Below are positions 1-64,000 of a DNA stretch of 64,000 nt, one piece after another. The notes below the pieces were generated by a model that worked only from the letters and a program-made list of their open reading frames with translations, was not told where the DNA came from and did no database searches. Source of the stretch: Streptococcus pneumoniae (GTDB lineage: Bacteria; Bacillota; Bacilli; Lactobacillales; Streptococcaceae). The stretch's first letter is position 1; each line of letters starts with the position of its first letter. Made by a program: the position numbers and the translations under genes. The stretch is from positions 1 through 64,000 of the forward strand of contig NZ_CRPU01000005.1 of NCBI RefSeq assembly GCF_001096185.1. Direction: 5' to 3'.

Positions 1-39
1 CTCAGTCCTGTGCAATACAGAACTAAATCCTTCGGATAA
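1..39 (+). CDS. IS3-family transposase OrfB, C-terminal 12 residues only
   Basis: Reading frame 1 from base 1 encodes LSPVQYRTKSFG and then TAA. This is the typical end of IS3-family OrfB integrases (L-S/T-P-V-Q-Y/F-R). The catalytic DDE core lies upstream of the window. Codon 1 here is not the start. Confidence 0.65.
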   Translation, partial: LSPVQYRTKSFG

Positions 40-70
40 ATTAATTGTCTAACTTTTTGGGGTCAGTACA
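1..70 (+). mobile_element. Right end of an IS3-family insertion sequence
   Basis: The window opens inside an insertion sequence. The last codons of an IS3-type OrfB transposase are followed by a short AT-rich tail and a terminal inverted repeat at about 46-70, which reads in reverse as TGTACTGACCCC followed by AAAAAGTTAGACA, a terminus I associate with IS150/IS861-like elements of streptococci. The other end lies outside the window, so completeness and target duplication cannot be judged. Confidence 0.7.
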
Positions 71-133
71 ATCTACACCTACTATTATGCGTTTTTATCA
101 TTTTGAATCCTTTTGCTCACGATATTACTATAG

Positions 134-174
134 AAAAAGATTTGATTCTGTTTCTCACACAATCAAATCTTTTT
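134..174 (-). terminator. Rho-independent terminator after ezrA
   Basis: Perfect 14-bp arms (134-147 and 161-174, AAAAAGATTTGATT and its complement) flank a 13-nt loop directly below the ezrA stop. U/A-rich arms make it plausible in both directions, so it also shields ezrA from the IS. Confidence 0.75.
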
Positions 175-180
175 CTTTTA

Positions 181-1908
181 TTAAAAACGAATTGTTTCAC
201 GTGTTTTCTCATATGAGGTAACAAAGCGATTGGTTACACCAGGCTCTGCCACTTCTAATGCTTGAGAAATCTTGTCAAATGAAGCGTGATAATCAAATTC
301 TTTTTCAAAAATATCTAAAGCTTCGTTAAATGCTTCTTGAATGCGTTCATCAAATGAGCGATAGCGGTTAGAATATTGTAATAATTGTTCTGTCAAAGTT
401 GCATATTGTACAATATTATAAGTTTCCGTTTCTAAAGCTTCCATATCATTCGTTGCAATTTCAAGAACTCGGGTAACAGATTCAATGTTAATCATTTTTT
501 GTTCTAACTCAACCATTAAATCCTCGGTATTATTGCTTGCCGTAAAGAATAACTTCAAGAAAGTTTGTGGAATACCTGGCAGATTGCGTTTTTCCATGTA
601 TCGCTTGATAGTATGAAGACGATTGACATAAACATTGGCCTTTTGACGTGCATTGATATCATCTTTCTCAATTTGTGTCAGGCGCTCACTAACTGAAATT
701 TGCTCATCTTCAATATCTTTTAGTTGAGTTTGTAAATCCTCAAGATTTTCTTCAAGAACTGAATAAGCTTGGGTTGGTTCTTCTTGATTTGAAGTTACCT
801 CAACAATAGCTGCCTCAAAACTCTCTAATTCTGTCTGAATACGACGAACATGGCTTGCAGCTGTCTCAGGAAGTAAATAGGTCTTGCTCAAACGTGCAAT
901 ATCTTCTCCCAATAAAGTATTATTCTCTTTCATATGTTGAAGGTAAGTTGGAAGAGTTGCAAGTAGATTTTCCACTACTTTCTGAGCAGCAATTTCTCGA
1001 GTAAAAATATCATACAAGGCATTGATTTCCTCTTGTGCCTGTCCATTCTCATATTCGGCATTATCCAATTCCAACTGACGAATATTCTCTTGGTTTTTCT
1101 TGAATGCTTCATAAAGCAAGTGGAAACGTGCTTCAATATCCGTTTCAACAAAATGATAATTAGCATCAATTAGCTTACGATAACCGGCTTCTAAATCTTC
1201 TAGTTGATCTGGTAGCTCTTTAGATAATGTTGTTACAATTGCTGGTATACGATCAACAATATGTGTCAAAGCCAAGATATGATTTTCAGCATTATCCAAA
1301 ATCACAGCAGCTTCTACTGGGTCACCCGATGAATTCAAGGTTACAAATTGTGAAAATTCAGATTGGATATTTTCTAATTGTTTTTCAATTTCATCCAAGG
1401 CTTGACCATACTGTTCTGAATTTTCAGCAACTCTATGCTGAAGTTCCTCAAATAAATCCAAAGCATGAAGAACACGACCACTATTTTTAGATTCTTGCTT
1501 CTCTAAGTCTGCCAAAGCATTGCGAATTTCAGCAATATCTTCTTCAATCAAAGTAATTTGACTCTCAATTTGGTCAATTTGATGACTGGCCTTGAGAAAA
1601 CGAAATGAATGGTTATAGCCTTCTGCTTCAAAGAGATTATTTTCAATATCGGCAAAAGAGTTGAGAGATAAATCGACCCATTTTTGATTCCATTCACGGA
1701 AAGCCACTTGACTTTGTCCAATCAAGTGCATATTTTTTACAGCTTCCACTTCATCATTTACTGGAAGATTGTATAGTTCTTCTTTTCTTTCTTCTAGCGC
1801 CTCTAATCTTCCCTCGTTTCGCTTACGTAGAAAGATTGCCACTACATAAGCCAGAACTAAAATGACTGCAATTGCAACCATTAAATAAATTAGTTGTCCA
1901 TTAGACAT
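181..1908 (-). CDS. ezrA: Septation ring formation regulator EzrA
   Basis: Membrane-anchored spectrin-like protein that binds FtsZ at the inner face of the membrane and controls Z-ring number and placement; in streptococci it also links division to peripheral wall synthesis. The 575-residue product starts MSNGQLIYLMVAIAV: one N-terminal membrane span (about residues 4-26), then a basic stretch (RKRNEGR) and a long Glu/Gln/Leu-rich coiled-coil body, the expected EzrA plan and length. I use the ATG at 1908 because AAGGAG lies a few bases upstream; a TTG 9 codons earlier has no such site. It follows gyrB on the same strand, with a 54-base gap from the longer frame. Confidence 0.95.
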   Translation of the reverse strand: MSNGQLIYLMVAIAVILVLAYVVAIFLRKRNEGRLEALEERKEELYNLPVNDEVEAVKNMHLIGQSQVAFREWNQKWVDLSLNSFADIENNLFEAEGYNHSFRFLKASHQIDQIESQITLIEEDIAEIRNALADLEKQESKNSGRVLHALDLFEELQHRVAENSEQYGQALDEIEKQLENIQSEFSQFVTLNSSGDPVEAAVILDNAENHILALTHIVDRIPAIVTTLSKELPDQLEDLEAGYRKLIDANYHFVETDIEARFHLLYEAFKKNQENIRQLELDNAEYENGQAQEEINALYDIFTREIAAQKVVENLLATLPTYLQHMKENNTLLGEDIARLSKTYLLPETAASHVRRIQTELESFEAAIVEVTSNQEEPTQAYSVLEENLEDLQTQLKDIEDEQISVSERLTQIEKDDINARQKANVYVNRLHTIKRYMEKRNLPGIPQTFLKLFFTASNNTEDLMVELEQKMINIESVTRVLEIATNDMEALETETYNIVQYATLTEQLLQYSNRYRSFDERIQEAFNEALDIFEKEFDYHASFDKISQALEVAEPGVTNRFVTSYEKTRETIRF

Positions 1909-1989
1909 ATCAAACTCCTTTTTTACTTGAAACAATCGTAATGATTATATCATATTTTTTAGACCAAGGGAACTACTTCTCCCAATTTT

Positions 1990-4514
<2,525 letters not shown>

Positions 4515-4530
4515 ACCCTTCATTATAGCA
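4515..4530 (-). promoter_or_regulatory. Extended -10 promoter giving a probable leaderless HAD-gyrB transcript
   Basis: TGCTATAAT (-10 hexamer at 4522-4527) is followed after exactly 7 bases by the ATG at 4514. No clear -35 is seen. The predicted start of transcription coincides with the A of the ATG. Confidence 0.6.
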
Positions 4531-4575
4531 TTTTTTTATGAAAAAAGCGATGATTTCCCTGAGTTTTCCACATAA

Positions 4576-4600
4576 AAAACGAGAGAATAACTCCCGTTTT
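4576..4600 (-). terminator. Terminator after the DJ-1/PfpI gene
   Basis: AAAACGAGAG and CTCCCGTTTT pair around AATAA just past the stop at 4599; the minus-strand transcript ends in U-rich sequence. Confidence 0.65.
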
Positions 4601-5153
4601 ACTGATTGTTACCAAAGACATCTCGATAGAGCATTCCTGTTCGTAAACTCTCTGCGTCCCCTCCTAGTTGCTCCACCAACTCGTAGGCAAAAGCAAGGGC
4701 TGTAGAGGGACCTCGACTGGTTGTCAAATGACCATCTACCACTACTGTTTCCTTTACATATTGACCATCAAGGATTTGCTCTTGAACACCATCGTAACAA
4801 GTGTACTGCTTATTTTTCAATACCCCTGCTTGATTGAGAGCAATTGGTGCCGCACAAATGGCTGCTAGTTTTTTTCCTTCTCGTTCGAATCTTTGCAACT
4901 CTTGCATCAAGGCCTGATTGTCTCGCAAATGTGCAGAACCAGGCATTCCGCCAGGAAGGACAATCATATCATAGTCTGATAAATCTCCATCAAAGACACG
5001 ATCTGCACTTACTTGGATTGCATGCGAACCCGTTACTTGCTCTTCAAAACCAACCATATCACAAGTGATATTGGCGCGACGCAAGACATCTACAACTGTC
5101 AAGGCTTCAATTTCTTCAAAGCCCTGAGCCAACATAACTGCTACTTTTACCAT
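4599..5153 (-). CDS. DJ-1/PfpI family protein
   Basis: 184-residue class I glutamine amidotransferase-like protein of the DJ-1/ThiJ group; relatives act as glyoxalases/deglycases or redox-stress chaperones. Seen: a nucleophile elbow AAICAAPIAL whose Cys (about residue 100) is the conserved reactive cysteine, an upstream LPGGMPGSAHL loop, and GHLTTSRGPST near the C-terminus, typical of YajL-like members. Start ATG at 5153 is preceded by AGGAG. It is 10 bases below rodA and probably transcribed with it. The exact substrate cannot be told from sequence. Confidence 0.88.
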   Translation of the reverse strand: MVKVAVMLAQGFEEIEALTVVDVLRRANITCDMVGFEEQVTGSHAIQVSADRVFDGDLSDYDMIVLPGGMPGSAHLRDNQALMQELQRFEREGKKLAAICAAPIALNQAGVLKNKQYTCYDGVQEQILDGQYVKETVVVDGHLTTSRGPSTALAFAYELVEQLGGDAESLRTGMLYRDVFGNNQ

Positions 5154-5163
5154 GATTTTCTCC

Positions 5164-6387
5164 TTATTTAATTTGTTTTAATACAACCTTTTTCCGCTTG
5201 AATCGGACTTTTCCGCTCTTTTCTTCAGCTAGATTAGTCTGGTAACTCATCGATAAAAGCAAGCCAACACCAATCAAATTACTGATAATAGCCGATCCTC
5301 CTTGCGAAATGAAAGGCAGTGGAATCCCCGTCAAAGGAAGCAAGCCCGTCACAGCACCGACATTCTCAAAGATGTGGAAGAGCAACATCATAATCAAACC
5401 TGTGGAAATATAGGTGTAGAACTGGTTATTTGATTTAAGAGTAATCTTCAACATACGGTAAATCAGCATGAGGTAAAGGGCGATAACAAGGACAGAGCCA
5501 ATAAAGCCAAAATCTTCTGCGATAACCGTGAAAATCATATCCGACTCTCGAACTGGAATAAGCAGATTAGAAGCATTAAACCCTTGTCCAAACAAGCCAC
5601 CACTACCAATCGCAATCTGCCCTTGAGCCTGTTGGTAAGTGGTTGTTTGGGCAAAGTCGAATGGATTGAGCCAAGCCAAGATCCGATTGATTTGGTAGGT
5701 CGGCATTCCCAGTTGATGGAGAAAAGCCCGGCCGTCCTTGCTGATAAAAACAGCTAAGAAACCAGCAATTCCTGTTACAGCAGTCACAAATACTGGGATA
5801 ATAATTTTCCAAGAAACCCCTGATAATAAAACGATTCCTGAGAAAATGGCTACAAAAACCAAAGCCGTCCCCAAGTCACTTTGAAGTGCCAAAAGAACTA
5901 GGACTGGAATAGTAAAGAGAATCATCCAGAAAATCAATAAGAAGTCCAGCGGAACTGTGCGTCTCCATTCCTTATGTTTTTTGGTAAATTGGACAATGAC
6001 ACGGGCCAACATGAGGATATAGGATATCTTCATAAATTCTGACGGTTGGAATAGGGTAATTCCATTTACCGATACCCAGTTTTTGGCACCCGTTGATGCA
6101 ACTAGGCTTGGATTATAAAAGACAATTGGCAAGACCATGAGTCCCAAGCCTAAAATATATAGAAAGGGGGTCACCTTCCAAAGAAACTCTGTATTGAAGA
6201 GCATGACGATAAAACCAATCACCAGCCCCAAGGCAATCCAGGCGACCTGCTGCCCTAAAATGGGCAGAATATTGTTTGGATAATCATGACTAACGGCTAT
6301 ATAAATAGCCACCACGCCAATAACCAGTAGAAAAAATACTGGCAAGAGCAAACTATAATCGACTCTAGAGTCGAGAGAACGTTTCAT
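5164..6387 (-). CDS. rodA: RodA, SEDS-family peptidoglycan glycosyltransferase
   Basis: Polytopic membrane polymerase of lipid II that works with a class B PBP in peripheral wall elongation. About 10 membrane spans across 407 residues. Seen: signature PLPFISQGGSAIISNLIGVGLLLS near the C-terminus, LQSDLGTALVF with the essential SEDS Asp, and GSGGLFGQGFNAS. Start ATG at 6387 (MKRSLDSRVD) with AAGG upstream gives the length I recall for the pneumococcal protein; a longer frame to 6414 adds 9 residues without a better site. Shape and conserved residues do not separate RodA from FtsW perfectly, but neighbourhood favours RodA. Confidence 0.92.
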   Translation of the reverse strand: MKRSLDSRVDYSLLLPVFFLLVIGVVAIYIAVSHDYPNNILPILGQQVAWIALGLVIGFIVMLFNTEFLWKVTPFLYILGLGLMVLPIVFYNPSLVASTGAKNWVSVNGITLFQPSEFMKISYILMLARVIVQFTKKHKEWRRTVPLDFLLIFWMILFTIPVLVLLALQSDLGTALVFVAIFSGIVLLSGVSWKIIIPVFVTAVTGIAGFLAVFISKDGRAFLHQLGMPTYQINRILAWLNPFDFAQTTTYQQAQGQIAIGSGGLFGQGFNASNLLIPVRESDMIFTVIAEDFGFIGSVLVIALYLMLIYRMLKITLKSNNQFYTYISTGLIMMLLFHIFENVGAVTGLLPLTGIPLPFISQGGSAIISNLIGVGLLLSMSYQTNLAEEKSGKVRFKRKKVVLKQIK

Positions 6388-6423
6388 ATACACTAACCTT
6401 ATACTTTCATACAATACTATTTA

Positions 6424-8874
6424 TCAAAGTTCATTTAAAAATTTATCAATAGCCTCATTAACTTCAGATTGAGCGATCGTTGTAACGCTCGCTTCTTTTG
6501 CTAGAGATGCTACTATCTGTTTGCCATATCGCTTTCCGACGATTCTTCTATCCAGAATGAGGGTTAAAGAACGTTGGTGTTCACGTCTCATACTTCTTCC
6601 CAAAGCCTGTTTTAAACGAATAATGGCCATGGGTAATTGATAATCATAAAAGGCATTTTTCCCTTCTTGAATTAGTTCCTGATTGATCTTTTTCGTCAAG
6701 GGCTCTTGAGGATTTTGGAAAGGAAGTCTCGGTACAACCTGAATCACAAAAGGATGACTTGAAAAATCGACTCCTTCCCAGAAACTTGCTGCACCAAGCA
6801 GGATTTGTTGTTCACCTTTTTCAAAGCGTTTCTTTAGCTGATGAACATCCCCATTTTTATACTGGGCCAAGTGGCTAACTGGAAGTAAATCCGATACTGC
6901 TAGAAGCATGTCTTTAGCAGTAAAGAGAACTAAAATCGGTTGCTGGAAAGCTCGAATTTCCACTAGTAAATCAGCTACCTCTCTGGCATAAACTTCTAAG
7001 GAGGTTTCTGTTACCAAGGGAAAATCCTTGACCAAGACCACTTCTTGATCCTGTTTTTTACCAGCTTCAATCTTAAGAAATTTGGCTTCAGGATAGCCTA
7101 ACAGGTCTGCCAAAGAAACTCTTTGACTAATCTCAAGAGTGGCCGACACTCCCAAGACTTGACATGAATCAGGCACTAAAGAAGATAGAAGAATACGGCC
7201 TGATTTCGTAGAAGAAATCTGAATTTTCTTTTGACTCGTTTCAATTGCTTCAAGCCAGTAATCTAGGTCAGCTGTAAAATAGCGAACCAGCTCCTCAAAG
7301 CCTTCTACTTCTAATTCTGAAAAATACTGGTGGAGATTGGCAAGAGAATCTAAGATATTTTTCTTAGATTTTCCAGACTGAAATTGTTCAATCAAGTAAA
7401 GGCACTCAAATCGAATACTTTCTAGTATTCGTTGCTGGACCTTATTTTGCTCCTCCAGTAAAGCCTTATCAAGCAAATCGATAATAGACTGGATATCGTA
7501 GGTCTCTTGAAGCAGATTTTCTAGAGCTAACAAAATCTTTTGAACTTCATCAATAATCAATAAACGGTCACTGACAAATTCAGGATTATCTTCAAGTCTG
7601 GTTACAAGATAGGCATGATTGGTCACTAAAAGTTTGCAGGTTTGTGCCCTTTCTTGACTACGTTTCCAAAAATCTTCCGTCACAAATAAGCTTTGAGATG
7701 ATAAATTTCCGTCATGACGAAGATCTGTCAGAAAATGTTGGTAACGGTAGAGTTGCCCAATTTCATCCAAATCTCCTGTCTCTGTCTCAGTCAGCCAGAC
7801 CAAGACTTGCATTTTAAAGCGTCTAAATAAGCGATTTTCATCATTTTCCTGCAAGGAACGATAAAAGGAATCCAGCTTCAGATAATTGTGTGGTCCCTTT
7901 AAACTATGAATATCTATATGGAACACTTCCTTGAGACGTTTACCTTCTTCTTCCATGATCTGATTTTGAAGAATCTTTGTCGGAACGCTAAGAACAATTT
8001 GTCGCTCTTTGGCTTGAGATAAAGCGGGTAAGAGATAACCATAGGTTTTCCCAATCCCTGTCGGTGCTTGAATCAGAGAGACAGGCTCATCTTTCAATAG
8101 CAAGCCAACCTCTTTAGCAAAACGTTCTTGTTCCTCCCTCACTTCAAGGTTCAATAGAGAAATGTTTTTAGAAAAATCTTGAGATAGTTTTCGTGACTTC
8201 AGAGGATCTGCAGTTTTCTTGAAATATAGCCCTTGAACTTGGACCAAATCTGGAGAAGTCAGGATAGATTGGTTGCGATAAATTTCCTCAATAACCAAGT
8301 AGGACTCATATAGGAGGGCATCAGCCATTTCCAGCAAGCGTTCCAAGAGACCTTTAGGAAGCTGGGCCATCTTTTCCCGTAGAAATAAGAGTAATTCCGC
8401 AGTAGCTTGGGCATCTGAAAGGGCTGTATGAGCGTGTTTTAGAGGAATTCCTAATTCTCGACACAATATCGGCAAGCTATATTTTTCCAGTTCTGGGAAA
8501 AAGACCTGGGCCAATTCGACCGTGTCAACACGAGGATTTCTTAGTTCATAGCCTTCAAAAAATAAATTTTCCGCCAAGAGATTAGCATCAAACTGAACAT
8601 TATGGGCTACAAAAATCCCATCCTCCACCAAGTCAAAGATTTTTCTAGCAACTTGTGAAAAATCAGGTGCTTGCGCCAGACGTTGGTCTGTCAATCCTGT
8701 CAGTTCTTTGATATGAGCATCCAAGGATTCATGGGGATTGACATCCGTCGTATAGTGATTGACGATTTTTCCGTCCTCAATCACGACAATTCCCACTTGG
8801 ATAATTTTAGCCTTACTACCTGTGCTAGTTGCCTCTAAATCAACCACAACATAGCGATTACCAATCGTTTTCAT
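6424..8874 (-). CDS. dinG: DinG-family helicase with N-terminal DEDDh exonuclease domain
   Basis: 816-residue fusion of a 3'-5' exonuclease and an XPD/DinG-type superfamily 2 helicase, the Gram-positive DinG form implicated in DNA repair. Exonuclease: VVDLEATSTG (DxE), HNVQFDANLL, HTALSDAQAT with the DEDDh His/Asp. Helicase: Walker A APTGIGKTYG (about 265-275), LLIIDEVQ as motif II (DEVQ, not DEAH), and QALGRSMRREHQRS as motif VI. The four-Cys iron-sulphur cluster of E. coli DinG is not evident. Start ATG at 8874 has no Shine-Dalgarno and lies 8 bases from an extended -10. rodA follows closely. Confidence 0.9.
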   Translation of the reverse strand: MKTIGNRYVVVDLEATSTGSKAKIIQVGIVVIEDGKIVNHYTTDVNPHESLDAHIKELTGLTDQRLAQAPDFSQVARKIFDLVEDGIFVAHNVQFDANLLAENLFFEGYELRNPRVDTVELAQVFFPELEKYSLPILCRELGIPLKHAHTALSDAQATAELLLFLREKMAQLPKGLLERLLEMADALLYESYLVIEEIYRNQSILTSPDLVQVQGLYFKKTADPLKSRKLSQDFSKNISLLNLEVREEQERFAKEVGLLLKDEPVSLIQAPTGIGKTYGYLLPALSQAKERQIVLSVPTKILQNQIMEEEGKRLKEVFHIDIHSLKGPHNYLKLDSFYRSLQENDENRLFRRFKMQVLVWLTETETGDLDEIGQLYRYQHFLTDLRHDGNLSSQSLFVTEDFWKRSQERAQTCKLLVTNHAYLVTRLEDNPEFVSDRLLIIDEVQKILLALENLLQETYDIQSIIDLLDKALLEEQNKVQQRILESIRFECLYLIEQFQSGKSKKNILDSLANLHQYFSELEVEGFEELVRYFTADLDYWLEAIETSQKKIQISSTKSGRILLSSLVPDSCQVLGVSATLEISQRVSLADLLGYPEAKFLKIEAGKKQDQEVVLVKDFPLVTETSLEVYAREVADLLVEIRAFQQPILVLFTAKDMLLAVSDLLPVSHLAQYKNGDVHQLKKRFEKGEQQILLGAASFWEGVDFSSHPFVIQVVPRLPFQNPQEPLTKKINQELIQEGKNAFYDYQLPMAIIRLKQALGRSMRREHQRSLTLILDRRIVGKRYGKQIVASLAKEASVTTIAQSEVNEAIDKFLNEL

Positions 8875-8892
8875 TATAAAAAATTATACCAA
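8875..8892 (-). promoter_or_regulatory. Extended -10 promoter, probable leaderless dinG mRNA
   Basis: TGGTATAAT (hexamer 8883-8888) is separated by 8 T/A bases from the dinG ATG at 8874, too close for a ribosome binding site. Confidence 0.55.
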
Positions 8893-9024
8893 AAAAAGGG
8901 CCATTTGGCACCTGCAAACATGGGATAATTTTCAAACTCAAGAAGGTTACTTGCCTTAAAAATCCTAGCAAATAGAGCATCCTAGCCTGCTGATTTTTTT
9001 AAAATAGTGAAGAAATACGAAAAA

Positions 9025-9060
9025 TTGAGAGAAGAAATATTTGCATCTTCCTTCTCTCAA
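9025..9060 (-). terminator. Terminator after the U32 protease gene
   Basis: Arms TTGAGAGAAG (9025-9034) and CTTCTCTCAA (9051-9060) pair perfectly; minus-strand RNA continues into UUUUUCG. Confidence 0.8.
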
Positions 9061-9073
9061 CGAATCATTTACT

Positions 9074-10003
9074 TTATTTAACCATATCAGGATCGTAATC
9101 ATAAAATCCTGTATCAAGGAAACGGTTTTTAGGGTGTAACTTGCGCACTTCTTCATCCAGCAAGAAGGCTTGGTCATGGCTAAAGTTGCCCTCTTGAATC
9201 AAGCTACGCGCTTGGATAAAGAGTTTTGCAATCTCAACAAAGTTCTGACCAGGAGTGTAGAGCCCTTCTAGTTTCCAGTGAGTAAAACCATGCTCCACCA
9301 ATTCTGTTAATTTGGTCATCAAATCAAGGTCATTGTTGGCAAAGATGTGGGTACCATGATTGTCTTCAAAAATGGAATAGTGGCTCTCTGGGTCACTTGG
9401 CTCAGCCAAGAAAAGGTCACGCTTGCGAGTCTTTTCATCATCGATATGTGTAAAGTTATAATAATTTTGCAAGAGCGGACGTTTAGAATGATGGATGACA
9501 CTGGCACCGTAAACCAAAACTTCAGCAGGAATTTCCAAAATCTCTGGCATTTTGAAGAGTTCAGCTGATGGAATTTCACGCGCCAAAACAGCCTCAGATG
9601 CGCCAGCCTTTTGTCCCCAGAAGTTAATCTGACGACTGCTAGTCACCATAGTTGAAGCATCGTAGATGGTCTTAAAGGAATAACCATCGCGATTGACTAC
9701 GTAAAAGACACCTGCATCCCCAATCGTAATGTAATCGGTCTTAATTTCTTCCAAGAAATCGAGGAAGGGCTTGATACGATCCATCATGTCTTGGTGCATA
9801 AGAGCATTGACTGCAACAATCAATTCCTTACCTTCTTCATGAACCAACTTAGCAATTTCACGCAATTGGTCATGACTAAAGGTTGTTGGCAGACGAAGGC
9901 CAAAATCTTTCTCGCCAACATAGATACGGTCTACGCCAGCCTCAAGCAGTTGTTCAACTTGTTCAATACTTTCAGCAGTTGCTGTAATGATAATCTTTTC
10001 CAT
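9074..10003 (-). CDS. U32-family peptidase / RlhA-like protein
   Basis: 309-residue member of peptidase family U32. In other bacteria, U32 proteins are collagenase-like proteases or partner proteins in rRNA/tRNA hydroxylation; the activity of this one cannot be assigned. Seen: N-terminal TIM-barrel-like segment with LEAGVDRIYVGEKDFGLRL, the IGDAGVFYVVNRDG core, and HWKLEGLYTPGQNFVEI near the end, where family signatures with Lys/Glu fall. The C-terminal Cys-rich region of long U32 proteins is absent. ATG at 10003 has no Shine-Dalgarno; TGGTATAAT ends 7 bases upstream. Transcribed alone. Confidence 0.82.
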   Translation of the reverse strand: MEKIIITATAESIEQVEQLLEAGVDRIYVGEKDFGLRLPTTFSHDQLREIAKLVHEEGKELIVAVNALMHQDMMDRIKPFLDFLEEIKTDYITIGDAGVFYVVNRDGYSFKTIYDASTMVTSSRQINFWGQKAGASEAVLAREIPSAELFKMPEILEIPAEVLVYGASVIHHSKRPLLQNYYNFTHIDDEKTRKRDLFLAEPSDPESHYSIFEDNHGTHIFANNDLDLMTKLTELVEHGFTHWKLEGLYTPGQNFVEIAKLFIQARSLIQEGNFSHDQAFLLDEEVRKLHPKNRFLDTGFYDYDPDMVK

Positions 10004-10020
10004 AAGAAAAATTATACCAC
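10004..10020 (-). promoter_or_regulatory. Extended -10 promoter, probable leaderless U32 mRNA
   Basis: TGGTATAAT (hexamer 10011-10016) then exactly 7 bases to the ATG at 10003. Confidence 0.6.
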
Positions 10021-10142
10021 ATTTCTAGCAAATCAGCTATTCTTTAAAAATGAAAAGGTACTTTATTCTTTTTGTAACCTTTCTGTAATAATTCTCTGCT
10101 GAAAAAATGATAAAATAGGTATGTACTGTTAAGGAGAGAATC

Positions 10143-10430
10143 ATGCCCGTAAGAAAATTACAATCCTATGAGGTAGACTATAAAGAAGAATTAAACCAGC
10201 AACTTCCTCATTATCAAGCTTATACACCTGAAGCACAAGCTGATAGCAATCTCAAAGAAATTTTATTTTTTGTCAATATCGCTGTTTTTTGTATCTGCAT
10301 TGCCATCTTTAGTTTTATCTTTTTATCATTAAAATTAACAACTGTGCTCGCCTTACCTGCAGCAATAGCATCCAGCTTACTTGTTTTAAAAGTCCAACGC
10401 TCTGTTATCAAACGAAAACTTAAAAAATAA
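10143..10430 (+). CDS. DUF3270-family small membrane protein
   Basis: 95-residue protein found in streptococci, function unknown. A soluble, charged N-terminal half (to about residue 42) is followed by two adjacent membrane spans (about 43-65 and 67-85) and a basic tail KRKLKK, suggesting a hairpin in the membrane with both ends inside. AAGGAG precedes the ATG. It lies convergent to ciaH and shares its terminator; there is no partner gene. Confidence 0.8.
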   Translation: MPVRKLQSYEVDYKEELNQQLPHYQAYTPEAQADSNLKEILFFVNIAVFCICIAIFSFIFLSLKLTTVLALPAAIASSLLVLKVQRSVIKRKLKK

Positions 10431-10464
10431 ACATATCGCCCCGTCCGGAGCGATATGTTTATTT
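10425..10464. terminator. Bidirectional terminator between DUF3270 gene and ciaH
   Basis: 15-bp perfect arms (10425-10439 and 10450-10464; AAATAAACATATCGC) around a GC-rich 10-nt loop. It overlaps the last codons of ciaH and serves both converging genes. Confidence 0.88.
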
Positions 10465-11793
10465 TTTCTTTTTAGATGGTATGTGAATGGCAATCTTCAC
10501 TTCAAAGATTGTTCCTTTCGGTTTATTATCTTTGACAGTAATGGTTCCTTTTAGGGCATCTACAATTTGCTTGGCTAGGGATAATCCTAAACCAAAACCA
10601 CCTTTTTGCCGGGTTCTAGCCTTGTCTACTCGATAAAAACGGTCAAAAATTTTCTTTTTATCTTCTGTCGAAATACCGACTCCATTATCAGAAACAAGTA
10701 AATACAGATTGCGATCGGTCGCCGAGATAAGAAAATCAATTTCACCATCCTCTTCAGTATATTTGACAGCATTATCGAAGAGAATCGTCATCAACTGCTT
10801 CAAGAGAAGCTGATCCGTCACAATCGGACGATGGATCCGATTTTCAAAACGGAAGACACGGTCATTTTCCGAAGCAATCATTTCATAGTTTGTAAAAGTC
10901 ATATTGAAAAAACTGGTTGGAACTTCTGCAAGTTCCGGCTTAATCCCATCATCTCTACGAGCTAAATTCAACAAGTTTGTTGTCAAAAAACGCATATTTC
11001 GGACTTCTTCCAAACTCGATGCAATGCTTTCGCTCACATCCATAATGGTAGCTTCTGGCTTACGGAAAAGGGTCTCTAGGCGATTTTGCAAAACTGCAAG
11101 TGGAGTTCGTAACTCATGACTGGCATTTTCCACAAAGGACTGTTGCTTCTGCATGCTCTCAAGAAGAGGACGAACACTGACCCTAGCTAGATAGAGACTG
11201 GCAAGCAAAGACAAAATCCAGAAACTAGCCATCACGACCACAATCAATTGCTCATGCTTTTGACTGGCCTGCTCCAACTGACTGGTATTTATCAAGACAG
11301 CAGCATACTTGATATTGGTTGAAACCGAACTGATATTGGTTTCCATCAAAATCATACGATAGATTTCTTCCTGCCCATAGCTATTAAAAACCTGAATCTG
11401 GTAGATATGGCCTAGTTCTTTCTTTTCTAACTTAATCTTATCCAAGCCCAAAAATCGATTTCCAGAAAGGAGTTGGGTAAAATTCTTATCAAAAAGAATG
11501 ACTTCTGTATTGGAACTGACATTGGGTTTCACCTCAGTCTTGCCAGTATCTGTAGCGGCATTCTCTAAATCTTTAATCTCTTCTGTTGCCCTATTTACTG
11601 CAAGCTGAATAACCGCCTGAGGATTGTTACTCAAGCCATGGAGCGTATCATCCACCGAAGTATAAAGACTCGAATGCATGACTTGTAAAATAATCAGAGT
11701 CATGGTAGAGAAAATCAGAGTGAAGACACCAAAGTTGCGGATAAAATAACTAAAGTCATCCGCATACCATGTTTTTTTTAGTTTACTGAACAT
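10459..11793 (-). CDS. ciaH: Sensor histidine kinase CiaH
   Basis: Membrane sensor kinase of the CiaRH system, which controls competence, beta-lactam tolerance, stress and virulence genes. 444 residues: span 1 at about 21-40, an extracytoplasmic loop to about 180, span 2 at about 183-203, then HisKA with [10 protein letters not shown] (phospho-acceptor His226) and HATPase_c with [16 protein letters not shown] and [12 protein letters not shown]. All catalytic boxes are intact. It overlaps ciaR by 11 bases, so translation is probably coupled. Confidence 0.97.
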
Positions 11794-12457
11794 CTTTTAA
11801 AATATACCCAACACTGCGCAAGGTTTGCAAATTCTCTGCAAAAGTGGTTCCTTTTAATTTCTTACGGACTTTTGAAACATAAACTTCGACAACCGAAATC
11901 GTTGTGTCACTATCAAATCCCCATAGACGATCAAAAATCTGCGTCTTAGGCAAAATAACATTTTGATTTTGAAGGAAATAAACCAATAAATCGAACTCTT
12001 TCCCCAGCAATTCGACAGTAGTATCTTCAACCTTAACGGTATTTGTTGATAAATTGATGAGAATATCTCCATAAGATAGCGTATTTTCATTAAACTTGCC
12101 TGAACGTTTGAGAAGGGCCTGAATCCGCATTTTGAGTTCTTCTAGGTAGAAAGGCTTGGTCAGATAATCATCTGCTCCCAGTTCAAATCCATGTCCCTTG
12201 TCATCCAAACTTTCCTTGGCAGTCATGATCAGAACTGGAGTCGTAATTCCCTTTTCACGCAATTCTTTCAATACTTGGAAGCCATTTTTTTCAGGCAACA
12301 TCAAATCGAGCAAAATCAAGTCATAGACGCCACTCTCAGCTTCGTAGAGACCTTCTTCACCATCAAATACCTGCATAACATCCGCAAAATCGTCTAAAAA
12401 GTCAAATACTGAATTTGACAGACCTAGGTCATCCTCAACTAATAAGATTTTTATCAT
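11783..12457 (-). CDS. ciaR: Response regulator CiaR
   Basis: OmpR/PhoB-type regulator, 224 residues. Receiver domain: acidic pair E8-D9-D10, phospho-acceptor Asp51 in ILLDLMLP, Thr in LIMTAKES, Lys in YLTKPF. C-terminal winged helix with LRSVGYIL. It activates promoters carrying TTTAAG-N5-TTTAAG. A strong AAGGAGGAG precedes ATG 12457, and a promoter with a CiaR-like repeat lies directly upstream, consistent with autoregulation. Confidence 0.97.
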
Positions 12458-12481
12458 GAGAAACTCCTCCTTATTAAAACC

Positions 12482-12503
12482 ATTATACCAAATTTGCCTT
12501 AAA
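12482..12503 (-). promoter_or_regulatory. ciaRH promoter with candidate CiaR repeat
   Basis: The minus strand reads TTTAAG (12498-12503), 5 bases, TTTGGT (12487-12492), running into the TATAAT -10 (12482-12487). The first half-site is perfect, the second degenerate. The spacing to the -10 matches the known CiaR arrangement. The first half-site touches the U-tract of the pepN terminator. Confidence 0.6.
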
Positions 12504-12547
12504 AAAACTCAACTCCCTCTCACTTTAAGAGAGAAAGTTGAGTTTTT
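12503..12547 (-). terminator. Terminator after pepN
   Basis: 12-bp arms (12503-12514, AAAAACTCAACT; 12536-12547) with an inner CTCTC/GAGAG pairing, followed on the minus strand by a run of T. Confidence 0.88.
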
Positions 12548-12563
12548 ATTATTTTACGAATGT

Positions 12564-15110
12564 TTAAGCTTTCCCATATTGAAGAACGACTGCTTCCACT
12601 GCAGCTTTTTCACGGTTAATCAAGTCAACACGCGCTGCAATTTCCTTGATTCCCATACCGATGTTACGGCTAAGAGCAAGGTCAGAAAGTTGTGGTTCAA
12701 AGAACTCCTTGTATTCCGCCAAGCGTTGCTGGGTCTTAAATACGTGAGCAGGAAGGATAACAAAGCTATCAAAGCTCATATCTCCTCCAAGGGCTGCCTT
12801 AATCCAAGCCCAGTTTTCACGCGCCCAAGACCAAGCTGTTTCCTGAGTTGCTTGATGGCTTAAGAACTGGAAGTACCAAGCAGACAAGTCTTGTGGTTTG
12901 ACCACAAATTTGTCCTTCCAAGAAGCAATCAAGGTTTGGATATTGTCCGCATCTGTACTATAGGCAAGAGCGGCTGCCAACTGGCGTTTAAAGACAGCAT
13001 CTGTTGCGTGCGTATAAGTATCAAGATAAAGTGCTAACAAGTCTTTAGTCTCATGATGTTTCATCTCATTGATGAGAACTTGTGAGCGAATTGCTGCTGG
13101 GAGTCCTGCAAGCTGATCCTTGTGAGCTGCGAAGATTTGGCTAGCGACTTGACTAGCTTCTGCATCATTTGAGCGAATCATCATCGAAACAGCCAACTGA
13201 CGAACCAATTCATCCTCATCTGATTCTCCATCTTTAGCTTCAAAGCCAAGACGGTCATAGTTGTGACGAGCCAATTTAGCAACCAAGGCTTTGAAGGCTC
13301 TTTCAGCTTCTGTTCCGTCATCGATAAAGCGCTCAAGGGCAGAAATAACTTCAGAAACAGCTGAAACGACAAGGTAAGATTCTTCTTTAGCGAGTTTATC
13401 AAGGACTGGAAGCAAGTCAGCATAAGAAATGTGTCCTGCTTCAGCAAGCAAGCGACGTTCTTGGACGATTTGCAGTTTACTTGTATTATCAAGCTCAACT
13501 AGGTCAGCAAGAACTGCATCCAACAAGTCTCCTTGATAGTCTGTAATGTAGTGTGCTGTATTTTCTGTGTTGAGGCGAAGGGCTGTTTTATTTTCAGCAA
13601 GAAGAGCTGCGTAGCCAGGAATTTCGATACTTTCAGTTTCAAGTGTATCAGGCAAGCCTTTCCAGTTGCTGTTAAGTGGCACTACCCAGAGACGGTTCTT
13701 GTCTTCGTTCTCACCGATGAAGAATTGTTTTTGTGAAATCTTCAAAACATCATTTTCAACTTTGACAGTAAGAACTGGGTAACCAGGCTGTTCCAACCAA
13801 GAACCCATAAAGGCTGCAACGTCACGTCCTGATGCTTGACCTAGAGCATTCCAAAGGTCACGACCAATGGTATTTCCATACTGGTGTTTTTCAAAGTAAG
13901 CATGCAAACCTTTGGCAAAATCAGCATCTCCTAGCCAACGACGAAGCATGTGCATGAGGCGACTTCCTTTGGCATAGACGATAGCTCCGTCAAAGAGCGT
14001 ATTGATTTCATCTGGATGTTTCACTTCGACGTGGACAGACTGAACGCCATCAGTAGCGTCACGTTCAAGAGCAAGAGGTACTCCACCTGTTTGGAAATCT
14101 TCAAAGATATTCCAGCTTGGCTCAATGGCATCCACACAGACGTACTCCATCATGTTAGCAAAGCTTTCATTGAGCCAAAGGTCATCCCACCATTTCATAG
14201 TTACGAGATTACCAAACCATTGGTGAGCCAATTCATGTGCCACAACAAGGGCAACTTGTTGACGGCTGGCAAAGGTAGAGTTCTCATCCACAACCAAGTA
14301 CACTTCACGGTAAGTCACAAGACCCCAGTTTTCCATAGCACCAGCTGAGAAGTCTGGAAGGGCGATGTGGAGAGATTGAGGGATTGGGTACTTAACTCCA
14401 TAGTAATCTTCGTAAAACTCGATAGAGCGAACGGCGATATCCAGTGAGAAATCAAGGTTTGATAGTGGATGAGCTTTGGTTGAATAAACACCTACGAGGG
14501 TACCGTTTTTAGTTTTAGCCGTTACACCTTGCAAATCACCCGCAACAAAGGCTAACAAGTAAGAAGACATGCGTGGTGTTGTCTCAAACTTCCAGATACC
14601 TGTTTCCTTACGTTTTTCAACATCGATTTCTGGCATGTTAGACAAGGCCAATTCACCTTCTACTTGGTCAAAACGGAGAGAGAGGTCAAAAGTTGCTTTG
14701 GCTTCTGGCTCATCCACACATGGGAAGGCTTCGCGCGCAAAATGGCTCTCGAACTGAGTAGACAAGACTTCCTTCTTGACTCCATCAACTGTGTAGTAAG
14801 ATGGGTAAATCCCTGTCATGTTGTCTGTAATTTTTCCTGAGAAAGCGATAACCACTTCAACTTGACCTGCTTCCGCAAGTTCAATATGAAGGGCTTCATT
14901 GTCATGGTCAACTGTAAATGGGCGAGCTTGACCTGCAACTTCTACAGAAGCGATTTCCAAGTCTTTTTGGTGGAGGGAAATACGGTCACTCTGTGCTTGA
15001 CCAGTGATGGTCACCTTACCAGAAAACGTCTTGGTCTCACGACTCAAGTCTAAAAATAAATCATAATGTTCAGGAACAAATTGCTTAATAAAATGTTCAA
15101 CTGCTTGCAT
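12564..15110 (-). CDS. pepN: Aminopeptidase N (M1 zinc metallopeptidase)
   Basis: Cytosolic broad-specificity aminopeptidase that trims peptides from uptake and protein turnover. 848 residues, normal for lactic acid bacteria. Seen: exopeptidase motif GAMEN (257-261), zinc site HELAH (His292, Glu293, His296) with the third ligand Glu315 in LWLNESFAN, and a C-terminal ERAP1-like helical domain. No signal peptide. GGAGAAAAC precedes the ATG at 15110. Monocistronic between its terminator and a 120-bp gap. Confidence 0.97.
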   Translation of the reverse strand: MQAVEHFIKQFVPEHYDLFLDLSRETKTFSGKVTITGQAQSDRISLHQKDLEIASVEVAGQARPFTVDHDNEALHIELAEAGQVEVVIAFSGKITDNMTGIYPSYYTVDGVKKEVLSTQFESHFAREAFPCVDEPEAKATFDLSLRFDQVEGELALSNMPEIDVEKRKETGIWKFETTPRMSSYLLAFVAGDLQGVTAKTKNGTLVGVYSTKAHPLSNLDFSLDIAVRSIEFYEDYYGVKYPIPQSLHIALPDFSAGAMENWGLVTYREVYLVVDENSTFASRQQVALVVAHELAHQWFGNLVTMKWWDDLWLNESFANMMEYVCVDAIEPSWNIFEDFQTGGVPLALERDATDGVQSVHVEVKHPDEINTLFDGAIVYAKGSRLMHMLRRWLGDADFAKGLHAYFEKHQYGNTIGRDLWNALGQASGRDVAAFMGSWLEQPGYPVLTVKVENDVLKISQKQFFIGENEDKNRLWVVPLNSNWKGLPDTLETESIEIPGYAALLAENKTALRLNTENTAHYITDYQGDLLDAVLADLVELDNTSKLQIVQERRLLAEAGHISYADLLPVLDKLAKEESYLVVSAVSEVISALERFIDDGTEAERAFKALVAKLARHNYDRLGFEAKDGESDEDELVRQLAVSMMIRSNDAEASQVASQIFAAHKDQLAGLPAAIRSQVLINEMKHHETKDLLALYLDTYTHATDAVFKRQLAAALAYSTDADNIQTLIASWKDKFVVKPQDLSAWYFQFLSHQATQETAWSWARENWAWIKAALGGDMSFDSFVILPAHVFKTQQRLAEYKEFFEPQLSDLALSRNIGMGIKEIAARVDLINREKAAVEAVVLQYGKA

Positions 15111-15232
15111 AGTTTTCTCCTATTCTAAGTTTAAGAGCTGCTGCTCTTCTTCAAACAAACTTATTATAACATGTTTTGCTCAAGAAAAAAGGATTGGACG
15201 GCGATTTCTAAAACTTTCTTCCGTCTAGCAGT

Positions 15233-15673
15233 CTACAGGGGGTAGACCTTGCGAAATTCTTCTAAAACAACCTTGCTGTCAGGTGTAAAAGCCAGCCCAG
15301 CCTCCCTCAGACAATCGGTAAAAAAGTCCTCATGGGCCTGGTGCCAATAGGCTAAAGATTTGTCTCCCTCACCTTCCTTAAAGGCATGGTCAGCTGACAC
15401 TCGATTGAAGGGTTTAACAGAAACCTTTGTAATTTCGACAATGCAGACAGCCTGATTTTGACTGTCTAAAATGATGTCAAAAGTTCCTTCTTGTGGCAGG
15501 GGTTCGTTATCAACTGCATAAAGGTCGTAGGCTGAGGCGGTTGCTGTCTTTTCTCCTTTTAAAACCAAATCTGCCAAGAGATCAGCTTCTACTCCAAAAG
15601 CCCAAGCATCGATTTCATCTCCGATCAAAGGATTGATTTTCTTGTATGCATTCCACATTTCTTGCGGTGTCAT
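15233..15673 (-). CDS. ASCH-domain protein
   Basis: 146-residue protein with the ASCH fold (related to PUA, expected to bind RNA or a nucleotide-like ligand; some ASCH proteins hydrolyse N4-acetylcytidine). Recognised by GEKTATASAYDLY near residue 40-50, ILDSQNQAVCIVEITKV, and WHQAHEDFF towards the end, with the Lys/Thr and Glu/Asp positions typical of the family. AAAGGAG lies before ATG 15673. The reading frame of the gene upstream runs 59 bases into it, so the two are co-transcribed and perhaps coupled. Confidence 0.82.
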   Translation of the reverse strand: MTPQEMWNAYKKINPLIGDEIDAWAFGVEADLLADLVLKGEKTATASAYDLYAVDNEPLPQEGTFDIILDSQNQAVCIVEITKVSVKPFNRVSADHAFKEGEGDKSLAYWHQAHEDFFTDCLREAGLAFTPDSKVVLEEFRKVYPL

Positions 15674-16523
15674 GGGTGCTCCTTTGTAATTTTTTACTTT
15701 CTTCTTTTATGTGTTTAAGATGGTCTGGATAGTCAATTTCTAAATCAAAAATCTCTGGAATGGAACTATAGTGAATAATGCACTTGATAACCATCTGATT
15801 CATTTTTTGTATGAAAGAAGTATTCAGATAACCTGCTACAGCAAAGTCAATCTTTTTCATCCTTGCTTTATCCTGCATATCTCTTAGCATATCTAACATT
15901 ATTGGACTTTCCATATCGTGCCATTGACTGTTTCTAACAGTCGCAAAAACAAAAGAAGTCAAATCATTCATTCCAACTACAATCTTTGAAATGCCCGTTT
16001 CCAGTATCCTATCCAAGTCAAAATACGCTGACGGTAATTCAATCATTGTGCCGATTTTCCCAGTAAAACCATACTGACGCAATACTGTAATAGCTTGCTT
16101 TAACTGCTCAGCATCATTGACAAAAGGAAAAATAACAGACAAATTAGGATTGGTTTGATAAACTTCTGTAACGATATGTGCTTCAGCCTGAAATTCATCC
16201 GGACACGCCAGCAAACGCCTAGTTCCTCTATATCCAAATAAGGGATGATTTTCATCAAAATACTCTTTAGTCCCCTCTAAACAATTGGCTTCTGTATTCG
16301 TTAATTCAGTAAAACGATACCAGACATCTTCATCCGAGTACAAGGAGCAAATAGTGGCTAGATAATCTTTTACAAATTGCTGACAACTTGGTAATAGGAT
16401 GTTTTGATTGAGCTCTCTCAACAAGTATTCCCCACGAATCATGCCGATATGGTGCAATAACTGAGGATAAACTTTTTCAAGAATTTTTTCTCCACTAAGA
16501 GCCAGTTGGTTTTTCATAGCCAT
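15615..16523 (-). CDS. Stand-alone PEP-utilising enzyme TIM-barrel protein
   Basis: 302 residues matching only the C-terminal TIM barrel of PEP synthase / pyruvate phosphate dikinase / PTS enzyme I. Seen: GYRGTRRLL (phosphate-binding Arg), GTMIELPSAY (metal Glu), VGMNDLTSFVF (metal Asp). The ATP-grasp and phospho-His domains are absent, and where active members have a Cys-Gly-Glu motif this one reads FAVAGYLN, so the catalytic Cys appears lost. A PEP- or pyruvate-binding, lyase-like or regulatory role is possible; no substrate is inferred. About 25 C-terminal residues are read out of frame from the start of the ASCH gene and look non-native. It overlaps the end of the Nudix gene by 29 bases. 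Confidence 0.7.
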   Translation of the reverse strand: MAMKNQLALSGEKILEKVYPQLLHHIGMIRGEYLLRELNQNILLPSCQQFVKDYLATICSLYSDEDVWYRFTELTNTEANCLEGTKEYFDENHPLFGYRGTRRLLACPDEFQAEAHIVTEVYQTNPNLSVIFPFVNDAEQLKQAITVLRQYGFTGKIGTMIELPSAYFDLDRILETGISKIVVGMNDLTSFVFATVRNSQWHDMESPIMLDMLRDMQDKARMKKIDFAVAGYLNTSFIQKMNQMVIKCIIHYSSIPEIFDLEIDYPDHLKHIKEESKKLQRSTHDTARNVECIQENQSFDRR

Positions 16524-16998
16524 TCACTTTCCAATTCATATACAAGGTCTTGTCCAGTTCTGGAAATCCTAATAATTCAGACTTAATCTTCAAGACTAGT
16601 GGCGATGCATTTTCTTCTGTGATTTCTTGAATATCCATCCAAATATATCCTAGTGAATCATTCGCACCATCAGACACAGCTTCCGAAGTCGTAACTTGAG
16701 GTGCACTCTCATTCATTTCAACATCATACAAGGCCATGACATGGTGAACCATAAAGTTTTTTAACTCTTCCCTGACGAAAACATCGTAGATTCGAGGATT
16801 AGAGTAGTTTCTAACAGTAAATCCCGTCTCTTCCATAACTTCTCTAGTCAGCGTTTTCGTCAGTCCTTCACCTACTTCCTGGCTACCACCGGGTAGATCA
16901 TACCGATGTTGATAAGGGCCTCTCGTTTTTTCAATGCAGAGTAACTTCCCATTTTCAAAGCAAACACCCTAGACTCCAAAGTGTCTTTTGATTTCCAT
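16495..16998 (-). pseudogene. Nudix hydrolase gene interrupted by a stop at codon 10
   Basis: A perfect TAGGAGGA ribosome site (17001-17010) and ATG at 16998 begin MEIKRHFGV, then TAG at 16971-16969, then the same frame continues with GVCFENGKLL and a complete Nudix box (G-x5-E-x7-REVMEETGF). The remaining frame from 16836 alone would begin inside the Nudix box, so it is not a functional start. The body ends in VNGYEKPTGS at 16495. Either a recent nonsense mutation or a sequencing error explains it; the rest shows no decay. Relatives hydrolyse nucleoside diphosphate derivatives; the substrate is unknown. Confidence 0.8.
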
Positions 16999-17007
16999 CA
17001 GATCCTC

Positions 17008-17706
17008 CTACTTCAAAGACCAGCCACCATCTATTGTCAAAATTTGTCCCTGCATGGCAGATGCCTTTCCACTGGCCAAAAAGAGACTGACTTCTGCCAC
17101 TTCTTCTGACTCTATCCAGCGTTTGATTGGCGTTTCACTAGCAACCCAGGCAGCCAAGCCACCTGGCTCAAAGTCCGTAGCAGTCATAGCCGTCTTGACT
17201 GCTCCTGGAGCAAGCCCAAATACCTGAATCCCAGCTTCTGCATAGTCTAGAGCCAACTGCTTGGTAAAGCCTGCCAAGGCGTGCTTAGATGAAGTATAAG
17301 CGTGTCCTCCTCCACCAGCTAGGCTCGAAGCAATGGAACACATATTGATAATAATTCCCTTTTTATTTTCCAGCATTTGCGTCAAATAATATCGAGTCAA
17401 CTCAACAGGAGTCACATAGTTGATTTCAAAAATCTCTTGAATTTCCTGGGCTGATTGTTCCAATAGGGGTTTATAAGCATCCAACACTCCAGCAGTATTG
17501 CACAAAACATCAACCTGAGGACACCAGTCAAAAATAGGCTCCAAGTCCAAAGTCAAATCTCTCTGTAAAAAGTGAAAATCACCCTCTAAGAGTGGATTTT
17601 CACCTTGGTCAACTCCATAAACTTGATAGCCCTTCTCCAAAAAGAGTCGAGCCTGAGCCAATCCGATACCAGAACTCACTCCTGTAATGAGTACACGTTT
17701 AGTCAT
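17008..17706 (-). CDS. Short-chain dehydrogenase/reductase
   Basis: 232-residue classical SDR. Rossmann motif GVSSGIG at about 9-15, catalytic Ser in MCSIASS, YTSSK (Tyr/Lys pair), and PGAVKTAMT after it, all intact. Resembles 3-oxoacyl-ACP reductases but sits away from fatty-acid genes, so the substrate is not assigned. It starts inside the last codons of the DUF2829 gene (8-base overlap) and precedes the broken Nudix gene by 9 bases, so one transcript is likely. Confidence 0.9.
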   Translation of the reverse strand: MTKRVLITGVSSGIGLAQARLFLEKGYQVYGVDQGENPLLEGDFHFLQRDLTLDLEPIFDWCPQVDVLCNTAGVLDAYKPLLEQSAQEIQEIFEINYVTPVELTRYYLTQMLENKKGIIINMCSIASSLAGGGGHAYTSSKHALAGFTKQLALDYAEAGIQVFGLAPGAVKTAMTATDFEPGGLAAWVASETPIKRWIESEEVAEVSLFLASGKASAMQGQILTIDGGWSLK

Positions 17707-17935
17707 GCACTTCTACCCAATCCGTCGCCAAAACATCACAAGGTGTCGGACTCCACATGGAAAAACCTTCTCCTTCGCCAGAAACGTTGATTAGGAAGTA
17801 GGGCGTCACTTCAAGTGCAACCCCGTTTTGCTCGATGGTATCAAAAAGCTGCACATAGTTTTCCGCACCTCCCCAACCAGTTCGTACATATTTTTTCTTA
17901 GCCTTTAATCCAGGCAGGATCTCTTCAAATGTCAT
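17699..17935 (-). CDS. DUF2829 domain protein
   Basis: 78-residue single-domain protein. MTFEEILPGLKAKKKYVRTGW and WSPTPCDVLATDWVEV mark DUF2829, a small domain common in phages and Firmicutes, of unknown function. The ATG at 17935 follows AAAGGAG; a longer frame to 17956 has none. First gene of the minus-strand stack running to the ASCH gene. Confidence 0.85.
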   Translation of the reverse strand: MTFEEILPGLKAKKKYVRTGWGGAENYVQLFDTIEQNGVALEVTPYFLINVSGEGEGFSMWSPTPCDVLATDWVEVHD

Positions 17936-17977
17936 GTTTTTCTCCTTTAATATCAATAATTCTCCCCTTCATTATAA

Positions 17978-18006
17978 CAAAAAAACCGCTTTAAAACGGC
18001 TTTTTG
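17978..18006 (-). terminator. Terminator after the aldo-keto reductase gene
   Basis: Minus strand AAAAAGCCG, TTTTAAAG loop region, CGGTTTTTTT. Almost the same hairpin recurs at 19005-19031. Confidence 0.75.
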
Positions 18007-18034
18007 ACTGTGATTTATTTACATCTGCTTCTAC

Positions 18035-18961
18035 TTACGGCAAATTATTCCCTGCTGCAAGATAAATTTCATACCATTCTTTTCTTGTTAAGCTAAAGTT
18101 TGTCGCTTGGCTAGCTTCTATCAAATGCTTTGGATTTGTTGTACCTACTACTGCCTGCATTTTGGCTGGATAACGCAATATCCAAGAAATGGCAATAGTT
18201 GAAGAGGTTACTCCATATTTAATAGCTAAACGATCAAGTACTTGATTCAAAGCTTGAAATTTCTCATTTCCAACAAAATTCCCTTTAAAATACCCGAATT
18301 GTAAGACAGACCATGCTTGAATGACCACATCGTGTAATTTGCAATATTCAAAAATGCTGCCATCTCGCATAGCTGCTTGACTATCCTCCATATTAACATG
18401 AAAACCTGATTCGAATCCTGGAGTAAAAGCCGCACTCAATTGTAGCTGATTAACAGCTAACGGCTGCTTGACATCTTTTTTAAGTAACTCCATCATCATA
18501 GGATTTTGATTAGAAACTCCAAAATTTCGAACCTTACCTTGTTTATAAAGGAGATCAAAGGCTTCTGCTACTTGGTCAGATTCCATCAAAGCATCTGGTC
18601 GATGAAGGAGCAAGCTATCTAAATAATCAACCTGCAATCTTTCTAAAATCCCATCAACTGATTGTAATATATACTCTTTTGAAAAATCAAAATAGGTAAA
18701 TTCTTCAATGCGAATGCCACATTTGGACTGAATCCACATCTCCTCTCTTAAATCTGGACGATTTTTTAGGACAAGACCTAACAGTTCTTCACAACGACCA
18801 CGACCGTATATATCTGCCAAATCAAAGGCATTGATTCCAACAGAAAGTGCTGTTTCTACAAGCTCTTCAACTTCTTTTACAGACTTATCTTCTATTCTCA
18901 TCATTCCGAGAACAATTTCTGATAATTCTTTGTCATCTTGACCAAGAGTTATGTATCTCAT
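18035..18961 (-). CDS. Aldo/keto reductase
   Basis: NADPH-dependent oxidoreductase with a TIM barrel, 308 residues from ATG 18961 (AAAGGAG upstream). Catalytic tetrad visible: Asp and Tyr in FDLADIYGRG, Lys in WIQSKCGI, His in SLLLHRPD. C-terminal RYPAKMQAVVGTTNPKHL is the cofactor-binding end of YdhF/oxidoreductase-like members. Probably reduces small aldehydes or ketones; substrate unknown. Transcribed alone, bounded by two near-identical terminators. Confidence 0.9.
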   Translation of the reverse strand: MRYITLGQDDKELSEIVLGMMRIEDKSVKEVEELVETALSVGINAFDLADIYGRGRCEELLGLVLKNRPDLREEMWIQSKCGIRIEEFTYFDFSKEYILQSVDGILERLQVDYLDSLLLHRPDALMESDQVAEAFDLLYKQGKVRNFGVSNQNPMMMELLKKDVKQPLAVNQLQLSAAFTPGFESGFHVNMEDSQAAMRDGSIFEYCKLHDVVIQAWSVLQFGYFKGNFVGNEKFQALNQVLDRLAIKYGVTSSTIAISWILRYPAKMQAVVGTTNPKHLIEASQATNFSLTRKEWYEIYLAAGNNLP

Positions 18962-19004
18962 CAAATTTTTCTCCTTTGATTCTACATTCTTCATTTAATT
19001 ATAA

Positions 19005-19031
19005 CAAAAAACCGCTTTGCAACGGCTTTTT
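19005..19031 (-). terminator. Terminator after the PadR-linked membrane protein gene
   Basis: Minus strand AAAAAGCCGTTGCAAAGCGG then T6. Follows the stop at 19034 directly. Confidence 0.75.
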
Positions 19032-19033
19032 GA

Positions 19034-19849
19034 CTATATTTCACTCCATTTTATCTTCTTAAACCCACGGAACAAGAGAAAAATGCCAATAAAAAGAACA
19101 GCTAAAGGAATAATCTTTGTAAGAAAAACATTTGAAATTCCCATCCACTCATAATAACGGAGCAGAGAACCCACCACAAGATGGGCAATAATCATACTGA
19201 CAAAGAGACGAAAGACCGCTTCTTTCCAATTCCAAATACTGATGACTAGAGAAAGCGTAAAGACAAGGAAACTATCCCAGGGAGTAGGAAGATAAAATGC
19301 TCCTTCTTGTATGAAACTTCCCATTCCTACATATCCTAGAACGACTAGCAGAACAAGACTTCCAACGACAATATAAGTGCCAATTTTCATCTTACGAGAA
19401 TCTTGGACTAGCCCCCAACGTAAGATTGTGGCCACAAGTCCAAATCCAATCAGAAAAAGAAGAAGTTGCCCTAAAAATGTGAGCAAATTGACTGTTAAGA
19501 GAGAACCTTTAGAAAAATCACCCAGTAGATGATAGTAACGTAATATCACTAGGACAAAAATTGGTGTCAAAAGAGACTCCTTGATAGAACTGCGTGGTGC
19601 TTCCTTGAGAATCTCTTTCATTATTTTTTTAGGATTCTTACCTAAATAATCCTCTGCACTCATGCCATCTCGTTCTGCTTCTGAGAAATCTAACATCATC
19701 AAATAAATCTGCTCTCTGAGATAGTCCTCATCATAGAGAAATCCAGCAAGATTAAAACTATCCCACAGTTCCTCAAAATACTGCTGATTGTCCTCAGAAA
19801 ACTCATGCAACAAAGCGCTTGTTTCTTCATAATACTTCATTTTCTTCAT
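19034..19849 (-). CDS. Membrane protein with cytoplasmic N-terminal helical domain (PadR partner)
   Basis: 271 residues. The first 95 are soluble, acidic and helical (LLHEFSEDNQQYFEELWDSF, AEDYLGKNPKKIMKEI), similar in style to DUF1129/DUF1048-type proteins that accompany PadR regulators. About five membrane spans follow (near 99-113, 119-141, 154-175, 186-205, 211-260). Start at 19849 after GGGGG; it is 4 bases below the PadR gene, and the pair resembles regulator-membrane modules that respond to envelope stress or drugs. Function unknown. Confidence 0.75.
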   Translation of the reverse strand: MKKMKYYEETSALLHEFSEDNQQYFEELWDSFNLAGFLYDEDYLREQIYLMMLDFSEAERDGMSAEDYLGKNPKKIMKEILKEAPRSSIKESLLTPIFVLVILRYYHLLGDFSKGSLLTVNLLTFLGQLLLFLIGFGLVATILRWGLVQDSRKMKIGTYIVVGSLVLLVVLGYVGMGSFIQEGAFYLPTPWDSFLVFTLSLVISIWNWKEAVFRLFVSMIIAHLVVGSLLRYYEWMGISNVFLTKIIPLAVLFIGIFLLFRGFKKIKWSEI

Positions 19850-19852
19850 GGT

Positions 19853-20173
19853 TTAACCCCCATTCTTAATTCCGTCTACTTTTTGACTCAAATCGTTCCA
19901 TTGTTGCCAAAAGACTGAGACACGATCTTCTCCTTCTTTAGTTAACGAAAAATACTTCCGATCTGGACCATCTGGCGACGGACGCATGTCGCCTCTTATC
20001 CATTGATTTTTTTCTAACTTTTGCAACAAAGGATAAATAGTTCCTGGAACGATAGTATCAAATCCAGCCTCTCGCAAAGTCTGAACCAACTCATAACCAT
20101 ACCGCTCTTTTTGACCGATCATATCCAAGACACAACCTTCAAGAATACCTTTTAATAGCTGAGTTTCCTTCAT
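19853..20173 (-). CDS. PadR-family transcriptional regulator
   Basis: 106-residue winged-helix repressor. Signature LKGILEGCVLDMIGQKERYGYELVQTLREAGF, then TIYPLLQKLEKNQWI and a basic wing ending RKYFSLTKEG. Short class without a long C-terminal dimerisation domain. Good ribosome site (GGGGGAAGGG) at ATG 20173. Its promoter carries dyads, so it probably represses itself and the membrane gene below it. Confidence 0.92.
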   Translation of the reverse strand: MKETQLLKGILEGCVLDMIGQKERYGYELVQTLREAGFDTIVPGTIYPLLQKLEKNQWIRGDMRPSPDGPDRKYFSLTKEGEDRVSVFWQQWNDLSQKVDGIKNGG

Positions 20174-20224
20174 CCCTTCCCCCTTCTAATCTATTTTGTA
20201 ATACCTACTAGTTGCTTCACCTAT

Positions 20225-20253
20225 AGTATACTACTTCTACACTAGTTTGTAAA
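20225..20253 (-). promoter_or_regulatory. PadR operon promoter
   Basis: TTTACA (20248-20253), 17-bp spacer, TATACT (20225-20230). ACTAGT and TAGTATACTA dyads lie in the spacer and over the -10, a likely autoregulatory PadR site. Confidence 0.6.
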
Positions 20254-20265
20254 GCATAATAGTTA

Positions 20266-20416
20266 ATACTCTTCGAAAATCTCTTCAAACCACGTCAGCA
20301 TCGCCTTACCGTATGTATGGGTACTGACTTCGTCAGTTCTATCCACAACCTCAAAACAGTGTTTTGAGCAACCTGCGGCTAGCTTCCTAGTTTGCTCTTT
20401 GATTTTCATTGAGTAT
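20266..20416 (+). repeat. BOX element (A-B-C)
   Basis: About 151 bp with boxA (from ATACTCTTCGAAAATC), one boxB (CAACCTCAAAACAGTGTTTTGAG hairpin region) and boxC ending TTTGATTTTCATTGAGTAT. Lies between metG and the PadR operon promoter. Confidence 0.9.
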
Positions 20417-20420
20417 AAAT

Positions 20421-20452
20421 AAAAAAACAGAACTAGCATGAACTAGTCCTGT
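20421..20452 (-). terminator. Terminator after metG
   Basis: Minus strand ACAGGACTAG, short loop, CTAGTTCTGT, then T7; one G-U pair. Confidence 0.8.
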
Positions 20453-20457
20453 CTATT

Positions 20458-22455
20458 TTACCCAATCACACTTCCGTTTGGTACAGCTGGATCAACTGTG
20501 AGAAGGGTTAATTGGCCATCATGTTCAGCTGATAAGATCATACCTTGGCTGACATATTTCTTCATCATTTTACGAGGTTTGAGGTTAGCAACGATTTGAA
20601 CTTTCTTGCCGACCAATTCTTGTTCATTTGGATAGTATTTTGCAATTCCTGAAAGGATTTGACGATCTTCACCATCACCTGCATCTAGGCGGAATTGAAG
20701 CAACTTATCTGAACCTTCTACTTTAGACACTTCTTTGACTTCTGCGACACGGATTTCGACCTTGTCAAAGTCTTCAAACTTGATTTCTTCCTTGTTTAGT
20801 TTGAGTTCAACTTCGTCTGGGTTCCACTCTTTTTCGACTGCTGGTTTGTTGCCTTCCATTTGTTCCTTGATATAGGCGATTTCTTCTTCCATATCCAAAC
20901 GTGGGAAGATCGGAGTTCCTTTAGCAACTACCGTTACACCTGCAGGGAAGTCAGCCAAGCTCAAGTTTTCAAGACTAGAAACTTCATCCAAGCCGAGTTG
21001 ATTTAAGACTGCACGACTGGTTTCCATCATAAATGGCTCAATCAAGTGAGCTACAACACGAAGACTGGCTGACAAGTGACTCATGACACTTGCTAATTGA
21101 TTGCGGAGTGCTTCATCCTTAGCCAAGACCCATGGAGCTGTCTCGTCGATGTATTTATTAGTACGAGAGATCAGAGTCCAGACTGCTTCAAGAGCACGTG
21201 GGTAGTCAACTGCTTCCATGTGTGTATGGTAGTCAGCGATTGATTGCTCTGCTACTTGAGCAAGAGCATTGTCAAACTCTGTTACACCCTCTACATAGGC
21301 TGGAATTTGTCCATCAAAATACTTGTTAATCATGGAAACCGTACGGTTGAGGAGGTTGCCAAGGTCATTAGCCAATTCATAGTTGATACGGCCGACATAG
21401 TCTTCAGGAGTAAAGGTTCCGTCTGAACCAACTGGAAGGCTACGCATGAGGTAGTAACGAAGTGGATCTAGTCCATAACGCTCTACCAACATTTCAGGGT
21501 AAACGACATTCCCTTTAGATTTAGACATTTTACCATCTTTCATGACAAACCAACCATGGGCAATCAAACGATCAGGTAATTTAACATCCAACATCATAAG
21601 AAGGATTGGCCAGTAGATAGAATGGAAGCGAAGGATGTCTTTCCCTACCATATGGAAGACTGTTCCATTCCAGAACTTGTCAAAGTTACTATGTTCGTCT
21701 TGACCGTAGCCAAGAGCTGTCGCATAGTTAAGAAGAGCATCAATCCAAACATAGACAACGTGCTTAGGATTTGATGGGACTGGCACACCCCAAGTAAAAG
21801 TTGTACGAGAAACTGCCAAGTCCTCTAAACCTGGTTCGATGAAGTTGCGAAGCATTTCATTCAGACGACCATCTGGAGTGATAAATTCAGGATGGGACTT
21901 GAAAAAGTCTACCAAACGATCTTGGTATTTGCTGAGGCGAAGGAAGTATGATTCTTCAGATACCCATTCAACCTCGTGACCTGATGGAGCAATACCGCCA
22001 GTCACATTTCCAGCTTCATCACGGAATACTTCCGCAAGCTGGCTTTCTGTAAAGAATTCCTCATCTGAAACTGAATACCAACCAGAGTATTCACCTAGGT
22101 AAATATCATCTTGAGCCAGCAAGCGTTCAAAGACTTGAGCCACTACTTTTTCGTGGTAGTCATCAGTTGTACGGATAAATTTATCGTATGAAATATTTAG
22201 TAATTGCCAGAGTTCTTTGACTCCAACTGCCATCCCATCAACATAGGCTTGTGGTGTAATGCCAGCTTCTTCTGCTTTTTGTTGAATCTTTTGACCATGC
22301 TCATCAAGACCTGTCAAATAAAAGACATCGTAGCCCATCAGGCGTTTGTAACGTGCTAGGACATCACAAGCGATGGTTGTGTAGGCAGAACCGATATGAA
22401 GTTTACCAGATGGGTAGTAAATCGGCGTTGTAATATAAAAATTCTTTTCAGACAT
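20458..22455 (-). CDS. metG: Methionyl-tRNA synthetase
   Basis: Class I synthetase charging tRNA-Met, 665 residues from ATG 22455 (AAAGGAA upstream; the longer frame adds 14 residues without support). Seen: HIGH-type motif [10 protein letters not shown] near the N-terminus, KMSKSKGN, and a C-terminal OB-fold tRNA-binding domain from about 560 ([20 protein letters not shown]). No zinc-knuckle Cys cluster is visible, as in Firmicute forms. Single gene with its own terminator. Confidence 0.97.
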
Positions 22456-22547
22456 AATTTTTCCTTTCCAGGCAAATGAAACCTGTTTTTCTAACACTTC
22501 ATTATATCACATTTTTAAGGATTTTCTATAGGGAAATCCATACAAAA

Positions 22548-22573
22548 ACAAGATAGACAAGTGTCCATCTTGT
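22548..22573 (-). terminator. Terminator after the MacB-like exporter operon
   Basis: ACAAGAT (22548-22554) and ATCTTGT (22567-22573) with extended inner pairing; U-rich tail on the minus strand. Confidence 0.7.
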
Positions 22574-22578
22574 TGATC

Positions 22579-23838
22579 TTATTCATAACGAAGGGCTTCG
22601 ATTGGATCAAGTTTCGATGCCTTGTTGGCTGGCAAGACTCCAAAAATCATACCCACGCTAGCCGAAACTGCAAGACTAAATAGGGCAACTGGGATCGATA
22701 CTCCAACTTCTATACCCGTAATCAAACCTTGCAGTAACAAACCTGCTAAGGCAGTTAAACCACTTGCAATTGTCAAGCCAATCAAGCCACCTAACAAGGT
22801 CAAAATCATGGATTCAATCAAAAACTGGATTAAAATATTGGCACGCGTTGCACCCAAAGCCTTACGAAGACCAATCTCACGAGTGCGCTCTGTCACCGAA
22901 ACCAGCATGATGTTCATAACACCAGTTCCTCCAACAAAGAGGGAAATCCCTGCGATGGAACTGATAATCGTCGTCATAAAACTAAACGATTGTTGAATTT
23001 CTGCAAATGTAAGCGACTCATCTGCCACCTGATATTCTCCCTGTTGCAAGCCTGCAAGTTCTGTCATTTTTCGTGCCAGTTCTGGACCCAGAGTTGGAGT
23101 TAAACTGGTATCATTCACTCGAAAGACAATACTAGCTATTTCATCTACATTAAAATTCGCAGCAAGGGAGATATTGGTAGTAATAGGCAAGCCACCAAAC
23201 CCATATATTTTTGACCTTTTAGCCTCTGGACTAGTATAAACCCCAATGACTCGGTAACTAAAATCATTGACTTCTACAACCTTGTTAATAGCCTCTTGTG
23301 GAGAGCCAAATAAACTAATGGACAATTCCTCATCTAGCAAAATGACACTTGCAAACTCTTTGAAATCTTGCTCTCTTAGACTACGACCTGCAATAATTTC
23401 ATTCTTAACAGCGTCCATGTAAGTTCTGTTTCCACCTGTCAAATTAGCATTCTCAACCTTTTTATCTTGATAGGTCAAGATGGCATTCGTTGAATTGGTT
23501 ACATAGTAACTATCCACTCCCTTGAGTTTGGCTGCCTCCTTGACCCAAGATTCTTGCGGTTTTGGTGGTTCAACATGAACTTCCTCTTCTTTTCCAGAAA
23601 CCGTAAAAGCTGATTGTTTCTGAGTAAAAGACCCATCTTTACTTTTTTTAGGAGAGAAGAAGACGCTAATATTTTTCTGAGATTTGGTCATATCTTTATT
23701 GACTTGACGAGATAGGGAATCTCCCAAAGCCATAATCACAACAACCGATGAAACACCGATAATAATCCCAATCATGGTAAGCAAAGAACGCATCTTATGA
23801 GCCATGATAGATGAAAAGGCAAATTTCAGATTCTGCAT
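22579..23838 (-). CDS. MacB/FtsX-type ABC transporter permease
   Basis: 419 residues. Membrane span at about 20-40, a large extracytoplasmic domain (about 45-280), then three spans in the FtsX domain (near 285-310, 335-365, 380-405), with TREIGLRKALGATRANI between spans. Third gene of a membrane-fusion, ATPase, permease operon like MacAB or peptide-exporting ABC systems; in pneumococci the equivalent set has been linked to export of antimicrobial compounds. The cargo cannot be deduced here. Confidence 0.92.
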   Translation of the reverse strand: MQNLKFAFSSIMAHKMRSLLTMIGIIIGVSSVVVIMALGDSLSRQVNKDMTKSQKNISVFFSPKKSKDGSFTQKQSAFTVSGKEEEVHVEPPKPQESWVKEAAKLKGVDSYYVTNSTNAILTYQDKKVENANLTGGNRTYMDAVKNEIIAGRSLREQDFKEFASVILLDEELSISLFGSPQEAINKVVEVNDFSYRVIGVYTSPEAKRSKIYGFGGLPITTNISLAANFNVDEIASIVFRVNDTSLTPTLGPELARKMTELAGLQQGEYQVADESLTFAEIQQSFSFMTTIISSIAGISLFVGGTGVMNIMLVSVTERTREIGLRKALGATRANILIQFLIESMILTLLGGLIGLTIASGLTALAGLLLQGLITGIEVGVSIPVALFSLAVSASVGMIFGVLPANKASKLDPIEALRYE

Positions 23839-23839
23839 C

Positions 23840-24541
23840 TTAGTTTTCCTCCTTTTCTAACTGAGCACTATCAGATGAAATAACTCCATCGCGAATGACA
23901 ATCTGACGTTTGGCATAAGCAGCTATTTCAGGCTCATGCGTTACCATGATAATGGTTTTTCCTTCTTTATTCAAATCAACCAATAGTTGCATAATTTGGT
24001 TACCTGTTTTGGTATCCAAGGCTCCTGTCGGTTCGTCTGCTAGGATAATAGAAGGATTGTTTACCAAGGCACGCGCAATAGCCACACGTTGCTTTTGACC
24101 ACCAGATAATTCTGAAGGCAAATGGTGACTACGTTCGGTCAATTCAACCTTATCTAGATATTCCTCAGCCAACTTGCGACGTTTTGAAGACGAAACTCCT
24201 GCATAAATCAAGGGCAATTCTACATTTTGCAGAGCATTGAGTTTGGATAGAAGAAAGAACTGCTGAAAGACAAAACCGATTTGTTGGTTGCGGACCTTGG
24301 CTAGTTGTTTTTCACCTAGTCCAGCCACTTCTTGACCTTCAAGATAATACTCTCCACTGGTTGGTGTATCCAACATGCCAATCGTATTCATCAGAGTGGA
24401 CTTACCCGAACCAGATGGTCCCATGATAGCAACGAATTCACCCTCATTCACTTCTAGGTTGATATTTTTGAGAACCTGCAGTTCTTGGTCACCGTTACGG
24501 TAGCTTCTGCAGATATTTTTTAGACTAATTAGTTGCTTCAT
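23840..24541 (-). CDS. ABC transporter ATP-binding protein (MacB/LolD type)
   Basis: 233-residue ATPase: Walker A GPSGSGKST, Q-loop FVFQQFFLLS, signature LSGGQKQRVAIARAL, Walker B IILADEPTGALD, His switch VTHEPE. Its first codons overlap the membrane-fusion gene by 17 bases, and one base separates its stop from the permease start, so the three are one operon. Confidence 0.95.
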   Translation of the reverse strand: MKQLISLKNICRSYRNGDQELQVLKNINLEVNEGEFVAIMGPSGSGKSTLMNTIGMLDTPTSGEYYLEGQEVAGLGEKQLAKVRNQQIGFVFQQFFLLSKLNALQNVELPLIYAGVSSSKRRKLAEEYLDKVELTERSHHLPSELSGGQKQRVAIARALVNNPSIILADEPTGALDTKTGNQIMQLLVDLNKEGKTIIMVTHEPEIAAYAKRQIVIRDGVISSDSAQLEKEEN

Positions 24542-25730
24542 CAGCCTTCACCTCTTTTCCTTCTTCCAAGGAAGACGTTGGATTACTGATGACCTTGACT
24601 CCATTTGTCAGACCTGAAGTGATTTCTTGGTTGTCTGCATCAGCATTGCCCAAACCAACTTCCACTTTCTTGGCCTTTTTCTGCTCGTCAAGCACCCAGA
24701 CATAGTTCTTATCATTTTCAGTCACAACACTTGTTAGAGGAACCAAAATGGCTTTACTCTTATTCTTGACCTCAACACTTACTGAGAATCCTTGTTTCAA
24801 ATCACCGATTTCACTTGTAACATCAATAGTATATGGATATTTAGAGCCAGAATTACCGCCTGCTGCTACAGCTGTACTTGCTGCTTCACCATTGTTTTTA
24901 GGATAGTCAGAAATATAGCTTAATTTCCCAGTCCATTTTTTATCAGGATACACTTTAGAAGTAAAAGTTACTTCTTGACCTACAGATAGGTTGGCGAGGT
25001 TATATTCAGACAGTTCTCCCTTAACTTGCAAGTTTTCATTACTTACGACATGAACGACTACTTGGCTAGCTCCTGTTGGAGATTTAGAAACATTGTGGTT
25101 GACTTCGACCACAGTTCCCTCTAGGGTACTGAGAACCGTCATTGCATCTAACTGACTTTGAGCCTTACTTAATTGTGCTGCTGCATCTGCACGAGCATCA
25201 CGGGCATCACCCAACTGAGCGTCAATAGAAGCAACAGAATTTCCAGCCACTGGAGTTGGACTTTGCACCGTTGCATCTTCTCCTCCTGCTGGCGCAGAGG
25301 CTTGAGGAGCCGGAGCTGAAGCGGCTTCATTTCGTGCTTGATTGAGTTCATTGATATGACGATCTGCCTTAGCGACTGCTCGGCTAGCTGAATCATAGGC
25401 CGCCTGCGCTTCTGAACTACTGTACTTGACTAAAGCCTGCCCTTCGCTGACCTTATCCCCCACAGAAACAAGGATTTCATCTAAATCTCCCTTGCTAGCA
25501 TCAAAATAAACGTATTGTTCATTTTTTGCCGTTACTGTTCCTGACAATAAAACCGACGAAGCAACAGTTCCCTCTTTTGCCACTACTAGATGTGGCGTTT
25601 CATCCTTAACATCGGTTTGTGAGGGTTGTCTAAAGAGCAAGATGCCCCCAGCACCCAATACAACTACACTTGCAGCACCAATTGCTGCATACAATTGCCA
25701 CTTTTTAGCTTTACCATTCTTTTTCTTCAT
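24525..25730 (-). CDS. Membrane-fusion / HlyD-type efflux adaptor
   Basis: 401-residue adaptor. One N-terminal span (about 11-30), a beta-barrel/lipoyl half-motif (EGTVASSVLLSGTV, DEILVSVGDKVSEGQAL), an Ala/Gln-rich coiled-coil hairpin (about 105-195) interrupted by a Pro/Ala-rich insert, and the second lipoyl half (VLSTLEGTVVEVNHNV). In a Gram-positive it would bridge the permease across the wall side of the membrane. First gene of the exporter operon; AAGGAG precedes ATG 25730. Confidence 0.9.
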   Translation of the reverse strand: MKKKNGKAKKWQLYAAIGAASVVVLGAGGILLFRQPSQTDVKDETPHLVVAKEGTVASSVLLSGTVTAKNEQYVYFDASKGDLDEILVSVGDKVSEGQALVKYSSSEAQAAYDSASRAVAKADRHINELNQARNEAASAPAPQASAPAGGEDATVQSPTPVAGNSVASIDAQLGDARDARADAAAQLSKAQSQLDAMTVLSTLEGTVVEVNHNVSKSPTGASQVVVHVVSNENLQVKGELSEYNLANLSVGQEVTFTSKVYPDKKWTGKLSYISDYPKNNGEAASTAVAAGGNSGSKYPYTIDVTSEIGDLKQGFSVSVEVKNKSKAILVPLTSVVTENDKNYVWVLDEQKKAKKVEVGLGNADADNQEITSGLTNGVKVISNPTSSLEEGKEVKADEATN

Positions 25731-25765
25731 AATGAAACTCCTTTTCTTTGTTACAATACTTTGCT

Positions 25766-25794
25766 ATTATACCAGATTTCCCTCCAGCAAACAA
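25766..25794 (-). promoter_or_regulatory. Proximal promoter of the exporter operon
   Basis: TTGTTT (25789-25794), 17-bp spacer, TATAAT (25766-25771, TGG extension). Confidence 0.6.
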
Positions 25795-25860
25795 TGCAGT
25801 TCAGATGGAAATAATGACAGTTCAGGATTAAACAATCGTTCGGAAATTCTCCTTTTCTGT

Positions 25861-25908
25861 TGTACTAGTTATATAATACATTATTTTGACTTATTTTGCA
25901 AGCCTTTT
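25861..25908 (-). promoter_or_regulatory. Distal exporter promoter with a 20-bp dyad over the -10
   Basis: Minus strand TTGCAA, 17 bases, TATTAT. The -10 lies inside an imperfect palindrome (25861-25880, TGTA and TACA outer arms, 14 of 20 positions symmetric) resembling operators of GntR/YtrA-type repressors that govern drug-efflux ABC genes. No such regulator is next to it. The leader RNA could encode a 22-residue peptide (25767-25835, TTG start) but its ribosome site is badly spaced. Confidence 0.4.
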
Positions 25909-25935
25909 CTTTAAATTTTTGAACGTAGCAGATTT

Positions 25936-25964
25936 TTGCAATCAAATCAAAAAAAAGATAGAAT
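25936..25964 (+). promoter_or_regulatory. gor promoter
   Basis: TTGCAA (25936-25941), 17-bp spacer, TAGAAT (25959-25964); about 54 bases to the gor ATG. Confidence 0.6.
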
Positions 25965-26017
25965 ATGACTATCAAAAATGACACTCTACCATTTAAAAGA
26001 GTATAAAGGAGTTTTCA

Positions 26018-27364
26018 ATGAAAGAATACGATATCATTGCTATCGGTGGAGGTAGCGGAGGAATTGCTACCATGAACCGTGCTGGTGAACACGGAGCCAA
26101 AGCGGCCGTTATTGAGGAAAATAAATTAGGTGGAACCTGTGTCAACGTCGGCTGCGTTCCTAAAAAAATCATGTGGTACGGAGCACAAATCGGTGAGACT
26201 TTCCATCAATTTGGAGAAGACTACGGCTTTAAGACTACTGATCTTAACTTTGACTTTGCTACCCTACGTCGTAATCGTGAAGCCTACATCGATCGCGCTC
26301 GTTCTTCTTATGATGGCAGTTTTAAACGTAACGGTGTAGACTTGATTGAAGGTCATGCTGAATTTGTAGATTCTCATACTGTCAGCGTAAATGGTGAACT
26401 GATTCGTGCTAAACATATCGTGATTGCTACTGGTGCCCATCCAAGTATTCCAAATATTCCTGGTGCTGAGCTAGGTGGCTCTTCTGATGATGTATTTGCT
26501 TGGGAAGAATTGCCAGAGTCAGTTGCTATTCTAGGCGCGGGTTATATCGCCGTTGAATTGGCTGGCATGCTCCACACTTTTGGTGTCAAGACAGACCTCT
26601 TTGTTCGCCGCGATCGTCCTTTACGTGGTTTTGATTCTTACATCGTTGAAGGTTTGGTCAAGGAAATGGAAAGAACAAACTTGCCACTTCATACTCACAA
26701 AGTCCCTGCCAAGTTAGAAAAAACTGCTGAGGGCATTACCATTCATTTCGAAGATGGTACTAGTCACACAGCTAGCCAAGTTATCTGGGCTACGGGTCGA
26801 CGTCCAAACGTTAAGGGATTGCAACTTGAAAAAGCTGGAGTAACTCTGAACGAACGTGGCTTTATCCAAGTGGATGAATACCAAAATACTGTTGTTGAGG
26901 GAATCTACGCTCTAGGTGATGTAACAGGTGAAAAAGAACTGACTCCAGTTGCTATCAAGGCTGGACGTACTTTGTCTGAACGTCTCTTTAACGGAAAAAC
27001 AACTGCAAAAATGGACTACTCAACTATTCCAACAGTTGTCTTTTCACACCCTTCTATCGGAACGGTTGGATTGACAGAAGAGCAAGCTATTAAAGAATAC
27101 GGTCAAGACAAAATCAAGGTTTACAAATCAAGCTTTGCATCTATGTACTCTGCCGTTACCAGCAACCGTCAAGAAACTCGTTTCAAATTGATAACAGCTG
27201 GTTCAGAAGAAAAAGTTGTCGGACTTCATGGAATTGGCTATGGTGTTGATGAAATGATTCAAGGATTTGCTGTTGCTATCAAAATGGGAGCAACCAAGGC
27301 TGACTTTGATGCAACTGTGGCGATTCACCCAACTGCATCTGAAGAATTTGTAACCATGCGTTAA
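26018..27364 (+). CDS. gor: Glutathione-disulfide reductase
   Basis: FAD-dependent NADPH:GSSG reductase, 448 residues. FAD motif [12 protein letters not shown] (10-15), redox-active [13 protein letters not shown] (Cys41, Cys46), NADPH fold [13 protein letters not shown] with Arg residues VRRDRPLR typical of NADPH use, and C-terminal [12 protein letters not shown] with the proton-relay His. Pneumococci import glutathione, so this keeps the imported pool reduced. AAAGGAG precedes ATG; monocistronic with a terminator. Confidence 0.96.
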
Positions 27365-27372
27365 TCGAAATA

Positions 27373-27404
27373 AAAGAAGCTGATACAACTGTGTCTGCTT
27401 CTTT
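27373..27404 (+). terminator. Terminator after gor
   Basis: AAAGAAGC (27373-27380) pairs with GCTTCTTT (27397-27404), inner GATACA/TGTGTC partial pairing, then T tract. Confidence 0.85.
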
Positions 27405-27498
27405 TTTGATGTTTTCAAATCAACAAAACAATTACCCACCTTAACCAGTAAGCAAAATCGGCCGTTACAATTTTTGTTACCTCGTTTTTAAAAATTGG

Positions 27499-27558
27499 TT
27501 GACAATAATTCCTCTATGAGTATAATAGTTACTATACATCAGAAAAGAGGTTAACTAT
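27499..27558 (+). promoter_or_regulatory. bioY promoter with BirA-like dyad
   Basis: TTGACA (27499-27504), 16-bp spacer, TATAAT (27521-27526). An inverted repeat ATAGTTA (27525-27531) / TAACTAT (27552-27558), separated by 20 bases, lies from the -10 to the start codon; the right arm reads GGTTAACTAT, close to biotin-repressor half-sites. Confidence 0.5.
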
Positions 27559-27559
27559 T

Positions 27560-28096
27560 TTGAAAAAAGCTCACGTTTATGCTATCCCTGCTATTGGGGC
27601 TGCTCTCATTGCTGTTTTGGCACAAATCAGTCTTCCAATTGGACCTGTTCCCTTCACTCTGCAAAACTTTGCAATCGGCTTGATTGCTACTGTCTTTAGA
27701 CCGAGAGAGGCTGTACTTTCTGTTGGACTCTATCTTCTTCTAGGTGCTATCGGTCTTCCTGTCTTTGCAGGAGGTGGAGCTGGTTTTCAGGCTTTAGTTG
27801 GCCCTACTGCAGGCTATCTTTGGTTTTATCTTGTTTACTCTGGACTCACTTCCTCTCTAACCAACAGCAAGAGCGGGATTGTCAATATTTTTCTTGCAAA
27901 CCTCTTGGGTGATGCCCTTGTCTTTGTTGGTGGGATTATTGGATTGCATTTCCTAGCTGGAATGCCATTTGAAAAAGCTCTTGTTGTGGGGGTATTTCCC
28001 TTTATCATCCCAGATCTTGGTAAAATTATTGCCATTAGTATTATTAGCCGTCCCCTACTTCAACGCCTTAAAAATCAGTCATACTTTGCTAACTAA
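27560..28096 (+). CDS. bioY: Biotin transporter S component BioY
   Basis: 178-residue six-span substrate-binding component of an ECF transporter; it captures biotin and uses the shared EcfAAT module encoded elsewhere. Signature GARAG/PVFAGGGAGFQALVGPTAGYLWF matches the BioY ligand loop. The start is TTG at 27560, with AGAGG upstream. Its candidate BirA operator implies repression when biotin is sufficient. Confidence 0.95.
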   Translation: MKKAHVYAIPAIGAALIAVLAQISLPIGPVPFTLQNFAIGLIATVFRPREAVLSVGLYLLLGAIGLPVFAGGGAGFQALVGPTAGYLWFYLVYSGLTSSLTNSKSGIVNIFLANLLGDALVFVGGIIGLHFLAGMPFEKALVVGVFPFIIPDLGKIIAISIISRPLLQRLKNQSYFAN

Positions 28097-28131
28097 AAAA
28101 GGATATCGAGTTGTCATGACTCAGTATCCTT
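28096..28131 (+). terminator. Terminator after bioY
   Basis: AAAAGGATATCGAGT and ACTCAGTATCCTTTT pair with one bulge either side, then TCTTTTATTTT. Confidence 0.8.
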
Positions 28132-28154
28132 TTCTTTTATTTTATTTTGACAAC

Positions 28155-28370
28155 TTAGTTGCCTTTAAAGGCATCCACCATCGTTTGAAATTCTTCATTG
28201 GAGAGAGTAATTCCTTTGCCCATTTTAGTATGATCTGGGCTCCAAGCACGAATATCAAACTTTGCAGGGGCACCATTAAAGCTCACACGGTTGATTTCCT
28301 TGGTCCAACCTTTTTCGTTTTCAGAAAGAGTCAACAAGTGCTCTTCAATTTCAAATGTAAATTCTGCCAT
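28155..28370 (-). CDS. PC4/YdbC-like single-stranded DNA-binding protein, competence-associated
   Basis: 71-residue protein with the YdbC/transcriptional-coactivator p15 (PC4) fold, whose lactococcal homologue dimerises and binds ssDNA. Seen: MAEFTFEIEEHLLTLSENEKGWTKEINRVSFNGAPAKFDIRAWSPDHTKMGKGITLSNEEF, with the Lys/Trp/Arg surface typical of the family. AAAGGAG precedes the ATG. The promoter is a sigma-X com-box, so expression in competence and a role with incoming single strands are likely. Transcribed alone. Confidence 0.88.
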   Translation of the reverse strand: MAEFTFEIEEHLLTLSENEKGWTKEINRVSFNGAPAKFDIRAWSPDHTKMGKGITLSNEEFQTMVDAFKGN

Positions 28371-28400
28371 TTTCTTCTCCTTTTTTAGCTTTCATCTGAT

Positions 28401-28408
28401 TATTCGTA
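28401..28408 (-). promoter_or_regulatory. Com-box (SigX) promoter of the YdbC-like gene
   Basis: TACGAATA on the minus strand, 30 bases upstream of ATG 28370, the exact core of the competence sigma factor promoter; no sigma-A -35 is present at the right distance. From memory the pneumococcal orthologue is listed among late competence genes. Confidence 0.75.
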
Positions 28409-28468
28409 AAATCTTGTAGATTTTAGGAAAATTTTATATAATATTGATATAAAAGAAGGGAGGCCAAT

Positions 28469-28789
28469 ATGAGACATAAATTCCAGCAAGTTCTAGGTAA
28501 AATACATGACTTTTTAAATGGACATGACCAACCTGACCAGACTGAAAGCAACTCCCTTACAGCCACTATTGAAGAGGCTATCCAGAAACAAACCGCTGTT
28601 CACCTTATCTTGTCTGAGACAAGCTTTACAGGTGACATCATCAAATATGATCAGCAAGGCCAGCAAATTATCGTGAAAAATTTTGCCAAAAATGTGAGCC
28701 GGATTATCCGTATAAGCGATATTCAACGCCTGCGATTTGTCCCTTCAACCGTCCAAACAGCCCAAAAAAATAGATTTAAGAAAGAGTGA
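28469..28789 (+). CDS. Conserved small hypothetical protein (possible YolD/Sm-like)
   Basis: 106-residue soluble protein not confidently recognised. N-terminal amphipathic helix (MRHKFQQVLGKIHDFLNG), acidic linker, then a compact beta-rich stretch LILSETSFTGDIIKYDQQGQ and VSRIIRISDIQRLRF resembling YolD- or Sm-like barrels seen in small regulatory proteins. Ends basic (KNRFKKE). Strong ribosome site AAGGGAGG; divergent from the com-box gene. Confidence 0.7.
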   Translation: MRHKFQQVLGKIHDFLNGHDQPDQTESNSLTATIEEAIQKQTAVHLILSETSFTGDIIKYDQQGQQIIVKNFAKNVSRIIRISDIQRLRFVPSTVQTAQKNRFKKE

Positions 28790-28815
28790 GATGTAGTTGC
28801 TTCATCCCACTCTTT
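28781..28815. terminator. Convergent terminator
   Basis: AAAGAGTGAGATG (28781-28793) pairs with CATCCCACTCTTT (28803-28815) with one mismatch; serves both the + gene and the ATP-cone gene. Confidence 0.85.
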
Positions 28816-28819
28816 TTTC

Positions 28820-29158
28820 TTAGCGAATTTGTTCAAAATGTAAATGAACTGCGATATGATCTCCATAACCACTTCTTTCCAAGTCACGTTGTAAACGATA
28901 GGAAATGTAGTGTTCTGCAATGGTAATGTAACCTGCACCCAGTAAACGATGTTCAACCATAGACTGAATCATGCTAATGGTAGCACGTTCCACCTTGGCT
29001 TCTTCCAAATCCAAAACCACTTTCTTAGTGACTTGTGCAAGGTTTTGACGTAAATCATCTGTCAATACATAGACAGTCTGGGCTGCCTTTAAGATAGCTT
29101 GGTAAATCTTATCTGGATTAAATTCAGCAATTTCTCCATCACGTTTGATTACTTGCAT
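28820..29158 (-). CDS. Stand-alone ATP-cone domain protein
   Basis: 112 residues almost wholly an ATP-cone: MQVIKRDGEIAEFNPDKIYQAILKA, VLDLEEAKVERATISMIQSMVEHRL, IAEHYISYRLQRD. This domain binds ATP/dATP and normally regulates ribonucleotide reductases or NrdR, but neither catalytic domain nor a zinc ribbon is attached. It may act in trans as a nucleotide sensor. AAAGGAG at ATG 29158; 11 bases below trmD, probably the end of that operon. Confidence 0.82.
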   Translation of the reverse strand: MQVIKRDGEIAEFNPDKIYQAILKAAQTVYVLTDDLRQNLAQVTKKVVLDLEEAKVERATISMIQSMVEHRLLGAGYITIAEHYISYRLQRDLERSGYGDHIAVHLHFEQIR

Positions 29159-29169
29159 AGGTATCTCCT

Positions 29170-29889
29170 TTATTCTTTGTTTTCTTTGATTTCTGCCAGC
29201 ATTTTTTCTTCTTCTGCTGTCAGTTGATAATGTTCAAGCAAATCCGGTCTGCGTTCATAGGTTTTCTTTAAACTTTCATACAGACGCCACTGACGAATCT
29301 TTTCATGGTGCCCGCTCATCAGAACATCTGGGACAACCATGCCTCGATAATCATAGGGACGTGTGTACTGAGGATATTCGAGAAGGCCAGAAGAAAAACT
29401 ATCATCTTGATGGCTAGACTCTTTGCCAATCACTTCTGGAATCAGGCGAACCGTCGCATCAATCATAGTCATGGCCGCCAACTCTCCACCAGTCAAGACA
29501 TAGTCCCCCAGGGAAATCTCATCCGTCACCAAGGTCTTAATGCGCTCATCATACCCCTCATAATGCCCGCAGATAAAGATTAGCTCTTCCTCTTGAGCCA
29601 AATCCTCAGCATAAGCCTGATCAAACTGCTTTCCAGCTGGATCGAGGAGAATAACGCGCGGATTTTTCTTTTCAATAGCATCAAAGGCATCGAAAATGGG
29701 TTGGGCTCGGAGCAACATCCCCTGACCGCCTCCGTATGGCTCATCGTCTACATGGCGGGCCTTTTCAGCATTTTCTCGAAAATTATGATACTGGATATCC
29801 AAGAGCCCTTTTTCTCGAGCCTTTCCAACAATTGAGTGTTCCAGTGGAGAAAACATCTCTGGAAAGAGGGTTAAAATATCAATCTTCAT
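29170..29889 (-). CDS. trmD: tRNA (guanine-N1)-methyltransferase TrmD
   Basis: SPOUT methyltransferase making m1G37 in tRNAs reading CNN/UGG codons, preventing frameshifting. 239 residues. N-terminal [13 protein letters not shown], trefoil-knot SAM site [11 protein letters not shown] and [14 protein letters not shown], conserved [14 protein letters not shown] linker with the catalytic Asp region, and a helical C-terminal domain. Overlaps rimM by 11 bases; classic rimM-trmD pair. Confidence 0.97.
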
Positions 29890-30397
29890 CGTCTAACCCT
29901 TCTAAGATTTCCACATCGACCCGTTTATTTGGAATATCAACATTGAGAATCACTGGTGGGATATAAGGCAAGAGCAAGTCACGTTTGCCTTTTCGCTTGA
30001 CCACCCAGACATCGTTGGCACCTGGTTGCAGGATTTCTTTGATTGTTCCAATCAAGTTATCACCCTCATAGACTTCCAAACCGATAATCTCGTGATAGTA
30101 GAATTCACCATCATCTAAATCGTTTAAATCTTCCTCAGCAACCTTGAGACTGTATCCCTTGTACTTTTCGATAGTATTGATATGGTACATGTCTTTGAAT
30201 TTGATAATATCAAAATTCTTATGCTTACGGTGGCTGGCAATGGTCACTGTTTGAACAAACTGATCTTTTTCATCAAACAAAGCCAGCTCAGTACCTTTTT
30301 TAAACCGTTCTTCTGCAAAATCCGTCACAGACAAGACTCGCATCTCACCCTGTAACCCCTGCGTATTGACGATTTTCCCAACATTAAAGTAGTTCAT
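29879..30397 (-). CDS. rimM: Ribosome maturation factor RimM
   Basis: 172-residue 30S assembly factor that binds S19. N-terminal RimM barrel ([21 protein letters not shown]) and C-terminal PRC-barrel ([36 protein letters not shown]). Promotes 16S processing. Separated from rpsP by a hydrolase gene and khpA. Confidence 0.96.
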
Positions 30398-30427
30398 CTT
30401 GTCTCCTGTAGTCTATTTCTATCCATC

Positions 30428-31216
30428 TTATTCTGACAATTCTCGAATAATAGTCGCAATTTTTTCGGATTCTGACCATTGTAAATAATGGTGATTCCCT
30501 CCTAAAATGAGTTTAGTATTGGAAGTCCAATATTCTGATTCTCTGTACTCATTTTCTCTATAAGGCTGACAAAAAACAAATACAGGGATACAATCTGGTA
30601 TTGATACATCCTCAAAATCTTCCTCAGTAATCTCTCCAGATATCTGAAATCCTGGATTTTGCTTTTCTAACTCTAAGCCTTTTTCTTGCATTATTTCCCA
30701 GATTTCTTTATTCGTTTCAGGACTAAATGTTGCTTGAGTTAAATTCTTCAAATAAAGTTCAGGTCCATACTCGTCAATCAACCTCATCTGCTCTTCCATT
30801 TCTGGATAAGGAGTTTCTGAAAAATCCGCAAATATTACTTTTTTAGTTGTCGGTTCAATTGCTAGTAAAGCCTGACACTTAATTGGTTTCTTGAGCAATT
30901 TACAAGCTAAAATTCCACTCAAACTATGTACACAAAGTATATATTCAGAAATCCCTAATTCTTCAAGTACTTTATAAACTGCATCTGCAAGCTTATCTAG
31001 ATTTTTGTCAGATTGGTCATGAATCGGACTCCTTCCTGTGTTTGGAAAATCAATTGTCAAGTAACCAATTGTGGGCGACAGTTTTTCGAGTATAAGTGAA
31101 AAATTTTCATAACTTGGTAGCAAACCTGCTCCGTTTAGACAAACTAGCACTTTCTTTTGCTTTTTATAAGTAACAGAGAGACTGCCAATTTTTGTAGTTA
31201 CTTCAAACCGTTTCAT
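30428..31216 (-). CDS. Alpha/beta-hydrolase fold protein
   Basis: 262-residue soluble alpha/beta hydrolase. Oxyanion motif CLNGAG near residue 27-32, nucleophile elbow VHSLSG with first Gly replaced by His, acid in VFVFC region, and catalytic His in GGNHHYLQW near the end. Esterase or lipase class, substrate unknown. Lower GC and different codon use from rimM suggest it was inserted between trmD/rimM and khpA. ATG 31216 is taken; a GTG 4 codons earlier is possible. Confidence 0.8.
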   Translation of the reverse strand: MKRFEVTTKIGSLSVTYKKQKKVLVCLNGAGLLPSYENFSLILEKLSPTIGYLTIDFPNTGRSPIHDQSDKNLDKLADAVYKVLEELGISEYILCVHSLSGILACKLLKKPIKCQALLAIEPTTKKVIFADFSETPYPEMEEQMRLIDEYGPELYLKNLTQATFSPETNKEIWEIMQEKGLELEKQNPGFQISGEITEEDFEDVSIPDCIPVFVFCQPYRENEYRESEYWTSNTKLILGGNHHYLQWSESEKIATIIRELSE

Positions 31217-31382
31217 AAAGAAATCCACTCATTCTATATAATGAATTATTAAAAATCCTTATCCTTTATTTTATCACGTTCCAAGGATTTTCTCAAGTTG
31301 GAGAAAAAAGACACTATAGATATTATCCCTCTAAAAATCCTTCCAAATCCTGATGAGGCTATTTTACACTTCTCCACACAAA

Positions 31383-31408
31383 AAAAGCGAGACATTCGTC
31401 CCGCTCTT
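31383..31408 (-). terminator. Terminator after khpA
   Basis: Minus strand AGCGGGAC, GAAT loop, GTCTCGCT, then T7. Confidence 0.8.
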
Positions 31409-31409
31409 C

Positions 31410-31649
31410 TTATTTTTCGTCAATAACGATTCTTACTTTTTTGTCTTCAGTTGGGACAGAGTAGACAATCGTTCTTATCGCAGAAATAGTGCGACCCTTA
31501 CGACCGATTACACGACCCACATCGCTTTGATCAAGATCCAAATGATATTCTAAAAACTCTGGTGTATCTTCAATCTTGATAGTTAAGGCATCTGGTTGTG
31601 AAATCAAGGGTTTCACAATCGCAATAATGAGATTTTCAATCGTATCCAT
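31410..31649 (-). CDS. khpA: KH-domain RNA-binding protein KhpA
   Basis: 79-residue single KH domain with [16 protein letters not shown] carrying the GxxG loop. Works with KhpB (EloR/Jag) in pneumococcus to control FtsA level and cell elongation, and binds many RNAs. 19 bases below rpsP, same operon. Confidence 0.95.
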
Positions 31650-31668
31650 CTGTCAACCTACTTTAAAC

Positions 31669-31941
31669 TTATTTTGAGAATTTAGAATCGTGGAATTTTT
31701 TCAATACGCCTTCTTTTGAAAGGATGTTGCGAACTGTATCTGAAGGTTGAGCTCCATCAGCCAACCATGCAAGAACGCGGTCTTCTTTCAAAGTTACTTG
31801 GTTTTCAGCAACAAGTGGGTTGTAAGTTCCAACTGTTTCGATGAAACGTCCGTCACGTGGTGAACGTGAATCTGCTACGTTGATACGGTAGAAAGGTTTT
31901 TTCTTAGAACCCATACGAGTCAAACGGATTTTAACTGCCAT
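31669..31941 (-). CDS. rpsP: 30S ribosomal protein S16
   Basis: 90-residue primary 30S binder: [35 protein letters not shown]. Full length. Strong promoter upstream; leader of about 55 bases with a small hairpin (AAATAGC/GCTATTT). Confidence 0.98.
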
Positions 31942-32005
31942 TTTTAAAGTCTCTTTTCTTATTTTTTATTTCGGTGAAATAGCTAAGCTATTTAGCACAT
32001 GTTCT

Positions 32006-32033
32006 ATTATAGCAGATTTCTAACAGGTGTCAA
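32006..32033 (-). promoter_or_regulatory. rpsP promoter
   Basis: TTGACA (32028-32033), 16-bp spacer, TATAAT (32006-32011) with TGC extension: a near-consensus sigma-A promoter, as expected for a ribosomal gene. Confidence 0.8.
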
Positions 32034-32133
32034 GAAAAAAACTTGACAGACTATAAAATTCTTAAACCATTTAGAAATTTGTTAGAAGTAGGAAATAAAT
32101 GTTTGAAAGAAGCTATCCGTGAATACTATTTTA

Positions 32134-32285
32134 TACTCAATGAAAATCAAAGAGCAAACTAGGAAGCTAGCCGCAGGTTGCTCAAAGCACTGCTTTGAGG
32201 TTGTAGATAAGACTGACGAAGTCAGTTACATATATCTACGGCAAGGCAAATCTGACGTAGTTTGAAGAGATTTTCGAAGAGTATT
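32134..32285 (-). repeat. BOX element (A-B-C), reverse orientation
   Basis: Starts ATACTCAATGAAAATC and ends GATTTTCGAAGAGTAT; one boxB copy. Short open stretches abut both edges, suggesting insertion into or next to a decayed gene. Confidence 0.9.
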
Positions 32286-32286
32286 A

Positions 32287-32403
32287 GAAACATTTTATAA
32301 AGACCATCAAGTTAATCCCTTCATCTCACCTGAACATGATTTGAATGCTTGGCTCCTAAATCCCAAGCGAAATATCAAGGATTTTAAGAAAGATATCTAC
32401 TAA
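32287..32403 (+). pseudogene. Decayed ORF remnant beside BOX
   Basis: 38 codons with no start but protein-like content: ETFYKDHQVNPFISPEHD, then LNAWLLNPKRNIKDFKKDIY, stop. Immediately upstream is the BOX; on the other side of it (32101-32133) a short open stretch reads CLKEAIREYYF. I do not recognise the parent gene. The remaining 32404-32700 shows further short open patches (for example ETIQTKSDALLQRII at about 32580-32630) but no intact gene. Confidence 0.35.
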
Positions 32404-32701
32404 TTTTAGTTTATAAAATATGAATCAATAGATTCTAAATAGGGGAATAATTTAGTTCTGTAAAAATTAACTTCTACACCTACAAAGCTTATTCTGAGAG
32501 AGTTTATAACAGTCTAAGAAAAAAGCAGAGATTCATACAGTATCTAGATTTTCCAAAAATTCTTTATCATCAAATATTATTAACGAAACTATCCAAACCA
32601 AATCCGATGCATTGCTTCAAAGAATTATTTAGTTATTTGACTATCAAGGGCTTTTATTAAAAAATTTTTTCAAATAATTACCACATTGACACATAAAATT
32701 C

Positions 32702-32769
32702 TTGCTTTCTAAATTTAAGTGTGATATATTTATAACACAACATTTAAATGTTATATATTTATAACACAA
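32702..32769 (+). promoter_or_regulatory. Promoter with duplicated XRE-type operator
   Basis: TTGCTT (32702-32707), 17 bases, TATATT (32725-32730). A 17-bp direct repeat ATATATTTATAACACAA occurs at 32724-32740 and 32753-32769; each copy contains a near-palindrome (TTATA-A-TATAA type). It is the obvious site for the XRE regulator encoded downstream. Confidence 0.55.
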
Positions 32770-32783
32770 AAAAGGAGTCTATC

Positions 32784-33380
32784 ATGAAAAAAAGTCAAAA
32801 AATGCGTGGCCTCATTGCAATGATTGCCGTAGCTCTCTTTATTGATTTTATTGTTTTATTTGGTTCTAATCTTAGTTGGGGACCCAAGTTAGTCATTACT
32901 GGTATTTCAGTGTCAGGTCAAATTGTAGCTATTTGTAGCTGGCTACATATGAAATCATGGCCTCATAAGAGTCAGAAAAGTAAGGGAAAGACTATTTTTG
33001 ACTTGTCTGCTAAACTTTACACGATACTTTTTTTTGCAGCAAGCATTTTTTATACAGTAGGGATTTGGGTTGCGACCCCAAGCGTGAGTTCTGGTATTAA
33101 AGAATGGATTTTGGGAATTGGCCTCGTTATTGAAGTGATTGTATTTGGTTTTTTCTGTTTGAAAAATGTCAAGGAAACTCCGGACGAACGCTTTTATGCT
33201 AATTTAGCCAAGGCAGCTAGCTTGATGTTTGTTTTTATACTAGGCGCACTGATGATTCTAGCAGTTATCATTGGGTATATGGGGTCTCTCACTCTTTACA
33301 TGGGACAGATATTTATTAGCATAGCTGTCTTGATTTGCATCTTTGCAGTTGTCTATTTTATCTTGGAACGTAGAGGATAA
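32784..33380 (+). CDS. Multi-span membrane protein paired with XRE regulator
   Basis: 198 residues from ATG 32784 (AAAGGAG upstream). Six predicted spans in three pairs (about 10-50, 74-118, 140-195), joined by charged loops, one carrying ETPDERFYANLAKAAS. No enzyme motif. Its stop is followed after 2 bases by the XRE gene; regulator-plus-membrane pairs of this kind are common in Firmicutes and often sense antimicrobials. Function unknown. Confidence 0.7.
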   Translation: MKKSQKMRGLIAMIAVALFIDFIVLFGSNLSWGPKLVITGISVSGQIVAICSWLHMKSWPHKSQKSKGKTIFDLSAKLYTILFFAASIFYTVGIWVATPSVSSGIKEWILGIGLVIEVIVFGFFCLKNVKETPDERFYANLAKAASLMFVFILGALMILAVIIGYMGSLTLYMGQIFISIAVLICIFAVVYFILERRG

Positions 33381-33382
33381 GC

Positions 33383-33607
33383 ATGGCCAAAGAAAGCAAG
33401 ATTATTACTAATCTCAAATCTGTTCGTGAGTCCACAGGCATGACCCAGCAGGAATTAGCCGACCGCATCGGCATTCGACGCGAGACAATTCTGCACTTGG
33501 AAAATAACCGTTACAATCCTTCGCTGGAAATGGCTCTTAAAATTGCTCAAGTTTTTAATCTGAAAGTAGAAGACCTCTTTGAACTCAGACAGAAAGAGGA
33601 AGCATAA
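33383..33607 (+). CDS. XRE-family transcriptional regulator (YozG-like)
   Basis: 74-residue Cro/C1 helix-turn-helix: NLKSVRESTGMTQQELADRIGIRRETILHLENNRYNPSLEMALKIAQVF, then a short acidic C-terminus. No sensor domain. Probably represses its own operon at the duplicated operator upstream. Confidence 0.9.
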   Translation: MAKESKIITNLKSVRESTGMTQQELADRIGIRRETILHLENNRYNPSLEMALKIAQVFNLKVEDLFELRQKEEA

Positions 33608-33760
33608 TTCTTTTCGAGACCTAGTATTAAGTTCATTGATTAATTAGGAATTGAGTCCAAAAGAAAAAATCCTTTGAAAATGTGCTCTTTTAAAATATAG
33701 TAATTCTTTCGAATTAACCTTTACTAATTGTGATGCTTTACTAGCTTTCTTAAGATCTGG

Positions 33761-34080
33761 TTTCCTAAATACTTTGAGTATACTTATGGCATTGATGCTC
33801 CTAAACATCTAAAAACTCTGGTAGAAAAAGGTTATGCTCTTGTCGAAACTTCTTTTGACTCACTTGATCATCTAAATGCTACTATGAAAAAGAATATTCT
33901 GAAAAGCAAGGGAATTACAGGACTTTCTAAAATGAAGGCTACCGACCTAAATCAAGCCCTTCATGAGCACTTCTCAGAAGAAGAATTAGCAATCGTGGCT
34001 ACAAATTAACTCTAAAGGGGAAGCAGATACTGGAACAATACAAGGGAATTATCGATCGTCATCCAAATAAAAATCTTTAA
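33761..34080 (+). pseudogene. Frameshifted SAP-like domain gene fragment
   Basis: 33761-34009 reads FPKYFEYTYGIDAPKHLKTL, LVEKGYALVETSFDSL, KSKGITGLSKMKATDLNQAL, EEELAIVATN, stop. The next frame (34000-34080) continues YKLTLKGKQILEQYKGIIDR, HPNKNL, stop, as if one protein were cut by a frameshift. There is no start codon or ribosome site, and the upstream half is missing. The KSKGITGLSKMK part recalls SAP/HeH DNA-binding motifs; the parent is unknown. 33608-33760 shows nothing I recognise. Confidence 0.55.
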
Positions 34081-34188
34081 TCAAGTGATTTTTTAGTTGA
34101 CTTTCTCTAAAACTACCTTGTCACTAATATTTGAAATCCACTTCCTTTTAGGGTACAATGGTAGAAATGAATTTTTGAGAGGAACAGA

Positions 34189-34992
34189 ATGAAAAAACTA
34201 GCAACCCTTCTTTTACTATCCACTGTAGCTCTAGCTGGATGTAGCAACATCCAACGTAGTTTGCGTGGCAATGACTATGTAGATTCTAGCTTGGCCGCTG
34301 AGGAAAGCTCCAAAGCAGCAGCCCAATCTGCCAAGGAGTTAAACGATGCTTTAACAAATGAGAATGCCAATTTCCCACAACTTTCTAAGAAAGTTGCTGA
34401 AGATGAAGCCGAGGTAATTCTCCACACAAGCCAAGGTGATATTCGCATTAAACTCTTCCCTAAACTCGCTCCTCTAGCGGTTGAAAACTTCCTCACTCAT
34501 GCCAAAGAAGGCTACTATAACGGCATTACCTTCCACCGTGTCATCGATGGCTTTATGGTTCAAACTGGAGATCCAAAAGGGGACGGTACAGGTGGTCAGT
34601 CCATCTGGCATGACAAGGATAAGACTAAAGACAAGGGAACTGGTTTCAAAAACGAGATTAGTCCTTATCTCTATAACATCCGTGGTGCTCTTGCGATGGC
34701 TAATACTGGTCAACCAAACACCAATGGCAGCCAGTTCTTCATCAACCAAAACTCTACAGATACCTCTGCTAAACTCCCTACAAGCAAGTATCCAAAGAAA
34801 ATCATCGAGGCCTATAAAGAAGGGGGAAACCCTAGTCTAGATGGCAAACACCCAGTCTTTGGTCAAGTGATTGACGGTATGGATGTTGTAGATAAAATTG
34901 CCAAAGCCGAAAAAGATGAAAAAGACAAGCCAACGACTGCTATTACTATCGATAGCATCGAAGTGGTGAAAGATTACAATTTTAAATCTTAA
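34189..34992 (+). CDS. slrA: Cyclophilin-type peptidyl-prolyl isomerase lipoprotein SlrA
   Basis: Surface lipoprotein that isomerises Xaa-Pro bonds in exported proteins; SlrA affects colonisation in pneumococcus. 267 residues: signal peptide with lipobox LAGC (Cys18), Ala/Ser/Lys linker, then a cyclophilin domain (about 75-260) with [30 protein letters not shown] and [12 protein letters not shown]; the active-site Arg, Phe and His counterparts are present. A convergent terminator separates it from the ABC-F gene. Confidence 0.94.
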
Positions 34993-35002
34993 AAACCAAA
35001 AA

Positions 35003-35031
35003 AATACAGTATCCACATTCGGTACTGTATT
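35003..35031. terminator. Convergent terminator slrA / ABC-F
   Basis: AATACAGTA (35003-35011) and TACTGTATT (35023-35031), U-rich on both strands. Confidence 0.82.
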
Positions 35032-35047
35032 TCTTTTATTCTCATTA

Positions 35048-36589
35048 TTAAGTTAGCTTGTTAAAATCCCATATTTGATCCATCCAGCCTTCATAGAAGT
35101 CTGGCTCGTGGCAGACCATAAGAATAGATCCTTTGTATTCTTTGAGAGCGCGTTTGAGTTCATCCTTGGCATCCACATCCAAATGGTTGGTCGGCTCGTC
35201 CAACACTAAAACGTTATTTTCACGATTCATCAAGAGACAGAAACGAACCTTGGCTTGTTCCCCACCTGACAAGACCTGAATTTGACTTTCGATATGCTTG
35301 GTTGTCAAACCACAACGAGCAAGGGCTGCACGGACTTCTGCTTGATTAAGTGCAGGAAAGGCATTCCAAACTGCTTCTAGTGGTGTTTGACGATTGCCTC
35401 CTTCCACTTCCTGTTCAAAGTAGCCAAGTTCTAGGTAGTCACCGCGTTCCACTTCTCCAGCGATTGGTGGAATTATCCCCAAGAGACTCTTCAAGAGAGT
35501 CGTTTTCCCGATACCATTTGCTCCGATAATGGCAACCTTTTGATTACGTTCAAAGGTAAGATTTAAAGGCTTGGTAAGAGGTCGGTCATAACCAATCTGC
35601 AAGTCCTTGGCTTGGAAGATAAAGCGCCCTGGCGTACGAGCTGGTTTGAAATCAAATGATGGTTTTGGTTTCTCACTTTGCAGTTCGATGATGTCCATCT
35701 TATCCAATTTCTTCTGACGAGACATGGCCATGTTTCGTGTTGCAACACGCGCTTTATTACGAGCGACAAAGTCCTTGAGGTCTGCAATCTCTTTCTGCTG
35801 ACGTTCGTAGGCTGCCTCTAGCTGAGATTTCTTCATAGCATAGACTTCTTGGAACTGGTAGTAGTCACCAGAATAACGCGTCAGCTGTTGATTTTCCACA
35901 TGATAGACGATATTTATAACGTCGTTCAGGAATGGAATATCGTGTGAAATAAGGACAAAGGCATTCTCATAGTTTTGGAGATAGCGCTTGAGCCAGTCAA
36001 TATGCTCAGCATCCAAGTAGTTGGTCGGCTCGTCCAAAAGCAAGATATCGGGCTTTTCAAGGAGGAGTTTAGCCAAAAGTACCTTGGTTCTTTGCCCACC
36101 TGACAAAGAGGTTACATCCGTATCCATGCCAAAGTCCATGACACCAAGGGCACGCGCTACTTCGTCAATCTTAGCATCTAAGGTATAGAAATCACGACTC
36201 TCTAAACGGTCTTGAAGTTCTCCCACTTCTTCCATAAGCGCATCAACATCAGCTCCATCTTCAGCCATTTCCATATAAAGGTCATTGATACGAGCTTCTG
36301 CTTTAAACAGCTCATCAAAGGCTGTACGGAGAACATCACGCACCGACTGCCCTTCTTCCAAGACAGAATGTTGGTCTAAGTAACCAGCAGTCACATATTT
36401 GGACCACTCAACCTTCCCTTCATCTGGCAGCATTTTACCAGTCACGATACTCATAAAGGTTGATTTTCCTTCACCATTGGCACCGACCAGGCCGATATGT
36501 TCTCCCTTGAGGAGACGGAAGGACACATCTTCAAAAATTGCACGGTCACCAAAACCGTGACTCAGATTTTTAACTTCTAAAATACTCAT
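35048..36589 (-). CDS. ABC-F family translation factor (YkpA/YbiT-like ATPase)
   Basis: 513 residues with two ABC domains and no membrane spans. Walker A GANGEGKST and GANGIGKTT, signatures LSGGQRTKV and LSGGEQAKV, Walker B LLLDEPTNYLD and LVLDEPTNHLD. The linker (about 240-300) is charged and helical, as in ribosome-E-site binders. Likely acts on stalled ribosomes, not transport; not one of the classical resistance forms on sight. VanZ and rlmN lie upstream on the same strand. Confidence 0.92.
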   Translation of the reverse strand: MSILEVKNLSHGFGDRAIFEDVSFRLLKGEHIGLVGANGEGKSTFMSIVTGKMLPDEGKVEWSKYVTAGYLDQHSVLEEGQSVRDVLRTAFDELFKAEARINDLYMEMAEDGADVDALMEEVGELQDRLESRDFYTLDAKIDEVARALGVMDFGMDTDVTSLSGGQRTKVLLAKLLLEKPDILLLDEPTNYLDAEHIDWLKRYLQNYENAFVLISHDIPFLNDVINIVYHVENQQLTRYSGDYYQFQEVYAMKKSQLEAAYERQQKEIADLKDFVARNKARVATRNMAMSRQKKLDKMDIIELQSEKPKPSFDFKPARTPGRFIFQAKDLQIGYDRPLTKPLNLTFERNQKVAIIGANGIGKTTLLKSLLGIIPPIAGEVERGDYLELGYFEQEVEGGNRQTPLEAVWNAFPALNQAEVRAALARCGLTTKHIESQIQVLSGGEQAKVRFCLLMNRENNVLVLDEPTNHLDVDAKDELKRALKEYKGSILMVCHEPDFYEGWMDQIWDFNKLT

Positions 36590-36590
36590 T

Positions 36591-37073
36591 TTAATTCCTT
36601 ATCTTGTTTTTATGTAATCGGTTATAGAGTAGCCAAGCCAGATAGCCACCCAAGGTATTGGTCCACAAATCATCAATCTCAAAGACGCGATTAAAATCAA
36701 AGAAAAAGTCCAAGACTAACTGCGTACATTCAATTCCAAGACTCACTAAAAAACTAAATAAGATCACTTTTCTTGTTTGCCTCAAGTTTGGAAGGAGGTA
36801 AAGGAGTTGGAACATCAGAGGAAAAAGCAAGAAGACATTGAGGATATTTTGTAGAAAAATCCAACATAATTGTCCTATGTCACTCACTTGGCCCAGTTTC
36901 CAGAAAGAATTGAAAGGAGTCAAAAGAAAAACCAGGCGTCCAAGATGCTGAATACCTGGAGTTTCCACCCCCACGGGAGAATGTTCTTGAGGAGTAAAGC
37001 AAAAATAGACGATACAAATGCTATAGAAAATGACTCCCCAGACCAAAACATGATTATAAGTTTTCTTCATCAT
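36591..37073 (-). CDS. VanZ-family membrane protein
   Basis: 160 residues with about four spans; VSLGIECTQL and FEIDDLWTNTLGGYLAWLL are the VanZ signature. Members confer low teicoplanin tolerance in enterococci; here it is an orphan gene overlapping the rlmN stop by one base, so co-transcribed. Function in streptococci unknown. Confidence 0.9.
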   Translation of the reverse strand: MMKKTYNHVLVWGVIFYSICIVYFCFTPQEHSPVGVETPGIQHLGRLVFLLTPFNSFWKLGQVSDIGQLCWIFLQNILNVFLLFPLMFQLLYLLPNLRQTRKVILFSFLVSLGIECTQLVLDFFFDFNRVFEIDDLWTNTLGGYLAWLLYNRLHKNKIRN

Positions 37074-38158
37074 TAAGGATTGACTGCTGCGACTGCTTTC
37101 TGGCGGTCACGTTTCATTGTGTTAGAGCGCAATTGTCCACAAGCTGCATCAATATCTGTACCATGCTCTTGACGAACCACACAGTTAACCCCTTTTTTCT
37201 TAAGCGTATCATAGAAGGCCATCACTCGCTCTTTAGGACTACGGCTATATTGGTCATGCTCACTAACTGGGTTATAAGGAATCAAGTTTACATAAGATAA
37301 TTTCTTGATGTTCTTGAGCAATTCAGCCAATTCCAAGGCTTGTTCTACACCGTCATTAACTTCATTAAGCATGATATATTCAAAGGTTACACGACGATTG
37401 GTTGTTTCGATATAGTACTCAATAGCAGCAAAGAGTTTTTCAATCGGAAAGGCACGGTTAATCTTCATGATGCTTGAACGCAACTCATTATTAGGTGCAT
37501 GAAGGGAAACGGCAAGATTGACCTGAACACCTTCATTAGCAAAATCACGAATTTTATGGGCCAAACCTGAGGTTGAAACCGTAATGTGACGAGCACCGAT
37601 TGCCATTCCCTTGTCATCATTGATAGTACGAACGAAATTCAAGACATTGTTATAGTTATCAAAGGGTTCACCGATACCCATGACAACGATATGGCTGACG
37701 CGTTCGTCCTGACCACGCTCATCAAAGTATTTCTGAACCAGCATGATTTGCGCTACGATTTCACCGTTATTGAGGTCACGTTGTTTCTTAATCAAACCAG
37801 AGGCACAGAAGGTACAACCGATATTACAGCCAACCTGAGTGGTCACACAGACTGACAAACCATAGTGCTGTCTCATCAGTACTGTCTCAATCAACATACC
37901 GTCAGGCAATTCAAAAAGATATTTAACGGTACCATCAGCAGACTCTTGCACGATACGCTGTTTCAAGGGATTGACCACAAACTGGTCATTGAGTTTAGCA
38001 ATCAAATCTTTTGACAGGTTGGTCATTTCTTCAAATGACTGGACACGTTTACGGTAAAGCCATTCCCAGATTTGATCTGCACGGAATTTCTTTTCTCCCT
38101 GCTCCAAAACCCATTCCTGCATGGTTTGACGTGTTAAACTATAAATTGACGGTTTCAT
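37073..38158 (-). CDS. rlmN: 23S rRNA/tRNA adenine-C2 methyltransferase RlmN
   Basis: Radical-SAM enzyme that methylates A2503 of 23S rRNA and A37 of some tRNAs. 361 residues. CxxxCxxC iron-sulphur motif [15 protein letters not shown] motif MGIGEPFDN, and mechanistic Cys in DIDAACGQL near the C-terminus; all three present. The yutD-like gene lies upstream. Confidence 0.97.
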
Positions 38159-38178
38159 TTCTTCTCCTTATTCTCTAC

Positions 38179-38709
38179 TCACTTCTGACGAATGACAAAA
38201 TGACGTTGTCCCTTATCCTCTTTCTGAGAATGCTGTTCTTTCTGACGACGTCTATTTTTCTTATCTGCATTCGGTTTTCGTTTGGTTTGAGCCGGTTTCT
38301 TTCCTTTTCTAGAAGACGGTTCTTCTTCCTTCTTACGCATTTTCTTGTCAAATGATGCTCGCTTAGGGGCTTCATTTTCTAGGACAAAATAGGCACAACC
38401 ATAACTACAATATTCTAAAAGGTAGTCTTGTAAACGACTTATTTTTTCAAGTTTTTCTTCTGTTCGATCATCCTTGTAAAAACCACGAAGTCGAAGCTGT
38501 TCGTTGCTCCAGTCCCCCACGATATAATCAAACTTGGTTAAGACTTCTGAAAAACGCTGATTAAAAGCCGTCACATCAAAGGCATCCTTGATATTTTCCA
38601 CCAAGGAAAAAGCTATCCCTTCCGTTTCGACCTTGTCCCCGTGTAAATGGAACTCAGGACCAGGAAACTTGTTATAGTTGTATAATTCAGGTGCAATTTC
38701 TTTTCGCAT
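38179..38709 (-). CDS. YutD-family protein
   Basis: 176 residues. A YutD (DUF1027) domain fills about 1-120 (YNKFPGPEFHLHGDKVETEG, VGDWSNEQLRLRGFY, LLEYCSYGCAYFVLEN); the rest is a Lys/Arg/Gln-rich disordered tail. Function unknown, possibly nucleic-acid binding judging by charge. It is 20 bases above rlmN and probably co-transcribed. Confidence 0.85.
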   Translation of the reverse strand: MRKEIAPELYNYNKFPGPEFHLHGDKVETEGIAFSLVENIKDAFDVTAFNQRFSEVLTKFDYIVGDWSNEQLRLRGFYKDDRTEEKLEKISRLQDYLLEYCSYGCAYFVLENEAPKRASFDKKMRKKEEEPSSRKGKKPAQTKRKPNADKKNRRRQKEQHSQKEDKGQRHFVIRQK

Positions 38710-38793
38710 AGATATCCTTTTTCCACGATTACTTAATACTTTATTCTACCATAATTTCTAGCAGTTAGCACGTTTCTCATAAAAATGAAAAAA

Positions 38794-38813
38794 GTCTGAC
38801 GATTTTGTCAGAC
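38794..38813 (-). terminator. Terminator after sodA
   Basis: GTCTGAC (38794-38800) and GTCAGAC (38807-38813); minus strand ends in T6. Confidence 0.8.
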
Positions 38814-38865
38814 CAAAATAATATAACCTTAAAAAGAGAAGAACAATTCTTCCCTCCAACTATCA

Positions 38866-39471
38866 TTATTTAGCTGCTGCGTACAATTCATCTACTTTGT
38901 TCCAGTTGATCACTGAGAAGAAAGCCTTGATGTAGTCAGGACGCACGTTGCGGTATTTCACGTAGTAAGCATGTTCCCAAACGTCCAAGCCCAAGATTGG
39001 TTTTTTACCTTCTGAGATTGGTGTGTCTTGGTTTGCTGTTGAAGTCACTTCAAGTTTACCTTCTTTGTTGACAACCAACCATGCCCATCCTGAACCGAAA
39101 CGAGTTGTTGCTGCTGCAGTGAAGGCTGCTTGGAATTCTTCAAATGAACCAAATGTTGCATCGATTGCTGCTGCCAGTTCTGCTGAAGGAGCTGTTTTTT
39201 CAGGAGTCATCAATTCCCAGAAAAGAGCGTGGTTCAAGTGTCCACCACCATTGTTGATAAGTGCTTGACGGATATCAGCTGGGATAGATTCTACATCAGC
39301 AAGCAAGGCTTCAAGGTCTTCACCAATTTCAGGGTGTTTTTCAAGAGCTGCATTAGCATTGTTGACATAAGTTTGATGGTGTTTGTCATGGTGCAAGTGC
39401 ATTGTTTCCGCATCGATGTATGGTTCCAAAGCGTCGTATGCATATGGAAGATCTGGTAAGATAATAGCCAT
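38866..39471 (-). CDS. sodA: Manganese superoxide dismutase
   Basis: 201-residue cytosolic Fe/Mn-type SOD that removes superoxide, important in a peroxide-producing streptococcus. Ligands fall in [12 protein letters not shown] (His), [10 protein letters not shown] (His) and [12 protein letters not shown] (Asp, His). WLVVN and ANQDTP point to the Mn form. Full length. Single gene with its own promoter and terminator. Confidence 0.97.
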
Positions 39472-39502
39472 CTGTAATACCTCTTTTTCTTTCTATATGA
39501 AA

Positions 39503-39531
39503 ATGATAACGCAAACATTCACTTTTTTCAA
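39503..39531 (-). promoter_or_regulatory. sodA promoter
   Basis: TTGAAA (39526-39531), 17-bp spacer, TATCAT (39503-39508). Confidence 0.6.
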
Positions 39532-39576
39532 GTTTTTTGCTTATAGATGAAGAAATCACTGAAATACTTTCTAATA

Positions 39577-39818
39577 ATACTCTTCGAAAATCTCTTTAAA
39601 CCGCGTCAACGTCGCCTTGCCGTAGGTATATGTTACTGACTTCGTCAGTCTTATCTACAACCTCAAAACAGTGTTTTGAGCTGACTTCGTCAGTTTCATC
39701 CGCAACCTCAAAACAGTGTTTTGAGCTGACTTAGTCAGTTCTATCTACAACCTCAAAGCAGTGCTTTAAGCAACCTGCGGCTAGTTTCCTAGTTTACTCT
39801 TTGATTTTCATTGAGTAT
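39577..39818 (+). repeat. BOX element with three boxB units (A-B-B-B-C)
   Basis: About 242 bp. The boxB unit, CTGACTT(C/A)GTCAGT to GTTTTGAG, repeats exactly every 45 bp, starting at 39636, 39681 and 39726. boxC is CAACCTGCGG to GAGTAT. Sits between sodA and holA. Confidence 0.9.
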
Positions 39819-39887
39819 AAAATAAGCAAATCAGCAAGAAACCCACGACAAGATAATATTGACGCGGGTTATAGTTTCAAAAAAATA

Positions 39888-40925
39888 TCAATTTACCTGA
39901 CTAGCAATCTGCAGGAGTGCCTTTTCAAAAAGGAAACCTTTTTCATAAAGACCTGTTTTAATCTGATAGTCTGTCTCAATCAAATAGGAAATAGCTTGCT
40001 TCAAAAAACTCAAGGAAAGCCCTCGTGAATCTCTCAACGCAAACTTGATTTGATAGGGATTGGGATTGCGTCCAATAAAACTGCCTAAACTACTTGCAAT
40101 CTGCGCTTCTGTTTGCCCAGACTCCGACAAAATTTTCACCTGAGTAAAAGTCCGAAATTGTCCTAACATGACAGCTATGAGCTTAATTTCATCTTCCCCT
40201 TGCAAGGTCAAGTCTCTCACCAAATCGCGCGCCTGATCCATCTTTTTAGTCAGAATAAACTGAGTTAAATCAAAAATATTGTCCTGTAAGGTCTTGGGAA
40301 TAGCGTTGACAATATCCTCTTCCTCGATAACAGAGTCTTCCTTATAGGACTGTAAAAAGAGGAGATTTTTCTGGATTTCGCTAAATTGAAAACCCGACTT
40401 GACGAGAAGATTTTCAAAAGAACGATTGGCAAACTGCAGACCTTGTTTCTGACTCCACTTTTGGAAATACTGGCGCAATTCTTGTTCTTTGGCTTCTACT
40501 GCATCAAAAACCTTGGCATCACGCTTAAGTAATTTAACCAACCGTCTTTTGCTATCCAGCTTTCCTTCTGCAAAGATCAACAACTTGGTTGTTGGCGAAG
40601 GATTGTCAAGGTATTCCTCAAACGACTTAAGCTCATCATCTGTCAAAAAGCGCTTTTTAGCAGTCGTGACATCAACAAAATGGTCTAATATCACGATTTT
40701 CTCATCCGCAAAGAAAGGAAGGCTGACCAACTCCAGTTCTACATCCTTGTAAACCACTTCTTTCATATCAAAGTAGGCAAAGTTGAGGTCAGCAGAATCA
40801 TAGCCAATCTGTTTCAACACTTGACTCTTCATTACTTCAAACTGACCCTGATCTGTCCCTGTAAAAAGGCTCAGGTTCGGTAAATTTGCTAAAGTCAACT
40901 TCTGGCTTTCTTCAATAGCTAGCAT
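39888..40925 (-). CDS. holA: DNA polymerase III delta subunit
   Basis: 345-residue clamp-loader subunit that opens the beta clamp. Domains I/II (AAA-like, degenerate, no Walker A) and the helical collar domain III; LILILDH-type FADEKIVILDHFVDV and LEEYLDNPSPTTKLLIFAEGKLD match HolA. GGAG precedes ATG 40925. pyrDA lies upstream on the same strand. Confidence 0.93.
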   Translation of the reverse strand: MLAIEESQKLTLANLPNLSLFTGTDQGQFEVMKSQVLKQIGYDSADLNFAYFDMKEVVYKDVELELVSLPFFADEKIVILDHFVDVTTAKKRFLTDDELKSFEEYLDNPSPTTKLLIFAEGKLDSKRRLVKLLKRDAKVFDAVEAKEQELRQYFQKWSQKQGLQFANRSFENLLVKSGFQFSEIQKNLLFLQSYKEDSVIEEEDIVNAIPKTLQDNIFDLTQFILTKKMDQARDLVRDLTLQGEDEIKLIAVMLGQFRTFTQVKILSESGQTEAQIASSLGSFIGRNPNPYQIKFALRDSRGLSLSFLKQAISYLIETDYQIKTGLYEKGFLFEKALLQIASQVN

Positions 40926-40958
40926 CGGCTCTCCTTTCTTCTGATTTTTCGATTTAAT

Positions 40959-41894
40959 TTAGTCAATATAGCGCAATTTCCCACGGAAATCTTCTAGGCT
41001 CTCGTACCCTTTTTCCGCCATGATTGCTTTCAGTTCATTGGTAATGCGTTCGAAAGCACCGATGCCTTCTTTATGAAGGGTGGTTCCCACCTGTACCATA
41101 CTCGCTCCACAGAGGATATGCTCAAAGGCATCACGACCAGTCAACACGCCACCTGTTCCGATGATTTGAATTTGAGGGTTTAAGCGTTGATAAAAGGCAT
41201 GAACATTAGCTAGAGCAGTCGGTTTGATATACTCGCCACCAATGCCACCGAAACCATTTTTAGGACGAATAACGACAGACTCATCTTCTATGTAAAGGCC
41301 GTTTCCGATAGAGTTGACGCAGTTGACAAACTTGAGCGGATATTTGTTGAAAATAGCTGCCGCTTGATCAAAGTGAACAATGTCAAAATATGGTGGCAAT
41401 TTAATTCCAAGAGGTTTGGTGAAGTAGGCAAACACCTCTGCTAAAATCCGGTCTGTTGTCTCAAAATCATAGGCAATCTGAGGTTTTCCTGGAACATTTG
41501 GACAGGAGAGGTTTAGCTCAATCAAACCACGAAACTCACTCTCTTGTACTTTTTTCAAGATAGTATGGGTTTCCTCTGGAGACATACCGACTAGAGATAA
41601 GAAGAAAGTTCGTTTTGGCTCTTTTTCCTGCAAATCCAAAAGATAGTCCAAATAATAGTCTAAGCCCTTATTTGGCAAGCCCATAGAGTTGATAGATCCA
41701 AGGGGAACATCTTGGTAACGTGGCTCAGGATTTCCCTGACGAAAGTCCAAAGTCGCTGTCTTTGTGACAAAGGTTCCTGCCGCTGAGTTTTTAACGCCCT
41801 CTAACTCTGCTATCGTCATACAAGCCACACCTGCTGCATTCATCAAACAATTGTCAAACTCAAAACCAGCAATTTGTGTTTTCGTTGATACCAT
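40959..41894 (-). CDS. pyrDA: Dihydroorotate dehydrogenase A (fumarate type)
   Basis: Cytosolic FMN enzyme oxidising dihydroorotate to orotate with fumarate in pyrimidine synthesis. 311 residues: N-terminal [23 protein letters not shown] with the active-site Cys in the class 1A position, [24 protein letters not shown] for FMN phosphate binding. Not next to other pyr genes, as usual for lactic acid bacteria. GGAGGATTAG precedes ATG. Confidence 0.95.
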
Positions 41895-42012
41895 GATTCT
41901 AATCCTCCAGATTCCTTTTATTGCTAATATTATACCACAGTTTTAATTCTAGGTTTACTAGATTCTATGGTTCTATCTATTTATTCGGAAAAGAAAGTCT
42001 AGTGCAGAAGTC

Positions 42013-42181
42013 ATGCTATGGAAACAGCCAGTGTATTGGAAGTTTGAACAAGACTTGGGTCACAGACTTTTGAATGAAATCCAAACAACAAGGAGAAATC
42101 TCAACCTTTATCATTTTTAAAGAAATACATGTAAATCTCTACTTTCGCAAAATAGATTTTCAGAACAGTATCCCAGTATAG
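42013..42181 (+). pseudogene. Possible decayed short reading frame
   Basis: ATG at 42013 opens MLWKQPVYWKFEQDLGHRLL, NEIQTTRRNLNLYHF, stop at 42120; the next frame continues KEIHVNLYFRKIDFQNSIPV, stop at 42181, as if joined before a single-base loss. No ribosome site, no recognised relatives. The rest of 41895-42197 has nothing I can name. Confidence 0.2.
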
Positions 42182-42197
42182 TTAAAAAAACTATAAA

Positions 42198-42217
42198 AAA
42201 GAGGGGATTCCCTCTTT
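42198..42217 (-). terminator. Terminator after metK
   Basis: AAAGAGGG and CCCTCTTT around GATT; U-tract on the minus strand. Confidence 0.85.
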
Positions 42218-42228
42218 CTTCAATTCAT

Positions 42229-43419
42229 TTATTTTACTGCTTCTTTCAAAGCATCTACCTTATCCAAACGTTCCCATGGAAGGTCAATATCTGTACGTCC
42301 CATGTGTCCATAAGCTGCTGTTTGACGGTAGATTGGACGTTTAAGATCCAGCATTTGGATAATTCCTGCAGGGCGAAGGTCAAAGATTTGACGAGCTGCT
42401 TTTTCAAGCTTACTTTCAGCTACTGTTCCTGTACCGAAAGTATCGATACGAACAGAAACAGGTTGCGCAACACCGATAGCGTAGGCCAATTGCACTTCTG
42501 CCTTCTTAGCAAGACCCGCTGCAACGATATTCTTGGCAATATAACGAGCCGCATATGAGGCAGAACGGTCCACCTTAGTCGCATCCTTACCAGAGAAGGC
42601 ACCACCACCGTGACGAGAGTAGCCACCATAGGTATCCACGATAATCTTACGACCAGTCAAGCCTGAGTCACCTTGAGGCCCACCGATTACAAAACGACCA
42701 GTAGGATTGATGAAGAATTTTGTTTGCGCATCCAAGTAAGAGGCTGGAATCACCTCTTTGATAACCTTGCTAATGACATCATTGTGAATTTGTTCGTTGC
42801 TAACTTCTGGATCGTGCTGAGTTGAAATCACGACTGTATCCACACGTACTGGACGGTCATTTTCATCATACTCAACTGTAACTTGTGATTTAGCATCTGG
42901 GCGAAGATAGCTGATTTCCCCAGACTTGCGAAGTTCTGCCAGACGACGAACCAATTTATGACTGAGTGAGATTGGAAGTGGCATGAGTTCTTCTGTTTCA
43001 TCCACTGCAAAGCCAAACATGAGCCCTTGGTCTCCAGCACCAATCAAGTCCAGCGGATCTTGGTCTGCATTCCCACGAACCTCCAAGGCTTCGTTAACAC
43101 CTTGGGCAATGTCTGGTGACTGCTCAACAAGTGACGGATGGACTCCCACCGTCTCAGCAGAAAAACCATATTCTGTATTGGTATATCCAATCTCTGCAAT
43201 GGTATCACGAACCACACGGTTAATATCTACATAGGCATTTGTAGAAATTTCACCAAAAACGTGGACAGATCCAGTGTATACAGCTGTCTCAGCAGCAACG
43301 TGCGCCTCTGGATCCTTGGCTAAAATAGCATCCAAAATCGCATCTGAAATTTGGTCTGCAATCTTATCTGGATGCCCCTCAGATACAGATTCAGACGTGA
43401 ATAATTTACGTTCTGACAT
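42229..43419 (-). CDS. metK: S-adenosylmethionine synthetase
   Basis: Makes SAM from methionine and ATP. 396 residues: [50 protein letters not shown] (P-loop and metal sites), all intact. The gene is controlled by a long leader in the style of the SMK (SAM-III) riboswitch, with GGGGGG ribosome site sequestered when SAM binds. Confidence 0.97.
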
Positions 43420-43426
43420 AAAAATG

Positions 43427-43668
43427 TCCCCCCTTAAAAATAGTGTTATAGAGTTACAAAGTACTGGTAGGTATTTCCATCATCTAAGAGTTACGACGCG
43501 AAAGAAATAAAAACTATACTCTTTTATTTCTGAAACTAGTAAGGCGCATAGGGTGACCGCATTATAGCGGCAACCGTAGAATGACGAGTGACTTTGGAGC
43601 CGTCATTCTTTGCGAGTTACAAAGTACTGAAAACTCTTCGTAATAAATACCTACCATCTTATCGGGAC
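43427..43668 (-). ncRNA. SMK-box (SAM-III) type riboswitch in metK leader, expanded
   Basis: On the minus strand, GTCCCGA (43662-43668) faces the ribosome site AAGGGGGGA (43427-43435), the usual anti-SD/SD pair. GGTAGGTATTT (43645-43655) is exactly complementary to AAATACCTACC (43466-43476), so the core helix is closed across about 170 nt that hold further hairpins (AATGACG/CGTCATT). CAGTACTTTGTAACTC, part of the conserved 3' core, occurs twice (43451-43466 and 43614-43629). A TATAAT -10 lies at 43684-43689. Confidence 0.7.
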
Positions 43669-43683
43669 TATATAACTTTATCA

Positions 43684-43692
43684 TTATACCAT
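43684..43692 (-). promoter_or_regulatory. metK promoter -10
   Basis: TGGTATAAT extended -10 upstream of the riboswitch; no convincing -35. Confidence 0.55.
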
Positions 43693-43790
43693 TTTTCAAC
43701 ACAATTTGCAGTTCTTAATGTAGTGTTTCGGTTTAGATAGTTCGTTCTCATAAAGCAAAAAGTTGAAGCTCAGTACTCCAACAATTACTA

Positions 43791-45134
43791 TTAAAATGTT
43801 TGGCGTTTTGCTTTACGCTCTGCACGACCGCGAGCACGATTTTCAGCACGCTTGGTCTTGCGGCGTTTTTCATCAACCGCCCACTGGATTTTTTTCTTAT
43901 AACCCGGTTTGACTTTTTTCTTTTTCTTTTTAACCAAACCAATCATTTCGATATCAAGCTTATCTTGTTTTTTCTCACGGTTAGCACGACGATCACGGTC
44001 ATAGGTATCTTGAAATTCTCCGTCTTTAACCATCTTAGGTGTAAACTTGATTCCCAATTTCTCCAACTCACGGATATCCGAGTCATCACTTGGTTGGTAA
44101 AGGGTAATAGCTGTACCTGGTAGGCCATTTCGTCCAGTACGACCAACTCGATGAACAAAAAAGGACAAGTCTTGCGGAATGGCATCATTGATGACATGGC
44201 TGACACCTTCAATGTCAATTCCACGCGCCGCCAAATCTGTTGCGACAATGTACTCAAAATCCAGATTTTTCACCTGATTCATGATTCGCTTACGTTCACG
44301 AGGGGCAATATCTCCATGAATTTTTGCCACCTTCAAGCCTTGAGCAGTCAGATATGAATGCAATTCATCAGCACGCGTTTTAGTGTTAACAAAAATCATT
44401 GCCAAATAGGGTTGCATCAACTGAGTCAACTGGTAAATTTGAGCATTCTTATCACGTCCCTTAGTAGAAATCAACCAATTATCAATAGTGTCAGAAATGA
44501 CCGTTTTGGTCTTGATTTTCTCCATGACAGGATTTGACAAGTATTTTTTCAAGAATGGTTGCAACTTTTGTGGAATAGTCGCTGAGAAGACCATGAATTG
44601 CAAGTCTTTGGGAAGGCTTCCAGCAATCTTATCAACAGTTTCCAAGAATCCCATATCCAAGGTCATGTCTGCCTCATCAACCACAAAGGTCTTGGCTTTA
44701 TGAATAGCTAAATCACCAGATTTAACCAAATCGTAGATACGGCCTGGTGTTCCGATAACAATATGAGGTTGATTGCTTGCCAATTTGTCAATCTGACGAG
44801 CCTTATCTGTCCCTCCCACGTAATTAACCACACGAACTTCCACTTCTGAGTGGGCCGCAATCTGACGAGCTGCTTGGTAAATCTGAGTAGCCAACTCACG
44901 ACTCGGTGCCGTAATCACTGCTTGTACACTATCGCTATCTTCATCTAATTGCTGGAAAATCGGTAACAAGAAAGTGTGAGTCTTACCTGAACCTGTTTTT
45001 GATTCTCCAACCAAATCTCGGCCTGCCAAGACAATGGGAATCAACTTATCTTGTACCTCTGTTGGAGTTGTAAATTTCAACTCCTCCAAGGCTTCTCTAA
45101 TATAGTTTTTAAATTGAAATTTCGTAAATGACAT
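43791..45134 (-). CDS. DEAD-box RNA helicase (CshB-like)
   Basis: 447-residue ATP-dependent RNA helicase for ribosome assembly or mRNA turnover. Motifs: Q motif, AGRDLVGESKTGSGKTHTFL (I), PSRELA (Ia), TPGR, VVDEADMTLD (DEAD), SAT, HRVGRTGR (VI). The C-terminus (about 380-447) is strongly basic (KKKKKKVKPGYKKK), likely RNA binding. Sits between metK and a BOX. Confidence 0.95.
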   Translation of the reverse strand: MSFTKFQFKNYIREALEELKFTTPTEVQDKLIPIVLAGRDLVGESKTGSGKTHTFLLPIFQQLDEDSDSVQAVITAPSRELATQIYQAARQIAAHSEVEVRVVNYVGGTDKARQIDKLASNQPHIVIGTPGRIYDLVKSGDLAIHKAKTFVVDEADMTLDMGFLETVDKIAGSLPKDLQFMVFSATIPQKLQPFLKKYLSNPVMEKIKTKTVISDTIDNWLISTKGRDKNAQIYQLTQLMQPYLAMIFVNTKTRADELHSYLTAQGLKVAKIHGDIAPRERKRIMNQVKNLDFEYIVATDLAARGIDIEGVSHVINDAIPQDLSFFVHRVGRTGRNGLPGTAITLYQPSDDSDIRELEKLGIKFTPKMVKDGEFQDTYDRDRRANREKKQDKLDIEMIGLVKKKKKKVKPGYKKKIQWAVDEKRRKTKRAENRARGRAERKAKRQTF

Positions 45135-45232
45135 AATATCCTCGATTCTATCTATCCTATCAATTATACCACATTTTATTCCATTTCAGTAGTCTCACTT
45201 ATTTAGGCTATTTCCAGTAGCTTTTCTAGTCA

Positions 45233-45264
45233 AAAAAAGGCTGGAATTTGTGAATCCCAACCTC
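45233..45264 (-). terminator. Terminator downstream of the EEP gene and its BOX
   Basis: Minus strand GGTTGGGATT, loop, AATTCCAGCC then T7. It lies about 160 bases past the stop of the 45426-46241 gene; the BOX would be transcribed as 3' UTR. Confidence 0.7.
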
Positions 45265-45269
45265 TTTTC

Positions 45270-45419
45270 ATACTCAATGAAAATTAAAGAGCAAACTAGG
45301 AAACTAGCCGCAGGTTGCTCAAAACACTGTTTTGAGGTTGCAGATAGAACTGACGAAGTCAGTAACATCTATACGGCAAGGCGACGTTGACGTGGTTTGA
45401 AGAGATTTTCGAAGAGTAT
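45270..45419 (-). repeat. BOX element (A-B-C), reverse orientation
   Basis: Starts ATACTCAATGAAAATTAAAG and ends TTCGAAGAGTAT, one boxB. Its boxA end is 7 bases from the stop of the gene upstream. Confidence 0.9.
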
Positions 45420-45425
45420 CAGTTA

Positions 45426-46241
45426 TTATTTCCAGTTTAAAGTAGCATTTAAGCCATAGTGATCACTCACTTGTGGATTCTTATTACCATCAAATACGAC
45501 ATGTAAATTTTCCACCGCTAACTCTTTGGTAGTAAAGACATAATCGATTCGAAGGGGTTCAGTGTTCCCTTTCCAGCCATCAATTTCTGGTGGAACGGTA
45601 TAGCTACCGCTTTTCTCTTGAGCAACTTCAAAAGCGTCTTGTAAGCCTAATGGACTAGCTAAAATAGCTTGGTAACCTTCCTGTCCAGCTGGATTGTTAA
45701 AATCTCCAGCTAGTAAAAGTGGCTTGTTCAATTCTTTCAAGACAGCCTCAAATCGTGCCCATTCTTCTTGGAAACCTTTATCCCACCAAGAAAGGTGGAC
45801 ACTTGCAACTGCAAGTTCCTTACCATCAACTACAGTTTCAGCCAAGGCAACACGACGAGTATGATAGTCTGTTGGATCATCCACATCTGAAACTAAAATT
45901 TCTCTGGCTTCAATAGGTGTTTTAGACAAGATAGCCACACCTTCGTGGTAGCGATCATAACCGATATGATTATAGGCCCAAGTCCAGTAGTAATTTTTCC
46001 CTTGCTCAGACAACTTTTCAACCAAGAGTCTAACATAGTGATCTTGGTGAATAGGCTCAGCAGCTGGCAAAGCTTGATAAAGGTCATTAACCTCCACCTC
46101 TGGCGAAGTGATCTCCTGATTGATTTCTTGGAAACAAATCAAATCATAGTCCTTTTCAAGAATATCTTCAAGCAAAATCTGGAATTTTTCCTCTGCTTCT
46201 TTCTCCATCCAACTGTGAGTATTGAGTGTTAAAAATTTCAT
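45426..46241 (-). CDS. Endonuclease/exonuclease/phosphatase family protein
   Basis: 271-residue EEP fold. FQEINQE (metal Glu), HLSWWDKGFQEEW (His), AGDFNNPAGQ (Asp/Asn), DYVFTTKEL, VSDHYGLNATL (Asp-His) are all present. Relatives include nucleases, sphingomyelinases and inositol phosphatases; no signal peptide, so a cytosolic substrate. Separated from ptsG by a hairpin. Confidence 0.88.
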   Translation of the reverse strand: MKFLTLNTHSWMEKEAEEKFQILLEDILEKDYDLICFQEINQEITSPEVEVNDLYQALPAAEPIHQDHYVRLLVEKLSEQGKNYYWTWAYNHIGYDRYHEGVAILSKTPIEAREILVSDVDDPTDYHTRRVALAETVVDGKELAVASVHLSWWDKGFQEEWARFEAVLKELNKPLLLAGDFNNPAGQEGYQAILASPLGLQDAFEVAQEKSGSYTVPPEIDGWKGNTEPLRIDYVFTTKELAVENLHVVFDGNKNPQVSDHYGLNATLNWK

Positions 46242-46259
46242 TCTTTTCTCCCAAAATAA

Positions 46260-46285
46260 GAGGTTGGAATACAGCTTCCAACCTC
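46260..46285 (-). terminator. Hairpin after ptsG
   Basis: GAGGTTGGAA and TTCCAACCTC pair perfectly; short U-run follows, so termination may be partial. Confidence 0.7.
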
Positions 46286-46292
46286 AAGTATA

Positions 46293-48473
46293 TTACAATT
46301 CTACTTTAGCAACTGCTGTTTTAGCTGCAAGAGAACCTGTTTTTTCTAATTTAACTGATTTAATTGCATCACCATTTGTGAAGACAACTACTGTTGAAGT
46401 TTCACGTCCTGCTGCACGGATAGCATCCAAGTCAGCTGTGACAAGGAGATCTCCTGCTGCAACTTTTTGTCCTTCAGCAACATGAACTGTAAATGGTTTA
46501 CCTTCAAGACTTACTGTGTCCAAACCAATGTGAACCAATACTTCAAGACCTGCTTCAGTCACAATACCAAGAGCATGTTTTGTTGGGAAGATGCTTGATA
46601 CAGTACCTGAAACTGGAGATACAATGTTTCCATTTGCAGGTTCTACTGCAAATCCATCACCCATCATTTTTTGAGCAAATACTGGATCTTTTACTTGTTC
46701 CAAAGCAACAACTTGACCGTCTGCTACTGAGTAAACTTCCTCAGTAAGACCTTTGAAATGAACAGTGTTTTGTTGTGCTTCAGTCATTTGGCTTGGAAGA
46801 GTTTCAGGAATGATTTCACCTGAATCAAGAATATCTTGGATATCAGATTTCAATACGTCAGCTTTTGGACCGTAGATAGCTTGAACCCCTTGTCCTTTCA
46901 TGACAAGACCCATAGCTCCTTCTGCTTTCCATTGCTCTGCATTTCCTACTTTATCTGCATCTTTAACAGTTACACGAAGACGAGTCATACATGCGTCTAC
47001 ATCAACGATGTTTGCACGTCCACCAAGAAGGTTAATAATGTTTACAGCTTGAGAACCAGCTGCAACTTTCACTTCGCTGCTAGCTTCTTCTGAACCTTCA
47101 GCAGTTTCATAGTTTCCGTTACGTCCTGGAGTTGCGTAGTTGAATTTTTGAATCATGAAGTTTGCGATAAAGTACATGATTACAGCAAAGAGAACAGTTA
47201 CCCAAACGAAGTTAATGATATCCATACCGATACCAGCACTGATTGCAATAGGTGTACGAGTCAAGAACTCGATTGAACCGAATGAGTGCATACGTAGGTT
47301 TACAACGTCAGCCATAGCGAAGGCAGCACCTTGAACAAGTGAGTAAACAAGATACATAGGTGTTGCTACGAACATGAACATGTATTCGATTGGTTCAGTA
47401 ACCCCTGTCAAGAATGTTGCAAGAGCTGTCGCAATCATCATACCTTTGTATTTGTGTTTCTTGTCAGCATCAACATTACGGTAGATAGCCACAACCACAC
47501 CCATCAAGATACCGAATGAACCAATCATTTGTCCAACTTTGAAACGAGCTGGATGAACAGTATCCAACAAGTGTTGGTATTGAGTAGCATCAGTACCTTT
47601 AAGGTTTACAAGGTCTGTTACCCATGCAAGCCAAAGTGGATCTTGACCAAATACTTGGCTACCTTTTGCTGCACCAGTTAGGACCTCATAAGTACCACCA
47701 AGAGCTGTGTAGTTCATTGGGATAGTCAACATGTGGTGAAGACCAAATGGTAAGAGCAAACGTTCCAATGTACCATACAAGAATGGTGCAAGGATTGGAG
47801 CAGTTTCTTGTGAGTTAGCAATCCAGATACCAAAGCTATTGATACCAGTTTGCACAAGTGGCCAGAAAGCTGAAAGTACAATTGCAGCAATTATTGAACG
47901 AAGAATAACTACAAACGGTACAAAACGTTTTCCGTTAAAGAATGAAAGTGCATCAGGAAGCTTACGGAAGTTATAGTATTTATTGTAAGCAGTTGCTCCA
48001 ATAAAACCAGAAATAATCCCTACGAACACACCCATGTTAAGTGCTGGGGCTTCCATAACACTAATGAAGTAATCAGCAACTTTGATTTGCCCACCCAATA
48101 GTGTTGAAACCATAGCATCTGGATTTTTCAACATATCGCCTGATACACCAAAGATTGTACCAGTGATACGGTTAATCAAGATGAAGGCAAGACCAGCGGC
48201 GAAAGCACCACCAGCACGTTCTTTAGCCCAGCTACCTCCAATGGCTAGGGCGAACAAGATATGAAGGTTAACGATAACTCCCCAACCGATTTGTTCTAGT
48301 ACACCACCAGTAATAACAAGTGGTGCAAAGGTTGGGTTAATCATCACGATAGACTTACCGATTGAAATCATCAAACCGGCAGCAGGCATAACCGCGATAA
48401 CCACCATCAAAGCCTTACCGAATTTTTGCCAAAATTCGAAAGACAAGACATTTTTGAATGTATCTTTCATCAT
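46293..48473 (-). CDS. ptsG: Glucose-type PTS enzyme IICBA
   Basis: 726-residue sugar transporter/kinase: IIC membrane domain (about 1-430, ten or so spans, GVTEPIEYMFMFV signature), IIB with phospho-Cys in VDACMTRLRV (about 490), IIA with His633 and active-site His648 (EVLVHIGLDTV). Phosphorylates glucose or a related hexose during import with PEP. The cre-like palindrome downstream of its promoter suggests CcpA control. GGAGATTTGA-type ribosome site. Confidence 0.92.
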   Translation of the reverse strand: MMKDTFKNVLSFEFWQKFGKALMVVIAVMPAAGLMISIGKSIVMINPTFAPLVITGGVLEQIGWGVIVNLHILFALAIGGSWAKERAGGAFAAGLAFILINRITGTIFGVSGDMLKNPDAMVSTLLGGQIKVADYFISVMEAPALNMGVFVGIISGFIGATAYNKYYNFRKLPDALSFFNGKRFVPFVVILRSIIAAIVLSAFWPLVQTGINSFGIWIANSQETAPILAPFLYGTLERLLLPFGLHHMLTIPMNYTALGGTYEVLTGAAKGSQVFGQDPLWLAWVTDLVNLKGTDATQYQHLLDTVHPARFKVGQMIGSFGILMGVVVAIYRNVDADKKHKYKGMMIATALATFLTGVTEPIEYMFMFVATPMYLVYSLVQGAAFAMADVVNLRMHSFGSIEFLTRTPIAISAGIGMDIINFVWVTVLFAVIMYFIANFMIQKFNYATPGRNGNYETAEGSEEASSEVKVAAGSQAVNIINLLGGRANIVDVDACMTRLRVTVKDADKVGNAEQWKAEGAMGLVMKGQGVQAIYGPKADVLKSDIQDILDSGEIIPETLPSQMTEAQQNTVHFKGLTEEVYSVADGQVVALEQVKDPVFAQKMMGDGFAVEPANGNIVSPVSGTVSSIFPTKHALGIVTEAGLEVLVHIGLDTVSLEGKPFTVHVAEGQKVAAGDLLVTADLDAIRAAGRETSTVVVFTNGDAIKSVKLEKTGSLAAKTAVAKVEL

Positions 48474-48498
48474 TCAAATCTCCTTTATTTTTATTTAG

Positions 48499-48523
48499 GC
48501 AAACGTTTTACGAAAACGTTTGC
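48499..48523 (-). promoter_or_regulatory. Cre-like palindrome in the ptsG leader
   Basis: Arms GCAAACGTTTT and AAAACGTTTGC, perfect over 11 bp, with a 3-nt centre. It contains a match to the CcpA consensus (TGCAAACGTTTTC) on each strand. It lies about 16 bases below the -10, in a roadblock position. Confidence 0.7.
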
Positions 48524-48538
48524 ACCTTTTATGATTTA

Positions 48539-48566
48539 ATTATACCACTTTAATTTTTTTTGTAAA
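48539..48566 (-). promoter_or_regulatory. ptsG promoter
   Basis: TTTACA (48561-48566), 16-bp spacer, TATAAT (48539-48544). Confidence 0.75.
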
Positions 48567-48667
48567 GGCTTTTATTCAAAAAAATCCTCTTTTTTCAAAA
48601 AGCTAACTTCTCAAAGCAACTTCTACTTGCCTGACCAAAGTGGAAATTAGTCTAAAACGGATTTTTA

Positions 48668-49927
48668 TGGTGGAATTAAGTGTGAGACGTTTGAGTTAGA
48701 AATGAGCTCTACTATGACAAAACATAAACACCTTACCCTTTCAGACCGTAATGATATCCAACTAGGCTTAGAGCGCGGTGAAACCTTCAAAGCTATCGGG
48801 CAACTTATTCTAAAAGACCCGACCACTGTTTCTAAAGAAGTCAAGCGAAACAAACAAGTCCGAGAGTCTACATGCCATAACTTTCCTTGCCCTCTACTCG
48901 ACAAAGCTCCCTTTGTCTGCAACGGCTGCCCTAAAAGAAGACAGAATTGTGGCTATAAGAAGATCTTCTACCTAGCTAAGCAAGCTCAAAAGCAGTACGA
49001 ACAAACTCTTGTTGAAGCTCGTGAAGGAACTCCTCTCAATTCCAAGACCTTCTGGGACATGGACAAAGTCATTTCTGATGGGGTTAAAAAGGGACAACAC
49101 ATCTATCATATCCTCAAAACTCACAATCTTGATGTCAGCTCCTCAACCGTCTATCGACACATCCGAAAAGGATACCTATCTATCGCTCCTATTGACCTAG
49201 CCAGAGCCGTTAAATTCAAAGAAAGAAGAAAAAGTAATCTCCCCTCCATTCCTAAAGAAGCTAAAAAAGGCCGTTCCTATGAGGATTTCCAAAACTATTT
49301 AGCACTGTATCAACTAGACTCTTGGCTAGAAATGGATACAGTTCTGGGTAGAATGGGAGGTAAAGTCCTACTCACCTTCAATCTCTCTTTCTGTAACTTT
49401 ATCTTCGCTAGACTGCTGGATAATAAAACTGCCCTTGAGGTTACCAAACACCTCTATGATATCAAGAACACTCTTCACCAAGCGGACAAAGATTTCTGTC
49501 AACTCTTTCCTGTCATCCTCACAGATAATGGTGGAGAGTTTGCCAGGGTCGATGATATCGAAATGGATGTTCGAGGAGAGAGTAAACTCTTCTTTTGTGA
49601 CCCTAATCGCTCTGACCAGAAAGGGAGAATTGAGAAAAATCACACGCTGATTCGCGACATTCTACCCAAAGGAACTTCTTTTGATAACTTAACTCAAGAG
49701 GATATCAATCTCGTCTGTTCGCATGTCAACAGTGTCAAACGGGCTGCTTTGAATGGAAAGTCAGCCTATGAACTTTTTGCCTTTACTTATGGAGAAGAGA
49801 TTCCTAAGCTTCTAGGTATTTCTAAAATACCTGCAGAAGACGTCTGTCAGTCGTCTAAATTACTCCAACATAAGTTCTAAAAATTAACCTTTAACCACAT
49901 TCAAACGTCTCACACTAACTTCCACCA
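48668..49927 (+). mobile_element. IS30-family insertion sequence
   Basis: About 1.26 kb. Terminal inverted repeats of 27 bp at 48668-48694 and 49901-49927 differ at 2 positions (core GTGTGAGACGTTTGA identical). TA flanks both ends and could be a 2-bp target duplication. It carries one transposase. Inserted between the ptsG promoter (102 bp away) and the ftsX region; no gene is visibly broken. Confidence 0.9.
48702..49880 (+). CDS. IS30-family transposase
   Basis: 392-residue DDE transposase, full length. N-terminal helix-turn-helix HLTLSDRNDIQLGLERG and second motif TTVSKEVKRN; zinc-like Cys cluster (CNGCPKRRQNC); catalytic Asp in LEMDTVLGRMGG, Asp in ILTDNGGEFA, Glu in RIEKNHTLIR. ATG 48714 is a second possible start. 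Intact, so the element may be active. Confidence 0.93.
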   Translation: MSSTMTKHKHLTLSDRNDIQLGLERGETFKAIGQLILKDPTTVSKEVKRNKQVRESTCHNFPCPLLDKAPFVCNGCPKRRQNCGYKKIFYLAKQAQKQYEQTLVEAREGTPLNSKTFWDMDKVISDGVKKGQHIYHILKTHNLDVSSSTVYRHIRKGYLSIAPIDLARAVKFKERRKSNLPSIPKEAKKGRSYEDFQNYLALYQLDSWLEMDTVLGRMGGKVLLTFNLSFCNFIFARLLDNKTALEVTKHLYDIKNTLHQADKDFCQLFPVILTDNGGEFARVDDIEMDVRGESKLFFCDPNRSDQKGRIEKNHTLIRDILPKGTSFDNLTQEDINLVCSHVNSVKRAALNGKSAYELFAFTYGEEIPKLLGISKIPAEDVCQSSKLLQHKF

Positions 49928-50210
49928 TAGCGGAACTTAATCTGAAACGCTTTCAGATGAGGGGATTTTGTGCGCTCTTTTTTTCTATTCATTTTGGCTA
50001 CAAAAGCAATAAAATCAAGCCTTAGTAAAACCAGTGGAACTCACCCTGACACGGATTTCCACTGGTTTTTAGGATTTTTATCAGACTAACTTCCACTTGG
50101 ATTAGCAGTGGAACTTAGTTTGGGAATTTAGCCTTTTTTCAAAAATTTTCTCGGTGCCAAATTTCAAGTTTAAGTTAGCCATCGAGAAGTCTTCTCTGAG
50201 CGACTTCTTT
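49928..50210. repeat. Cluster of short inverted repeats beside the IS30 element
   Basis: No gene. The motif (A/C)GTGGAA(C/A)TTAGT recurs: 48640-48651 left of the IS, in both IS ends, near 49930, and as the inverted pair at 50084-50118. A separate hairpin has 12-bp arms at 50027-50038 and 50058-50069 (AAAACCAGTGGA). They look like relics of related IS ends or small MITEs. Confidence 0.5.
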
Positions 50211-50348
50211 ATACTCTTCAAACCACGTCAGCGTCGTCTTACCGTATATATGTGACTGACTTCGTCAGTCTTATCTACAACCTCAAAACAGTATTTTGAG
50301 CATCCTGTGGCGAGCTACCTAGTTTGCTCTTTGATTTTCATTGAGTAT
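50211..50348 (+). repeat. BOX element, boxA truncated
   Basis: As the others but boxA lacks about 12 bp after ATACTCTTC; ends TTGATTTTCATTGAGTAT. Confidence 0.85.
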
Positions 50349-50383
50349 TAGAAGTTCCTTTTCTAAAATTTTTGTAGCAAAAA

Positions 50384-50403
50384 AGGAGATTTTACAACCT
50401 CCT
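50384..50403 (-). terminator. Terminator after ftsX
   Basis: AGGAG/CTCCT stem, T6 on the minus strand. Confidence 0.6.
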
Positions 50404-50423
50404 CATAAAAATAATTATTTTAC

Positions 50424-51350
50424 CTAAATCTTCAAGAATCGGCGCATGGAAATTCCTGACCCCAGTGAACCAATAAAAATTCCAATCACAAATAGTAGGG
50501 CAATCATCAACGGACTAAATAAATCTGGACTAATCATGGATAGATTTTGCCCTACCAACGATTTGTTGACAGATTGGTAAACCATTTGATAAACAATAAA
50601 GACCAAAACAGATGGTGCGATAGCTCCCAATAAACCGATAAAGGCTCCTTCTAACAAGAACGGTCCACGAATATAACTGTTTTTAGCTCCGACCAAGCGC
50701 ATGATTTGAATTTCGCGACTGCGGGAAATAATGGTAATACGAATGGTATTTGAAATCAAGAAAACTGCGACAAAAATTAACAAAGCAGCAATCCCTAGTC
50801 CCCAAACACGGATAAATGAAGCTAACTTGAAGAGTCTTTCTGTATTGGCACCGCCGTCTTGAACCTCAGAGACACCTTCAATTTTTTTAGCATCTTCGGC
50901 TATAGTTTTTACATCATTTGGAGTGTTTGCCTCTACAATATAGGCATCATAGAGAGGATTGGCATCTCCTTCAAAGATTTTCCAGTTATCTCCCATTGTC
51001 TCGGTTAATTTTTCATATTGTTCTTCTTTACTTGAAAAGGTAACACTCTTAACCGTAGACATGTTCTTCAAAGAATCATATACCTTGTGGTAGTCATTAT
51101 TTGTAACAGTTTGACCTTCTTTTTCAATTGTCTGACTGTTATCTTCCACATCCTTTCGGATATAAACTACTACACGGACATTATTTTCAATATCTGTAGC
51201 TAGTTTCGCTGTATTGAAAATAACAGAAGCAAATATTGCCACCAAGGTCAAAGTAATCATGACTGAACTGACAGCAGCTACTGTCATCCAACCATTTCGT
51301 TTCAAACTTTTTAAGGCTTCAAATAAATGGCGAAAAAATCTACTAATCAT
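50424..51350 (-). CDS. ftsX: Cell-division ABC transporter permease FtsX
   Basis: 308 residues from ATG 51350; the longer frame to 51413 has no support. Short cytoplasmic start (MISRFFRHLFEALKSLKRNGWM), span 1 near 22-45, an extracellular loop to about 170 that in pneumococcus activates the PcsB hydrolase, then three spans. Overlaps ftsE by 8 bases. Essential for septal wall hydrolysis. Confidence 0.95.
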   Translation of the reverse strand: MISRFFRHLFEALKSLKRNGWMTVAAVSSVMITLTLVAIFASVIFNTAKLATDIENNVRVVVYIRKDVEDNSQTIEKEGQTVTNNDYHKVYDSLKNMSTVKSVTFSSKEEQYEKLTETMGDNWKIFEGDANPLYDAYIVEANTPNDVKTIAEDAKKIEGVSEVQDGGANTERLFKLASFIRVWGLGIAALLIFVAVFLISNTIRITIISRSREIQIMRLVGAKNSYIRGPFLLEGAFIGLLGAIAPSVLVFIVYQMVYQSVNKSLVGQNLSMISPDLFSPLMIALLFVIGIFIGSLGSGISMRRFLKI

Positions 51351-52035
51351 CGTATCCATACTCTCCTTTTGATTCGTCACGAACGACACGGCCATTTTCA
51401 ATGGCAATGACACGGTGGCGCAAGGTATTTACAATCTGGCTATTATGAGTCGCCATCAAAATAGTTGTCCCTTGTAGGTTAATCCGTTCCAAGAGATTCA
51501 TAATTTCCCATGAATTATCCGGATCCAGATTTCCTGTTGGTTCATCGGCTATCAATACTTTGGGATTATTTACAATGGCACGCGCAATCGCAATCCGCTG
51601 TTGCTCCCCACCTGAGAGCTCATTTGGGAAAGAACGAACCTTGTGCTTCAAGCCAACCAAGTCTAAAACTTCCATCACACGTTTTTTGATATTACGGCGA
51701 TTTTCCCCGATTACTTCCATAGCGTAAGCAATATTTTCATAGACAGTTTTCTTTGGCAAGAGTTTATAATCCTGGAAGACAACCCCAACACTACGACGTA
51801 GAAGGGGGACGTCTTTCTTTTTGATCTTAACCAGATTAAAACCAGCAACTGATAGGCTTCCTTTATCGATTTTTACTTCACGATATAGAGAACGAATGAA
51901 GGTTGACTTCCCTGCTCCTGAAGGTCCTACAATGTAAGCAAATTCTCCCGGTTGAACGCTGACCGAAACACCGCGTAGAGCAGTCGTTCCATTGTCGTAT
52001 TTTTTGACGACATCTCTCATTTCAATAATTGACAT
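51343..52035 (-). CDS. ftsE: Cell-division ATP-binding protein FtsE
   Basis: 230-residue ABC ATPase: GPSGAGKST, LSGGEQQRIAIARAI, VLIADEPTGNLD, ATHNS. Powers FtsX conformational signalling, not transport. prfB lies 17 bases upstream, so prfB-ftsE-ftsX form one unit. Confidence 0.96.
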   Translation of the reverse strand: MSIIEMRDVVKKYDNGTTALRGVSVSVQPGEFAYIVGPSGAGKSTFIRSLYREVKIDKGSLSVAGFNLVKIKKKDVPLLRRSVGVVFQDYKLLPKKTVYENIAYAMEVIGENRRNIKKRVMEVLDLVGLKHKVRSFPNELSGGEQQRIAIARAIVNNPKVLIADEPTGNLDPDNSWEIMNLLERINLQGTTILMATHNSQIVNTLRHRVIAIENGRVVRDESKGEYGYDD

Positions 52036-52052
52036 GTGACTTCCTTTCTATC

Positions 52053-53148
52053 TTAGCTGATACGCCACTTGAGATAGGCATCAATAAAACCATCTAGGTC
52101 TCCATCCATAACCTTATCTACTTGTGCAACTTCAAAGCTAGTTCGGTGATCTTTTACCATAGTATATGGCGTGAAAACATAAGAACGGATTTGGCTTCCC
52201 CATGTGATTTCCTTTTTCTCACCTTTGAGAGAATCTACCTCCGCAGCCTTCTTCTCTTGCTCCATTTGATAGAGCTTAGCCTGCAACATCTTCATGGCAC
52301 GATCTCTATTTCCATATTGGGTACGATCCACTGTTGATTGAACAACAGTCCCAGTTGGAATGTGGGTTAAACGTACACCTGTTGAAACCTTATTGACGTT
52401 TTGTCCACCGGCACCACCTGAACGGAAGGTATCCATCTTGATATCATCTTCACGGATTTCCACTTCAATAGTATCATCCAATTCTGGCATCACTTCTACA
52501 GATGTGAAAGAGGTATGGCGACGTTTGGCAGAGTCAAATGGTGAAATACGGACCAAACGATGAACACCCATTTCTGACTTGAGAAGGCCATAGGCATTAG
52601 GTCCTTCAAATGATAAGGTTACTGACTTGATACCAGCTTCATCTCCTGCTTGGTAATCCAATACTTCCACTTTAAAGCCTTTAGCATTACCATAACGAGT
52701 ATACATACGAAGCAACATATCGCCCCAGTCCTGCGCCTCAGTACCACCAGAACCTGGATGGATTTCCAAGATGGCATTGTTGTGGTCATAAGGTTCTGAC
52801 AAGAGTAGAGTCATCTCATAGCTGGTCATCATCTTATCAAGTTCGGCTAACTGCTCTACCAGTTCTTCTTGAACCGACTCGTCTTCTGCTAAAAAGTCCA
52901 ATAAAATTTCGACTTCATCCTGCAACTCTTCCATTTTGTGGAAGGTGTTATAGGTATTTTTTAATTCATTTAATTCTTGCGACGTTTTTTGGGCCGCAAT
53001 ATTATCATTCCAAAAATCAGGTTCTGTCATCTTGTTTTCCAAGATGGCAATCTCTTCCTCTAGCCCTTCGAGGTCAAAGAGACCCCCTGAAAGAAGCTAA
53101 TTTTTCACGATTTGCGTCAATTTTTTGACGGATTACTGAAATGTCCAT
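52053..53148 (-). CDS. prfB: Peptide chain release factor 2, with programmed +1 frameshift
   Basis: Recognises UGA and UAA. The 24-codon start [24 protein letters not shown] is followed by CTT-TGA-C; the TGA (53076-53074) is bypassed by +1 slippage, aided by an AGGGGG internal SD, exactly the known autoregulation. The product is 364 residues with SPF tripeptide ([12 protein letters not shown]) and GGQ ([10 protein letters not shown]). AAGGAG precedes ATG 53148. Confidence 0.97.
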
Positions 53149-53250
53149 AAATACTCCTTTTTTACATCATTTCATTATAGCATATTTTATCATTTCTTTC
53201 CATCTTTTGCTATAATCCCTTTTTTATGAAAAAAGAAGCTATAAAAAAAA

Positions 53251-53266
53251 GAAGCCTTTGGGCTTC
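53251..53266 (-). terminator. Terminator after the CBS-domain gene
   Basis: GAAGCC TTTG GGCTTC, T8 on the minus strand. Confidence 0.85.
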
Positions 53267-53271
53267 CCTTC

Positions 53272-53928
53272 TTACAAGACTTTTGCTGAAGTGCGAGTGA
53301 TTTCTTCCACTTGAATACCATTTGCTTCAAATTTTTCTTTCAAGGCTGGTAAATCAATTGATCCATCGATTTGCACTTCGATAATGACCTTACCATCCTT
53401 ACGCGGAATATTGACTGTATGGGAGATATTCAAATTTTCTTCAACGATTAGAGAAACAATCTTACCAAGAACGCCAACTTCATCTTCTGTAACAAAGCGC
53501 ACACGAATTCCTTCTTCTCCATAACCAGCAATTTCAAGAAAGGCTTGGAAAACGTCACGGTCCGTAATAACTCCGTATACTTGATGATTATCTACGACAG
53601 GAAGAATACCAATCTTGTTTTTCAACATTAGATAAGTTGCATCCTCTAGACTCGCATAGCCTGAAACAGTGACAACATCGCGAATCATGACATCTTTTAC
53701 TTTTGTCTTATTTAGAAGATAATTCATCTCATAGATAGAAAGACTGGTTGCTTTGGATGGACTAGCTTGGGCAATGGTTCCCTCAGTTACCAAACCAACC
53801 AATTGATCATTTTCGATAACAGGCAAGCGGTGCAAGCCTTGCTCTCTCATCAAATCTGCTGCATGAGATACTGTTGTATCTGGACTAATATAAACTACCT
53901 TGCGGGTCATAAAATCTTTAACTGCCAT
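53272..53928 (-). CDS. CBS-pair plus ACT domain protein (AcuB-like)
   Basis: 218 residues: two CBS motifs (MTRKVVYISPDTTVSHAADL to about 60, KVKDVMIRDVVTV to about 130), then an ACT-like tail (VGVLGKIVSLIVEENLNISH). Such proteins sense adenosyl nucleotides and an amino acid. It lies below the liv operon, which would fit sensing of amino-acid state, but no target is known. Own promoter presumed in 53929-54035. Confidence 0.85.
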   Translation of the reverse strand: MAVKDFMTRKVVYISPDTTVSHAADLMREQGLHRLPVIENDQLVGLVTEGTIAQASPSKATSLSIYEMNYLLNKTKVKDVMIRDVVTVSGYASLEDATYLMLKNKIGILPVVDNHQVYGVITDRDVFQAFLEIAGYGEEGIRVRFVTEDEVGVLGKIVSLIVEENLNISHTVNIPRKDGKVIIEVQIDGSIDLPALKEKFEANGIQVEEITRTSAKVL

Positions 53929-54035
53929 GAGACTTCTCCTTTTCTATTCTTATCCCTATTATACAATCTTTTTGTAAATCTATCAAACGCTTACATTTCT
54001 TTTTTCAAAATTCAGAAAAGTATGAATAAGCTAGC

Positions 54036-54060
54036 AAAAAGAGCTCTATGATCGAGCTCT
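54036..54060 (-). terminator. Terminator of the liv operon
   Basis: AGAGCTC (54040-54046) and GAGCTCT (54054-54060), then T5. A second hairpin (54063-54088, GAATGAAAG/CTTTCATTC) precedes it in the transcript. It places the 54132-54510 array inside the liv 3' UTR. Confidence 0.7.
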
Positions 54061-54131
54061 GTGAATGAAAGAAAGATACCTTTCATTCGATGTTTTCAAT
54101 TATCAGAAATTAAACTTTCAATGTAGATGCA

Positions 54132-54510
54132 GATTGCTTCGCAATCTCTATCCACCGACTAAAAAGGTCCCTCGGACTATATTGATGATTACTTCGCAAT
54201 CTCTATCTGCCGACTAAAACAATCCAGTGGATAAGATAATTGCTTCGCAATCTCCATCTGCCGACTAAAAAGGTCCCCCGGACTATAATGATGATTACTT
54301 CGTAATCTTCATCTGCAACCTAAACTAGTCTCCCAGACTATGCGAAGATTGCTTACGCAATCTTCATCCACCGACTAAAAAGGTCCCTCGGACTATATTG
54401 ATGATTACTTCGTAATCTTCATCTGCAACCTAAACTAGTCTCCCAGACTATGCGAAGATTGCTTCGCAATCTTCATCTGCCGACTAAAACAATCCACTGG
54501 ATTGTTTTAG
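54132..54510 (-). repeat. Seven-unit array of paired hairpins in the liv 3' UTR
   Basis: Units start at 54132, 54187, 54238, 54293, 54347, 54403 and 54457 (period 51-56 bp). Each holds a first hairpin ATTGC-TTC-GCAAT or ATTAC-TTC-GTAAT, a linker (A/T)C(T/C)GCCGACTAAA, and a second hairpin of one of three kinds: GGTCC/GGACT, TAGTCT/AGACTA, ATCC/GGAT. Stems stay paired while bases differ. Units 4-5 and 6-7 form a 110-bp higher-order repeat. Unit 7's second stem (12 bp) contains the livF stop. Not a BOX, RUP or CRISPR. Confidence 0.8.
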
Positions 54511-55217
54511 CCACCTAGATATGCTTTTCTGACTTCTTCTGATGAGGCGAGTTCTTTTCCTGTTCCGGATAGGACGATTTTTCCTGTTTCCAGTACATAT
54601 CCTCGATCAGAGATTGCGAGTGCTTTATTAGCGTTTTGTTCAATCAAGAGGACGGTTGTTCCTTGCTTCTGGATATCTTGAATGATATCAAAAATTTCTT
54701 GGATAAAGATTGGTGCAAGTCCCATTGATGGTTCATCTAAAAGAAGAAGTTTTGGTGTTGACATGAGGGCGCGTCCCATGGCAAGCATTTGTTGTTCCCC
54801 CCCTGAAAGAGTGGCTGCATCTTGGTTCTTGCGTTCTTCAAGACGTGGAAAGCGTGAGAAAACCTTCTTCAAGTTAGCTTGATTTTCTTCACGGTTTTTC
54901 TTCAAGAAAGCACCCATTTCAAGATTTTCCATAACAGTCAAACCAGGAAAAACGTGGCGTCCTTCTGGAACTTGTGAAAGCCCACCAGCTACGATTTTTT
55001 GAGCTGGCATTTTTTGGATTTCTTGACCTAAAAATTCAATCTTTCCTGAACTTGGTCGAACCAAACCAGACAAGGTACGGAGAATGGTTGTCTTACCTGC
55101 ACCATTGGCACCGATAAGGGAAACAACTTCTCCTTCATTCACTTCAAAGCTTACATCACGGACTGCTTGAATCATACCGTAATGCACAGAAAGATTATCA
55201 ACTTTTAACATAGACAT
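54507..55217 (-). CDS. livF: Branched-chain amino acid ABC transporter ATPase LivF
   Basis: 236 residues: GANGAGKTT, LSGGEQQMLAMGRAL, LLLDEPSMGLAP. One of two ATPases of the Leu/Ile/Val importer. It starts within the last base of livG. GGAGGTGAAG is the ribosome site. Its stop codon lies in the stem of the first 3' hairpin. Confidence 0.95.
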   Translation of the reverse strand: MSMLKVDNLSVHYGMIQAVRDVSFEVNEGEVVSLIGANGAGKTTILRTLSGLVRPSSGKIEFLGQEIQKMPAQKIVAGGLSQVPEGRHVFPGLTVMENLEMGAFLKKNREENQANLKKVFSRFPRLEERKNQDAATLSGGEQQMLAMGRALMSTPKLLLLDEPSMGLAPIFIQEIFDIIQDIQKQGTTVLLIEQNANKALAISDRGYVLETGKIVLSGTGKELASSEEVRKAYLGG

Positions 55218-55981
55218 TAGGCTTCACCTCCTAGATAAGCTTCGATAACGCGTTTATTGGTCTTAATTTCGTCAGGAGTTCCTTGAGCAATTAAACGACC
55301 GTATTCAAGTACGTAGATACGTTCTGTTACTTCCATGACCAGATTCATATCGTGTTCAATCAGCATGATCGTAATCTTAAATTCATCTTTGATACGACGA
55401 ATTAACTCAGTCAATTCTGCCGTTTCCTGCGGGTTCATACCTGCTGCTGGTTCATCTAAAAAGAGAATTTTAGGTTCCGTAGCAAGGGCACGAACAATTT
55501 CCAAACGACGTTGTTGTCCGTAGGCAAGATTTTTAGCGAAAGTTTCTGCATCACCATCCAAATCAAAGATTTTCAGCAATTCCAAGGCTTTAGCCTTTAA
55601 TTCTTTTTCACTCTTGTAAAAAGCTGGTAAGCGTAAGAAACTAGCAAAAACATGTTGTTTGTGATGGTTGCCAAAAGCAATCAAAACATTGTCCAAAACT
55701 GTTAAATCTTTAAAGAGACGAATATTTTGGAAAGTACGTCCAAGTCCCAAAGAGGCAATCTTATAAGGTGACTTTCCATTCAAAAGGTGACCATCTAGGG
55801 TTACTGTTCCCTCGCTTGGTTCATAAACACCGGTCAAAAGGTTGAAAAGGGTGGTTTTCCCAGCTCCGTTTGGACCGATTAGTCCAACCAGTTCCCCTTC
55901 GTTCAATTCAAGAGTCACATCTCCAACAGCTGTTAGACCGCCAAAATGTTTGGTTAACTGTTTTACTTCAAGTAATGCCAT
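55217..55981 (-). CDS. livG: Branched-chain amino acid ABC transporter ATPase LivG
   Basis: 254 residues: GPNGAGKTT, Q-loop RTFQNIRLF, AYGQQRRLEIVRAL (variant signature), ILFLDEPAAGMNP, EHDM. Typical long LivG insertion. Overlaps livM by one base. Confidence 0.95.
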   Translation of the reverse strand: MALLEVKQLTKHFGGLTAVGDVTLELNEGELVGLIGPNGAGKTTLFNLLTGVYEPSEGTVTLDGHLLNGKSPYKIASLGLGRTFQNIRLFKDLTVLDNVLIAFGNHHKQHVFASFLRLPAFYKSEKELKAKALELLKIFDLDGDAETFAKNLAYGQQRRLEIVRALATEPKILFLDEPAAGMNPQETAELTELIRRIKDEFKITIMLIEHDMNLVMEVTERIYVLEYGRLIAQGTPDEIKTNKRVIEAYLGGEA

Positions 55982-56937
55982 TAGTTTTGTTCCTCCTTCT
56001 TAGATTTTTTAAAGAAACGTGATAGGCTCAATTCCCATGTTCCAAGAAGTCCACCTGGTCTGAAAATCATTACCAATACCAAGGCCAAAGCGTAGATAAT
56101 CATACGAACGCTAGCAACATCTTGGAGAAGCATATTCAAAATTCCAAGGACAATAGCTGAAACGATTGCACCTGTAATGGAACCAAGTCCACCAAATACA
56201 ACAATAATCAAAACGTTGATTGAGTTGATGAAAGTGTAATCTTTCGGTACAACTGAACCGATAAATCCTGCCTGAAGTGACCCTGCAATACTTGCAGTAA
56301 TGGCACCAAAGACAAAAGCGATAATTTTAATTTTAGTCGTATTAACCCCAACTGACTCAGCAGCAATTTCATCCTCACGAACGGAGAGAGTTGAACGACC
56401 AATTGGACTACGCAAAAAGTTCAAGGTTGCAATGGTTGTAATCACGACAAAGAAGTAAACCATTTGCCAAGTTGTAAAGTTAGGAATTCCCAAGATACCT
56501 GCTGCACCATTTGTAAGGCTTCCGCCATTGATGATAAAGATACGGATAATTTCAGAAACACCTAGAGTCGCTACCGCAAGATAGTCGCCCTTCAAACGCA
56601 AGGTTGGAATTCCGACAAGTAAGGCAACTGCTCCTGAAAGCAAAGCTCCTACAAGCATAGCTCCAAAGAAGGCACCGTAGGTTGGTGATTTAGAACCAAT
56701 AATAGCTGCGGCATAGGCACCAATCGCCATGAAACCAGCATGACCAAGTGAAAATTGTCCTGAAAAACCAACGATTAAGTTGAGACCAACAGCCAGAATA
56801 ATATTAATTCCGATTTGTTGTAAAATCTGTACATAGAATAGATTAAGTACTCCGACTGAAACCAATACACTAATCAAGCCATAGCCAGCTAACAAAAGGA
56901 GTAACCATAGAATATTAACTTTTAAATTTTCCTTCAT
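55981..56937 (-). CDS. livM: Branched-chain amino acid ABC transporter permease LivM
   Basis: 318 residues, about 9-10 spans; GFSGQFSLGHAGFMAIGAY and PTLRLKGDYLAVATLG are the LivM signatures. Pairs with LivH to form the channel. Confidence 0.95.
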   Translation of the reverse strand: MKENLKVNILWLLLLLAGYGLISVLVSVGVLNLFYVQILQQIGINIILAVGLNLIVGFSGQFSLGHAGFMAIGAYAAAIIGSKSPTYGAFFGAMLVGALLSGAVALLVGIPTLRLKGDYLAVATLGVSEIIRIFIINGGSLTNGAAGILGIPNFTTWQMVYFFVVITTIATLNFLRSPIGRSTLSVREDEIAAESVGVNTTKIKIIAFVFGAITASIAGSLQAGFIGSVVPKDYTFINSINVLIIVVFGGLGSITGAIVSAIVLGILNMLLQDVASVRMIIYALALVLVMIFRPGGLLGTWELSLSRFFKKSKKEEQN

Positions 56938-56940
56938 CGT

Positions 56941-57810
56941 TTACACCTTCTCTTTCACATTTTTACCAAGGATACCAGCTGGGCGGACAATCAAGATCAA
57001 CAACAAGATTCCATAAACAATGGCATCACGAAAGTCTGACATTCCAAAGGCTGTCGCAAAGGTTTCCAATAGACCAATCACAAAACCACCAAGCGCCGCA
57101 CCAGGAATGATTCCGATACCACCAAGTACTGCGGCAACGAATGACTTAAGACCTGGAGTAACCCCCATCAAAGGCTCAAGAGAGTTATAATAGAGGGCAA
57201 TCAGAACACCAGCCGCACCCGCAAGAGCTGAACCTAAAGCAAAGGTAAAGCTGATAGTACGATTTACATTGATCCCCATCAATTGTGCTGCATCGCTATC
57301 TACGGATACTGCACGCATGGCTTTCCCCATCTTTGTCTTTTGGACAATGACTTGTAACAAAATCATCAAAATCAAGGAAATGGCCAAGATCATTAACTGC
57401 ACATTTGTTAAGCTAATTGGTCCCAAATCATAGCGAACTGTTTGAATCGCTTGAGGAAAGGCACGGGTATTGGCACCAACCAAATAGACCATTCCATACT
57501 CCAATAGGAAAGAAACCCCAATAGCTGTAATCAAAACAGCAATACGAGTGGAGTGGCGCAAAGGTCGGTAAGCAAGGAACTCAATCACGACACCAAGAAT
57601 CGCTGTCGCTAACATCGCTACAATAAGAGCTACAAAGAAATTCATTTGGAAAGAATTAATCAAGAAATAACCGATAAAGGCTCCCATCATATAAATATCA
57701 CCGTGGGCGAAGTTGATGAGCTTGATAATTCCGTAAACCATGGTATATCCTAGGGCTAACAGCGCGTAAACACTACCTAGAATCAAACCATTTACTAGTT
57801 GTTGGAGCAT
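56941..57810 (-). CDS. livH: Branched-chain amino acid ABC transporter permease LivH
   Basis: 289 residues from ATG 57810, chosen because AAAGAG lies 8 bases upstream; GTG 57819 is the alternative. About eight spans; LINFAHGDIYMMGAFIGYF and VLGGIGIIPGAALGGFVIG are diagnostic. Four bases above livM. Confidence 0.94.
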   Translation of the reverse strand: MLQQLVNGLILGSVYALLALGYTMVYGIIKLINFAHGDIYMMGAFIGYFLINSFQMNFFVALIVAMLATAILGVVIEFLAYRPLRHSTRIAVLITAIGVSFLLEYGMVYLVGANTRAFPQAIQTVRYDLGPISLTNVQLMILAISLILMILLQVIVQKTKMGKAMRAVSVDSDAAQLMGINVNRTISFTFALGSALAGAAGVLIALYYNSLEPLMGVTPGLKSFVAAVLGGIGIIPGAALGGFVIGLLETFATAFGMSDFRDAIVYGILLLILIVRPAGILGKNVKEKV

Positions 57811-57877
57811 AAGATTCACTCTTTCTATTTATAATTCCGAGGGTTTCCCCTCACTTTTTGATAGGTTCTTAAACACC

Positions 57878-57914
57878 GAAACAGGGAGTGAGTCAGAGGC
57901 TCATTCCCTATTTC
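57878..57914 (-). terminator. Stem-loop between livJ and livH
   Basis: 15-nt arms with two mismatches (GAAACAGGGAGTGAG against CTCATTCCCTATTTC) with a weak U-tail. More likely to give partial termination or protect livJ mRNA, raising binding protein over permease, than a full stop. Confidence 0.6.
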
Positions 57915-57926
57915 AACATTTTTCTA

Positions 57927-59087
57927 TTATGGTTTTACAACTTCTGCTGCTTCAACCTTACCATTGTTCATGGTCATCATGTAAGCAGTTTTGACTGTGT
58001 TGTGGTCTGCATCGAAGCTTGTTTGACCAGTTACACCTTCAAAGTTTTTTGTTTTAGCAAGGTTATCCTTGATCTCACCTGAGTTTTTAGCACCTTTTGC
58101 TGCGTTTGCTACAAGGTGAACTGAGTCATAAGCCAAGGCTGCAAATGTTGAAGGCTCTTCATTGTACTTAGCACGGTATGCGTCAAGGAAGGCTTTTGCT
58201 TTAGCTGAAACTTCTACAGTAGTTGAGAAGCCTGAGATAAAGTAGATGTTTGATGCTTTTTCAGCAGTTGCTTGTTGTACAAACTCCTCACCGTTAAATC
58301 CATCACCACCAACGATTGGTTTGTCAATTCCCATACCACGCGCTTGGTTTACAATTTTACCAGCTTCAGTGTAGTAACCAGGGACGATGATAGCATCAAA
58401 GTCTTTCCCTTTCATTTTTGTAAGGGCTGCTTGGAAGTCTGTGTCACCTGCTACGAAAGTTTCATCTGCAACGATTTCACCTTTATAAGCTTCACGGAAG
58501 GCTTTGGCAATACCTTTAGCATAGTCGCTGGCATTGTCAGTGTAAAGAACAACTTTCTTAGCTTGCAATTTTTCAGAAACATAGTTTGAAATAATTTTTC
58601 CTTGGAAGCTATCTTGGAAAGTTCCAATAAAGAGGTAATCTTGACCTTTAGTCAATCCATCTTGAGTCGCACTTGGCGAGATCAATGGAACACCTGCTTT
58701 TGTAGCGTTCGCTACCGCAGCTGCAGTCGCACCAGATGTCGCAGGTCCTACGATTGCTGATACTTTAGATTGGGTTACAAGGTTAGTTGTTACTGAAGCC
58801 GCCTCAGCTGTTTCAGACTTATTATCTTTATCAACTACTTCGATTTGTTTTCCATCGATACCACCTGCAGCATTGATTTCGTCAACAGCAAGTTGGGCAC
58901 CTTTTTGTTCAGATGTTCCGTAGGCTGCTACGGCACCAGTTTCCTCAAAGTTAAACCCGATTTTAATTGTCTTTTCTTCTACTGAGTTACCAGCAGTGTT
59001 GACTGCTCCAGACTTCACTTCTCCACAGGCTGCAAGAAGTGCTACACTTGCAAGCGCCACAAACGATAGGGCAAATTTTTTCTTCAT
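57927..59087 (-). CDS. livJ: Branched-chain amino acid-binding lipoprotein LivJ
   Basis: 386-residue substrate-binding protein anchored to the membrane: signal with lipobox LAAC (Cys21), then a periplasmic-binding-protein type I fold (IKIGFNFEETGAVAAYG, VGPATSGATAAAVANA, AYDSVHL). Binds Leu, Ile, Val. First gene of livJHMGF; a CodY box lies in its promoter. Confidence 0.95.
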   Translation of the reverse strand: MKKKFALSFVALASVALLAACGEVKSGAVNTAGNSVEEKTIKIGFNFEETGAVAAYGTSEQKGAQLAVDEINAAGGIDGKQIEVVDKDNKSETAEAASVTTNLVTQSKVSAIVGPATSGATAAAVANATKAGVPLISPSATQDGLTKGQDYLFIGTFQDSFQGKIISNYVSEKLQAKKVVLYTDNASDYAKGIAKAFREAYKGEIVADETFVAGDTDFQAALTKMKGKDFDAIIVPGYYTEAGKIVNQARGMGIDKPIVGGDGFNGEEFVQQATAEKASNIYFISGFSTTVEVSAKAKAFLDAYRAKYNEEPSTFAALAYDSVHLVANAAKGAKNSGEIKDNLAKTKNFEGVTGQTSFDADHNTVKTAYMMTMNNGKVEAAEVVKP

Positions 59088-59124
59088 CTTTTTTGTCTCC
59101 TTATTTCTTAAATAGTCTGTTAAG

Positions 59125-59153
59125 AATATACCGAATTATCAGAAAATTGTCAA
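59125..59153 (-). promoter_or_regulatory. livJ promoter with CodY box in the spacer
   Basis: TTGACA (59148-59153), 17-bp spacer, TATATT (59125-59130). The spacer (59134-59148) reads AATTTTCTGATAATT, one mismatch from the CodY consensus AATTTTCWGAAAATT. Confidence 0.75.
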
Positions 59154-59170
59154 CACTTTTCTTTAATTTT

Positions 59171-59437
59171 TTATCTGATAACGTTTTCCTCTCGATAAAG
59201 ATTGCCAACAAAGGGTGTTTCCAGCTCTTGGATATGACAAACTCTGACTTTTTTGATAAATTTTTCCTTGCTCAAGTGTCCGACCAATTGCTCCACTTCT
59301 TGAGTTGGAACATAAAGTTGTAAGTAACGATGTTTCTTGGAATGATAGGTAATATCTCCATAATCCTGCAGTTTTTTGGCATCACGATTATAGTAAAGAT
59401 AGATAATCAAGCCAGATCGATTGACTTTTTCAAACAT
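59171..59437 (-). CDS. YlbG-family (DUF2129) protein
   Basis: 88 residues, DUF2129: [39 protein letters not shown]. Small cytosolic, function unknown, widespread in Bacilli. Between clpP and livJ with its own likely promoter. Confidence 0.88.
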
Positions 59438-59483
59438 GATAAATCCTCTTTCTAAGAAATCTCTCCCTATTATACCAAAAAAA

Positions 59484-59503
59484 GCAAACTCAGTCGAGTT
59501 TGC
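59484..59503 (-). terminator. Terminator after clpP
   Basis: GCAAACTC AGTC GAGTTTGC, T7 on the minus strand. Confidence 0.88.
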
Positions 59504-59515
59504 CTCCTTTGATTA

Positions 59516-60106
59516 TTAGTTCAATGAATTGTTGGCCATGATTTCATCAATAAAGCCATATTCAAGTGTTTCTTGAGCACTCATCCAGTTATCGCGTTCT
59601 GCATCTGCGTGAACTTTTTCGATTGACTGACCTGAATTTTCAGCCAAGATTTTTTCCAAGGTGTTACGAGTTTTAAGCAAGTGTTCTGCAGCGATCGCCA
59701 TATCGGTTTGTTGAGTACCACCACCTGTACCGCCCATTGGTTGGTGAATCATGTATTCAGCATTTGGAAGCATGAAACGTTTGCCTTTTGCTCCACTTGA
59801 TGCGATGACAGTCCCCATAGATGCAGCCATTCCCATAACGATGGTTTGGACATCTGCCTTGATAAAGTTCATGGTGTCAACGATTGCCAAACCAGCTGAA
59901 ACGGAACCACCAGGTGTATTGACATAAAGGTAAATATCTTTTGTACTATCTTGGGCATCCAAGAAAAGTAATTGGGCAATAACAGAGTTAGCCATATTAT
60001 CTTCTACTGGACCTGTCAGCATAATGATGCGGTCTTTGAGAAGACGTGAGTAAATATCGTAAGAGCGTTCTCCACGGCTTGTTTGTTCAATAACTACAGG
60101 AATCAT
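59516..60106 (-). CDS. clpP: ATP-dependent Clp protease proteolytic subunit
   Basis: 196-residue serine protease that forms a tetradecameric chamber with ClpC/E/X. Catalytic Ser96 (GMAASMG), His121 (MIHQPMG), Asp in the C-terminal [10 protein letters not shown] region. Removes misfolded proteins and competence regulators. Repressed by CtsR through the box upstream. Confidence 0.98.
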
Positions 60107-60136
60107 TCATTTCTCCTTTTGAGTTTTAATTTTGTT

Positions 60137-60190
60137 GGTCAAATGACTGAAGATAAGACTATTATAATATCTTGGTCAAAAAAGGTCAAA
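60137..60190 (-). promoter_or_regulatory. clpP promoter with CtsR operator
   Basis: Tandem heptads GGTCAAA at 60174-60180 and 60184-60190, spaced by AAA, match the CtsR box; a third heptad is at 60137-60143. On the minus strand -35 TTGACC (60184-60189), 17 bases, -10 TATAAT (60161-60166), so the box covers the -35 and spacer. Confidence 0.85.
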
Positions 60191-60279
60191 TTTTTGCTCT
60201 GTTTTCATTAGACAGAAACAAAAATCCAACCTCCTTTCGCGACTGGAAATACTTTTCCAAGTCATTCTTCTTTTCGATC

Positions 60280-60909
60280 TTATTTCGTACCGAACAAGCG
60301 GTCTCCAGCATCTCCAAGACCTGGAACGATATAACCGTGTTCGTTCAAGCGTTCATCCAAGGCTGCTGTAAAGATTTCTACATCTGGATGAGCTTCTTGA
60401 AGGGCTTTTACACCTTCTGGAGCAGATACAAGGCAGACAAATTTGATATTTGATGCGCCACGTTTTTTAAGAGAATCAACAGCCAAGATTGCTGAGCCAC
60501 CTGTTGCCAACATTGGGTCTACTACAAAAATTTGACGTTGGTCAATATCTTCAGGCAATTTCACCAAGTACTCAACTGGTTGAAGTGTTTCTTCATCACG
60601 GTACATACCGATGTGACCAACTTTAGCAGCTGGAACCAAGCTCAAGAGCCCATCAACCATCCCGATACCTGCGCGCAAGATTGGAACGATGGCCAATTTC
60701 TTACCTGCCAATTGTTTTTGAACTGTTTTTGTAATTGGTGTTTCGATTTCCACATCTTCTAGTGGAAGATCACGAAGTACTTCATACCCCATCAACATTG
60801 CAATCTCATCTACTAGCTCACGAAAAGCTTTTGTAGAAGTATCTGTACGACGCAAGATTGACAATTTGTGTTGAATCAGCGGGTGATTAATAACTTCAAT
60901 TTTTCCCAT
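60280..60909 (-). CDS. upp: Uracil phosphoribosyltransferase
   Basis: 209-residue salvage enzyme making UMP from uracil and PRPP. PRPP loop [11 protein letters not shown], uracil site [12 protein letters not shown], starts [16 protein letters not shown] at ATG 60909 after GAAGGAA; the longer frame adds 7 residues. A dCMP deaminase gene precedes it on the same strand, both pyrimidine salvage. Confidence 0.96.
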
Positions 60910-60957
60910 TTTTGGAATTCCTTCTTTCAATTTATTCTTCTTATTATACCAAAAAAC

Positions 60958-60979
60958 GGTTTAAAAATCTTTCTAAACC
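60958..60979 (-). terminator. Terminator after the deaminase gene
   Basis: GGTTTA and TAAACC arms, T6 on the minus strand; short stem. Confidence 0.55.
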
Positions 60980-60997
60980 ATTTATTTTTGATAATTT

Positions 60998-61465
60998 TTA
61001 CATTAGATCTGCCTCTTTAAGAGCGGCCTGTACTGTCTCAAGTGGTAAATGGGTTAATTCTGTTCCCTTTTCTCGATAAAGGTATTGGGCATAGTCGTCC
61101 ATTCGGTACTGGTTGATATAAACCACGCGCTTGCAGCCGACCTGAAGCAATTGTTTTGTACAGTTCAGACAAGGAAAATGGGTCACATAGGCTGTAAAGC
61201 CTTTAGGAACACCACGTTCAGCACCTTGCAGGATAGCATTGACCTCAGCGTGAAGGGTGCGAACACAGTGTCCTTCAATGACCAGACATTCATGGTCAAT
61301 ACAATGCTCGGTTCCTGACACCGAACCATTGTAACCAGTGGAAATAACCTTATTATCCTTTACCAAAATCGCACCCACTTTGGCACGTTTACAAGTGGAA
61401 CGATTGGCAATTAGTAGGGCTTGGGCTGCAAAATACTCATCCCATGCTAGTCTTTTTTCAGTCAT
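60998..61465 (-). CDS. dCMP deaminase family protein (ComEB-like)
   Basis: 155 residues, zinc deaminase fold: HAEVNAIL (zinc His, catalytic Glu), PCLNCTKQLLQVGC (two Cys ligands), and CIDHECLV insert. Deaminates dCMP to dUMP for dTTP supply; homologues are the B. subtilis late competence protein ComEB. AGGAG ribosome site. Confidence 0.9.
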   Translation of the reverse strand: MTEKRLAWDEYFAAQALLIANRSTCKRAKVGAILVKDNKVISTGYNGSVSGTEHCIDHECLVIEGHCVRTLHAEVNAILQGAERGVPKGFTAYVTHFPCLNCTKQLLQVGCKRVVYINQYRMDDYAQYLYREKGTELTHLPLETVQAALKEADLM

Positions 61466-61483
61466 ATCTCTTCTCCTTTTTCT

Positions 61484-62041
61484 CTATTTTTTAAAAAATG
61501 GTAAACCTAAATCCGCTATCTTTTCAGCAGGTACCTTCATGCCATCCTTGATCCATTTTAAAAGGACAGAAACGATGGCTGAGCTCCAAAAGGAATGAAG
61601 ATAAGAGCTGACACCTTTTGATTTCCCATGGTATTTTTCTAAAAATTCCTGCATGGCTTGGACAAAGATTTTTTCCAGATGGTAATCCAAGGCCAATTGA
61701 ATCACTCTGGCTTCCTTTCTTGCCTCGCGGAAAAGATGAACCCAGACCAGATAAAGGTCTGTCTTTAAATCATAATGATGCAACTGTTCCATAATATTGT
61801 GGACAGTTCGTTTAAAGACGCTTTCTAAAATCTCCTCTTTGGAATCATAATTGCGATAAAAGGCCGCACGCGAAACGCCTGCACGTTTGACCAATTCAGA
61901 AATACTAATCTTGGTCAAGTCCTTTTTTTCCAAGAGCTGCAAGAGGGCTGTTTCGATGGCTTCTCTAGTTAATAAATTGGATTCTTGGTTTGATTTTCTG
62001 AGATTTTCAAGAGACTTTTCAGAGATTCTACGTTCAGACAT
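61484..62041 (-). CDS. TetR/AcrR-family regulator
   Basis: 185 residues. HTH: TKISISELVKRAGVSRAAFYRNYDSKEEIL; C-terminal ligand domain of the short TetR_C_33-like class. Divergent from degV; the intergenic dyad (62128-62152) is its probable site. Confidence 0.9.
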   Translation of the reverse strand: MSERRISEKSLENLRKSNQESNLLTREAIETALLQLLEKKDLTKISISELVKRAGVSRAAFYRNYDSKEEILESVFKRTVHNIMEQLHHYDLKTDLYLVWVHLFREARKEARVIQLALDYHLEKIFVQAMQEFLEKYHGKSKGVSSYLHSFWSSAIVSVLLKWIKDGMKVPAEKIADLGLPFFKK

Positions 62042-62103
62042 AACATTTTCTTTCTACTTGTCACAACAGACGGATGAGGCTTTTGTTTCAAGGGTTTTCA
62101 TGA

Positions 62104-62152
62104 TATAATTGTAAAAAAAGACAGAACCTTTGTCAATGTATAACTGACAAAG
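62104..62152 (+). promoter_or_regulatory. degV promoter and TetR-type operator
   Basis: -10 TATAAT (62104-62109) with TG extension; 18 bases below lies a perfect dyad CTTTGTCA (62128-62135) / TGACAAAG (62145-62152) with 9-bp centre, just before the degV ribosome site. Confidence 0.65.
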
Positions 62153-62165
62153 ATGGAGAATTTCT

Positions 62166-63011
62166 ATGACTTGGAAGATTATTGCTGACTCTGGTTGTGA
62201 TTATCGTCAGCTGGCAACACCAGCTATTGACACGACCTTTGTAAGTGTTCCCTTAACCATTCAAGTAGCTGATCAGGTCTTTGTTGATGATGCCAGTCTT
62301 GACATTGACCAAATGATGGAAACCATGTATGCAACCGCAGAAGCTTCAAAATCAGCTTGTCCAAGCCCAGATGACTATTTGCGAGCATTTGAAGGTGCCA
62401 AAAACATTTTCCTAGTAACCATCACAGGTACTCTCTCTGGCAGCCACAATAGTGCTCAACTGGCCAAGAATATTTATCTGGAAGAACATCCTGACACTAA
62501 AATTCATGTAATTGATAGTTTGTCTGCTGGTGGGGAAGTTGACTTGCTCGTAGAAAAATTGAATGACCTGATTGACCAGGGCTTATCTTTTGAAGAAGTA
62601 GTTAAAGCTATCACTGCCTATCAAGAAAAAACCAAGTTGCTCTTTGTTCTAGCCAAAGTCGATAACTTGGTGAAGAACGGCCGTTTGAGCAAGCTTATCG
62701 GTACGGTCGTTGGCCTTCTAAATATCCGTATGGTCGGAGAAGCTAGTGAAACTGGAACCCTTGAATTGCTACAAAAAGCAAGAGGAGCAAAGAAATCGAT
62801 TCAGGCAGCCTATGAAGAGTTAGTAAAAGCAGGATATGCTGGTGGCCGTATTGTCATGGCCCAACGCAATAACGAAAAATGTTGCCAACAGCTCTCAGAG
62901 CGAATCCGTGAAACCTTCCCACAAGCTAACATCAAAATTCTCCCAACCTCTGGTCTCTGCAGTTTTTATGCAGAAGATGGTGGTTTGCTGATGGGATATG
63001 AAATTGATTGA
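62166..63011 (+). CDS. DegV-family fatty-acid-binding protein
   Basis: 281 residues: ADSGCDY, TITGTLSGSHNSA and DSLSAGGEVD are the DegV/FakB signatures. Binds a fatty acid; FakB paralogues present it to FakA kinase for phospholipid synthesis. The TetR pairing fits control by a lipid-like ligand (inference). GGAGAATTTC ribosome site. Confidence 0.92.
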   Translation: MTWKIIADSGCDYRQLATPAIDTTFVSVPLTIQVADQVFVDDASLDIDQMMETMYATAEASKSACPSPDDYLRAFEGAKNIFLVTITGTLSGSHNSAQLAKNIYLEEHPDTKIHVIDSLSAGGEVDLLVEKLNDLIDQGLSFEEVVKAITAYQEKTKLLFVLAKVDNLVKNGRLSKLIGTVVGLLNIRMVGEASETGTLELLQKARGAKKSIQAAYEELVKAGYAGGRIVMAQRNNEKCCQQLSERIRETFPQANIKILPTSGLCSFYAEDGGLLMGYEID

Positions 63012-63023
63012 TTGCATTCTTGA

Positions 63024-64000
<977 letters not shown>

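Follow-up and report, generated by a model that had tools for sequence, protein, structure and literature searches.

At the 3' end of livF in Streptococcus pneumoniae, a tandem array of boxB-like modules overlaps the end of the gene, whose stop codon lies within a 12 bp hairpin formed by the first module. This hairpin is kept at the end of livF in many Streptococcus species with its two arms changing in step, which suggests that it has some role where the message ends. With a probability of about one half, we propose that a BOX-type repeat consisting of boxB-like modules only has settled at the end of livF and acts there as a terminator-like, exonuclease-resistant 3' end. The first-pass annotation of this DNA contained neither the stop-codon hairpin as the key hairpin nor its occurrence at the same place in many species, nor the similar arrangement at other genes.

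The features referred to below were located in the window, that is, the whole analysed stretch of 64,000 nucleotides; R1 denotes the covariance model built from the seven units, and the minus strand is the livF sense.

54507..55217, minus strand: livF, branched-chain amino acid ABC transporter ATPase (open reading frame; best NCBIfam model LivF, below cut-off; Pfam ABC_tran)
54484..54510, minus strand: stop-codon hairpin CTAAAACAATCC-AGT-GGATTGTTTTAG, 12 bp (perfect inverted repeat and pattern match)
54451..54510, minus strand: unit 7, nearest livF (repeat search and unit cutting; 76.3 bits with R1)
54397..54450, minus strand: unit 6 (unit cutting, R1)
54341..54396, minus strand: unit 5 (unit cutting, R1)
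54287..54340, minus strand: unit 4 (unit cutting, R1)
54232..54286, minus strand: unit 3 (unit cutting, R1)
54181..54231, minus strand: unit 2 (unit cutting, R1)
54126..54180, minus strand: unit 1, farthest from livF (unit cutting, R1)
54246..54464, minus strand: two-unit block of ~110 bp, present twice (54246-54354 and 54356-54464; 109 nt, 95% identity)
54040..54060, minus strand: match to an intrinsic terminator, AGAGCTC...GAGCTCT followed by TTTT, where the liv transcript probably ends (consensus match only)
53958..53986, minus strand: sigma-70-like promoter match TTGATA-17-TATAAT ahead of the downstream gene (consensus match)
53272..53928, minus strand: next gene downstream (open reading frame)

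The repeat-family search placed the seven two-hairpin units at 54126-54510 of the minus strand, running from the livF stop towards the operon terminator, in agreement with the first-pass annotation, whose 110-bp repeat of units 4-5 and 6-7 was recovered as well. As cut, six of the seven units are 51-56 nt long. The stem of unit 7 does include the livF stop, as had been noticed: the palindrome spans 54485-54509, or 54484-54510 once the closing C-G is included, and holds the stop TAA (54507-54509) together with the last base of the last codon. The span given in the first-pass annotation stretches from the operon terminator up to this hairpin. Read in the mRNA sense, a unit consists of hairpin 1, a linker and hairpin 2, a plus-strand reading reversing the hairpin names. 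Hairpin 1 occurs in three forms, with the 3' arms GGACC, GGATTG and AGACTAG, and has a shortened 5' arm in the interior units; the linker is GTCGG or GGTTG followed by (C/T)(A/G)GAT, and the loops of hairpin 2 are mostly G-N-A or G-N-N-A.

A terminator scan of both strands returned two terminator-like sites against 1.1 expected; the sole minus-strand match (54060-54040) is located beyond the array, and the livF stop hairpin was not flagged. The promoter match at 53958-53986 is weak, since 3 promoter-like matches were found and 3.0 were expected in shuffles. The downstream gene gave no NCBIfam match at 1e-20, and its product is presumably a CBS-domain protein. No Rfam family reached its gathering score in the window, and among ten related loci searched at E<=0.1 there was one sRNA match (L264, 170-236), distant from the palindrome at ~1500. 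Outside the array, R1 matched the window at 45320-45369 on the minus strand, which is a BOX element (L099), and more weakly at 39629, 32185, 20317 and 50249; an ORF at 48702-49880 resembles, by eye, an IS30-type transposase.

It had been claimed that both arms change together where units differ. Over the seven units, 92.8% of cells are paired against 87.1% in shuffled alignments (0/500 as high), 7 cells carry double changes against 2.3 (0/500; 0-2 in slid structures), and the covariation score is 0.274 against 0.156 (0/500). The number of pairs with both sides changed is marginal (4 vs 2.0; 27/500) and that of further pair types gives no signal (5 vs 6.1; 469/500), so that three of the five measures put covariation over the seven units above both the shuffles and the slid structures. 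Some changes are uncompensated: two positions of hairpin 2 (the first hairpin on the plus strand) are each unpaired in one of the seven units, and in hairpin 1 (the second plus-strand stem) the outer pair is unpaired in three of six. The claim stands for most measures, qualified by these changes and by the two weaker scores. Among 106 distinct units from relatives, 90.5% of cells are paired (83.9% shuffled) and 119 carry double changes (35.9 shuffled, 0-36 slid), with no excess of further pair types (17 vs 17.6; 463/500). Selection on structure, as proposed in the first-pass annotation, is thus backed by strong paired changes across species.

In the source genome (G000) R1 found the liv array once, and a DNA similarity search returned the array itself only. 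Across the genus, R1 matched 157 of 197 genomes at E<=0.001 (28 candidates scored per genome), and livF itself was located in 191 of the 197. Best loci were retrieved from 29 other genomes, and in all 29 the match adjoined livF; in two genomes (G042, G175) matches near 51 bits lie far from livF. Outside Streptococcus, a match was present in 9 of 51 genomes of the family, belonging to 2 of 9 other genera. Of 61 loci, 60 had R1 matches, 1 to 5 in each, and the window has 7 units, a variable number of tandem boxB-like modules being a BOX trait. Free variation in copy number with no conserved pairing, which had been named as evidence against a structural reading, is not what was found, because pairing is kept while copy number differs between species.

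For the livF stop itself, 120 livF 3' sides were sampled, from 61 other listed genomes of at least 97% identity and 59 more distant, hand-picked ones; 130 liv 3' regions were used altogether, with four identical pairs, one of them within the 120. The stop lies inside a near-perfect palindrome of 11-12 bp in 84 of the 120 genomes (61/61 close, 23/59 distant), and this distribution of the array makes a BOX-related function testable at one defined place. The 84 genomes hold 23 distinct versions, the stems differing wholesale between species. A recount under a similar rule gave 72 fully Watson-Crick hairpins, 11 that contain a wobble and 3 that contain a mismatch. A strict test of 86 rows (the window and 85 of the 120), grouped on their initial 10 bases, found at least 10 of 11 Watson-Crick pairs in 83. 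Two loci (L241, L247) have 12 bp hairpins with 4-nt loops. One locus, L219, carries a chimera of two stem types, the only mispaired livF stop hairpin among the species with arrays.

The stop codon and its partner are TAA/TTA in 79 rows, TGA/TCA in 4 and other combinations in 4; the 87 rows include the window as well as L245 and L248, both doubtful ordinary terminators. The wobble base that ends the last livF codon has as its partner the base just after the palindrome, and in the same number of rows (n=87) this pair is C-G in 74, T-A in 9, T-G in 1, A-T in 1 and unpaired in 2 (Fisher p 1.9e-10, relatedness ignored). In tree-aware tests 4.9 of 6 pairs agree for the last-codon base and none are opposite (median p 0.0625), and 3 of 3 agree for the stop codon (p 0.25). 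These tests lean the expected way and are too small for significance. At livF, the identity of the stop codon appears to follow its hairpin partner in the 3' UTR.

Twelve Watson-Crick pairs are formed by the stop hairpin in 40 of 47 rows, the remaining 7 having a U.G beside the loop, whereas interior hairpin 1 has a mean of 4.0 pairs and a maximum of 7 (n=73). The contrast of a full stop hairpin with short interior ones points to a constraint that is linked with the stop codon. The position of the livF stop shows no shift across the 130 regions, and 76 of 85 stop hairpins fit a simple terminator-like rule, though the scan did not pick out the one in the window. Presence and absence of the hairpin require 6 changes on the tree; the hairpin is dispensable, because 36 of the 59 more distant species are without a paired one (the mispaired L219 counted).

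Palindromes of this kind are located at the stop codons of other housekeeping genes as well. The pattern TRAANNNNTCYNNNRGANNNNTTYA occurs at 7 places in the source genome, against 0 for the reversed pattern, and at 416 places (52 genomes) against 37 in 59 genomes of the genus, with up to 66 per genome. Among 56 sampled loci (7 from the source genome, 29 and 20 from others), 25 palindromes begin precisely at the stop of an ORF at least 80 aa long and 31 do not. In oriented tests this amounts to 25 of 112, compared with 21 of 1195 for the local background, the binomial p of 1.8e-20 being overstated because orthologous genes recur. Family searches identified the genes as those of DUF1292, Hsp70 (dnaK), NAD synthase (nadE), RpoD, SufB, phosphoglycerate mutase, FabM and a glycogen phosphorylase family member, and of a CshA-like helicase with a family match below the cut-off. 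At DUF1292 the stop hairpin is present in 21 of the best 30 of 59 genomes (one mismatched) in many versions, one of them with TGA, and the protein ends in NSFMEE in 30 of 30 loci; two loci (L318, L328) retain the units and have lost the stop hairpin. Fixed presence at dnaK was ruled out, the hairpin being found in 6 of the best 30 of 59 genomes.

Several of these loci were inspected by eye. The source genome has a second stop-anchored array (L103/L263; contig 1, ~288800-289152) between the DUF1292 gene and a folC-like gene, with about eight units whose second stems vary and pair within each unit. A two-unit stop-anchored array follows nadE in L268 (1500-1620), each hairpin 2 having its own stem of 7-8 bp. 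Tandem units TGAAAAAGTC..GACTTTTTCA with CTGAGCCAAGAAATTCGAAAGCGAAG are present in L266 (1240-1525, minus strand), where tandem G.A pairs apparently form part of the second stem.

The identity of the array as boxB-like BOX modules is well supported, and the earlier idea of a mobile hairpin family is borne out by the likeness of the unit to boxB. At E<=0.1, R1 matched at least 39 further weak sites in the source genome (150 of 487 candidates scored); of the 23 that were read, 19 carry the boxB motif and 4 do not, and three of the 19 hold a stretch one base off the BOX-PCR primer. Conversely, a profile of 21 boxB sequences scored at least 5 bits at 39 places in the 130 liv 3' regions against 4 in 650 shuffled ones, in the expected orientation at 38 of the 39, single matches being weak (best 11.6 bits). 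Genome-wide interspersion, a further BOX trait, is absent, liv-type units lying at one site in the source genome; some other genomes do have related units at scattered positions. A search of the 130 liv 3' regions, up to 900 nt, with one L093 copy each of boxA and boxC found no flank belonging to the array. The sole boxA/boxC match was in L152, where a separate BOX element (boxC end) starts at the liv terminator, ~300-341 after the livF stop.

In Croucher 2011 (PMC3049150), BOX repeats are described as encoding the stop codons of 36 pneumococcal genes and as co-transcribed as 3' extensions of operons; protection from exonucleases is suggested, and cited work indicates that boxB can reduce downstream expression in an orientation-dependent manner. 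Stop codons encoded by BOX are thus already known from that account. Beyond these BOX stop codons, nothing on a stop-codon hairpin at livF was found in the literature covered, subscription papers lying outside its scope.

Taken as a terminator-like, exonuclease-resistant 3' end, the array would most probably work as follows. In the module beside livF, hairpin 1 is extended to 11-12 bp and includes the stop codon; once the last ribosome leaves, this hairpin, with U residues in its 3' arm, would fold, and the tandem hairpins behind it would both back up termination and hold off 3'-5' exonucleases. The outcome would be a liv mRNA with a defined, stable 3' end ahead of the terminator at 54060-54040. 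In E. coli, ribosomes repress terminators that lie within just a few bp of the end of a gene (PMC4824070), and thus the first hairpin may be translation-gated with the later units as back-ups. Counted against the proposal are this ribosomal repression, the failure of the scan to flag the stop hairpin, its dispensability and the losses in L318 and L328.

The strand on which the structure acts was approached through folding and loops. The array folds better than shuffles in the mRNA sense (z -8.6) and on the other strand (z -10.4); since both strands fold well, the choice of strand by folding energy was ruled out. Of 170 aligned units, 141 gave a hairpin 2 and 29 none. Its loops are G..A in 88 of the 141 (43 of 72 distinct) and T..C in 1, so that one strand, the mRNA sense strand, is favoured; 53 have loops other than G..A, the main ones being AAA (15) and TTG (10). 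In G-N-N-A loops the third position holds R 24 times and Y 30 times, hence there is no GNRA preference, and GNA and GNNA are the loops of extraordinarily stable DNA mini-hairpins (PMC4686876). Loops and energies cannot tell RNA from single-stranded DNA, and these loops are what might be expected if selection acted on the folded coding strand of livF, for instance as a putative transposase substrate, in recombination or in template switching. This is nevertheless improbable: the favoured strand is also that of the mRNA, 24 loops do fit GNRA, 53 of 141 units have other loops and 29 of 170 no hairpin, and no candidate enzyme was identified. Less probable still is a regulatory RNA, a protein or small-RNA sponge, or a leucine-responsive control of liv, to which the repetition of similar units and the location in a transporter operon would lend themselves; the same arrangement is shown by unrelated genes, copy number and stem sequence differ between species, and the window lacks an Rfam family at gathering score. 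No support was found for the sponge role raised in the first-pass annotation.

The main rival, and a serious one, combines template-switch correction with survival of the stop codon. In quasipalindrome correction, replication slips at a hairpin and one arm is copied from the other. A functionless parasitic repeat, whose BOX-like modules reached livF once or a few times, could keep its palindrome in this way; a single correction would replace the 5' arm along with the stop codon, and only products ending in a stop would survive. We regard this as possible, if rather unlikely. It accounts for differences that are whole-arm instead of single paired changes, for the mispaired chimera L219, as expected of an intermediate, for the abundance of like palindromes in single genomes and for the patchiness at dnaK, and Croucher 2011 regards BOX as probable parasites (PMC3049150). 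It also fits a stem turnover nearly unlinked to the livF tree, with at least 35 changes of stem type among 86 rows against a shuffled mean of 40.7 (range 36-46), on a tree built on only 297 nt of livF and with a number that exchange of arrays between species would raise. However, the interior hairpins, which would be equally exposed to correction, stay short; protein ends stay constant at livF and DUF1292 while the stems turn over; and palindromes placed exactly on stops far exceed the background.

The reading of the array as a terminator-like 3' end can be widened, tentatively and with considerable doubt, to the whole genus. Stop-codon modules, each a stop hairpin with tandem two-hairpin units, may swap whole at housekeeping genes, carrying TAA or TGA and the last wobble base with them, and may provide 3' ends that are gated by translation; the best-known species of the genus, the pneumococcus, is without Rho (PMC6212727). 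Pneumococcal BOX would then be one branch.

Compared with pneumococcal boxB as described in PMC3049150, the livF array has the same tandem two-hairpin modules, the linker AGGTTG(C/T)(A/G)GAT and, in the copies of its own genome, the CGAAG-type second loop, and like BOX it encodes the stop codon of the preceding gene. Unlike pneumococcal BOX, it is without boxA and boxC, its units are 51-56 instead of ~45 nt long, the stems differ among modules, and one locus is common to many species; in 2011 BOX was described there as nearly confined to S. pneumoniae, S. mitis and S. suis. The BOX-type elements of S. suis, in the same description, involve RepSU1, boxA/C, and boxE/F with boxB and boxD (PMC3049150); an S. 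suis record (L008) has units at livF. As in intrinsic (Rho-independent) terminators, the livF stop hairpin has an A-rich 5' arm, a short G+C core and a U-rich 3' arm, but it overlaps the stop codon and is followed by tandem units and then a separate terminator-like site. The REP/BIME repeats of enterobacteria are likewise clustered palindromes in 3' regions.
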